Of a DNA stretch of 38,130 nucleotides, positions 1-38,130 are shown piece after piece; the stretch's first letter is position 1, and each line of letters opens with the position of its first letter. The notes under the pieces were generated by a model, which was given only the letters and a program-made list of their open reading frames with translations, did no database searches and had not been told where the DNA came from. The DNA comes from Thermoanaerobaculales bacterium (GTDB lineage Bacteria > Acidobacteriota > Thermoanaerobaculia > Thermoanaerobaculales > Sulfomarinibacteraceae), in NCBI GenBank assembly GCA_021107705.1, contig JAIOSJ010000204.1, forward strand, positions 1 through 38,130, written 5' to 3'. The position numbers were made by a program, and so were the translations under genes.

Positions 1-992
1 CCCGAAAGTTGTTCGATGGCCTCGGCTGTGGAACGACTTCCGGTGGCGGCCTCATGACTCGACTTCATGCCCTCCTCAGTAGCGAAAACCACGGCGCTGA
101 TGGCGCCCGTGAATTCATCGAGCAGGGTTCGGATGTTTTCCACTGATTCCTTTGACCTCTCTGCCAACCGCCGTACTTCTTGGGCGACCACCGCAAACCG
201 ATCTCCATACTCTCCGGCGGCCGAGGCTTCAATGGCCGCATTGAGGGAGAGGATGTGGGTTTCCTGGGCAATTTCGGTGATGAGAGTGAGGACGCTGTAA
301 ATTTCGCGCGACCTGGAATCCAGAGTTTCAGCTCGGGCAGCGATGATTTCCATTCGTTGTCTGAGGTCGTCGATCCCACAGACCGCGGCCTCCGCCGCGG
401 CGGCCCCCGACTGGCCCGCTGCCACCGAACGATTTGCCAGACTCGCCTGACCTACCGCATTGGTCGCGATCTGCCCGGCCGTTCGTGCCAGTTCCTCCAT
501 GGTTGCTGTGATCTCAACCACCGAGGCTGCCTGTTCTGAAGACCCCGAAGCCAGTTGAGCGGAGGTCTCCTGAACCAGGTTTGCCTTTCCCGCGACCTCG
601 ACCGAAACGACCTGAATCTGCTGGACCAGCGCGGCAATTGCCGTCACGGCTGCTTCGGCCGGCTTGTTGATGCTTTCGGGAAGGCGATCGACCATCTGCT
701 TCGCTGAGACGAGATCACCGTATCGAAGGTAGTTCAGCATCTCGGCCAGGCCCGTCCCTTGCTCCTCACATTTCTGTTCGATTTCCCTAAGTTTTCTGTC
801 GTTCTCCCTGGCAGGCAGGTGAACCATAAATACATAAAGAACGACCAAAGCCATGGCAAAGATGAGAAATGCCCTCACCATCCAGGTCCATGAACCACCG
901 CCGGCCGTCAGTTCCAATAGAGCCCCGGCAGGTAAGAGGCCGAGTAGGAGAATTGTTGGTCCCAACCACCGTTGAATGCGCTCAGATTTCAT
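1..992 (-). CDS. methyl-accepting chemotaxis protein (3' end cut by window edge)
   Basis: Reading the minus strand from the ATG at 992 gives an open frame of 330 codons that runs off the left edge. Two hydrophobic stretches (about residues 10-28 and 34-56) are separated by only a few residues, so there is almost no periplasmic sensor domain. After them come a short linker (LNYLRYGDL) and a long Ala/Glu/Gln-rich coiled coil. The conserved hairpin tip of chemoreceptors is clear: EIAQETHILSLNAAIEAS, then FAVVAQEVRRLAERS. The protein should signal to a CheA/CheW array from the inner membrane. The start overlaps the end of the CheW-like gene by 11 bp, so the two are probably translationally coupled. 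With no ligand domain it may sense the membrane or cytoplasm, or work through a partner; that is inference. The family call is secure. Confidence 0.93.
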   Translation of the reverse strand, partial: MKSERIQRWLGPTILLLGLLPAGALLELTAGGGSWTWMVRAFLIFAMALVVLYVFMVHLPARENDRKLREIEQKCEEQGTGLAEMLNYLRYGDLVSAKQMVDRLPESINKPAEAAVTAIAALVQQIQVVSVEVAGKANLVQETSAQLASGSSEQAASVVEITATMEELARTAGQIATNAVGQASLANRSVAAGQSGAAAAEAAVCGIDDLRQRMEIIAARAETLDSRSREIYSVLTLITEIAQETHILSLNAAIEASAAGEYGDRFAVVAQEVRRLAERSKESVENIRTLLDEFTGAISAVVFATEEGMKSSHEAATGSRSTAEAIEQLS

Positions 993-1467
993 TTCTCATT
1001 TCTCCTTCTTGGGCTCCCCGCTCCTCAACACCCATCCTGTCAAGTTCAAGACAAAAGATAACCCGACCATCATCGAGAACTGTCTGGCCGGTCGAAAAGG
1101 GGGTCTCTTCCCTCTTTGCTTTCCACATTGCCTGGGTGATTCTTACGACATCCAGGGCTTCGGTTATTGCCAAACCAACTGTATCTAACCTGTTTGCTGC
1201 CCCTATTTGAACAAAAACGATTGGGCTCTTTGGCTTCCATTTTGCTGGAGACCCTGATACCAAACCCTCGCCGGACAGCACGACAATCGGCTCTCCGCCA
1301 AGGCGAGTCAATCCGATCAGCGTCCCCTTGGTTCCAGGGACCGGGTTGATCGTCCTCGAGGCGACAACTCGAAGAATTCGCCAGGCCGGAATTCCGTAGA
1401 TCCGCTTTCCCACCCGGACCAGGAGATGATCTGGAGAAGAACGCTGATGGGATTTCACGTCGGCCAC
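982..1467 (-). CDS. CheW-like chemotaxis coupling protein
   Basis: The product is 161 aa and resembles a CheW domain: an N-terminal segment LLVRVGKRIYGIPAWRILRVV like the first beta strands, then GTLIGLTRLGGEPIVVLS, like the CheW 'G..NLRG..IPVVDL' strand. CheW proteins link receptors to the CheA kinase. The start is a GTG at 1467 with only a weak upstream ribosome site, so a nearby start is possible. The stop overlaps the chemoreceptor start by 11 bp, which pairs the two genes functionally. The domain is divergent and slightly extended at the C-terminus (EERGAQEGEMRNEI), so it may be a receptor-specific CheW paralogue. No CheA, CheR or CheB is in view. Confidence 0.72.
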   Translation of the reverse strand: MADVKSHQRSSPDHLLVRVGKRIYGIPAWRILRVVASRTINPVPGTKGTLIGLTRLGGEPIVVLSGEGLVSGSPAKWKPKSPIVFVQIGAANRLDTVGLAITEALDVVRITQAMWKAKREETPFSTGQTVLDDGRVIFCLELDRMGVEERGAQEGEMRNEI

Positions 1468-1499
1468 GTGATCAAGGATACCGCGTCTGTGGCTGATGC

Positions 1500-1532
1500 A
1501 AAAAAAGCCCCGGAGGAGATCTCCGGGGCTTT
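1500..1532 (-). terminator. rho-independent terminator after the cDPGS-like gene
   Basis: A perfect 12-bp stem (1504-1515 with 1521-1532, loop 1516-1520) is followed on the minus strand by seven T residues (1506 down to 1500). It lies 20 bp beyond the stop codon at 1553 and ends that transcript. The cheW/mcp pair downstream therefore needs its own promoter or read-through. Confidence 0.93.
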
Positions 1533-1552
1533 GTAACGGTTGAGGTGTTCAA

Positions 1553-2869
1553 TCAGCCGAGAACCTTCTTTACCATTTCCAAAATGGTTCCGGGCTCAAC
1601 TTCTTCCAGTTCATAATCGACGTTGGCAATGGGCTTGTTCACCTTGATGATTCGACTGAGTTGAATCGGTGTCCCCTCCACCACAACATCGGCAGGCGTC
1701 GCGTTGATGGTTTCTTCCAACTCACGAACCTGAGTCTCGCCATAGCCCATCGCAGGAAGGATGGCGCCGGCGTTCGGGAATTTTTCGTAGGTGGCCTTGA
1801 TGGACCCGACCGCAAAAGGTTTTGCATCCACGATCTCGGCCGCTCCAGCGTCCTTGGCCGCAAACCAGCCGGCGCCGTAGGTCATACCCCCATGGGTCAA
1901 GGTCGGTCCGTCTTCAACCACGAGAGCCCTCTTGCCCTTCACGAGTTCCGGCTGATCGACGGTGATCACCGAGCGGCATTTAATAAGGGTTGCACCCGGA
2001 TTGGCCGTCCGACAGTTGGCCATCACCTCGTCCACCTTCTCGGGATCGGCTGTGTCAACCTTGTTCACGATCAGCAGATCAGCCATCCTGAGGTTTGTCT
2101 CCCCGGGAAAGTAGGCGAGTTCGTGACCGGGCCGGTGGGGATCGACCAGAGTGATGAAGAGGTCCGGCTTATAGAAAGGAGTGTCGTTGTTGCCGCCATC
2201 CCAGAGAATGACGTCGGCTTCCTTCTCGGCCTCACGAAGGATCTTTTCGTAATCCACACCGGCATAGACCACAAAACCGTTGTCGATGTGAGGTTCGTAC
2301 TCTTCCCTCTCCTCAATGGTGCACTGGTGGCGATCAAGGTCTTCATAGGTCTCGAATCGCTGGCAAGCCTGTTTGGCGAGGTCGCCATAGGGCATCGGAT
2401 GCCGGATGGCAACGACTCTCTTACCGAGTTCCTTGAGAAGACGTGACACGTATCGCGTGGTCTGGCTTTTCCCAACGCCGGTGCGGACCGCACAAATGGC
2501 GATGAGCGGTTTGGAGGATTCAATCATCGTCCTGGCAACCGAACACACCCCGAAGCTGGGTCCCCAACCGATCACCTCGCTCCCTTTGTTCATGACGTAG
2601 GTGTGAGGCACATCCGAGTAGGAAAACCACACTTCATCCACATCATGCTCTTTGATCAGCTTCTCGAGTTCGCTCTCCGCGTAAATTGGAATTCCTTCCG
2701 GATAGAGGGAGCCCGCAAGTTCAGGTGGATAACTCCTGCCCTCGATGTCAGGAATCTGAGTGGCGGTGAAAGCCACCACGTTGACATCCTCGTTGTCCCT
2801 GTAGAGACAATTAAAATTGTGAAAGTCTCGACCTGCCGCACCCATGATCAGAACCGTTCTTCGAGCCAT
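1553..2869 (-). CDS. P-loop protein of the cyclic 2,3-diphosphoglycerate synthetase family
   Basis: The protein is 438 aa, a usual length for this family. The N-terminus (VLIMGAAGRDFHNFN, residues 6-20) is a Rossmann-like signature of the family. A Walker A motif VRTGVGKSQT lies at about 128-137, WDGGNNDTPF at 223-232, and an NKVD guanine-specificity-like motif at 269-272. In methanogens the family makes cyclic 2,3-diphosphoglycerate, a thermoprotectant. Bacterial homologues are often labelled simply as GTPases and their function is not settled. The gene has a good ribosome site (CGGAGG) before the ATG at 2869 and its own terminator, so it is a single-gene unit. The family is sure; the reaction in this organism is not. 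Confidence 0.8.
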   Translation of the reverse strand: MARRTVLIMGAAGRDFHNFNCLYRDNEDVNVVAFTATQIPDIEGRSYPPELAGSLYPEGIPIYAESELEKLIKEHDVDEVWFSYSDVPHTYVMNKGSEVIGWGPSFGVCSVARTMIESSKPLIAICAVRTGVGKSQTTRYVSRLLKELGKRVVAIRHPMPYGDLAKQACQRFETYEDLDRHQCTIEEREEYEPHIDNGFVVYAGVDYEKILREAEKEADVILWDGGNNDTPFYKPDLFITLVDPHRPGHELAYFPGETNLRMADLLIVNKVDTADPEKVDEVMANCRTANPGATLIKCRSVITVDQPELVKGKRALVVEDGPTLTHGGMTYGAGWFAAKDAGAAEIVDAKPFAVGSIKATYEKFPNAGAILPAMGYGETQVRELEETINATPADVVVEGTPIQLSRIIKVNKPIANVDYELEEVEPGTILEMVKKVLG

Positions 2870-2947
2870 AAAAACCTCCGAAAAATCGCGGCGGGTCCTT
2901 CCGCCACAATGTCGCCGGGTGAAAAGCTGAACCGGCGGAGCTTGGGA

Positions 2948-2953
2948 ATTCTA
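2948..2953 (-). promoter_or_regulatory. possible extended -10 box for the cDPGS-like gene
   Basis: On the minus strand TGGTAGAAT gives an extended -10 (TGn-TAGAAT) just past the stop codon of the upstream gene. No good -35 box is visible. Transcription from here would give a leader of roughly 70 nt that contains competing GC-rich complementary segments. Confidence 0.35.
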
Positions 2954-2957
2954 CCAC

Positions 2958-5057
2958 TCATTCCCTGCGACTTCGGCCGAGGGCCAACGCAGAGAGGAGA
3001 TAAAGCCCGATCGCAAGAAGAGATAACGAACGCATTCCCCATATCATGCTGGCGTACTCAAGAAAGCCGCCGAGGACAGCGCCGAGCAGATTCGAGCCCA
3101 GTGCTCGAGGAACATTTCGAGCTCGCGCCAAAGAAATCGTGAAAATGATTCCCGAGAAAAATACAGGAACAGCGACGAGGAGCGCGCCTGAACACTGAGC
3201 CGCCAAAAGCGGCAAGGAAAGAAGATCGCCCGGCCGTACGGCCCAGGTCAGCGCCAGCGCTGCGAAAAGAAAGGCATAGTATGGCATCACGGTTTTTGGA
3301 GAGACCTTGGCGACATAGAGGACCGAGAGCAGGGCCATGAGAAGCACTGCGGCAATGACGGAGGTGACGGTCCACCAGGTTCCTCCGAACAACAATCCGA
3401 GATCAGCAATGCCTTTGGTCTCAACCAGCAAGAATCCTGCGCCGAGGAGAGCGAAATGAACATCCGGACGCCCGGTGAAGGGCGCCATAACGCGCGTCAA
3501 GCCCAATGAAAGCAGAACGAGCAGTCCGACCAGCAGGAGTTGTGGGCCGGGAATACCACGAACTCTGAGATAAAGCTGCGGCCAGTCGTCCGTTGGTACC
3601 GACACTTCCGCCGGATCCCAGGATTGCATATCGGCGCTGCGCCATTCGAGCTGAAGGGCCGCACTTTTCGCCTGCTCGGTCTTGAGTCCCGGTCCGGCAA
3701 TATAGGTGATTGAGAAATCATATCCGATTGGATAAACGAGAGGCGCCTCACCGAATGCCTCCTCCATCAGCCTGTAAAGCTTTCGACCGAGCCAAGGGCG
3801 ATCCCCAATGGCCGCAAAACTGAGGGACAGAACTCCTGTTGGCGAAAGGCGGTCTCTGGCAGCCCGGAGCGCCTCAACCGTGTAGACGAAGTTGTCGAGT
3901 CTCACTCCGGGCAGTCCGGCCAACAGGGTGTGTGAATCCAAAAGCCCGAGCGTGACGAGGTCGTATCGTGTGTTGTCGCGCTGGAGAAAGGACCGGGCAT
4001 CATCCACATGCACCTTCACCCGTGGGTCTCCATAGGGTTGTTCGGGGTGAAGCTTCCTTCCAAAACGCACGATCACCGGATCGATTTCGACGGCATCCAC
4101 CTGCCTCGCACCGTTTCTCAATGCAGCGGCAACATCGTTTCCACCACCGGCGCCAAGCACGAGCACCTTCTCTGGAGTGACGAAATCATATGGAAGGTCA
4201 TAATGAAGGGTCGCCCGACCGTACCAGCCATCCAGCGACGCGGCCTGACTCAAATCAACCATCGTCATGTGGTAGGCCCGGTTGACGTTCAACGAGTAAT
4301 CCTCGCCTCCGTCGCTTCCCTCGACCTCGGATCGATCAACCGTAATCCGGCTGTATGGCGACCAGGTCGCCGGCTCCGAGGACAGAACGACAATCAGAGC
4401 GGCGACCGCTGTGAGGGCGACTGCGAAAACCCGCAAGGGGCCCTGTGTGACAACGAGCCCGAGTGGGACGGCGAGTATCAGAAGCCATGTTCCGGGCCCG
4501 GTTTCCCCAATTGATACGGCGGCGAAACCGACGACTCCGATTAACGAGCCGACAAGGTTCCAGCCATAGGCCGGCAAGGCGGCCTTGCCCTCCAGTTCTC
4601 GCCCAACGATGATGCCGAAGGCCACAAAGTGCAGAAAACCGATGAGAAAGATGCCGACGAAGAAAAGGAGGAAAGTCACCGATTGAAAGACCGTCGCGGC
4701 TGACTTGACCTGCCAGAAAAAATCACCCTCCCCGCCGAATTGAAGATTCTCCAAGATTCCGGATTTGGACAGCCAGGCGACCCCAAAGGCCTCCACAACC
4801 AACAGCGAGGGCGCCAGCCAAACGAGTCCGGGTTTTCGAGAACCGATAGCGATTCCGAGCCCCGAACCCAGAAAGGCCGCGATCAACACAAGGTTCTTGA
4901 AGAAAGCGAGGCTCCACAGTTCAGCCCCGGTCCAACGGATAATGAGAAGCTCGGCAAAGAGCAAGACGGCACTGGCGATAACCAGTCCGTTGTAGGGGGC
5001 TTTCTGCAGGTCTCTGCTGGGAACGGATTTCCGGGAGAAGACGCGGCCTATTCCCAT
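2958..5057 (-). CDS. membrane-embedded spermidine-synthase-like protein
   Basis: The protein is 699 aa and has three parts. An N-terminal block (about 20-225) holds around seven hydrophobic helices. A cytosolic SpeE-like Rossmann domain (about 240-470) has the nucleoside-binding loop VLVLGAGGGNDVAAAL at 298-313, EIDP at 324-327 and DDARSFL at 352-358. A C-terminal block (505-695) has further helices, including FALLGAGFLLVETKGI. This fused layout is a known but uncharacterised branch of aminopropyltransferase-like proteins. Soluble spermidine synthases have an active-site DSxD; here the matching strand reads LGLLDSHT, so the usual polyamine reaction is not assured. The ATG at 5057 overlaps the guaA stop by 10 bp, implying cotranscription with guaA. 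The substrate is unknown. Confidence 0.75.
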   Translation of the reverse strand: MGIGRVFSRKSVPSRDLQKAPYNGLVIASAVLLFAELLIIRWTGAELWSLAFFKNLVLIAAFLGSGLGIAIGSRKPGLVWLAPSLLVVEAFGVAWLSKSGILENLQFGGEGDFFWQVKSAATVFQSVTFLLFFVGIFLIGFLHFVAFGIIVGRELEGKAALPAYGWNLVGSLIGVVGFAAVSIGETGPGTWLLILAVPLGLVVTQGPLRVFAVALTAVAALIVVLSSEPATWSPYSRITVDRSEVEGSDGGEDYSLNVNRAYHMTMVDLSQAASLDGWYGRATLHYDLPYDFVTPEKVLVLGAGGGNDVAAALRNGARQVDAVEIDPVIVRFGRKLHPEQPYGDPRVKVHVDDARSFLQRDNTRYDLVTLGLLDSHTLLAGLPGVRLDNFVYTVEALRAARDRLSPTGVLSLSFAAIGDRPWLGRKLYRLMEEAFGEAPLVYPIGYDFSITYIAGPGLKTEQAKSAALQLEWRSADMQSWDPAEVSVPTDDWPQLYLRVRGIPGPQLLLVGLLVLLSLGLTRVMAPFTGRPDVHFALLGAGFLLVETKGIADLGLLFGGTWWTVTSVIAAVLLMALLSVLYVAKVSPKTVMPYYAFLFAALALTWAVRPGDLLSLPLLAAQCSGALLVAVPVFFSGIIFTISLARARNVPRALGSNLLGAVLGGFLEYASMIWGMRSLSLLAIGLYLLSALALGRSRRE

Positions 5058-6580
5058 TCGATGGTCCCCGGGGGTTTTGACGTGATGTCGTAGACGACCC
5101 GATTGACTCCCCGAACTTCGTTGACGACCCGTCGAGCGATGCGGTCAAGAACCTCCGGGGGAAAGCGAAACCAATCGGCAGTCATGAAATCGGTCGTGGT
5201 GACCGCACGCACCGCGAGAACCTGCTCGTAGGTTCTGGCGTCCCCCATCACCCCCACCGATCGCACCGGCAAGAGGACGCACAGAGCCTGCGAGATGGCA
5301 TCGTAAAGGCCTGCCGAGCGAATCTCATCCAGCACAATATGATCCGCTTCCTGGAGGATATCCACCTGTTCACGGGTGATCTCACCGAGAATTCTCACCG
5401 CCAACCCTGGTCCCGGGAAAGGATGCCGCCAGACAAAGGAGTGGGGCAGACCCAGGGCCTCCCCTACTCGGCGAACCTCATCTTTGAACAGGTCCCTCAG
5501 CGGTTCGACGAGTTTCAGTCCAAGCCTTTCCGGCAGCCCCCCGACGTTGTGATGAGTCTTGATCACTGCGGCTGTTCCCCGAACACCGGAGCTTTCGATC
5601 ACATCCGGATAGAGGGTTCCCTGGGCAAGATAGTCGGCGTCATTGAAACGCTTTGCCTCAGCTTCGAAGACCTCGACAAACTCGCGTCCGATAATTTTTC
5701 TTTTCTGTTCGGGATCGCCCTCTCCCGCGAGGGCGGAAAAGAAGCGGTCGGAGGCATCAATAACATCGAGTTTCATACCGAAATCGGCGAAGCTCTCTTC
5801 CACGGCATTGCGTTCGTGTTTCCTCAACAATCCCGTGTCAACGAATATCGGAATCAGCCGGTCTCCGATTGCATCCCGTAACAGCACGGCGGTGACCGAG
5901 GAATCCACCCCCCCGGACACGCCACAGATGACCCGACCCTCAGGTAGGGATGTTTTCAGATCAGTCACCAACTCGTCTCGAATGGCTTCCGAACTCCAGT
6001 CTCTGTCGGCGCCCGCCATATCGAGGAAATGCTCAAGAATGGCGATTCCGTTCGGCGTGTGTTTCACCTCGGGATGAAACTGCAGACCAACGAAACGCCG
6101 GGCCTCATCGACCATTGCGGCCACAGGGGTATTCGTGGTCCGTGCGATGACCTTAAAGCCCTCAGGAACGTTGGCGACGTGGTCGCCATGACTCATCCAC
6201 ACCGTTTGACTCACGGGGGTTCCCCGGAGTACAGAGGTATCAGTAACAACCTCCAGGTTTGCCAGACCGTATTCCCGATTCTCCGAGGGTTGGACCTTCC
6301 CACCCAAGTATCGCGCCATGAGTTGCATGCCGTAGCAGACGCCGAGAACCGGAATTCCGAGTTCGAGGACACCGACGTCAACTTGGAGGGCGCCGGGTTC
6401 AAATACGCTCGCGGGCCCACCGGACAGCACTACGGCAATCGAATGGGCCTCTCTGATTTCTTCAGCGGGACAGTCGCCCCGCTCGATCACCGTCCTCACT
6501 CCCAACTCCCGCAGTCGTCGGGCGATAAGTTGAGTGTATTGGGATCCAAAATCCAAAATATGAATCAGTTGGTGGTCCAT
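5048..6580 (-). CDS. guaA: GMP synthase (glutamine-hydrolysing)
   Basis: The 510-aa protein is full length for GuaA, which aminates XMP to GMP using glutamine and ATP, the last step of guanine nucleotide synthesis. The N-terminal class I amidotransferase domain has the nucleophile C82 in GVCYGMQ and the partner residues H169 and E171 in QFHPE. The ATP pyrophosphatase P-loop SGGVDSS is at 222-228. The C-terminus (VNRVVYDITSKPPGTIEWE) is the standard GuaA ending. A ribosome site (AGGGGG) precedes the ATG at 6580. The next gene overlaps the stop by 10 bp. No guaB is nearby. Confidence 0.97.
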   Translation of the reverse strand: MDHQLIHILDFGSQYTQLIARRLRELGVRTVIERGDCPAEEIREAHSIAVVLSGGPASVFEPGALQVDVGVLELGIPVLGVCYGMQLMARYLGGKVQPSENREYGLANLEVVTDTSVLRGTPVSQTVWMSHGDHVANVPEGFKVIARTTNTPVAAMVDEARRFVGLQFHPEVKHTPNGIAILEHFLDMAGADRDWSSEAIRDELVTDLKTSLPEGRVICGVSGGVDSSVTAVLLRDAIGDRLIPIFVDTGLLRKHERNAVEESFADFGMKLDVIDASDRFFSALAGEGDPEQKRKIIGREFVEVFEAEAKRFNDADYLAQGTLYPDVIESSGVRGTAAVIKTHHNVGGLPERLGLKLVEPLRDLFKDEVRRVGEALGLPHSFVWRHPFPGPGLAVRILGEITREQVDILQEADHIVLDEIRSAGLYDAISQALCVLLPVRSVGVMGDARTYEQVLAVRAVTTTDFMTADWFRFPPEVLDRIARRVVNEVRGVNRVVYDITSKPPGTIEWE

Positions 6581-6966
6581 CCTGCCCCCTAACGGTTCTT
6601 GCGCCAGATGAATAATACCTAAACCCTAAAAGCCCTGTGCCCTTCGTCCGCGAAGCGAAAGGCTCGAGAGGCCGTGAGATGTGTCTTTCTCGCGAAGTAG
6701 TAACCCGAAGGCGTATCAGGAGATCCGTTGAGGGTGACGACGAGCGAAAATCGCGCAAATTGCTGTCTATCGAGCATTGCAGCCGCGAGAGGGCTTGGCA
6801 CAGGGCTTCAAAACTGAGCGGTTCTCGCCAACGATTCGCAGTTGGCCCACACTGCGTGTAACGGCATTTTCATCGGCGCCGACGTTACGCTCGAATAGGC
6901 GATCTCGTTTTCGTCCGGGGTTTCCGGATGGGAACGTGTTAGGATTCAGCTTGTGAAAATGGACAC
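6581..6966. other. non-coding gap between guaA and nuoA
   Basis: This 386-bp stretch separates two divergent operons and must hold the promoters of both. The open frames inside it (74 and 60 codons) have no recognisable product and no credible ribosome sites. Short imperfect inverted repeats occur, for example GTAACG (about 6858-6863) with CGTTAC (about 6883-6888). I could not match the guaA leader to a purine riboswitch by eye. A Rex-box-like site lies at the right end. Confidence 0.7.
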
Positions 6967-6968
6967 AT
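6951..6968. promoter_or_regulatory. candidate Rex operator at the nuoA start
   Basis: The site TTGTGAAAATGGACACAT resembles the Rex consensus TTGTGAA-N4-TTCACAA. The core TGTGA-N6-ACACA differs from TGTGA-N6-TCACA at one half-site base, and the spacing is exact. It overlaps the nuoA ATG (6967) and lies just downstream of a weak -10-like TAGGAT (6940-6945), where a repressor would block transcription. The same operon ends with rex, so feedback control by NADH/NAD+ is the natural reading. The match is by eye and unproven. Confidence 0.5.
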
Positions 6969-7389
6969 GGAGTTTTCCTGGATGGCCTCACAATTCCTGC
7001 CCATTCTAATAACTTTCGGTTTGGCTTTTGCGACGGCCGTCGCTCTCCTCGGCCTGTCCGCGCTCCTTGGTCATAGGTCGCGCCAGAACCCTCCAGCCAA
7101 GACCGACGCCTACGAATCCGGGGTTCCGTTATTGGACCATGCGCAAAAGAGAATCTCGGTCAGGTTCTATATCGTAGCGCTTGTTTTTGTCGTTCTGAAT
7201 GTTCAGGTAGCCTTCCTTTATCCATGGGCCATTACCTTTCGCGAGTTAAGCGCTATTGCGCCATGGGTCGTCCTGCTTGACATCGTCGCCTTCGTTTTTC
7301 TCCTCGTCCTGATCTACGCCTGGCTTTGGAGAGACGGCACCTTTGATTGGGGTCCCCGCAAGAAGAAACTCGAAGATGGTGTCGGGTAA
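6967..7389 (+). CDS. nuoA: NADH-quinone oxidoreductase subunit A
   Basis: The 140-aa product is a small membrane subunit of respiratory complex I. Three hydrophobic helices are visible (about 8-32, 68-92, 96-116). The loop after the first helix, including KTDAYESGVPLLDHAQKRISVRFY, carries the conserved family signature 'YE.G..P...A...F.V.FY' that helps form the quinone channel. The ATG has little ribosome-site signal. It opens the nuo operon. Normally nuoB follows; here the TAATG stop-start joins directly to nuoE, so B, C and D are missing from this locus. Confidence 0.93.
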   Translation: MEFSWMASQFLPILITFGLAFATAVALLGLSALLGHRSRQNPPAKTDAYESGVPLLDHAQKRISVRFYIVALVFVVLNVQVAFLYPWAITFRELSAIAPWVVLLDIVAFVFLLVLIYAWLWRDGTFDWGPRKKKLEDGVG

Positions 7390-7913
7390 TGAGCCAAGAC
7401 CAAACTCCCCCATTGACGGTTGCCTCACATGACGAGGTAAAGGAAATCCACTTTGACGGAGAAATGGAAGACCGAATCAAGAATATTCTGGGTCGGTATT
7501 CGGAGACCCAGGCTGCCTTGTTACCTGTCTTGTGGGCCTGTCAAGAACGATGGGGATGGATCTCCGCCGGCATCATGGAAGCCATTGCCGAGCGACTCGC
7601 ACTCTCGCCCGCCTTTGTCGAAAGCGTCGTGACCTTTTACACGATGTTTCGCAGCCGGCCGCCCGGACGTTTTCATCTCCAGGTCTGCACAACGCTTTCC
7701 TGCCGGCTGTGCGGCGCTGGTCCTGTCATCGACGAGCTGAAACGAACACTCGGCATTGATTTTGGAGAAACGACTCCTGATGGAAGGTTCACTCTTTCCG
7801 ATGTCAAGTGTCTGGGGGTCTGCGGAGAGGGACCGGTCATTCAGATCAACGATGATTACTACACTCGACTGAACACCGAAGAACTCGGTCGACTGCTCGA
7901 CGAGTTCAAATAG
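7389..7913 (+). CDS. nuoE: NADH-quinone oxidoreductase subunit E (24 kDa, [2Fe-2S])
   Basis: Starting at the ATG that overlaps the nuoA stop by one base (TAATG) gives 174 aa, a normal NuoE length. An in-frame start at 7347 would lie inside nuoA and is unlikely. The thioredoxin-like [2Fe-2S] ligands are present: CTTLSC (C-x4-C) and CLGVC (C-x3-C). The helical N-terminal domain includes LLPVLWACQERWGWIS, typical of the family. NuoE holds cluster N1a in the NADH dehydrogenase module with NuoF and NuoG, which follow. Confidence 0.96.
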   Translation: MSQDQTPPLTVASHDEVKEIHFDGEMEDRIKNILGRYSETQAALLPVLWACQERWGWISAGIMEAIAERLALSPAFVESVVTFYTMFRSRPPGRFHLQVCTTLSCRLCGAGPVIDELKRTLGIDFGETTPDGRFTLSDVKCLGVCGEGPVIQINDDYYTRLNTEELGRLLDEFK

Positions 7914-7922
7914 GTGCAGATG

Positions 7923-9254
7923 ATGAAACCTCTCCTCCTCAGGGCTCGCGGCGAGAGGAACTCCCGTTCACTTACGACCTATCTCAGGTTCGGCGGCTAC
8001 GGGGCGGTCAAGAAGGCCCTCATCATGGATGCTCGCGATGTCATCAAGGAAATCAAGGCATCCGGTCTTCGTGGTCGTAGTGGGGCCGGAGTTCCGACAG
8101 GTCTGAAGTGGGGCTGTGTGCCCAAAGCCTCCGGGAAACCCAAGTACCTGATCTGCAATGCCGATGAATCGGAACCCGGCACCTTCAAGGACCGTGAAAT
8201 CATCCGTGTCGATCCACATCTGTTGCTGGAAGGCATGATCATTGCGGCGTACGCCATCGACGCCCACAAGGCCTACATCTATATTCGAGGCGAGTTCTTC
8301 CATGAAGCTCAGATGTTGGAACACGCGATCGGTGAGGCCTATCGCAAGAAATATCTCGGTAAGAACATCCTAAGGACCGGTTTCGACCTTGATATTTATG
8401 TCCATCGAGGAGCCGGCGCCCAAATCTGTAGCGAGGAAACGGCCCTGATCGAAAGTATTGAGGGACGCCGTGGTCAACCTCGTCTGAAACCACCCTTCCC
8501 GGCGATGGCCGGACTTTTCGGCTGTCCGACGATTGTGAACAACGTTGAAACTCTGGCCTGCCTTCCTCATATTCTGGAAAATGGCGCCGACTGGTTTGCC
8601 TCGATCGGCACCCAGGAGAGCACCGGCACCAAATTGTTTTCGGTGTCCGGTCATGTCGAAAGTCCCGGCGTGTATGAGGTTCCGCTCGGCACGACCTTCA
8701 GGGAGATCATCGAAGACCACTGCGGAGGTATCCCTAACGGGAGAGAGCTGAAAGCATTCATCCCCGGTGGATCTTCGGCGCCGGTTCTCACAGCAGCCGA
8801 GATTGATACGCCGGCCTGTTTTGACGCCGTGGCAAAGGCCGGTTCGACCCTGGGGTCAGGCGGTCTCATTGTCATGGATGAAACCGTTGACATGGTCTGG
8901 GTTCTTGAGAATCTCCTCGAGTTCTATGCTCACGAGAGCTGTGGCCAGTGCACACCGTGTCGCGAAGGATCTGCTTGGGCCCTTAACATTCTGCGCCGGA
9001 TTCGCTGCAACCAGGGTTGTCCCGAGGATCTCGAGACCCTGTGTCGAATCGCGGATTTTGCCTGTCGAGGAATGACAATTTGTCCACTTGGAGACGCCTT
9101 CTGCGAACCTATTCGCAGTTTTCTCGACCGCTTTGGAGGTGAATTCCGGGCGGCGGTAACATCCGGTAATCCTCCGAGGGTGGTCAAGGCGCCGATCCTG
9201 CCGACTCGCAGGGATCAGTCAATGTTCGCCAAGCCGGGAACCGAGTCATGCTGA
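7923..9254 (+). CDS. nuoF: NADH-quinone oxidoreductase subunit F (51 kDa, FMN/NADH binding)
   Basis: From the second ATG at 7923 the protein is 443 aa. That start has AGGTG six bases upstream; an ATG at 7920 and a GTG at 7914 touching the nuoE stop are alternatives. The glycine-rich nucleotide site GLRGRSGAGVPTGLKWG and the FMN region ICNADESEPGTFKDRE are intact. The N3 cluster ligands are in SCGQCTPCREGS and later TICPLGD. This subunit oxidises NADH and passes electrons through FMN to the FeS chain. Its end overlaps nuoG by 7 bp. Confidence 0.97.
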   Translation: MKPLLLRARGERNSRSLTTYLRFGGYGAVKKALIMDARDVIKEIKASGLRGRSGAGVPTGLKWGCVPKASGKPKYLICNADESEPGTFKDREIIRVDPHLLLEGMIIAAYAIDAHKAYIYIRGEFFHEAQMLEHAIGEAYRKKYLGKNILRTGFDLDIYVHRGAGAQICSEETALIESIEGRRGQPRLKPPFPAMAGLFGCPTIVNNVETLACLPHILENGADWFASIGTQESTGTKLFSVSGHVESPGVYEVPLGTTFREIIEDHCGGIPNGRELKAFIPGGSSAPVLTAAEIDTPACFDAVAKAGSTLGSGGLIVMDETVDMVWVLENLLEFYAHESCGQCTPCREGSAWALNILRRIRCNQGCPEDLETLCRIADFACRGMTICPLGDAFCEPIRSFLDRFGGEFRAAVTSGNPPRVVKAPILPTRRDQSMFAKPGTESC

Positions 9255-10828
9255 GGCTCACAATTGATGGTGTCGAGGTCCAGGTGGCCGAGGGAACGAA
9301 CCTGGTTGAAGCCTCGAAAAAGGCCGGTATCGAGATCCCGACGACCTGTTATCACCCCGGACTCCGAGTTGTCGGACAGTGCAGAATCTGTTTCGTCGAG
9401 GTGGAGAGCATGCCCCACTTGGTTACAGCCTGTTCCACGCCGGCTCAAAACGGAATGATCGTGATGACCAAATCGCCAAGGGTCCGGAATGCCAGGGCCG
9501 CGGTGTTGGAGTTTCTGCTCGCAAACCACCCCCTGGATTGTCCGGTGTGCGACCAGGCCGGGGAGTGCAGCCTTCAGGATTTCTCAATGGAAATCGGGCT
9601 CGACGAAAGCCGAATGATTGACGAGAAACGGACCTTCCCGGGTTTTGAAAGCCGACAGATCGGCCCTGCGGTGGTGCAGAACCAAAATCGATGTATTCGC
9701 TGCAGTCGGTGTATCCGGTTCACCCAGGAGATTTTCGAAACCCACGACCTGATTATGAAAGGCCGCGGCGCCAGGGCCTATATCGATACCTTCGACGGTC
9801 GGCCCTTCGATAATCCATGGTCGGCTTGCGTTGCCGATGTCTGTCCGGTGGGCGCGTTGACGGTCAAGGATTTTCGCTTCCGCGCACGGGTCTGGCACCT
9901 TATGGAAACGCCTTCGATATGTCCCGGATGTTCGGTCGGCTGCAACATCGATGTCGGACATCTTGATGGAGTCGTTCATCGTTTCAAACCGAGGACCAAT
10001 CCGGAAATCAACGGCTGGTGGATGTGTGACCACGGTCGATCGTTGGCCTCGGACCTGAACAACAGGGACCTGGATCGACCGGCCGTACGTTCCGGTTCAA
10101 CATTCTCGACCCTGACCTGGAATGAAGCACTGGTTATTTTGGCGGAAACCATCGTCACCAAAAAGCCACGCATCGTGGCCTCCGCAAACCTCTCGAATGA
10201 GGCCCTGTTCCTCATCCGTCGGTTATTTGTGGAACACCTCGACTTGGAGGTGGTTGTGCCGACCGATTCAGGCGCACAACGTTGGATAAAGAATGAACGT
10301 GGAACGAGAATTGAGAGTATTGAGGTCCAGCCCAACGGGACCGGTGCACGGCTCATCGGTCTCTCCATGGTTGATGAGAAAGGCCTCAGGGATTTTGTGT
10401 CGCAGAGTTCGGTGATTCTCCTCGACAATCGAGCCCATGCGTGGCTGGCGGGACCAGACGCGGCCGCTGAACTGCGGGGGCGACTCGCGGCTGTGTTCGG
10501 CAGACGCCATACCGAGCTCTCGAGAACAGCGGATCTGATCTTTCCAACGGCATCCTGGTTCGAAACCGAAGGTTCTTTTACTTCGTCAACCGGACGGGTT
10601 CAGCTGGCTCGCCCGGGTTGGTCTCCCGTTCGCCTGGGGCGACCTGCGTGGCGCACGTTGACTGATCTCGCCGTCCGGCTGGACCTCCCGCTCGAAAACT
10701 GCATCTCTCCGAGACGGGTCTTCGAGGAAATCGTCCAAGAGATCCCGGCATTTGCCGGTATGACCTATCGAAGGCTGAGTTCGGAGCCCGGCATTCCGAT
10801 ATTGAAGGACATCCCACATGTGGGTTGA
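9248..10828 (+). CDS. nuoG: NADH-quinone oxidoreductase subunit G, short form
   Basis: The 526-aa protein carries an N-terminal ferredoxin-like [2Fe-2S] domain (C34, C45, C48, C62), the His-ligated cluster motif ANHPLDCPVCDQAGEC and a further [4Fe-4S] site in RCIRCSRC with VADVCPVGA. It also has the extra N7-type site CPGCSVGC with a fourth Cys in WWMCDHGR. The molybdopterin-like C-terminal part is short (about 260-526) but keeps LIFPTASWFETEGSF. NuoG is usually some 700-900 aa, so this is a reduced version; no frameshift is evident. It overlaps nuoF by 7 bp and nuoH by 11 bp. Confidence 0.92.
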   Translation: MLRLTIDGVEVQVAEGTNLVEASKKAGIEIPTTCYHPGLRVVGQCRICFVEVESMPHLVTACSTPAQNGMIVMTKSPRVRNARAAVLEFLLANHPLDCPVCDQAGECSLQDFSMEIGLDESRMIDEKRTFPGFESRQIGPAVVQNQNRCIRCSRCIRFTQEIFETHDLIMKGRGARAYIDTFDGRPFDNPWSACVADVCPVGALTVKDFRFRARVWHLMETPSICPGCSVGCNIDVGHLDGVVHRFKPRTNPEINGWWMCDHGRSLASDLNNRDLDRPAVRSGSTFSTLTWNEALVILAETIVTKKPRIVASANLSNEALFLIRRLFVEHLDLEVVVPTDSGAQRWIKNERGTRIESIEVQPNGTGARLIGLSMVDEKGLRDFVSQSSVILLDNRAHAWLAGPDAAAELRGRLAAVFGRRHTELSRTADLIFPTASWFETEGSFTSSTGRVQLARPGWSPVRLGRPAWRTLTDLAVRLDLPLENCISPRRVFEEIVQEIPAFAGMTYRRLSSEPGIPILKDIPHVG

Positions 10829-11870
10829 CGCCGCCGTCATCGGCATCAAGCTCGTCGCCGTCGTTGGCGTTCTTCTGATGACGGTTCCGATAATGGTGTG
10901 GGTCGAAAGGCGTGGATCGGCTCTGATCCAGGATCGACTTGGACCAAATCGAGTTGGACCGGCGGGACTGCTTCAACCGTTTGTGGATGCGATCAAACTC
11001 CTCATTAAGGAGAATCTCATTCCGGCAGGTGTTGACAAACTGCTCTTCGTATTGGCGCCGACCATCGCGTTGGTCGTTGCACTGAGCCTCTTCATCGCCG
11101 TCCCTTTCGCAGTTGACGACGGTCTGGAACTCGTTGAAACGCCGATCGACGGATTTATCGTTGCACCCGACCTCAATATCGGAATTCTCTATATCTTTGC
11201 CATTGCCTCCCTTGCGGTCTACTCCATCGTGCTTGCGGGCTGGGGTTCAAACAACAAGTACGCCCTTTTGGGTGGAATTCGTGCCTCCGCGCAAACGATC
11301 TCGTACAGACTCGCGATGACCCTTTCGGTGGTCGGTGTGATCATGGCGGCGGGATCTCTACACCTCACCCAGGTCGTGACGAGTCAGAGCGGCGTCTGGC
11401 TCGGATTCCTCCCTCGCTGGAATTTCCTCATCCAACCTCTGGGTGGGATCATCTTCATCGTCGCCGCCTTTGCCGAGACGAATCGACTTCCCTTTGACCT
11501 GGCGGAGGCCGATTCCGAACTTGTGGCGGGCTACCACACCGAATACTCTTCGATGAATTTTGCGGCGTTTTTCATGAGCAAATACATCCACATGGTGACG
11601 TCAGCAGCATTGATCACCGTTCTCTTCTTCGGCGGCTGGCAGATCCCCTGGATTTCTTTGCCCGGTGGCTGGATGGGCGCCGGCCTCTCTCTCGGTGTTT
11701 TTTCGGCGAAGGTTGTCTTTTTTCTCTGGCTGTTCGTTTGGGTCCGTTGGACCCTTCCTCGCTTCAGGTTTGATCAGCTGATGGCCCTCGGCTGGAAGAT
11801 CATGCTGCCTCTGGCAGTGCTCAACTTTCTCTGGGTTGGAGTGGCCATGGCGTCCGGAATCCTCACATGA
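10818..11870 (+). CDS. nuoH: NADH-quinone oxidoreductase subunit H
   Basis: The 350-aa, eight-helix membrane subunit links the peripheral arm to the membrane arm and lines the quinone site. Signatures are ERRGSALIQDRLGPNRVGP near the N-terminus, LLQPFVDAIKLLIKE, and ADSELVAGYHTEYSSMNF in the acidic loop. The ATG lies inside the last codons of nuoG. The next gene is nuoJ (ATGA overlap), whereas nuoI commonly sits between H and J; no 8Fe ferredoxin is present here. Confidence 0.97.
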   Translation: MWVDAAVIGIKLVAVVGVLLMTVPIMVWVERRGSALIQDRLGPNRVGPAGLLQPFVDAIKLLIKENLIPAGVDKLLFVLAPTIALVVALSLFIAVPFAVDDGLELVETPIDGFIVAPDLNIGILYIFAIASLAVYSIVLAGWGSNNKYALLGGIRASAQTISYRLAMTLSVVGVIMAAGSLHLTQVVTSQSGVWLGFLPRWNFLIQPLGGIIFIVAAFAETNRLPFDLAEADSELVAGYHTEYSSMNFAAFFMSKYIHMVTSAALITVLFFGGWQIPWISLPGGWMGAGLSLGVFSAKVVFFLWLFVWVRWTLPRFRFDQLMALGWKIMLPLAVLNFLWVGVAMASGILT

Positions 11871-12364
11871 CGGCCTTAATATTTCTGACCGCCGCCGCAA
11901 TCGCAATCATATTCGCGGTCGTTGCCGTTGTTCATCGAAGCCCCATCATGAACGTACTCGCACTGGTTGGGATGTTTTTGGCGATAGCGATGGTCTTTGC
12001 CATCATCGGGATGGATTTTCTTGCCGCCATCCAAGTCATCGTGTACTCGGGCGCGATCTTGGTGCTCTTTCTGTTTGCCATCATGCTTTTGGATCTACGA
12101 CGAGTCGAAGGCATCGGTGAGGGTGGTGTATTCCAGCTTTTACTCGGCTGCATTGCGGTGATCGGCCTCGGCGGCGCCGTTGTGTTTGCGGCTGCACGCT
12201 TGAGCCCCGAAACCGGCGCCTGGGTGACAGGAGCGGAATACGGCACCGCCTATCCGATCGGCCGAGCGTTGACGGGATCACACCTCTTCGCATTCGAGTT
12301 TGTCTCGGTTGTCCTGGCGGCCGCCATCATCGCAGCCGTGTATCTCGCCCGGAGAGACCGATGA
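11867..12364 (+). CDS. nuoJ: NADH-quinone oxidoreductase subunit J
   Basis: The 165-aa hydrophobic protein has five predicted helices. The conserved third-helix region reads GMDFLAAIQVIVYSGAILVLFLFAIML, which matches the NuoJ family and includes the pi-bulge segment needed for coupling. It overlaps nuoH and nuoK by ATGA junctions, so translation is coupled along the membrane-arm genes. Confidence 0.95.
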   Translation: MTALIFLTAAAIAIIFAVVAVVHRSPIMNVLALVGMFLAIAMVFAIIGMDFLAAIQVIVYSGAILVLFLFAIMLLDLRRVEGIGEGGVFQLLLGCIAVIGLGGAVVFAAARLSPETGAWVTGAEYGTAYPIGRALTGSHLFAFEFVSVVLAAAIIAAVYLARRDR

Positions 12365-12711
12365 TGAATGCTGATCTTCTGATTTCGGTACCCTACACTT
12401 GGGTCCTCGCCCTCTCCGGCGTTCTCCTCGCCATCGGCATCTTGGGTGTCCTTCTCCGACGAAATGCGATCACGATTTTTCTTTCCCTGGAGATCATGCT
12501 GAATTCAGGAACTCTCGCTTTCGCCGCTTTCGCCATGCACTTTGCGGCTATTCCCGGGATGGAGGCCACGGCTTTGAACGGTCAGATGTTTATTTTCTTC
12601 ATTATCGCAATCGCAGCCGCCGAAGCGGCGGTGGGACTAGCCCTTTTTATTGCTCTCCACAGACTCAAGGGGTCTATCGACGTGGACCGCGCAAATATTC
12701 TTCGTTGGTGA
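12361..12711 (+). CDS. nuoK: NADH-quinone oxidoreductase subunit K
   Basis: The 116-aa protein has three helices and the family signature SLEIMLNSGTLAFAAF, containing the conserved glutamate of helix 2, with a second acidic segment AAAEAAVGLALFIAL in helix 3. Two adjacent ATG codons (12361, 12364) could each start it. It is slightly longer than typical (about 100 aa) owing to both ends. NuoK is one of the antiporter-like proton-path subunits. Confidence 0.95.
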   Translation: MMNADLLISVPYTWVLALSGVLLAIGILGVLLRRNAITIFLSLEIMLNSGTLAFAAFAMHFAAIPGMEATALNGQMFIFFIIAIAAAEAAVGLALFIALHRLKGSIDVDRANILRW

Positions 12712-12733
12712 TGTCTGAGATGGAGGATTTCTG

Positions 12734-14719
12734 ATGCTCGGAACTCTCTGGTTGATCCCGATTGTATGCCTGGTCGGCGCTGTCGTGAATCTGCTTCTGG
12801 GAGCGTCAGGAGCACGAAAATCGGCAATAACGATTGTTGGGGTCGGGTCGGTCGGGCTGGCAGCCATCGCAAGCTGGGTCACAATTTGGCAGTTTCTGCG
12901 GCCGTCAACGGGTGAGTACGAAGCAATCGTTGAGAGTTATTTCACTTGGATCCGGTTCAATTCTTTGGAGATCGGTTTTTCTTTCCAGTTGGACCCCTTG
13001 TCCGTGGCCATGCTGGCTTTCACCACCTTGGTCGGTTTCCTCGTCCATCTCTATTCCGTAGGTTACATGAAAACCGAAACGGACCGTGGGTACGCCCGTT
13101 ACTTCGCCTATCTCAACCTCTTCATGTTCTCCATGCTCATGTTGGTGCTTGGTTCGAATCTCTTGGTCCTCTTCATAGGCTGGGAGGGTGTCGGGCTGTG
13201 TTCTTATCTGCTCGTCGGCTTCTATTTCGACAAGGAATTCAGTGCCGATGCCGGGAATAAGGCATTCATCGTCAACCGGATCGGTGATTTGGGGTTATTG
13301 TTTGCGATCTTCGTTATTCTAAATGTCTTCGGAACTCTTGAGTTTACCGAACTCTTCGGCCTCCTGAACTCTTATGGTGCGGCACAACAGTACGGTGGCG
13401 CCATGACCGTGATTGGGATCCTTCTCTTTGTCGCGGCGATCGGCAAATCCGCTCAGATCCCACTTTTCGTCTGGCATCCCGATGCGATGGCCGGACCTAG
13501 CCCGGTTTCAGCCCTCATCCATGCCGCCACCATGGTGACGACAGGGGTTTATCTGGTCGTTCGCTGTAATTTTTTCTTCCAACTCTCCCCGGTTGCGATG
13601 CTGACCGTGGCGATTGTCGGCGGCACCACAGCGATTTTCGCCGCCACCATCGCCCTGGTGCAGAACGACATCAAGAAGGTTCTCGCGTATTCAACCATCT
13701 CCCAGCTCGGCACGATGTTCCTGGCCGTCGGGGTTGGGGCATACATCGCGGCGATTTTTCACGTCATCATGTTTGCCTTCATCCAGGCATGTCTCTTTCT
13801 CGGCGCCGGTTCGGTAATTCACTCTTGCAGCGGTGAACGGAACCTACGCAAAATGGGTGGCTTGAAGAAATATCTACCCAAGACCTACTGGACTTTCTGG
13901 TTGGCCGCAATCACGGTTGCAGCCATTCTTCCAGTCTCCGGCTTTGTGTCAAAGAACGCAATTCTTACGAAGGTATTTGAAGCGGGCGTCACCGACCTCA
14001 ACGGCTTCGGTTTGATCTTCTATCTCCTGTGGGTCCTCGGGATCTGTGGTGCTGCCTTGACCGGCTATTACATGTTTCGCCTCGTCTACATGACCTTCGA
14101 AGGGTCTTTTCGAGGCAGCGAGGAAACGGAGGGTTACATTCACGAGGCTGGTTGGACCATGACTTTCCCGCTGCAGGTTCTTGCGTTTCTCTCAGTCATC
14201 GGAGGCCTGGCTCTCGGTTTTCCGGGCCGGCTCTTCCATCTCAAGGGGACCAGTTTCATTCACAGTTTCCTTGGCCCTCTGGTTTTGGCTTCACCCGGAA
14301 ATGGCGTTGACGAGGGTCACTCCCTCGCATTCGGTCTCGAATGGTTTCTGGTCATTCTCTCGGTGGCGGTGGCGTTGAGGGGAATCCAACTCGCTCGACG
14401 GTGGTACAAAAAGGACCCGACATTTTCTGAGCCGAATGCGCTAGCTGTCCGTTTTCCCGCTGTTCACAAGCTCCTGTTCAATAAGTATTGGGTGGACGAA
14501 GTGTACGATCGAACTTTGATTCGCCCGGTTCACAGGTTGGCGGTGCTGTGCTGGGAAATCATCGACGTGATCATCATCGACACGTTCATTGTGAACGGAA
14601 GTGCGTTTGTGACCCAACTTACCGGAGATGTTCTGCGATTCCTCCAGACCGGAAGGGTTCGCAACTACGCGCTCTCAGTTGCTCTCGGCATCTTGGCGAT
14701 CGCCGTGATTTTGTGGTAG
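12734..14719 (+). CDS. nuoL: NADH-quinone oxidoreductase subunit L
   Basis: The 661-aa antiporter-like subunit is full length and includes the C-terminal extension that forms the long lateral helix. The key proton-path residues are visible: glutamate E151 in LFIGWEGVGLCSYLL and lysine K238 in GKSAQIPLFVWHPDAM. The stretch GPSPVSALIHAATMVTTGVYL is diagnostic. The usual WLPDAM reads WHPDAM here. A ribosome site (GGAGG) lies in the 22-bp gap after nuoK. NuoL pumps protons at the distal end of the membrane arm. Confidence 0.97.
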   Translation: MLGTLWLIPIVCLVGAVVNLLLGASGARKSAITIVGVGSVGLAAIASWVTIWQFLRPSTGEYEAIVESYFTWIRFNSLEIGFSFQLDPLSVAMLAFTTLVGFLVHLYSVGYMKTETDRGYARYFAYLNLFMFSMLMLVLGSNLLVLFIGWEGVGLCSYLLVGFYFDKEFSADAGNKAFIVNRIGDLGLLFAIFVILNVFGTLEFTELFGLLNSYGAAQQYGGAMTVIGILLFVAAIGKSAQIPLFVWHPDAMAGPSPVSALIHAATMVTTGVYLVVRCNFFFQLSPVAMLTVAIVGGTTAIFAATIALVQNDIKKVLAYSTISQLGTMFLAVGVGAYIAAIFHVIMFAFIQACLFLGAGSVIHSCSGERNLRKMGGLKKYLPKTYWTFWLAAITVAAILPVSGFVSKNAILTKVFEAGVTDLNGFGLIFYLLWVLGICGAALTGYYMFRLVYMTFEGSFRGSEETEGYIHEAGWTMTFPLQVLAFLSVIGGLALGFPGRLFHLKGTSFIHSFLGPLVLASPGNGVDEGHSLAFGLEWFLVILSVAVALRGIQLARRWYKKDPTFSEPNALAVRFPAVHKLLFNKYWVDEVYDRTLIRPVHRLAVLCWEIIDVIIIDTFIVNGSAFVTQLTGDVLRFLQTGRVRNYALSVALGILAIAVILW

Positions 14720-14732
14720 GAAGGAGGCACGG

Positions 14733-16223
14733 GTGTTCGAATCTCATCTCCTATCGCTCATAACCCTAGCCCCGGCCGTCGCCGCCATCGGGCTTGGTCT
14801 CATCCCAGGGCGCTATGAGCGGCTCGTACGCTGGTTGGCCTTTGGAATATCTCTCGGAATCTTCTTCACATCCCTCTTGATGTGGATGGTTTTTGATCCC
14901 AGCATGGGCGGCATGCAGATGGTGGAAAAGGCGGACTGGATCCCTCAGTTCGGTATCGAATTCCACCTGGGGGTCGATGGTATTTCTCTTCTCTTGGTTC
15001 TCCTCACAACCCTTCTGGTTCCGGTGGTCATCGCAGCCTCATGGACCTCGGTTCGTGACAAGGTCAAGGCCTTCCACATCTGCTTGTTGCTCCTGACTAC
15101 CGGTATGGTCGGCGCATTTCTGGCCCTTGACGTCTTTCTCTTCTATGTCTTCTGGGAATTTATTTTGATTCCGATGTACTTCATCATCGGCGTTTGGGGT
15201 GGGGCGCGTCGAATCTACGCGGCAGTCAAGTTCTTCATCTTCACGATGGCGGGTTCGGTTCTCATGCTGGTCGCCATTCTCTACACCGCGCGGGTACATT
15301 TTGAGACAACCGGTATTTGGTCGTTCGACTATTTCGTCTGGCTCGAGACAGCTTCCCAAATCCCCATGGGTGGTGTTTGGAGCCCCCAGATGCTGGTGTT
15401 CATTGCCTTTGCCTTGGCCTTCGCAATTAAGGTGCCGATGTTCCCATTCCACACCTGGTTGCCGGATGCACATGTCGAAGCGCCCACCGGCGGTTCCATC
15501 ATTCTCGCCGGGGTCTTGTTGAAGCTCGGGACCTACGGTTTTCTTCGCTTCAACCGGGCCCTCTTCCCTGAGGCGTGGGAAAAGGCCGTGCCGGTCATCA
15601 TGGTTCTCGCGGTTATCGGTATTGTATATGGTGCCTTTGTCGCTCTCGTGCAACCTGACATCAAGAAGCTGGTGGCCTATTCCTCCGTCAGTCACCTCGG
15701 ATTCGTCATGCTCGGTCTTGCGGCCGGAACAATTAGTTCAACCCAGGGCGCCATTCTGCAAATGGTCAACCACGGACTGGCCACCGGCGCACTTTTTCTC
15801 CTCATCGGGATTCTGTACGAACGGCGAGGAACCCTCCTGATCGCAGACTACGGTGGGATCGCGACAGTCGTTCCGGTCCTCACCGGATTTTTCTTGCTGG
15901 TGACTTTGGCCTCGATCGGCCTTCCGGGTCTCAATGGCTTTGTCGGCGAGTTTCTCATTCTGGCGGGTTCCTGGCCGGTGGCGCCTGCAGCTGTGGTTGG
16001 CGCCGGGCTGGGCGTCGTCCTCGGCGCCGTCACCATGTTGTGGATGGTACAGCGTGTGTTTTGGAATCCTCTGTCACACGAAGAAAATCGTGGTTTGAGG
16101 GACATGAATTTCCGAGAAGTGGCAACCGTCTTGCCTCTGGTGCTTTTCATCGTCTGGATCGGCGTCTTCCCTATGACATTTTTGGCGCCTATGGAGGCCG
16201 CTGTGCGCCTCCTTCTGGAATAG
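14733..16223 (+). CDS. nuoM: NADH-quinone oxidoreductase subunit M
   Basis: The 496-aa antiporter-like subunit starts at a GTG preceded by a strong ribosome site AAGGAGG (14721-14727). Conserved charged residues are E142 in YVFWEFILIPMYF and K233 in AFAIKVPMFPFHTWLPDAH. The typical GGSIILAGVLLKLGTYG and SSVSHLGFVMLGL stretches follow. Length and topology are normal for NuoM. It sits 13 bp after nuoL. Confidence 0.97.
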   Translation: MFESHLLSLITLAPAVAAIGLGLIPGRYERLVRWLAFGISLGIFFTSLLMWMVFDPSMGGMQMVEKADWIPQFGIEFHLGVDGISLLLVLLTTLLVPVVIAASWTSVRDKVKAFHICLLLLTTGMVGAFLALDVFLFYVFWEFILIPMYFIIGVWGGARRIYAAVKFFIFTMAGSVLMLVAILYTARVHFETTGIWSFDYFVWLETASQIPMGGVWSPQMLVFIAFALAFAIKVPMFPFHTWLPDAHVEAPTGGSIILAGVLLKLGTYGFLRFNRALFPEAWEKAVPVIMVLAVIGIVYGAFVALVQPDIKKLVAYSSVSHLGFVMLGLAAGTISSTQGAILQMVNHGLATGALFLLIGILYERRGTLLIADYGGIATVVPVLTGFFLLVTLASIGLPGLNGFVGEFLILAGSWPVAPAAVVGAGLGVVLGAVTMLWMVQRVFWNPLSHEENRGLRDMNFREVATVLPLVLFIVWIGVFPMTFLAPMEAAVRLLLE

Positions 16224-16232
16224 GTGGTGCCA

Positions 16233-17684
16233 ATGCTATTTGTTCCATCCAGTTCTGATTTTCTCGCTATTCTGCCCGAAATCATTCTGACGGTCTCCGC
16301 CGCAGCACTCCTTCTCTTCTCGATCTCAGCTCGGCCCTTCAAGCGCTATGTCGGCGAAATCACGCTGTTCATCATCGTTGTGGCGGGATGGGCGAGACTC
16401 ACATTCCCACTTCCGGGTAAGGTCTGGGGCGGGACAATCCAGATCGATGCCGTCAGTTCTTTTGTGGACCTCTATATTTTGGCAGCCGTATTTGTCTGTG
16501 TCTGGAGCGCCGGACCCTTTCTTCGCCGGGCCGAGTATGAACACACCGAGTTCTATTCGCTGCTGCTGCTTGCCACGGTGGGAGCGATGGTTATGGCTTC
16601 CGCTGTGGATGCGTTGCCCCTTTTCTTGGGGTTGGAGCTTCTCTCCCTGCCTCTGTACGCGCTGACGGCATTTCTCAAGCGTACGAGCATCAGCCTTGAA
16701 GCGGGCCTCAAATACTTTGTCGTCGGCGCTTTTGCTTCGGCCTTTGTGGTGTATGGACTCGCCCTGTTATACGGAGCGACCGGAACGACGAATCTCGTCG
16801 CCATGGGTCATGCCGTTCGCGCCATGGATGGACTCAACCCCCTCCTTGCTCTTGGCCTTGCAGGAGTTGTCGGCGGGTTTGCCTTCAAGCTCGCCCTTTT
16901 CCCATTCCACAGTTGGGCGCCCGACGTGTGGCAGGGCAGCCCGACTCCGGTCACGGCTTTTTTGTCGGTTGTACCGAAGGGGGCCGTTCTGATTGCCCTC
17001 TTCCGATTAGTGGACGGAATGGATTTGCTGATCCTGAGTTCCCGGTGGCTGATCGTGGGCTCAATCCTGGCGATCGGCTCACAGTTCCTCGGCAATTTCG
17101 CGGCAATCGTCCAGCGGGATATCAAGAGAATGCTGGCCTATTCGGGAATAGCCCACATGGGCTATGCAATGGTGGCGGTTATTGTTGCCGGACTTGACGG
17201 CGGCACTGGTGTTCTCGTCTACATGTCCGCATATACGCTCATGAATATTGGAGCTTTCGCAGTGGTCGCCTTCTTCTCGATCGACGAAGGTGAAGCACAC
17301 CTCATTTCTGACCTTCAGGCTCAGGGGTGGCATCGCCCGATACCGGCCCTTGCGCTGACGATATGTCTTTTTTCCCTGGCAGGAATCCCACCGTTATTTG
17401 GATTCACCGCCAAATTCATGGTCTTCGGTGCGGCGGTCAACGGCGGTTTCGTATGGCTTGCCGTGATTGGAGTCGTGAATTCGCTCGTTTCCGCCTTCTG
17501 TTACCTCCGAGTCGTGTACGTCATGTACATGAAACCGGAGTCCTCAATCGCAACTGAGTTCTCGCCATCCTTCACCTTGACGGCGGCGGCAGCGTTAACG
17601 GCCGTCGGGGTCTTCGTTATCGGTCTTTATCCAACACCGATCCTCACCGCAGCGAGGGTCGCAGCCCTGAACCTGGTGAGGTAG
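16233..17684 (+). CDS. nuoN: NADH-quinone oxidoreductase subunit N
   Basis: From the ATG at 16233 the product is 483 aa; a GTG directly after the nuoM stop (16224) is an in-frame alternative, but AGGTGG lies five bases before the ATG. Motifs are FKLALFPFHSWAPDVWQGSPTPVTAFLS and DIKRMLAYSGIAHMGYAM. It is the third antiporter-like pump subunit and the last complex I gene of the operon. Confidence 0.95.
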   Translation: MLFVPSSSDFLAILPEIILTVSAAALLLFSISARPFKRYVGEITLFIIVVAGWARLTFPLPGKVWGGTIQIDAVSSFVDLYILAAVFVCVWSAGPFLRRAEYEHTEFYSLLLLATVGAMVMASAVDALPLFLGLELLSLPLYALTAFLKRTSISLEAGLKYFVVGAFASAFVVYGLALLYGATGTTNLVAMGHAVRAMDGLNPLLALGLAGVVGGFAFKLALFPFHSWAPDVWQGSPTPVTAFLSVVPKGAVLIALFRLVDGMDLLILSSRWLIVGSILAIGSQFLGNFAAIVQRDIKRMLAYSGIAHMGYAMVAVIVAGLDGGTGVLVYMSAYTLMNIGAFAVVAFFSIDEGEAHLISDLQAQGWHRPIPALALTICLFSLAGIPPLFGFTAKFMVFGAAVNGGFVWLAVIGVVNSLVSAFCYLRVVYVMYMKPESSIATEFSPSFTLTAAAALTAVGVFVIGLYPTPILTAARVAALNLVR

Positions 17685-17688
17685 TCTG

Positions 17689-18351
17689 ATGACAGCATAC
17701 AAAAGACACGTTGACCCGGCCACGATCTCTGATCTCACCATCGCCCGCTTGTCCATATATCTGCGGTGCGTCGATCGACTCATAGAAGTGGGAATTGACA
17801 CGGTGTCCAGTCAGGAACTTGCTCGGCGCTTCAACCTCAATTCCGCCCAGATTCGCAAGGATTTGGCCCATTTTGGTGAATTCGGAGTACGGGGCGTCGG
17901 ATATAACGTCAGTGAACTGCACCGCTGCATCGTAGAGATCCTCGGATTGGACAGCGAGAGACGCCTGTTGATCGTTGGAGCCGGAAACCTCGGGACAGCC
18001 CTATGTCATTACTCCGGCTTCTCAGGCGAGAATTTTCTTGTGGTCGGAATTCTGGATCGTGATTCATCACGAATCAGCGACCCGACCCCAGCCGGACTGC
18101 TGGTTGAGGATTCCGTTCGCCTCGGTGAGATCGTCAAGCAACGACAGGTTGACATAGGCGTCATTACGACCCCGGCGTCCAGTGCCCAATCGGTATGCGA
18201 TCAGATGGTGGAAGCAGGTATCAGCACGATTCTGAACTTTGCCCCGATTAGGGTCCGGGCGCCGGAAACGGTCATGGTGAAGTCGGTCGATCTCAAGATC
18301 TACCTTGAGGAACTGTCCTTCCACTTGACCCAAAGGAATCGAAACCGGTAG
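17689..18351 (+). CDS. rex: redox-sensing transcriptional repressor Rex
   Basis: The 220-aa protein matches Rex in length and domains. The winged-helix part (1-80) includes VSSQELARRFNLNSAQIRKDLAHFGEFGVRGVGY, the DNA-reading region. The Rossmann part has LLIVGAGNLGTAL (NAD(H)-binding loop GAGNLG at 97-102). The domain-swap helix lies near the C-terminus. Rex binds DNA when NADH is low and releases it as NADH rises. The gene begins 4 bp after nuoN, so it is transcribed with complex I, and a candidate operator sits at nuoA. This supports autoregulation of the operon. Confidence 0.96.
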   Translation: MTAYKRHVDPATISDLTIARLSIYLRCVDRLIEVGIDTVSSQELARRFNLNSAQIRKDLAHFGEFGVRGVGYNVSELHRCIVEILGLDSERRLLIVGAGNLGTALCHYSGFSGENFLVVGILDRDSSRISDPTPAGLLVEDSVRLGEIVKQRQVDIGVITTPASSAQSVCDQMVEAGISTILNFAPIRVRAPETVMVKSVDLKIYLEELSFHLTQRNRNR

Positions 18352-18374
18352 TTTCGTAGGCGGCCGTACCGCGC

Positions 18375-18380
18375 TACAAT
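18375..18380 (+). promoter_or_regulatory. -10-like box before the kinase gene
   Basis: TACAAT lies 9 nt before the kinase ATG (18390). If used as a -10 box, transcription would start at or next to the ATG, giving a leaderless or near-leaderless mRNA; no ribosome site is visible. The -35 region is not convincing. Confidence 0.4.
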
Positions 18381-18389
18381 CCCATTGCA

Positions 18390-20066
18390 ATGGAAACACC
18401 TCAGCGAATCGGTAAATACGAGATCATTTCCAAGATAGCCGTTGGCGGTTTCGGGGTGATTTTCAAGGCATGGGATCCGTTCATCAAGCGGGCAGTGGCC
18501 GTCAAGATGTGTGCTTCTCCTGATGAGGAGGTTCGGCAGAGATTCCACCAGGAGGCGCAGTTCGTCGGAAATCTGGTACATCGGAACATCACTCTTGTCT
18601 TCGATTTCGGAATGCAGGACGATGTCCCGTATCTGGTCCAGGAGTTTCTCTCAGGATACGATCTGGATCACCTTTTGAATTCCGGTGTCCTTGGAGACAT
18701 CAATTCCGTGGCGTCAATTCTTCTGCAGGTTGCCGAAGGCCTTCGTTTCGCCCACAGCAAGGGGATTATCCATCGAGACATCAAACCCTCGAATATCAGG
18801 ATTCTGGAAGACGGCACGGTAAAGATCATGGACTTCGGCATTGCAAAGGCCATGGAAGGTGGGTCAAACCTGACCCAGACCGGCATCGCCCTCGGCACGG
18901 CCGGCTATCTCGCTCCCGAACAGATCCAGGGAGCGACGGTAGATCCACGGACTGATTTGTTTTCGCTTGGCGTCGTCGGGTACGAATTGATCACCGGTGT
19001 TCGCCCTTTCAAGGGCGCCTCTCTGAGCAATGTGCTTTATAAGATCCTCAACGAAGAACCCGACTTCCCCCGAGTATTCAGCCCTTCCTGTCCTCCCGAA
19101 CTGGAAGCCGTAATAACTCGTTGCATGAGCAAGGAGCCTGATCTCAGGTTCCAGGATGCGGATTCGGTCATCGAAGCCCTCCGGATGGTTCCCCTGGAGG
19201 AGATCGAGGGTGCTGACGCCAGGGATGACACGACCGGCGTTCTCCGCTTGGCCCTCGACAAGCTTCCCGCCCAGCAAACCCCATCGGATGAACCTTCAAC
19301 AGCAGAAATGGATGGAACGAAAGTTCTGGGAGACAGTACACCGGCGGGAGGTACCGAAATTCACCACGAACCGGCGTTCGGGGTACCTTCCGGACGGCGG
19401 GGACACCCGATTCTGATCATGTTCCTCGTGCTCATCGGTCTCCTGGGCGCTGGGGGCGTGGTTATCTATGTCTCCCCCGAGGTTCAAGGGGTGGTTTTCG
19501 GTCCCCAAGGAGCGCCATGGATCCCGACTCCAACGCCGACTCCGACAGCTACACCGACCCCAACCCCGGTTCCACCGACTCCGACTCCCTCGGCGACGGC
19601 AACACCCGAACCGACTCAAGGCCCGGTCCAGGTCAAGCTGGTCGTGGATCCCCCATCTCCTTTGCAGGTCGATGGTCGGTGGGTCGGAAAGCGTAATCAA
19701 CCGGTACAGATCCTGTCCCTCAGTCTGATGCCGGGAGGACACGACTTCACCCTCCACATCAAAGACATGGAGTCCAAAACTCTCCGCCGAACAGTCTCTG
19801 TCCACGACGGTCAGACCTTGGCGCTGACCGTTGATCTCGGCTTCCTCACGGTAAATCCGCTTCCCGGACAAGCGCCTCCCGGGGGTATCGTCTTCCTTGA
19901 TGGTGAGAGGATTGGGAAGATACCCCTGATCCGGAAGAAGATCCCTGCTGGTGAGCACAAACTGGTCATCCGGTGGGAGGGGCATGAACCATTCGTTCGA
20001 TCCATCGTGGTCCCCAGCCTCCCCTCTCCCGGTTTGAACGTGGGTGATGCGGCGCCGCCGGGCTAG
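18390..20066 (+). CDS. membrane Ser/Thr protein kinase with PEGA-like C-terminal domains
   Basis: The 558-aa protein has a complete Hanks-type kinase domain (about 9-266): glycine loop VGGFGV, catalytic lysine K39 in VAVKM, HRDIKPSN (128-135), DFG (148-150) and APE (175-177). A disordered segment follows, then one membrane helix (about 340-361). A Pro/Thr-repeat linker (378-410) leads to two beta-rich domains (413-483 and 484-542). The second reads GGIVFLDGERIGKIPLIRKKIPAGEHKLVIRWEGHEPF and is PEGA-like, a fold of cell-surface proteins. The kinase domain is thus cytosolic and the PEGA part periplasmic. It probably relays envelope signals; the ligand is unknown. Its stop interlocks with that of the convergent outer-membrane protein gene. 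Confidence 0.92.
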   Translation: METPQRIGKYEIISKIAVGGFGVIFKAWDPFIKRAVAVKMCASPDEEVRQRFHQEAQFVGNLVHRNITLVFDFGMQDDVPYLVQEFLSGYDLDHLLNSGVLGDINSVASILLQVAEGLRFAHSKGIIHRDIKPSNIRILEDGTVKIMDFGIAKAMEGGSNLTQTGIALGTAGYLAPEQIQGATVDPRTDLFSLGVVGYELITGVRPFKGASLSNVLYKILNEEPDFPRVFSPSCPPELEAVITRCMSKEPDLRFQDADSVIEALRMVPLEEIEGADARDDTTGVLRLALDKLPAQQTPSDEPSTAEMDGTKVLGDSTPAGGTEIHHEPAFGVPSGRRGHPILIMFLVLIGLLGAGGVVIYVSPEVQGVVFGPQGAPWIPTPTPTPTATPTPTPVPPTPTPSATATPEPTQGPVQVKLVVDPPSPLQVDGRWVGKRNQPVQILSLSLMPGGHDFTLHIKDMESKTLRRTVSVHDGQTLALTVDLGFLTVNPLPGQAPPGGIVFLDGERIGKIPLIRKKIPAGEHKLVIRWEGHEPFVRSIVVPSLPSPGLNVGDAAPPG

Positions 20067-21466
20067 AAATACCAAACTCCGCTCACCAGAAAGTCAACTC
20101 CACTCTTATCGGTCCAATCCGCGGCTGCATCGAGCCGAACAACGCCTGAGGAAAGTCCTATTCCGACCGTGAAATGGTCTATGTCTTCCTCGAATGGTGC
20201 ACGAACTAGAGATTGCTCAGCTCGTACGAGATCATATTCGACATTCCGAGGATCGCTGTAACTCTCATTCACGAAGGGCAAATGGGTCATGTCTCTCCAC
20301 CAGCCGCCTCGAATCGACCAGCCCCTGCGCTCGCTGAAGGTTGTGTATTCCAACCCAAGATGAAGTTCTGTGACATCTTTGATGCGATATTGGATCCCTG
20401 CCTCTTCAATAGTTCGGTCAAAGGGATCCATCTGCGAGAGTACATCTGAATAGCTGATTCGGGTGATCTCCGTCGCGATGACCCAGTTGTCTCCCGGGAA
20501 AAAGGCCAAGCCGGCCGAGGTCCTCTCGGGAACCGTAAATCTCCCTGGGAAGCTCCGGTCATCGATCACTTGACCATCCTCCGTCATTAGAGAATTCGTC
20601 AGTTCATACCTTGAATTCGAGCGCCAACTCAGGCCAAATCCCCACCGATCACTGCGGTAGAGAATACCGGCGCCATACATCAAGTCCTCATCATCACCCG
20701 AGGAAAGCTCCAAGCGATCTTCGGCCGACGCAACCGACGACAAATCGATAAGTGAGCGAGCATTGACTCGGGTCTGTCCCAGAGCGAGTGACAAACCAAG
20801 GGACCAGTAATCTCCAATTCGATAACCAATACCGGTGCCGAGAGCCTTTGTGGAGATCGAATAGGTAGCGGTCTGTCCGAAATAGCGAGAGAAAACCTGG
20901 CTCCCGTCAGGGTTGAGTAGGTCCAGCGTGCATTCCTCGCCGCCGCCAGGAAGGTTGGCTGTTCCATCAGCCTCCACACATACGACCCCATCGCCTACCA
21001 AGAACCCGGCATCAAGATCGGCAAGAACCCCGTAATACATCGCCAGGGTCAACTTATTACGAATCAGGGGCAGTAGTACGCTCCCGAAATTCACTCGGTT
21101 GGAAGTCGACTGGGCCGTGACGCGATATGGATCCGACTCGCCCGTTAACGAGATTCGTGTGCCTTCTATCGAGGTACTGACTCCATCGTGGGTCAATTGC
21201 CCCACTGGGTATTCCTCTTCATCCTGGATCCACTCCATGGAGGCCTCCCGGCCCAGATAGGCCAGACCTGCCGGATTGGCCAGCGCGGCAGTCGAATCAT
21301 CTGCAATCGCAACAAAGGCGCCGCCGATTCCTCGTGCCCGCGCACCAGGATTCGTGAAATTGAAGTTGATCCCGGTAAAGGCGTACGCATCCGACTGTGC
21401 ATGAGCGTTAACTGCCGGCACGGCTACGAGAAAAAACACCAGAATAATTACTCTTCGCTCGCCCAT
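20063..21466 (-). CDS. outer-membrane beta-barrel protein, FadL/OmpP1-like
   Basis: The 467-aa product has a signal peptide (1-24, ending NAHA before Q). The first mature segment, GARARGIGGAFVAIADDSTAALANPAGL, is the signature of FadL/OmpP1/PorV-type barrels. Alternating amphipathic strands follow, and the protein ends in VSGVWYF, an outer-membrane insertion signal with terminal Phe. Such proteins pass hydrophobic compounds or serve as secretion accessories; the cargo here is unknown. Two Cys pairs are possible (C in VVCVEADG and EECTLD). A strong ribosome site GAGGAGG precedes the ATG at 21466. It converges with the kinase gene with a 4-bp stop overlap. Confidence 0.85.
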   Translation of the reverse strand: MGERRVIILVFFLVAVPAVNAHAQSDAYAFTGINFNFTNPGARARGIGGAFVAIADDSTAALANPAGLAYLGREASMEWIQDEEEYPVGQLTHDGVSTSIEGTRISLTGESDPYRVTAQSTSNRVNFGSVLLPLIRNKLTLAMYYGVLADLDAGFLVGDGVVCVEADGTANLPGGGEECTLDLLNPDGSQVFSRYFGQTATYSISTKALGTGIGYRIGDYWSLGLSLALGQTRVNARSLIDLSSVASAEDRLELSSGDDEDLMYGAGILYRSDRWGFGLSWRSNSRYELTNSLMTEDGQVIDDRSFPGRFTVPERTSAGLAFFPGDNWVIATEITRISYSDVLSQMDPFDRTIEEAGIQYRIKDVTELHLGLEYTTFSERRGWSIRGGWWRDMTHLPFVNESYSDPRNVEYDLVRAEQSLVRAPFEEDIDHFTVGIGLSSGVVRLDAAADWTDKSGVDFLVSGVWYF

Positions 21467-21532
21467 TCTCTCCTCCTCGGTCCTTTTCTTTCAAAATGAG
21501 GCTACCCAACCCCAGGATTTCGGTCAAACCCG

Positions 21533-21538
21533 TATAAT
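21533..21538 (+). promoter_or_regulatory. -10 box TATAAT directly before a GTG start
   Basis: A consensus TATAAT ends 6 nt before the GTG at 21545. Transcription would begin at the start codon itself, making the mRNA leaderless. In the same 78-bp gap the opposite strand carries TTGACC and, 17 bp later, TAGCCT, a possible promoter for the barrel gene, so divergent promoters overlap. Confidence 0.5.
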
Positions 21539-21544
21539 CACCCC

Positions 21545-22687
21545 GTGAATCCGAAATCGGTTTTCCACAGATTCAAGATCTGGTTTTCTGTCGTTGTTTT
21601 CGGTCTCGCGGCGAACGGCGTAGGGGCTGCCCGCTGGTATGAAGATTACGAACTCGCCGTTGAACAGATTAGCCGGGGTGAGTGCTCGCCGGTTGCCATC
21701 GAAGCCCTCGGCGCAGCGGTCGTCGACAAGCCTAAACCTCGCAAGGAGGCCCGAACCTACGCCGCCCGCCGAATTGACTATCTGCCCTATTACCAACTCG
21801 CCAAGGCCCATCTTCTGTGCGCCAACCTCGAACTGGCACAACAGTACATCGAAAAATCTCGGTCTTTCGGGGTCTCCGGTTCCTATGAACTCACCGTGTT
21901 GGAAAGTCGTATTGACGGAGAGATACAAGCTCGGGTCGCCGATTCGACGCCCGAGCCGGTCGATGCTGAGGACTTTCTCAGACGCTTCTCGGATGCCGGA
22001 CAGCGCCTTGAAAAGAGCAGGACCGCTCTTGCCGACGTGAATGAGGCATATCTCAGGGCCTCTCCCCTTCAGCATCAACACCCAGAGTGGGCGCAACGAC
22101 GGGATGCGGCCGCCGAGCGTATCGATGAAGCGGCCCAGAACATTTCCGAGAGCGAGGAAGCAATGGACCTTCTCAGTCTTGCCGACGCTACATCGGCGGT
22201 TACTGAGGCATGGCATGACCTGCAGAATCTGAAGCGCGAGATCGAGAGCCGGCACGAGATCTGGCAACTGGCTCAGATCACCCCAACTCCAGTTTCCTCT
22301 CCTGTTCTAGCGGCTGTTCGCCCGACACCGACTGTACCGCCCGCTGTCGTGAGTCCATTGTCCGAACCTCGAGAGTCGATCGTTCCAGCGGAACTGAGGC
22401 GTGCGGCCACTGCCTATTTCGCTGCTGATTACCAGGTTGCGGTCGATCTTTTGAAAGACGCCAAGTTCGGCGCTGATCAGGTTCAGGCTGCGGCCCTTCT
22501 CCTGCGTGGAGCGGCACGGCTGGCCTTGGCTGACCTCGGGGGAGCGGAAGCCGACAGAGAGATGAGAGGGCTGGCTCATGCTGACCTCGATTCTTGTGGA
22601 CGCCTGAGCCTGACGATTCGACCCAACCCTCAGCTCTTTCCGCCTAGCGTCGTGCTTGCCTTTGAGGCGACCGTCGCTTCACAGTAG
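21545..22687 (+). CDS. secreted helical protein of unknown function
   Basis: I do not recognise this 380-aa protein. It has a signal peptide (about 1-28, WFSVVVFGLAANGVGA). The first mature half resembles TPR-like helical hairpins (residues 30-130: YYQLAKAHLLCANLELAQQYIEKSR). A charged, probably coiled-coil helical region follows (145-245, rich in E, A, R). Next is a Pro/Thr/Val linker (248-285) and a further helical-hairpin segment (about 290-345: AATAYFAADYQVAVDLLKDA). The end is a short beta segment. The Pro/Thr linker resembles that of the nearby kinase. It could be an envelope scaffold or partner of the barrel protein across the divergent promoter; that is inference. The GTG start follows a TATAAT box by 6 nt. 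Confidence 0.75.
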   Translation: MNPKSVFHRFKIWFSVVVFGLAANGVGAARWYEDYELAVEQISRGECSPVAIEALGAAVVDKPKPRKEARTYAARRIDYLPYYQLAKAHLLCANLELAQQYIEKSRSFGVSGSYELTVLESRIDGEIQARVADSTPEPVDAEDFLRRFSDAGQRLEKSRTALADVNEAYLRASPLQHQHPEWAQRRDAAAERIDEAAQNISESEEAMDLLSLADATSAVTEAWHDLQNLKREIESRHEIWQLAQITPTPVSSPVLAAVRPTPTVPPAVVSPLSEPRESIVPAELRRAATAYFAADYQVAVDLLKDAKFGADQVQAAALLLRGAARLALADLGGAEADREMRGLAHADLDSCGRLSLTIRPNPQLFPPSVVLAFEATVASQ

Positions 22688-22743
22688 GAATAGAGTTAAA
22701 CAGCGCTCACCCTTGAACTGGCTCGAATCCGTCGCTCTTTGGC

Positions 22744-22759
22744 ACCCGCTCCGGCGGGT
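22744..22759. repeat. small GC hairpin between operons
   Basis: ACCCGC (22744-22749) pairs with GCGGGT (22754-22759) across a 4-base loop, 57 bp after the preceding stop codon. There is no run of T after it on the plus strand, so it is at best a weak terminator or protective hairpin. Confidence 0.45.
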
Positions 22760-22883
22760 TAGGTTACTATCAGTCGAATGAAGCACCGCACACCTATTTC
22801 TCACCAGCTATCTGTTGCGGTCGGCGATGGAGGACACCCACAGGGGGTTGCTCAACCACGCCTCAACTTCAACGGGAGGTTGC

Positions 22884-23741
22884 ATGGATCTTGCCGTTAA
22901 ATCGATCCTTCGGCCCAAGTTCTTCGAAGATGCGTTGACCTATTTGGCCGATGATCCCTCGATCGTCCCCGTGGCCGGTGGCACCGACCTCGTAGTGCAA
23001 CTGCGTGCCGGACATCGTAAGGCAAAAAGACTCCTGGACATTTCGGCAGTTACCTCGAAGGCGATCTCTGTGACGGGGGAAACCCTGGAGATCGGCGCGG
23101 GAGCCACAATGGACACGATCGCCCAATCCGAGGCCGTCAGGTGTTTCTGTCCCGGCCTTTCAGAGGCGGCCGCTCAAGTCGGCGCGTGGCCGATTCAATG
23201 TCGTGCCACCCTCGGCGGGAACCTTGCCAACGCATCACCAGCGGCAGACACCGTACCTCCCCTGCTTGCATCGGGCGCGACAGTCATAACTGCATCGACC
23301 CGCGGTGAACGAAGGATTCCGATTTGCAAATTCTTCACCGGACCTGGGCAGACAGTGATCAAAGACCGGGAGTTGATCCGGGCGATTGAGATCCCCTACC
23401 CGCCACCCAATACCGTTTCCTTGTTCAAAAAACTCGGTTGGAGGCGCGAACAGGTCATTTCGGTCGTCAGCTTGGCCATCCAACTCACTTTCGATTCCGA
23501 AAAGCGGGTTTCCCGGGCAGCGGTGGCTCTGGGATCAGTGGCGCCCACGCCGATCAGGGCGCCATCTTCAGAGAACTTCCTGACGGGCCAAATCTTGACG
23601 CCGGAGACCAGACTGGCAGCTTCTTCCGCCGTCCAAGGGGACATCTCTCCCATCGACGACGTCCGGTCGCCTGCCTGGTATCGGCGTTTAGCCGCCAAAG
23701 TGCTTCTGAGCCGGCTTTTGGAGAGGGCTGCAAATGTCTGA
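22884..23741 (+). CDS. molybdenum hydroxylase, FAD-binding (medium) subunit
   Basis: The 285-aa product starts at the ATG at 22884 (ribosome site GGGAGG); an in-frame start at 22815 would add 23 residues without homologous sequence. The FAD-binding motifs of the CoxM/XdhB/vanillyl-oxidase fold are present: VAGGTDLVVQLRAG and RATLGGNLANASPAADTVPPLLA. The C-terminal CO-dehydrogenase-flavoprotein-like domain follows. It passes electrons from the FeS subunit to an acceptor. The stop overlaps the next gene by 8 bp (ATGTCTGA). Gene order FAD-FeS-Mo is that of coxMSL. Confidence 0.92.
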   Translation: MDLAVKSILRPKFFEDALTYLADDPSIVPVAGGTDLVVQLRAGHRKAKRLLDISAVTSKAISVTGETLEIGAGATMDTIAQSEAVRCFCPGLSEAAAQVGAWPIQCRATLGGNLANASPAADTVPPLLASGATVITASTRGERRIPICKFFTGPGQTVIKDRELIRAIEIPYPPPNTVSLFKKLGWRREQVISVVSLAIQLTFDSEKRVSRAAVALGSVAPTPIRAPSSENFLTGQILTPETRLAASSAVQGDISPIDDVRSPAWYRRLAAKVLLSRLLERAANV

Positions 23742-24216
23742 AAGCTCTTCGATCACGTTTCGTCTCAATGGCCGAACGCGAACCTTCAATGTCCCACCCG
23801 GACGACGTCTTCTGGACCTCATCCGAGAGGAAGCCGGAATGACCGGCACGAAAGAGGGTTGCGGGGCCGGCGAATGTGGCGCCTGTACGGTTTTGTTGGA
23901 TGGGAGACCCGTGCCCTCGTGCTTGATTTTCGCCGTCTCCTGTGATGGGCAGGAAATCACGACGATCGAAGGTCTTGCAACCGGCGCCGTACTTCATCCC
24001 ATTCAAGAGGCGATGATCCACACTGGTGGTGTTCAGTGCGGTTTCTGCACTCCCGGAGTCGTTATGACCTCGGTGGCACTCCTCGAACATTCGGTCACAG
24101 ATCCAGATGAGCGCAAACGTAGACTGGCCGGCAATCTCTGTCGTTGTACCGGTTACGTCAAGATCTTCGATGCAATCGAAAAAGCCGAACAGAGTTCTGG
24201 AGAGGACCATGTCTGA
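23734..24216 (+). CDS. molybdenum hydroxylase, [2Fe-2S] (small) subunit
   Basis: The 160-aa protein has the plant-ferredoxin-type cluster (C43, C48, C51, C63: EGCGAGECGACTVLLDG). The second, four-helix cluster domain follows, with QCGFCTPG and NLCRCTGY. It carries electrons from the Mo site to FAD. Both junctions of this gene use the same 8-nt overlap ATGTCTGA, so all three subunits should be made in step. Confidence 0.95.
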   Translation: MSESSSITFRLNGRTRTFNVPPGRRLLDLIREEAGMTGTKEGCGAGECGACTVLLDGRPVPSCLIFAVSCDGQEITTIEGLATGAVLHPIQEAMIHTGGVQCGFCTPGVVMTSVALLEHSVTDPDERKRRLAGNLCRCTGYVKIFDAIEKAEQSSGEDHV

Positions 24217-26503
24217 GTCTCAACCACCTCTCGGAGGTTCCCACAAAAGGCTGGATGCCGAGGCCAAAATCACCGGTCAGACTCGCTACGTCGGAGATCT
24301 CTCCTTGCCCGGGATGCTGCACGCAGCGGTTGCAATGTCAACGACCGCCTCTGCTCGAGTTCGGTCTATCGATCTTTCAGCGGCGCAGGATATGCCGGAG
24401 GTCGAAGCCATTCTGACTGCGAAGGACATACCTGGAACGAATCTCATCGGAGTCATCTTTCCCGATCAGCCGCTCCTCGTTGAGGATCGGATTCGCATGG
24501 TTGGCGACCGTCTAGCCCTGGTGGCTGCGAGAACTCCTGAGGCCGCGTGGCGAGCGGCAGGCGCCATCCGATCGAATGTCGAGCCACTCCCCGGCGTCTT
24601 CGACCCGATCGCCGCACTCGATGACGGATCACCTCTCGTCCACGGAACCAGTAATTTGCTTCACACCTACAGGGTCATTCGCGGTGAGCACGAAGAAACA
24701 TCGTCGGAGGCCCCTGTGATCGTCGAGGCGGAGTACCACATCGGCGGCCAGGAACATGCCTACCTCGAACCCCAAGCCTGTCTTGCCATCCCCGAGCGCG
24801 ACAGGATCACAGTGGTCGCGAGCTGCCAGTGTCCTTTTTACATCCAGCGGGCAGTCGCTCGGATTCTCGCCTTGCCGCTGGCGGCCATTCGAATAGAACA
24901 GGCGCCGACTGGTGGCGCCTTCGGTGGGAAAGAGGATTACCCTTCCGAACCCGCAGCCTGTGCCGCTCTTCTGGCCCATCATACGGGCAGACCGGTACGC
25001 TTTCTCTACCATCGAGAACTCGATCTCCAGGTCACCACAAAACGCCATGCGATGGTTGTTCGCCATCGCTGGGGCGCGGATTCCGACGGTCGCCTCCTCT
25101 TCGCAGAGGTGGATGCAGTTCTGGACGCCGGGGCCTACGCGGGTCTTTCGACCGTTGTGGCTGAACGGGCCAACGTGTCGGCCATAGGTCCTTATGACGT
25201 GCCGGTTGTTCGGGTCGAGACTAGAATCGCCCTGACCAACAATCTCTTCGCCGGCGCCTATCGTGGCTTTGGGGCGCCCCAAGTCAGTGTCGCCGCCGAA
25301 GCAACGATGGATCGCCTCGCACGAAAGTTAAATATAGACCCCGTGGAATTTCGCCGTCGAAACCTGCTGACGAACCGGAAGGCCAAGACCTGTACCGGTC
25401 AAGTTCTTCCGGCCCCCGTGTTGGCGGAGGCATGCCTCGAGCGAGCTGTCGAAGCGTCGCAACTTTTTGTCGCTGGTGATCGCAACCCCTCTTTCCGGAA
25501 GAGAGGCACCGGCGTCGCCATGTGTCTCTACGGGATCAACCTTCACCGCGGAGGTCAGTTTTTGGATCGTTCCTCGGCGGTGGTGATCCTCCAGCCAGAC
25601 GGGTCCGTAATCGTACGTGTAGGCCTCACCGAAATGGGTCAAGGCAATCTGACAGCTATCCAGACCGTAACGGCGGCGGCTCTCGGCATCGATCCGGAAC
25701 AGGTACAGGTTTGGCAACCCGACACCACCACGGTCGCTGATTCGGGCCCGACCGTCGCTTCGCGGGGATTACACACATCGGGACGCGCGGTCTTGGATGC
25801 GATCCGGCACCTCAGAGAACGCCTCGATCCAGTCGCAGCTGACCTCCTTGGTTGCGACCCTAGAGCCGTCGAATTGGCGGGGAACGAAGCTCGCGTTGCC
25901 GACGGCAAATCATCCATTCCCTTTCCAAAGGTGGCGGAGGAGATGGCTGCACGTCGGATCGAGTCAATCTCTACCGGCTGGTACCGCTCCGAGCCCCGCG
26001 AATTCGACGAGGAAACCGGACTTGGCAATCCATATTCAAGCTACGCCATCGCCTGCCATGTCGCCAAGGTCGCCGTTGACCCGGATCTCGGTCTTGTCCG
26101 AGTAGAGCACGTCGCGGCCGCGCACGATGTGGGCCGAGTCATCCACCGTTCAGCCGCCGAAGGACAGGTTGAAGGTGGGATTGTCCAGGCAATGGGTTGG
26201 GCATTGACGGAAGAACTGAAACTCGACAAAGGCCGACTGCTCAACCCTGGTTTCACCGATTATTTGATACCGACTTCCGATGACGTCCCGGAGATTTCGG
26301 TGACCTTCCTTGAAGACGCTCCCGGACGAGGTCCCTTTGGCGCCAAGGGTCTCGGTGAACCATCCTTCATTCCCGCCGCTGCGGCCATTCGCAATGCCGT
26401 ATGCGACGCCCTCGAGGTCGAGATCGACCGGTTGCCTCTGACCCCACCCACCGTGGTACTTGCCACGGATCCGGAACAGCCGTTCCTACATGGTTTACCG
26501 TAG
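24209..26503 (+). CDS. molybdenum hydroxylase, molybdopterin-binding (large) subunit
   Basis: From the ATG at 24209 (ribosome site GGAGAGGA) the product is 764 aa, normal for the family. Motifs: EHAYLEPQ (182-189), GGAFGGK (235-241), YRGFGAPQ (351-358), EMGQG (475-479), and the active-site base E717 in GAKGLGEPS. The loop YRGFGAPQ lacks the AYRCSFR signature of form I CO dehydrogenase, so this is a xanthine-dehydrogenase-like or other hydroxylase. It hydroxylates some N-heterocycle or aldehyde using water; the substrate cannot be told. No XdhC chaperone is next to it. Its stop codon forms the first bases of a long inverted repeat. Confidence 0.93.
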   Translation: MSESQPPLGGSHKRLDAEAKITGQTRYVGDLSLPGMLHAAVAMSTTASARVRSIDLSAAQDMPEVEAILTAKDIPGTNLIGVIFPDQPLLVEDRIRMVGDRLALVAARTPEAAWRAAGAIRSNVEPLPGVFDPIAALDDGSPLVHGTSNLLHTYRVIRGEHEETSSEAPVIVEAEYHIGGQEHAYLEPQACLAIPERDRITVVASCQCPFYIQRAVARILALPLAAIRIEQAPTGGAFGGKEDYPSEPAACAALLAHHTGRPVRFLYHRELDLQVTTKRHAMVVRHRWGADSDGRLLFAEVDAVLDAGAYAGLSTVVAERANVSAIGPYDVPVVRVETRIALTNNLFAGAYRGFGAPQVSVAAEATMDRLARKLNIDPVEFRRRNLLTNRKAKTCTGQVLPAPVLAEACLERAVEASQLFVAGDRNPSFRKRGTGVAMCLYGINLHRGGQFLDRSSAVVILQPDGSVIVRVGLTEMGQGNLTAIQTVTAAALGIDPEQVQVWQPDTTTVADSGPTVASRGLHTSGRAVLDAIRHLRERLDPVAADLLGCDPRAVELAGNEARVADGKSSIPFPKVAEEMAARRIESISTGWYRSEPREFDEETGLGNPYSSYAIACHVAKVAVDPDLGLVRVEHVAAAHDVGRVIHRSAAEGQVEGGIVQAMGWALTEELKLDKGRLLNPGFTDYLIPTSDDVPEISVTFLEDAPGRGPFGAKGLGEPSFIPAAAAIRNAVCDALEVEIDRLPLTPPTVVLATDPEQPFLHGLP

Positions 26504-26580
26504 GAGTCTGTAGGGCAGAGGCCGGTGGCATTACCGAGAAAGTGTGACATCGGTGATGGCCTCTGCCCTACAGACTCCTA
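26501..26580. repeat. long perfect inverted repeat A
   Basis: Arms at 26501-26523 and 26558-26580 are perfect 23-nt reverse complements around a 34-nt spacer. The outer ends read TAGGAG and CTCCTA; the left TAG is the stop codon of the molybdopterin subunit gene. It can act as a bidirectional hairpin between convergent genes and looks like a mobile REP-type unit. Confidence 0.92.
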
Positions 26581-26608
26581 ATAGATGCGCTGTGCGCACC
26601 ACATCAAT

Positions 26609-26690
26609 TAGGAGCGGGGGCTGTATTGGCCCAACTGAAATCCTTCGGCCCGTGTGCCGCATTCAGAGGCCAATGCGGTCCCCGCTCCTA
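26609..26690. repeat. long inverted repeat B with G-U pairs
   Basis: Arms at 26609-26631 and 26668-26690 pair over 23 positions with three G-U wobbles. The stem continues as CTGAA (26635-26639) with TTCAG (26662-26666). The ends are TAGGAG and CTCCTA as in repeat A. The right end is the reverse complement of the KamA stop codon. The change of three pairs to wobbles rather than mismatches suggests RNA-level selection, or recent drift of a once perfect repeat. Confidence 0.9.
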
Positions 26691-28070
26691 GGCGCTTGCC
26701 GTTTCGTCGTCGAAATCGCCATGTTGCCAATCGGGTCGCCAGAGACCGTCCTTCATATGCCTCATGGAACGGGCAAAAAAGAACTCGGCCTCGCCCTGTG
26801 CGGGTTCGAGATCGTTGAGCCAAACGGCCTGGGAGTCAAATTGGGCAAAAAAGACTCTTCCGGTCCACGAAGGATCCCTCCCCTGGATCATCTTCAAAAC
26901 GAAGACCCTCTCGCCGCCGATCTCAGTAACTCCCACAATTTCGACCTTTCCGGGCGCGGCCGACATACAGGGGCCGCGAACCGTTCGGGCCAGGCCCGAG
27001 ACCTGCGAATAGGCGCTGTTGAAGATCTTCCGCGCACGCGCCAGCGGAACTTCGAAATAGTGATTCGGCCCCGTTTCCCGCTCAACGAAGAAATAATAGG
27101 GTACGGCGCCGAGCCTCACCTGAGCCCGCCACATCTCAGCCCACACTCCGACATCGTCGTTGACGTGCCGAATCAGAGGGGCCTGGCAGCGAATCACGGC
27201 GCCCGTCTCGGTAATACGACGCATGGCTTCACGGCAGGCATCGGTTTCTAGTTCACGTGGGTGGGAGAAATGGGCCATCAGTGCCAATTGACGCCCGGTG
27301 TTACGAACCTGCTCGAAGAGCCGGAGCAGATCATCGGCATCCGGATCAGTCAAGAAACGGTAGGGCCAATAACTCAGGGCCTTGGTTCCGATGCGAATTG
27401 AGCTGAGATGGTCGAACCGGGGATTGAGAAGAGCCGAAACATACTTTCGGAGAACCTTCGTACTCATGATCATCGGATCGCCTCCGGTGATCAGAACATC
27501 CGAAATCTCGGTATGAGTCTCTACGTAAGCAGACAGGGTTTCAACCTCGTGGCTTGCGAATTTCAGCTCTTCAATACCTACAAACTGCGGCCACCGAAAA
27601 CAGTAGGTGCAATAGGCGTGGCAGGTCTGGCCCTGTGAGGGAAAAAAGAGCAGAGTTTCCCGATATTTGTGTTGAAAACCCGTAAGGAGTTCCCCGCCCA
27701 TGACCGGAACGTTCAGATCCATTTGTCCCGCGGGATGGGGGTTCATTCGCCTTTGAATTCTTCGTGCTGCCCTTTTAAGGGCCTCAGGCTCCTCCTTGAT
27801 CACGAAATCGACCAAACGGGAGAAATCGGTGGGTTCAAGCATTCCCGCTTGCGGGAAGGTCAACTGATAAATCGGGTCGTTGGGGATGTTGCTCCAATCG
27901 ATCAACTCACTAAGAACATAGTCGTTGACGCGAAAAGGCAGGACTGCCGACACTGCTTCGATTGCGGTTTGCTGGTCACGGGATAACGTCCTCCACTGCG
28001 GCAGAAGGTGGAGGTTTCGGCACCCATAGGCACGAAATTGGGGTCGGCCAAACTCGAGACTTCCGGCCAT
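26688..28070 (-). CDS. KamA-family radical SAM protein (lysine 2,3-aminomutase-like)
   Basis: The 460-aa protein has the radical SAM cluster motif C150-x3-C154-x2-C157 (CHAYCTYCFRW), LITGGDPM (194-201) and a C-terminal segment GPCMSAAPGKVEIVG. In that segment K375 matches the PLP-binding lysine of lysine 2,3-aminomutases. Such enzymes move an amino group from the alpha to the beta carbon using SAM and PLP. The cluster context CxxxCxxCFRWPQF differs from classical KamA and from EpmB, so the substrate could be lysine, glutamate or another amino acid. A ribosome site AAGGGGG precedes the ATG at 28070. No beta-lysine acetyltransferase (osmolyte pathway) or fermentation gene is nearby. Confidence 0.82.
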   Translation of the reverse strand: MAGSLEFGRPQFRAYGCRNLHLLPQWRTLSRDQQTAIEAVSAVLPFRVNDYVLSELIDWSNIPNDPIYQLTFPQAGMLEPTDFSRLVDFVIKEEPEALKRAARRIQRRMNPHPAGQMDLNVPVMGGELLTGFQHKYRETLLFFPSQGQTCHAYCTYCFRWPQFVGIEELKFASHEVETLSAYVETHTEISDVLITGGDPMIMSTKVLRKYVSALLNPRFDHLSSIRIGTKALSYWPYRFLTDPDADDLLRLFEQVRNTGRQLALMAHFSHPRELETDACREAMRRITETGAVIRCQAPLIRHVNDDVGVWAEMWRAQVRLGAVPYYFFVERETGPNHYFEVPLARARKIFNSAYSQVSGLARTVRGPCMSAAPGKVEIVGVTEIGGERVFVLKMIQGRDPSWTGRVFFAQFDSQAVWLNDLEPAQGEAEFFFARSMRHMKDGLWRPDWQHGDFDDETASA

Positions 28071-28148
28071 TTTTACCCCCTTTCCGAGCGGTCATCCTAT
28101 CCAGGCCAACAATTTCAGCCTTGACCAACCCTACTTCAAAACCCTTTG

Positions 28149-28170
28149 TTTGCTAACTAAGGTTAACAAA
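28149..28170. repeat. operator-like inverted repeat upstream of the KamA-like gene
   Basis: Arms TTTGCTAAC (28149-28157) and GTTAACAAA (28162-28170) pair at eight of nine positions across a 4-base spacer. It lies about 80-100 bp upstream of the KamA-like start and 20 bp beyond the mscS-like stop. The AT-rich palindrome in GC-rich DNA suggests a repressor or activator site. Confidence 0.45.
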
Positions 28171-28189
28171 TCTGGCTTCAAAAAGCAAG

Positions 28190-29992
28190 CTAGTCTTCCT
28201 CATCGAAATCGACAGGTGGCGGGGGAGCATCCTCGGCCCATCGCCTCGTCAGGTTTCTGGCGGTTTCGCGGGCATTGGCAAAGCCTGTTTCTGTGGCCTG
28301 ATCGTAATTATTGCCGCCTGATCCGCTTGTTCCCCTCTCTTCCTTCCGAAGATATAGTGTCTGGGTCGGGAACGCGAACTCCACGCCCAACTCCGCCGCC
28401 AGACGGATCATGTCAACCGACAGGCGATGCCTCTCCCTGAGTTCAGTGGCCCAATCGGGCGTCATGAAGAAAACATAGAGAAGAATTTCAAGGGAGGAAG
28501 CACCGAACTCGTTCAGATACACATGAAAGTAATCCTTGCGGGTCGAGGGGTGTCTCCTGATAATCTCCCGAATCCCCTCGCAAAAAGCATCGATCTTCTC
28601 CGGCGAGGTGTCATAGGCGATCCCCAGGCGGGTGCTCCAACGCCGATAGGTCCGATCACCTAAATTGTCAACCGCTGCACTGGTGAGGCGGGAATTCGGC
28701 AACGTTATCCTCGAATTGTAGAAGGTCCGAATGCGAGTCGAACGGAAGCCGACCTCTTCCACTGTCCCTTCGACATCTCCGACTACCACCCAGTCGCCGA
28801 CCTGAAACGGGCGATCGAGCAGAACGGTCAAAGAACCGAAAAGGTTGCCGATCGTGTCTTGAGCAGCCAAGGCCAAGGCCAATCCCCCGATTCCGAGGCC
28901 GGCGAGAATGCCCGTGAAGTCGCGTTCGAATGTCTCCGCGAGAAGAACTGCGGCGATGACAAAGATAAGAATTTTCAAACTCTTTCGAATCAGTGGGATA
29001 AGCAGGTCATCAAAGCGGTTTTCGGTTTTCTGAGCCCGTTTTTCCAACACATTGGAGAGGACATTGACCAAACGATAAGCTGTCAAGGACGCAGTAAAAA
29101 TCAGTACCAACTCGACCAAACTGGCGTACCACCGCAGCACATTCAAAGGCAAACCCAGCCAGGAAAGGCCGAACCACCACATTAGGACCATTGCCAGCGC
29201 GCCCAGCGGTCGCAGGGAAGATCGAACCAGATCGTGATCGACTTCCGGAGCGAGACGTCTCAACCAAAGCAATACCGGTCCTTGAAGAACGGCCACAACG
29301 AAGCGATCCACGATGACCCCGGCAATCACCAGAAATAGAATGCCGATCCACTGCCAGCCCTCAAGATAAAGGGTACGGCCTTTGAGTGACGCGGGAACCC
29401 TGGCCCTCAGCCACCCGGCCGGCGAAACCGGTTCCAGCGTCTGGCTCACGCCCTCGACGGTCTCCAAGTCCTCGACGGCAGCCGTGAATTGATCGAGTTT
29501 TTCCACGGTCTCACGTGTGAACCGCCACCGTCGATCGGCCGACTGAGCTAGTTCGATTTGACCGACGTCGGCAACGGAGAGTGTCCAAGGCGCAGCCTTC
29601 GGGTCGCCGCTCAGGCTCTCGATATCGATCAACTCGACACGATCCAAAATATTTTTGAGCTGGACGGCCAATTCACGTCCGCGTCCCTTTCGCACCGAAA
29701 GTGGCAACTGCGTGAGATCGAGACAGGCGGCGGCCATGTCAAGATCGGGTCCGTCGTTCTCGTAAAAGGCGTTGAGGAAGACACCCATGGTTCCCTGGGC
29801 GCTCGCATATTGGATCGGGACAACCACCATCGACACCACAGGAGGCGCCGGCTCCTCTTGTACCGACACGGGAATCTGAGCAGAGGCGCCCCCCCATGAG
29901 ATGCACAGCAGAATTCCCGCAACCATGACCCAACGGGTCGGCAGAATCATTGAATTCTTGAATTTCGGTCGCCGGATGTACGTTGTCGCCAT
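28190..29992 (-). CDS. MscS-family mechanosensitive channel with long N-terminal periplasmic domain
   Basis: The 600-aa protein has a signal peptide (1-38, ending GGASA before Q) and a mature N-terminal domain of some 170 residues (40-210) not shared with small MscS. Four or five membrane helices follow between 213 and 390. The pore helix GILAGLGIGGLALALAAQDTIGNL (361-384) and the beta domain DRPFQVGDWVVVGDVEGTVEEVGFRSTRIRT are textbook MscS. The C-terminus (550-600) is polar and ends in an acidic tail. It should release solutes on osmotic down-shock, or have a regulated role through the extra domain. An AGGAGG ribosome site precedes the ATG at 29992. It appears monocistronic. Confidence 0.93.
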   Translation of the reverse strand: MATTYIRRPKFKNSMILPTRWVMVAGILLCISWGGASAQIPVSVQEEPAPPVVSMVVVPIQYASAQGTMGVFLNAFYENDGPDLDMAAACLDLTQLPLSVRKGRGRELAVQLKNILDRVELIDIESLSGDPKAAPWTLSVADVGQIELAQSADRRWRFTRETVEKLDQFTAAVEDLETVEGVSQTLEPVSPAGWLRARVPASLKGRTLYLEGWQWIGILFLVIAGVIVDRFVVAVLQGPVLLWLRRLAPEVDHDLVRSSLRPLGALAMVLMWWFGLSWLGLPLNVLRWYASLVELVLIFTASLTAYRLVNVLSNVLEKRAQKTENRFDDLLIPLIRKSLKILIFVIAAVLLAETFERDFTGILAGLGIGGLALALAAQDTIGNLFGSLTVLLDRPFQVGDWVVVGDVEGTVEEVGFRSTRIRTFYNSRITLPNSRLTSAAVDNLGDRTYRRWSTRLGIAYDTSPEKIDAFCEGIREIIRRHPSTRKDYFHVYLNEFGASSLEILLYVFFMTPDWATELRERHRLSVDMIRLAAELGVEFAFPTQTLYLRKEERGTSGSGGNNYDQATETGFANARETARNLTRRWAEDAPPPPVDFDEED

Positions 29993-30058
29993 TTCGTCCT
30001 CCTAAGCTAGGGATCGTACCACTTGGACGGGTTGGTGGACACCATACCGACGAATAAC

Positions 30059-30093
30059 AAAAAGGCGCCTCGCCGTCTGAGCAGCGAGACGCC
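30059..30093 (-). terminator. terminator after the acidic protein gene
   Basis: GGCGCCTCGC (30064-30073) pairs with GCGAGACGCC (30084-30093) with one mismatch around a 10-base loop. The minus-strand transcript ends in five T residues (30063-30059). It lies 20 bp past the stop at 30114. Confidence 0.85.
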
Positions 30094-30113
30094 CGTCGGA
30101 CACAAAGAAGAAC

Positions 30114-30896
30114 TCAGTCTTCGTCGATGATCTCGATTGTCTTCTTGATGATGACTCTATTCGGCGAATCAACGACCTTGTTCATGACACCCCCGGTGGC
30201 CGGATCCACAAAGGTCTCCTCGGTTGCATGTTCCTCTTTGACGAGAAGCACCGAACCGGTCTCTTTACAACGGTAGTGCACCATTCCGGCATCGGGCCCA
30301 CCGATTTTGAGAATCCTCATGTTTCCGGCTTCTTCTTCATCATCGAGGAAGAAAACCCCGTGATCACCGGTGAGGTGCTCGACCATGACGTCGATCTTGG
30401 CCATATCACCTTCGGCCAACTCTTCCTCCAACTCAAGGATCATGGTTTCAAAATCGGCATCACCGTGTTCCCCGATAAATTTCAGCTCTTCACCGTCCCC
30501 AATCTTGATGATTTTGATGTTTTCGCCATCCTTGGAATGCCAAATGTGCGGATGAACCTTGCCTCCTCCAGTGAGAATTTTGGGGTGGTCGCCGAACTCG
30601 TGCTCTTCGTCGAGGACGATCATCTTGATGATTTTCTTGTCTTCACCTTGGATCCCGCTCTCCAGATCCTCTCCATCCATCAGGACTTCAATCTGGTCGC
30701 CCGACCTGCGGACGGTGATCAGGTGCTCGCCGGCCTCAATGGTGCGTTCCTCGCCGTCGACAAGATCGTCCAGAGTAAAGACCTCTACTTTGCCATCCGT
30801 CTGAATTTCTACGGTGGTCGAGTTACTCCCTTCGACACAATTTTCCTTTGATATCGGTCCCACGTGGATCGCAGCTGGGAGGAAACAGGCAAACAC
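30114..30896 (-). CDS. very acidic protein of unknown function
   Basis: I do not recognise this 260-aa protein. It is rich in Asp, Glu, Gly, His and Ile. Short strand-like units recur (KKIIKMIVLD, IKIIKIGDGEEL, MRILKIGG, IIKKTIEI), suggesting a repetitive beta structure. Four Cys are present (in the N-terminal segment, ENCVEG and YRCKE). The only in-frame start that keeps the hydrophobic N-terminus is the GTG at 30896 (stop codon two codons upstream); it would give a short, non-standard signal sequence FACFLPAAIHVG. A later GTG would remove it. The His/acidic composition could bind metal ions; that is a guess. It is divergent from the GGEEF gene and followed by its own terminator. Confidence 0.65.
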   Translation of the reverse strand: MFACFLPAAIHVGPISKENCVEGSNSTTVEIQTDGKVEVFTLDDLVDGEERTIEAGEHLITVRRSGDQIEVLMDGEDLESGIQGEDKKIIKMIVLDEEHEFGDHPKILTGGGKVHPHIWHSKDGENIKIIKIGDGEELKFIGEHGDADFETMILELEEELAEGDMAKIDVMVEHLTGDHGVFFLDDEEEAGNMRILKIGGPDAGMVHYRCKETGSVLLVKEEHATEETFVDPATGGVMNKVVDSPNRVIIKKTIEIIDED

Positions 30897-30913
30897 CTTT
30901 CACGACTTCGGGT

Positions 30914-30919
30914 TATAAT
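30914..30919 (+). promoter_or_regulatory. -10 box for the GGEEF gene
   Basis: A consensus TATAAT sits 32 nt upstream of the ATG at 30952. The leader between them contains a perfect hairpin CGGATC-GGAC-GATCCG (30925-30940) and no ribosome site. A clear -35 box was not found; the region overlaps the start of the divergent acidic protein gene. Confidence 0.5.
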
Positions 30920-30951
30920 CTCTTCGGATCGGACGATCCGGCATTTTTTGC

Positions 30952-33231
30952 ATGAAACGTCGCACCTTCACCACCGTCATCCTGGCCTGCAGCCTCATCG
31001 TCTTCCTCCTGATGGGGGCGCGAATTTGCGATGATCTACTCTCTTCCGGTCGCACCATCGGTATCAGCGTCGATGATTCTGATGAAATCCTGACGGTAAC
31101 CCAGGTTATCGATGGACGCCCAGCCTCTGAAGCAGGGTTGGAAACCGGTGACATTATCGAAAGCATCGATGGGAGCACGCTCTCGTCTGTTAGTGAAATC
31201 CTCGGCCTGGCAGCAACTTTCGAGAGAGACACTCCAGTCGAGTTCAAGATCATGCGCGGGGAGGAGACCCGACACCTCACAATTTGTCCCGGAATCCCCT
31301 TCCCCTGGACGCCACTGGGGCTGGACCTTCTGGTGATCCTGGGGTATTTGTCAATCGCCTTACTCGCCCATTTTCGTGCCCCCGACGTACTTCGAGCACG
31401 CCTTCTCTCAGGCTTTTCAATTGCTGTGGCATTGGAACTCGCTCTTCCAAGATTCATTCCCGGCTTTGCCGACTGGATACTCTTCCGAGAAATTTTTTAC
31501 TACTCGCTGACAGGGGCCCAGCTGGGTCTCGAGCTTCACCTCGCATCGGTCATCCCTAAGAAGTATGACTGGTTCACCAGCAGACCATGGCTCCCGAAGC
31601 TCTACTACGGAATCGGCCTCTTTATCGGTACGGCCACCGCCCTCATCGCCACCACCGCGCCAAACCTCGGCGTGCCGGGCTTGGAAGGCGCAAATGCATT
31701 GGTTCAGAGCATTGTCAACGATTTCGTGCTTGGAGGCTGGGGCATCGCCGTGGTTGCTTTACTCTTCCTCCAGTTTCGAAACTCAAAGACTCCTGGGCAT
31801 CGAAGCCAGGCTTTGTTGGTCCTCGTCGGAGTACTCCCCTGGGCGGTGTTCAACCTCTGCAACTCCGTCTTGACCAGACTCGATGTAGTCAGCCCCCAAT
31901 GGACCGAGTTTGTTCAGCCCATGGTCCTTCTCTTTTACCCGGCAGCAATCTTCATCGCGATTTTTCGGTATCATTTTTTCGACATCGACCTGGTTCTGCG
32001 ACGGAGCCTTGTCATCGCCGTTGTTACATGCCTGGTGATCATCCTCTTTTCAGTCGTTTTCGAGAATGTGGCGTCGCGCTTTGGAGAACAGGTCAATGCC
32101 GGCAAATGGCAGGTGGCCGCCTTTGCTCTGGGCATGCTCATTCTGGGACTCCTCTTCAATCCCGTCAGGGCTCAGGCACAGAAATCGATCGATAGTAGAT
32201 TTTTCCCGGAGCGCTTGGCACAGCGGGAACATCTGGCGGAGCTGGCGGCCAGTCTACCGAACCAGGGCAGCCTCTCTTCGATGGGACAACATTTGGTTGA
32301 AGAAGTCAGCAAGGTTTTTCAGGTTGAATCTGCAACCGTGATGGTGGCCGATCCGCGAAGCGGCATCCTGCTCTCCCTTGCCAGCAACTCTCCACGTTTG
32401 GATGGTTTTCTGGAGATCTCCCTCCTCATCCAATCAGACGATGCCGGGATCGAGCAACTTCGAAAGGCTCGCCGCCCAATTCCGGCCGACATCATCATCA
32501 GCACGAGTCCAGCGATGGCGCAGCGAATTCACGCCGTCGGCGCCGAGTTGGGCGTTGGGCTGATCAGCAAGGAGAGGCTCATCGGCATACTCCTGCTTGG
32601 ACCGAAGGTCAACCGAGAGAGATTTAGATCCGAAGAGCTCGACCTTCTGCGTCTGTTCTCATTGAATGTTGCAACGGTTCTGGAAAATGTAAGACTCTTC
32701 CAGTCAGCCACCTACGAACAACTGACGGGCCTCTTGCGGAGAGAAGCCATCTTGGAGGCTCTCGACGGCGAAATCAACCGCGCTTCCCGCTATCATCGGC
32801 CGCTGACGGTCGGTATGGTCGATCTCGATCATTTCAAGAGGGTAAATGACTCCTGGGGACATCTTGCCGGTGACGCGATTCTGCAAAAAGTCGCCGGGGT
32901 TCTTCAGGAGAACTTACGATCGACGGATCGAATTGGACGGTATGGTGGGGAAGAGTTCCTGTTTATTCTCCCTGAGACCACGATGAACGAAGGGCTGAGC
33001 GTCGCTGATAAGTTACGCCAGGCGCTTGAGGACATGAATTCTCCGGTGGAAGAAGCATCTGAACTTAGAGTCACCGCCTCGATCGGTCTGGCGGAGCTCA
33101 AGCACGGAGACAACGAACACCCGCCGGGAGCACGAGACCTTATCGCTGCGGCCGACAGTGCCCTCTTGATGGCCAAACACAGGGGAAGAAACCTGGTTGT
33201 AGCGGCCGATATGTCCGACTCGGTTACCTAA
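30952..33231 (+). CDS. membrane diguanylate cyclase with PDZ and GAF-like domains
   Basis: The 759-aa protein starts with a membrane anchor (1-24). A periplasmic PDZ domain follows (about 40-115: GRPASEAGLETGDIIESIDG), then about eight membrane helices (120-405) that include YHFFDIDLVLRRSL, a segment common in membrane sensor kinases. Next is a GAF-like domain (about 440-585) and a C-terminal GGDEF domain (590-755). The active site is GGEEF (665-669), preceded by an RxxD product-inhibition site (RSTD, 656-659). It should make cyclic di-GMP from GTP under control of a periplasmic signal and feedback inhibition. The PDZ may bind exposed C-termini of misfolded envelope proteins (inference). Confidence 0.92.
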   Translation: MKRRTFTTVILACSLIVFLLMGARICDDLLSSGRTIGISVDDSDEILTVTQVIDGRPASEAGLETGDIIESIDGSTLSSVSEILGLAATFERDTPVEFKIMRGEETRHLTICPGIPFPWTPLGLDLLVILGYLSIALLAHFRAPDVLRARLLSGFSIAVALELALPRFIPGFADWILFREIFYYSLTGAQLGLELHLASVIPKKYDWFTSRPWLPKLYYGIGLFIGTATALIATTAPNLGVPGLEGANALVQSIVNDFVLGGWGIAVVALLFLQFRNSKTPGHRSQALLVLVGVLPWAVFNLCNSVLTRLDVVSPQWTEFVQPMVLLFYPAAIFIAIFRYHFFDIDLVLRRSLVIAVVTCLVIILFSVVFENVASRFGEQVNAGKWQVAAFALGMLILGLLFNPVRAQAQKSIDSRFFPERLAQREHLAELAASLPNQGSLSSMGQHLVEEVSKVFQVESATVMVADPRSGILLSLASNSPRLDGFLEISLLIQSDDAGIEQLRKARRPIPADIIISTSPAMAQRIHAVGAELGVGLISKERLIGILLLGPKVNRERFRSEELDLLRLFSLNVATVLENVRLFQSATYEQLTGLLRREAILEALDGEINRASRYHRPLTVGMVDLDHFKRVNDSWGHLAGDAILQKVAGVLQENLRSTDRIGRYGGEEFLFILPETTMNEGLSVADKLRQALEDMNSPVEEASELRVTASIGLAELKHGDNEHPPGARDLIAAADSALLMAKHRGRNLVVAADMSDSVT

Positions 33232-33274
33232 CAGCTATCAACTTAGCCTTTTTGAAACAGTTCAACAGCAAGCG

Positions 33275-33300
33275 AAAAAAGGGCGGCCCGAAGGCCGCCC
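33275..33300 (-). terminator. terminator after citrate synthase
   Basis: A perfect 8-bp stem GGGCGGCC/GGCCGCCC (33281-33288 with 33293-33300, loop CGAA) is followed on the minus strand by six T (33280-33275). It lies 25 bp past the stop at 33325. It may also slow plus-strand transcription from the GGEEF gene. Confidence 0.93.
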
Positions 33301-33324
33301 TTCCATCAATCACGATCGCCGAGG

Positions 33325-34629
33325 TCAGGAAATACCGGCGGTCTTCTCAAGCATCGCAGTCGTCAAGGACTTGGGCCGCTCGAGAGCATAACCAAGCGCC
33401 CTGTCCCAGGTGATGTTGGTCAACACGCCGAGAGCACGACCAACTCCGAACAGAACGGTGTAGAAGTCCCACTCCGTCAGGCCGTAATACCATTGGATCA
33501 CGCCGGATTGTGCGTCCACGTTGGGCCAGGGATTCTTCGCCTTGCCCTGCTCCTCAAGTACGCCGGGCGCAACTTTGTAGATCATCGAGACCACCTTGAA
33601 CAGCGGGTAGTCCGGCAGATTCTTCAGGCAGAACTCGCGTTGCGAAGCGTAGCGGGGGTCGGTCTTCCGGAGCACGGCGTGACCGTAACCGGGGATGACC
33701 TGACCAGAATTGAGCGTATCCCAGAGAGCTTTCTTGACCAGCTCTTCCGTCGGCTCCTGCCCGCCCAGCTTGTCCATGAACTTCATGGTCCAGCTCAAAA
33801 CTTCTTGGTTTGCCAGGCCGTGGAGCGGACCCGCCAGACCGTTGATGCCGGCCGAGAGCGCGTAGTAGGCGTCCGAAAGGGCCGAAGCAACCAAATGGGT
33901 CGTGTGGGCCGAGACGTTACCGGACTCGTGGTCGGAGTGCAGAATGAAGTACATCCTCGCCACATCGTCGTAGGGTTTCGGGAAACCCATCATGTGAGCG
34001 AAGTTACCGCCGAGGTCCAGATCGGGATTTTCCGGAATGTGGACGTCACCTTTGTACTTCATCCGATAGATGTAGGCTGCGATCGTCGGCAGCTTGGCCA
34101 TCAGATTCATCACGTCCTCAAGCATCGGCTCCCAATAGATCATTTTGGACATGCCTTCGTTGTAGCGCTTGACGAAGATCGACTCACGCTGCATCGAGGT
34201 GATGGCCGCGGAGAACATCGCCATCGGGTGGCTGTCACGGGGCATGGCCCGCAAGACATCGATTACGCACTGCGGTATGCCTCGCTTCTGCTGGAACTCT
34301 TCAACGACTTCCATCGTCTCCGCTACAGTCGGAACCTCCCCGGTCATCAGGAAGTAGAAAAACGCTTCAACCCACGGATAGTCGCTTCCCGGAACTTTCG
34401 GCAGGGCCTCGAAGGTCTCAGGAATGGTCTTCCCGCGGAAACGGATCCCCTCGTATGGATCGAGATAGGATACGTCGGTCACCAGACAGCGGACGCCGCG
34501 AGCACCACCGATCGCCTGGGCAATTGTCACCTTGCCGACCTCGACATCTCCGAACTCTTTGACCAGACGCGTCGTCCGCGGCCGGTGCTCCTCGATTTTC
34601 TTTCGCAGTGTTTCCCTCAGACTTGACAT
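33325..34629 (-). CDS. gltA: citrate synthase, mitochondrial type
   Basis: The 434-aa protein condenses oxaloacetate with acetyl-CoA to citrate, the entry step of the TCA cycle. It is of the eukaryotic/mitochondrial type: HSDHESGNVSAHTTHLVASALSD and INGLAGPLHGLANQEVL are close to animal sequences. The catalytic residues are H270 (GPLHG), H317 (PGYGHAVLR) and D372 (NVDAQSG), with spacing like that of the pig enzyme. It lacks the N-terminal extension of the hexameric, NADH-inhibited bacterial form. A GGGAG ribosome site lies upstream of the ATG at 34629. It is a single-gene unit with a strong terminator. Confidence 0.95.
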   Translation of the reverse strand: MSSLRETLRKKIEEHRPRTTRLVKEFGDVEVGKVTIAQAIGGARGVRCLVTDVSYLDPYEGIRFRGKTIPETFEALPKVPGSDYPWVEAFFYFLMTGEVPTVAETMEVVEEFQQKRGIPQCVIDVLRAMPRDSHPMAMFSAAITSMQRESIFVKRYNEGMSKMIYWEPMLEDVMNLMAKLPTIAAYIYRMKYKGDVHIPENPDLDLGGNFAHMMGFPKPYDDVARMYFILHSDHESGNVSAHTTHLVASALSDAYYALSAGINGLAGPLHGLANQEVLSWTMKFMDKLGGQEPTEELVKKALWDTLNSGQVIPGYGHAVLRKTDPRYASQREFCLKNLPDYPLFKVVSMIYKVAPGVLEEQGKAKNPWPNVDAQSGVIQWYYGLTEWDFYTVLFGVGRALGVLTNITWDRALGYALERPKSLTTAMLEKTAGIS

Positions 34630-34800
34630 TGGCTAACTCCCTTCTCAAATTTGATCAATCTCGAATCCCAGCGATTCCGGCAATCGCATTTACACTAATT
34701 ATTGAGCACTTATCCAAATATCTTCATACATAACCCAAGCCGACTTTTCAATGTCCGATCGGCCGGGTTCATCCCAATATGTGTCCACACCAGCAGTATA

Positions 34801-34827
34801 GAGCTTGTGAAGGAATGATACAAGCTC
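34801..34827. repeat. inverted repeat upstream of the sugar transferase
   Basis: GAGCTTGT (34801-34808) and ACAAGCTC (34820-34827) are perfect reverse complements around an 11-base spacer. The site lies 34 bp before the ATG at 34861, between two divergent genes. It looks like a regulator binding site. It does not fit the Rex spacing. Confidence 0.5.
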
Positions 34828-34847
34828 CAAATTGACGTGGGCGAATG

Positions 34848-34853
34848 TAGAAT
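34848..34853 (+). promoter_or_regulatory. -10-like box before the sugar transferase
   Basis: TAGAAT ends 7 nt before the ATG at 34861, the same arrangement as at 18375 and 21533. A TTGACG lies too close (spacer 10) to act as its -35. A leaderless start at 34861 is plausible. Confidence 0.35.
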
Positions 34854-34860
34854 AGGCCCG

Positions 34861-36210
34861 ATGTCACCTTTCCAGGCGAACCGATGGTTGCCCGTTTGGG
34901 TTCTGGCCCTTATGGATGCCTTCTCGATAGTCGGTGGAGGATTGGCCGCGGCATGGATCCGCTTCCTGCCCGAGTATCTGGGCCAAGAGCTTGCCGTGCT
35001 GGTCTCGCACCCCGGGTTCATCGCCTACGCCGTAGGGGCCCAGTGGGCGCTGGCAACGACCTTCGATCTCTATCGGCCTCAGGTCTGGAGGGGCCGGGAC
35101 GAACTCCTCGTCCGAATGGCGGCCCAGGCGATGACCCTCCCGGTCACTCTGACCCTTGGCGTCTACCTCGTCCCCGGCTGGCAGTTCGGACGGGGTCTCC
35201 TGTTGTTGACCCTGACAACCGCCTTGACCTTCCAGGCCATCGGCCGCCTAGGCTGGCTGGCATGGGGGGCCAACCCACCGGAGCGACAAGCAGTCCTGGT
35301 CGGCGACGGTCCAATCGTCACTTCCCTTCTTACCGAGTTGCGCCACCGCCCCTGGGCGCCGTTCAAGATTTCCCGGCACATTCCAGCCTCGGGGCTCGAA
35401 GAGGATCCCGAGGAAGTTCAGGCGTCTCTCTCAAGGGCGGACCTCTTGATCGTCGCAACCCTTTCCGACGGAAACGCCACAGAGCGGGTCACGGCCCTGA
35501 ATTTCCGAGGAACCCCCGTCATCGACGCTGCCGGCGCCTTCGCGGAACTGACCGGACGAGTCCCGGTTCAGCAGGTTGACTCCCGCTGGTTCATCGCGAC
35601 CGGCGACTTCTCCAACGTGGCGACCACTCCCTTCCACCATCTTCAGCGAGCCATGGACATCGTGGGGGCCATGCTTCTCCTGGTCATTTCCTCTCCGATC
35701 ATCCTGCTCTCCGCCCTGGTTGTAGGCTTGACCGGGGGATTACCAGTCATCTATCGCCAAACCCGGCTCGGACGTTTTCGGACTCCCTTCACCCTCTTTA
35801 AACTCCGAACGATGGACACAACAGCGGAACAGAACGGACCTGAATTCGCCGAACGCGAGGATCAGCGGATCCTTCCATTCGCCGCCTTTCTCAGGCGTTG
35901 GAGAATCGACGAGTTGCCGCAGCTCCTGAACGTACTCAAGGGCGACATGAGCCTCGTCGGCCCCCGCCCGGAGCGACCCGAAATCACCGAGGAACTCGAA
36001 GGGGAGATCCCCTTTTTCGGCTATCGCTTTTCGGTCCGCCCTGGACTGACCGGCTGGGCCCAGGTCAACCATCCCTACTGCGCCGACCTCGACGACCATC
36101 GCATCAAGCTGGAATATGACCTCTATTCCCTCAGACAACACGGCCCGATGCTGTACCTCCTGGTTTTGGTGAGGACGGCGGGGGCGTTGGTGTTTTCGCC
36201 GGGGCGGTAA
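34861..36210 (+). CDS. polyprenyl-phosphate sugar-phosphate transferase (exopolysaccharide initiation)
   Basis: From the ATG at 34861 the protein is 449 aa; a GTG at 34837 is an upstream alternative. Four N-terminal membrane helices (about 5-110) and a nucleotide-binding-like domain (about 135-245) precede a fifth helix (260-290). The C-terminal bacterial sugar transferase domain follows: YRQTRLGRFRTPFTLFKLRTM, RWRIDELPQLLNVLKGDMSLVGPRPERPE and FSVRPGLTGWAQVN. Enzymes of this WbaP/WcaJ type move a sugar phosphate from a nucleotide sugar to undecaprenyl phosphate, the first step of capsule, EPS or O-antigen synthesis. No other glycan gene is in the window, so the product is unknown. Confidence 0.93.
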   Translation: MSPFQANRWLPVWVLALMDAFSIVGGGLAAAWIRFLPEYLGQELAVLVSHPGFIAYAVGAQWALATTFDLYRPQVWRGRDELLVRMAAQAMTLPVTLTLGVYLVPGWQFGRGLLLLTLTTALTFQAIGRLGWLAWGANPPERQAVLVGDGPIVTSLLTELRHRPWAPFKISRHIPASGLEEDPEEVQASLSRADLLIVATLSDGNATERVTALNFRGTPVIDAAGAFAELTGRVPVQQVDSRWFIATGDFSNVATTPFHHLQRAMDIVGAMLLLVISSPIILLSALVVGLTGGLPVIYRQTRLGRFRTPFTLFKLRTMDTTAEQNGPEFAEREDQRILPFAAFLRRWRIDELPQLLNVLKGDMSLVGPRPERPEITEELEGEIPFFGYRFSVRPGLTGWAQVNHPYCADLDDHRIKLEYDLYSLRQHGPMLYLLVLVRTAGALVFSPGR

Positions 36211-36258
36211 GGAGGAGAGAGAGCTGGTTTTGGGCAGGGGCTGCAAATAACACTGTTT

Positions 36259-37653
36259 TCAGTTGCAGGGCGCCTTTTGCTTTTCGGCTCCGCCGGGCAC
36301 CACGCCTGACCATCGGTCAAGGTTCCCGGATTCGAACCCGTCGGCAAACAGGGTCGCTACGACCTGCCAGACGTGAATGGCGGTATCGCCCCACTCACCG
36401 GCCGCTTGCTCGGCGACGTAGATGAGGCCGTGCTCCCGATCAAACGCGACTGCGCTCAAAACGCCACAGTCCGGGTCGAAAACCTCCAGCTCCGGACTAT
36501 AGACCAGGTAGGGCTGGATATCCCAGGGATCACGGCTGCCTTGGACGATCTCGATGACCTGTGACGGGTCGTAGAACAGAATCTGGGGCTCGTAGGGGTC
36601 AGAGTGGTAGCCGCGGCCCGGTTCACACGCCGGTGTCGGGCACTCGACGCCGGGATCACCGTAGCAGTTGTCCCCGAGCCCTTTCAGACCGAAAAGCAGG
36701 ATCGCCATTGCATCGCCGGCGTCAATCCATACGCCGCCGCCCCACTGGTCGTCGACCCGGTAGCCGTCGAAATCACAGAAGTCAAACTGGTTGTCTGTGC
36801 ATTCTATGAACCACCGATAGAAGAACAAAGGGATGGCATCGAGGTCGATACCGGGAACGGGCGGATTGCCCTCAAGCCACGGGGCCATGGCATAGAGGGT
36901 AGGTCCCTGGGATCCTCCCAGGGCACCGGATTCTCGGTGGTAACCGGAAAGCAGCCGGCGGTTTCCGAGGTACTGGGTCGCAAATGTGGCGGGAGCGGTG
37001 AACAGGTAATCGCTTGTTTTCCCATTGTGAAAGGGGTCCGGCAGATCATTTGGTCGCTGCCCGATGTGCCAGACACCGCTTGCCGAACTCATGTCGCGAT
37101 CCGTCCAACCGAGCGATTCGAGGTCCTCGGCACCCGCGTTGTACCAGTCATAGATGGTCCACGCGACACGGTCGATATTCTCGAGGTACTGAAGTCCCCC
37201 CATGTCCCAGTTGTCGCAGTCACATGTGGAACAGGCGACGCACGTCGCCGTCAGCAGGCCGTCCGTCAGGTCGATAACGGGCTGCAGAATTCCGGCCCGT
37301 GTCAGTTCATTGAAGTCATCCGTGACGATCGGAGGCGGAATGTTGATCTCGCCCACGGTGTCCTGCTGAGCATTTCCGGCGATGAACAGGGCGCCTGGAA
37401 ACCCGTCTGCGGGACCGCTCGGGTCGCCTTCGGGATTGAACGTCAGGGCGTGACCACCGTAGGCCCACTCGTCATAATCGGGTGGGATGACGCTCTCCGG
37501 CCCAGCAAAGGCTCCAAGGTAGAGGAGGTCGCCGGGCGACAACAAGGTGGTGGGTCCTTTTGAAGCCTTCGCGGCCGGCCCTTCAGTGGCCGATGAAGAC
37601 ATAGGGGGAATGAGTATCGAAGCCACCAACAAAAGCCGAGCTACGTTGAGCAT
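36259..37653 (-). CDS. secreted protein with C-terminal 'DGFESG' tail, function unknown
   Basis: The 464-aa protein has a signal peptide (1-21, LLLVASILIPPMSSSA). The mature part is rich in Trp, Tyr, Asp and Gly, with segments such as LLYLGAFAGPE, YGGHALTFNPEGDPSG, GLQYLENIDRVAW and GLIYVAEQAAGE that suggest a beta-propeller-like fold. About eleven Cys occur, including CVACSTCDCDNW, so disulphides or metal binding are likely. Near the end lies FADGFESGNLDRWSG, a tail motif I know from many secreted proteins of Acidobacteriota and some Gammaproteobacteria, of uncertain role (sorting or surface attachment). A GAGGAGG ribosome site precedes the ATG at 37653. No enzyme class is recognisable. Confidence 0.75.
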   Translation of the reverse strand: MLNVARLLLVASILIPPMSSSATEGPAAKASKGPTTLLSPGDLLYLGAFAGPESVIPPDYDEWAYGGHALTFNPEGDPSGPADGFPGALFIAGNAQQDTVGEINIPPPIVTDDFNELTRAGILQPVIDLTDGLLTATCVACSTCDCDNWDMGGLQYLENIDRVAWTIYDWYNAGAEDLESLGWTDRDMSSASGVWHIGQRPNDLPDPFHNGKTSDYLFTAPATFATQYLGNRRLLSGYHRESGALGGSQGPTLYAMAPWLEGNPPVPGIDLDAIPLFFYRWFIECTDNQFDFCDFDGYRVDDQWGGGVWIDAGDAMAILLFGLKGLGDNCYGDPGVECPTPACEPGRGYHSDPYEPQILFYDPSQVIEIVQGSRDPWDIQPYLVYSPELEVFDPDCGVLSAVAFDREHGLIYVAEQAAGEWGDTAIHVWQVVATLFADGFESGNLDRWSGVVPGGAEKQKAPCN

Positions 37654-37799
37654 CAGGACCTCCTCAGGAGTCTGTGCAGTGCATTATGATCCTCCTGCAC
37701 TCTCAAAACCATGCAGGAAACCGACATTTCCATGCCGAAATGCGACACAAATAGGCCAACCAGATTAAACGACCCCGACGAATCCTCTAGCCCGACCTT

Positions 37800-37824
37800 C
37801 TGGTGCACCTGGTGGGTGCACCAG
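37800..37824. repeat. 10-bp-stem inverted repeat
   Basis: CTGGTGCACC (37800-37809) and GGTGCACCAG (37815-37824) are perfect reverse complements with a 5-base loop. First of the series of hairpins. Confidence 0.85.
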
Positions 37825-37841
37825 CGTCGCTTTGTATATGG

Positions 37842-37886
37842 GGCCGGGGAGGCGTTCCAGAAATCTCCAGGGTTGAAGCCCCGGCC
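37842..37886. repeat. 8-bp GC-rich inverted repeat with long loop
   Basis: GGCCGGGG (37842-37849) pairs with CCCCGGCC (37879-37886). Two G-U pairs can extend it outward. The 29-base loop contains AGGGTTGAAGCC, similar in style to REP-type loops. Confidence 0.6.
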
Positions 37887-37889
37887 TTC

Positions 37890-37907
37890 GGGAGCGCGAG
37901 CGCTCCC
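37890..37907. repeat. 8-bp inverted repeat with 2-base centre
   Basis: GGGAGCGC and GCGCTCCC flank GA. It is a near-perfect palindrome of 18 bases, more likely to act as DNA cruciform or protein site than as an RNA hairpin of the usual loop size. Confidence 0.8.
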
Positions 37908-37911
37908 GCTC

Positions 37912-37980
37912 GGCGTTTTCCAAGAGGGACAGACGTCATCGAAGAGGGCGCGGTTATCTTGTCCCTCTTGGGAAATCGCC
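37912..37980. repeat. long imperfect inverted repeat
   Basis: The arm 37912-37931 pairs with 37960-37980 over about 20 positions (GGCG..TTTCC.AAGAGGGACA) with one bulge and at most one weak pair, around a 28-base spacer. It is the longest stem of the right-end cluster. Confidence 0.85.
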
Positions 37981-37990
37981 TCGGCGGCCT

Positions 37991-38004
37991 ACCGCTCCAG
38001 CGGT
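37991..38004. repeat. short inverted repeat
   Basis: ACCGCT and AGCGGT flank CC. Outer bases CGGC/GCCG can extend it across an internal loop. Confidence 0.55.
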
Positions 38005-38040
38005 GCCGATTCTTTGGACGTTCTACCCGTGGATTGCCCC

Positions 38041-38099
38041 TCATAGCTTTTCCCTGGAAAGTTTCGTTTGTGAGAGGCACCCCTGGGAAGAAGCTATGA
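38041..38099. repeat. imperfect inverted repeat near right end
   Basis: TCATAGCTTTTCCC (38041-38054) pairs with GGGAAGAAGCTATGA (38085-38099) with a single bulge. After a T-T mismatch, GG/CC extends it inward. The spacer is about 30 bases. Confidence 0.85.
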
Positions 38100-38102
38100 A
38101 CC

Positions 38103-38130
38103 GCACTTATGTAGCGCGCTACATAAGTGC
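38103..38130. repeat. perfect 28-bp palindrome at the last base of the window
   Basis: The 28 bases equal their own reverse complement with no central spacer; the half-site is GCACTTATGTAGCG. The window ends exactly at the palindrome's end. It lies next to the hairpin cluster and is AT-rich at its flanks. Confidence 0.9.

Follow-up and report, generated by a model that had tools for sequence, protein, structure and literature searches.

A high-copy, multi-hairpin intergenic repeat family in a Thermoanaerobaculales bacterium and its relatives

The hairpin cluster at the contig end

The window, meaning the whole stretch of DNA analysed here (38,130 nucleotides), corresponds to the complete contig C334 of a draft genome of 4.32 Mb, and a cluster of hairpins at its right-hand side reaches the contig end. 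Judged from one conserved protein, Thermoanaerobaculales/Holophagae MAGs of the Acidobacteriota are the closest named relatives. The features of this region are collected in Table 1. The left border of the cluster was placed at 37791/37792, where similarity to other copies (L020, L027 and L029) starts, whereas on the right the copy is incomplete, being cut off where contig and window end. No convincing gene was found over 37792-38130. The open reading frames listed there appear spurious, and homologous copies of the sequence differ through hairpin replacement rather than codon-wise, so that the description of a cluster without a gene, given in the first-pass annotation, holds. A coding sequence over the repeat was rejected, the overlapping reading frames lacking conservation.

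Six strict stems (8-14 bp) and one 5-bp stem are present in the cluster. Stems were regarded as strict when they were non-overlapping, with arms of at least 8 bp and a loop of at most 45, and their number was compared with that in 500 dinucleotide shuffles. The strict stems total 62 bp, while the shuffles gave a mean of 0.17 stems and a maximum of 2; together with the RNA folding energy of the cluster (z = -6.4), this rules out chance. All seven stems listed in the first-pass annotation were recovered at their positions, with one correction, namely that the stem given as 6 bp measures 5 bp. The same annotation held that the stems were far more numerous than expected by chance and named a shuffled-sequence test for this, in which none of the 500 shuffles reproduced them.

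Table 1. Features of the repeat copy at the end of the window
Feature	Position	Strand	Remarks
Window copy of the repeat	37792..38130	+	GGCCTTC end first; covered throughout by other copies
Partial upstream unit	37791..37855	+	R3 covariance match, 27 bits, E 4.6e-4
Order of the upstream unit: linker CCTTC, 10-bp hairpin, then CGTC	CGTC at 37825-37828	+
10-bp hairpin CTGGTGCACC/GGTGCACCAG	37800-37809/37815-37824	+	Inverted repeat I9
8-bp stem GGCCGGGG/CCCCGGCC	37842-37849/37879-37886	+	I15; connects upstream module with core
Core double-hairpin unit, 111 bp	37880..37990	+	R1 123 bits; R3 98 bits, E 1e-19
Outer pair GGCC + GGCC	37883-37886 + 37986-37989	+	Short; closes hairpins 1 and 2
Hairpin 1 CGGGAGCGC/GCGCTCCCG, 9 bp	37889-37897/37900-37908	+	I13
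Hairpin 2 GGCGTTTTCCAAGAGGGACA / TGTCCCTCTTGGGAAATCGCC	37912..37980	+	I2; stem of ~19-20 bp, 28-nt loop; inverted repeat 37916-37931/37960-37975, 16 bp at 94%, extends to ~20 bp
Hairpin 3 ACCGC/GCGGT, 5 bp	37991-37995/38000-38004	+	Read from the sequence
Linker GATTGCC	38032..38038	+	Conserved; before hairpin 4
Hairpin 4 TCATAGCTTTTCCC / GGAAGAAGCTATGA	38041-38054/38086-38099	+	I3; 14 bp with bulge
Perfect 28-nt palindrome GCACTTATGTAGCGCGCTACATAAGTGC	38103..38130	.	Seen at 5 places in the genome

The upstream module with the 10-bp hairpin also occurs in L020, L027 and L032, and the pairing of the stem joining it to the core is partly retained in other copies. In the window copy, CCGCAC stands where GGCAC, the usual partner of the GATTGCC linker, would be. 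Hairpin 4 of this copy is one of at least 10 interchangeable arm types in the family. A perfect palindrome of 28-30 nt (CCGCACTTATGTAGCGCGCTACATAAGTGCGG) was observed at the end of the window and on contigs C238, C70, C77 and C289 of the same genome (G000), and it comes after hairpin 4 at the four places with context read.

Copy number and distribution of the repeat family

The hairpin cluster is almost certainly a truncated member of a dispersed repeat family, whose main carriers form one group of uncultured Acidobacteriota. A BLAST search of the window-end sequence against its own genome returned 48 matches, at about 40 other places, and twenty copies compared together with their flanks contain successive hairpins in which the changes are paired. 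Three covariance models, R1 (the 111-bp core) and the broader R2 and R3, gave 46, 86 and 82 matches in this genome, respectively. With R1, a second genus was represented by four genomes holding 44 to more than 60 copies apiece, and 55 other relatives had none; by the three models, genomes of genus g7 hold 44-113 units. R2 and R3 added a third genus, g2, with 73, 36 and 4 copies, and a fourth, g5, with one copy, and the three models gave no match in the remaining genomes of the order. Overall, six further genomes of the same taxonomic family carry 36-113 copies of the core; together with the own genome they represent three genera. In a sample of 396 genomes of the phylum, matches were restricted to three, i.e., the own genome, one of the third genus and one of a distant family (a single copy). 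Carriers include DAOWGJ01 (113 copies), JAUWTC01 (106), JAOZPW01 (77), JARFRM01 (36) and JALOLD01 (4), and the richest hold 46-113 copies per genome.

The location of the cluster at a contig end could point to an assembly artefact, or to chance clustering. Such an origin is practically excluded, and we count it as already refuted, by the shuffles (0/500) and by the dozens of copies that lie inside contigs, between real flanks, also in independently assembled genomes. No description of the family was found in the open-licence papers searched; as far as this literature goes, the repeat is previously undescribed.

Architecture of the unit

The unit is about 300 bp long and consists of a fixed series of hairpins, with the unpaired linkers between them held constant. 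Starting from GGCCTTC, hairpin 1 comes first and is joined through GCTCGG or CAGCGTCGC to hairpin 2, which has a stem of about 19 bp and a long loop; then follow a linker GGCGGCCT, the small hairpin 3, a linker GTTGCC, hairpin 4 and a final linker GGCACG(C/T)CCCG. The conserved flanks of the hairpins are GGCCTTC, GCTCGG/AGCGTCGC and GGCGGCCT. The arms of hairpin 2 in g2 (CAGCGTGGTCG) have no evident sequence likeness to those in g7 (CCCGGAGGGGC) or in the own genome. The hairpin nevertheless pairs equally well in all three, and the linkers are retained.

The arrangement of units differs among genomes. Facing pairs are common in the own genome, where they form inverted dimers of 553, 554, 555 and 556 bp, and g2 carries tandem units spaced by about 400 bp. 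Single units without a second end make up most copies, including nearly all of those seen in g7 and g2.

Many units of g7 and g2 are flanked by arrays of degenerate hexanucleotides (CTGTCC/CTGACG/CGGTCC, or AGCTGATAGCTGATAGC), located 20-130 bp upstream at L160, L146, L193, L204, L210 and others. Identity at a lag of six near units compared with controls was 0.339 vs 0.290 in g7 and 0.358 vs 0.319 in g2; no such signal was detected near units of the own genome. The association is mild, and the arrays were therefore rejected as a defining part of the unit.

A further module, GGTCTTCGTTCTCGACC...GACCGTCACGGCGTAGC..AAGCCGGACTG, follows the core both in a copy of the own genome (L037:1420-1900) and in L215:2200-2523, the lone core copy of G123, a genome of a distant family. 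This suggests that the module is another mobile repeat nested in the first. Yet another dispersed repeat, noticed through the recurring spurious peptide LTNHYSGHWLLACPVRTKTQ, was seen near some units (L145, L170 and L172).

Conserved pairing and exchange of hairpins

Pairing is very strongly conserved across homologous copies, as was found when the covariance comparison of homologous intergenic regions proposed in the first-pass annotation was carried out. Two alignments were used, one of 21 sequences made independently of the model and one of 98 sequences from three genera fitted to the model. In the former, 11 pairs change on both sides, compared with 0/500 shuffles and 0-5 pairs in slid controls. 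In the latter, 26 pairs vary on both sides (0/500 shuffles), and the covariation score is 0.554 vs 0.131 in shuffles; the slid controls drop to about half of the paired cells. All 19 pairs of hairpin 2 vary on both sides across the three genera, as do seven of the nine pairs of hairpin 1 across copies.

Orthologous loci indicate how these changes arise. In orthologous neighbourhoods of sister species, a unit stands at the same place with TTGATGTTGTCC as hairpin 4 in one and ACAGCCTTTCCC in the other. Three orthologous pairs were found in which hairpin 4, or hairpins 1 and 2 together, differ in both arms, and at these swapped loci the linkers are kept and align, with the remaining hairpins, at high identity. 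Moreover, the same hairpin-4 types recur alongside various hairpin-2 types; one of them, CGGCATTGTG, is common to the own genome and g2. Whole hairpin cassettes are thus very probably exchanged between copies at fixed positions, and much of the covariation therefore reflects cassette replacement and not base-by-base compensation. This has a wider consequence: strong covariation alone is no proof of RNA, as whole-hairpin swapping yields the same signal. A rather doubtful extension is that the linkers serve as exchange sites and the hairpins as cassettes, with a single-strand recombinase or an RNA-templated process replacing hairpins in place. If true, it would account for a fixed architecture maintained while the stems turn over, a modular hairpin-swapping system of a kind not described before.

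The strand that folds

A single transition in a stem produces one of two mismatches, A.C or G.T, and their ratio on a given strand can be used to ask which strand folds. On the + strand of the window, stem mismatches comprise 111 A.C and 33 G.T. The direction is the same in each of the three genera (51:16, 23:9 and 37:8), and by column the numbers are 20 vs 4 (p = 0.0015), although the cells are not phylogenetically independent. Hairpin 4, located by Watson-Crick pairs only, gave 38 A.C vs 8 G.T. A smaller set of 83 cores was near symmetric by column (15 to 9), which the larger three-genus set resolved. The alignment model favours G.U on the + strand, and the A.C bias therefore runs against the method. 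Cytosine deamination, which is biased to the non-template or leading strand, would predict the opposite excess, as the flanking genes lie mostly along the + strand.

A.C on the + strand corresponds to G.T (G.U) wobbles on the complementary strand. The conserved single-strand fold lies, with high probability, on the complement of the + strand, and selection most likely acts on that single strand. A fold of the + strand as a structure of read-through mRNA was rejected because of the A.C excess. Since G.T on the folded strand is tolerated equally in RNA, the strand test does not separate single-stranded DNA from RNA.

Genomic context and mobility

The units are intergenic in 82 of 83 cases, with one overlapping a plausible gene. 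The nearest upstream gene runs along the + strand of the unit at 47 units and against it at 24; both neighbouring genes run along it at 26 units and against it at nine. Clustering of open reading frames around about 80 copies revealed no recurrent neighbour gene. The transposase search used the PF01797 profile only. Proteins with this (Y1) domain occur widely across the order, whether or not a genome carries the repeat, and the search detected none in the carriers G006 and G018 (88% and 79% complete). About 20 Y1 loci were fetched, of which one had a unit within 500 bp (L221) and the next nearest lay at 2.4 kb (L222), with none at the others. A RAYT/Y1 transposase was rejected as the partner, as neither its distribution nor its neighbourhood fits, and no dedicated transposase for the repeat was found by the PF01797 search of carriers and non-carriers.

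Some short genes between units (L036, L118 and L137) resemble, by eye, toxin-antitoxin pairs (HigB/HigA-like, RelE/ParE-like and PIN-domain-like). At L160:2334-2705 (-), a 124-aa reading frame between two units resembles, likewise by eye, a four-helix-bundle protein of the 23S rRNA intervening-sequence type.

Presence and absence of units were compared at orthologous gaps. The unit at G016:C29 (a 448-bp gap) is absent from the corresponding gaps of G012 (93 bp) and G018 (134 bp), and that at G006:C250 (460 bp) is absent from those of G012 and G016 (103 and 133 bp); the R3 model detected no unit at the empty sites. The flanking degenerate hexanucleotide repeats accompany the unit and are absent, like it, from both empty sites. 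At another shared gap, the unit has opposite orientations in G016 and G006. No target-site duplication was visible at the one well-aligned junction, the other site being too diverged. The empty sites are read here as gain by insertion, with clean loss as a possible alternative. Some positions are common to several species, and present activity is therefore unproven.

Interpretation of the repeat

The family is best stated to be a large, REP/BIME-like, non-autonomous mosaic that is mobile as single-stranded DNA, a composite statement to which we give about an even chance. Mobilisation of single-stranded DNA, as opposed to an RNA function, is argued by analogy and would come close to even, if slightly below it. 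The repeat would spread and persist as a non-autonomous element, as proposed for REP/BIME; a trans-acting single-strand nuclease or recombinase would recognise a hairpin plus its linker, and recombination between copies at common linkers would exchange hairpin cassettes. A complex REP array or a mobile element, two of the readings offered in the first-pass annotation, came close, in that the repeat proved to be a palindromic mosaic that lies between genes in many copies and has empty orthologous sites. Its suggestion of the edge of a mobile element beyond the window holds only insofar as the contig end truncates this copy; no gene-bearing element was found.

Against this, a structured non-coding RNA, likewise named in the first-pass annotation and comparable to the ORF-less copies of HEARO/omega-RNA, has perhaps a modest chance. 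Each copy would then be an RNA gene, or the RNA portion of a mobile element, and the excess of A.C on the + strand means that any structured RNA must derive from the opposite one. The strand asymmetry fits such a minus-strand RNA, as do conserved unpaired linkers and covarying helices. However, the hairpin arms are replaced wholesale, the minus strand is antisense to both flanking genes (26) more often than sense to both (9), and no partner gene recurs beside the copies. There is also no Rfam match, permissive thresholds included: covariance models gave nothing near the gathering score for the window end (E <= 5) or for four full copies (E <= 0.5).

The two remaining explanations are both unlikely. 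According to one, the repeat is a MITE, descended from a conventional (DDE) transposon with terminal inverted repeats but devoid of genes, and the 555-bp inverted dimer represents the full element. The constant span of the inverted dimers, their matching ends and the empty orthologous sites agree with this; most copies, however, are single units that lack a second end, neither a target-site duplication nor a related transposase was seen, and double-stranded end binding would not give a strand-specific mismatch bias. The other explanation, slightly less probable still and disfavoured, regards the units as passive, immobile palindromes whose perfection is maintained through intramolecular template switching and which serve a local role (terminator, gyrase or nucleoid-protein site). 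Their intergenic position, mostly downstream of co-oriented genes (47 vs 24), and the unit that sits after a terminator at L160/L165 would suit it, but palindrome correction predicts no strand bias (observed A.C:G.T, 111:33), and empty sites and hairpin swaps between species speak against immobility.

Comparison with known systems

REP/BIME/REPIN sequences with RAYT (TnpA-REP) share with the present repeat a high copy number, intergenic location, hairpins, inverted dimers, mosaic composition, enrichment near gene 3' ends and a single-strand substrate (PMC6006769, PMC3116915, PMC2817692). High-copy intergenic palindromes, often in inverted pairs, are found here as in REP/BIME. The REP/BIME unit, however, is a single hairpin of 20-40 bp, whereas the present one measures about 300 bp and comprises at least four hairpins, and it is the linkers rather than the stems that are conserved in sequence in our repeat. 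The GTAG/GTGG tetranucleotide located 5' of the hairpin foot in REPs is absent from the conserved flanks, and no RAYT gene flanked by units was seen among the PF01797 loci examined.

CGTC-tagged REPs (PMC3733652) resemble the repeat in having inverted dimers and no dedicated transposase, and CGTC directly follows one upstream-module hairpin, as it does in every g2 unit that was read. In cores of the window type, GCTCGG is present and CGTC absent. The stems of CGTC REPs are 8-9 bp long and start with A/T pairs, whereas here the stem is 10 bp with an outer C-G pair in 97/97; moreover, CGTC REPs carry a CCA tail, which is lacking in our repeat, where the hairpin belongs to a larger unit with several hairpins. 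MITEs, for example ERIC, YPAL and NEMIS (PMC3733652), are likewise gene-less, intergenic, foldable and multi-copy, but the repeat differs from them in its single-ended units, its interchangeable hairpins and the lack of a visible duplication. Terminal inverted repeats would be expected at both ends of every intact MITE; here, only some copies of the own genome are inverted dimers, and copies in g7 and g2 are mostly single.

In Acidobacteria and Planctomycetes, high-copy "atypical secondary structures" with a 5' CnGA foot were reported beside class 3 TnpA-Y1 genes, with about 600 copies in Solibacter usitatus (PMC6006769). The phylum, the atypical structure and the high copy number are shared with our repeat. 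On the folded strand, CCGAG precedes hairpins 1 and 2 in the own genome and in g7, though not in g2; this sequence is one base off the CnGA foot of that class (PMC6006769). With PF01797 as the profile searched, no class 3 gene was identified near copies. Judged by their description, these acidobacterial class 3 TnpA-Y1 repeats may be the most promising kin of the family.

Intergenic palindrome families usually consist of one short hairpin, and their folded strand and the diversification of their stems are rarely known. In the repeat described here, three genera have one architecture with entirely different stem sequences, sister species differ in the presence or absence of units, and the bias among mismatches points to the strand that folds. 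It makes the choice between a single-stranded DNA element and an RNA testable, and offers a model for the spread of multi-hairpin sequences with no obvious transposase.
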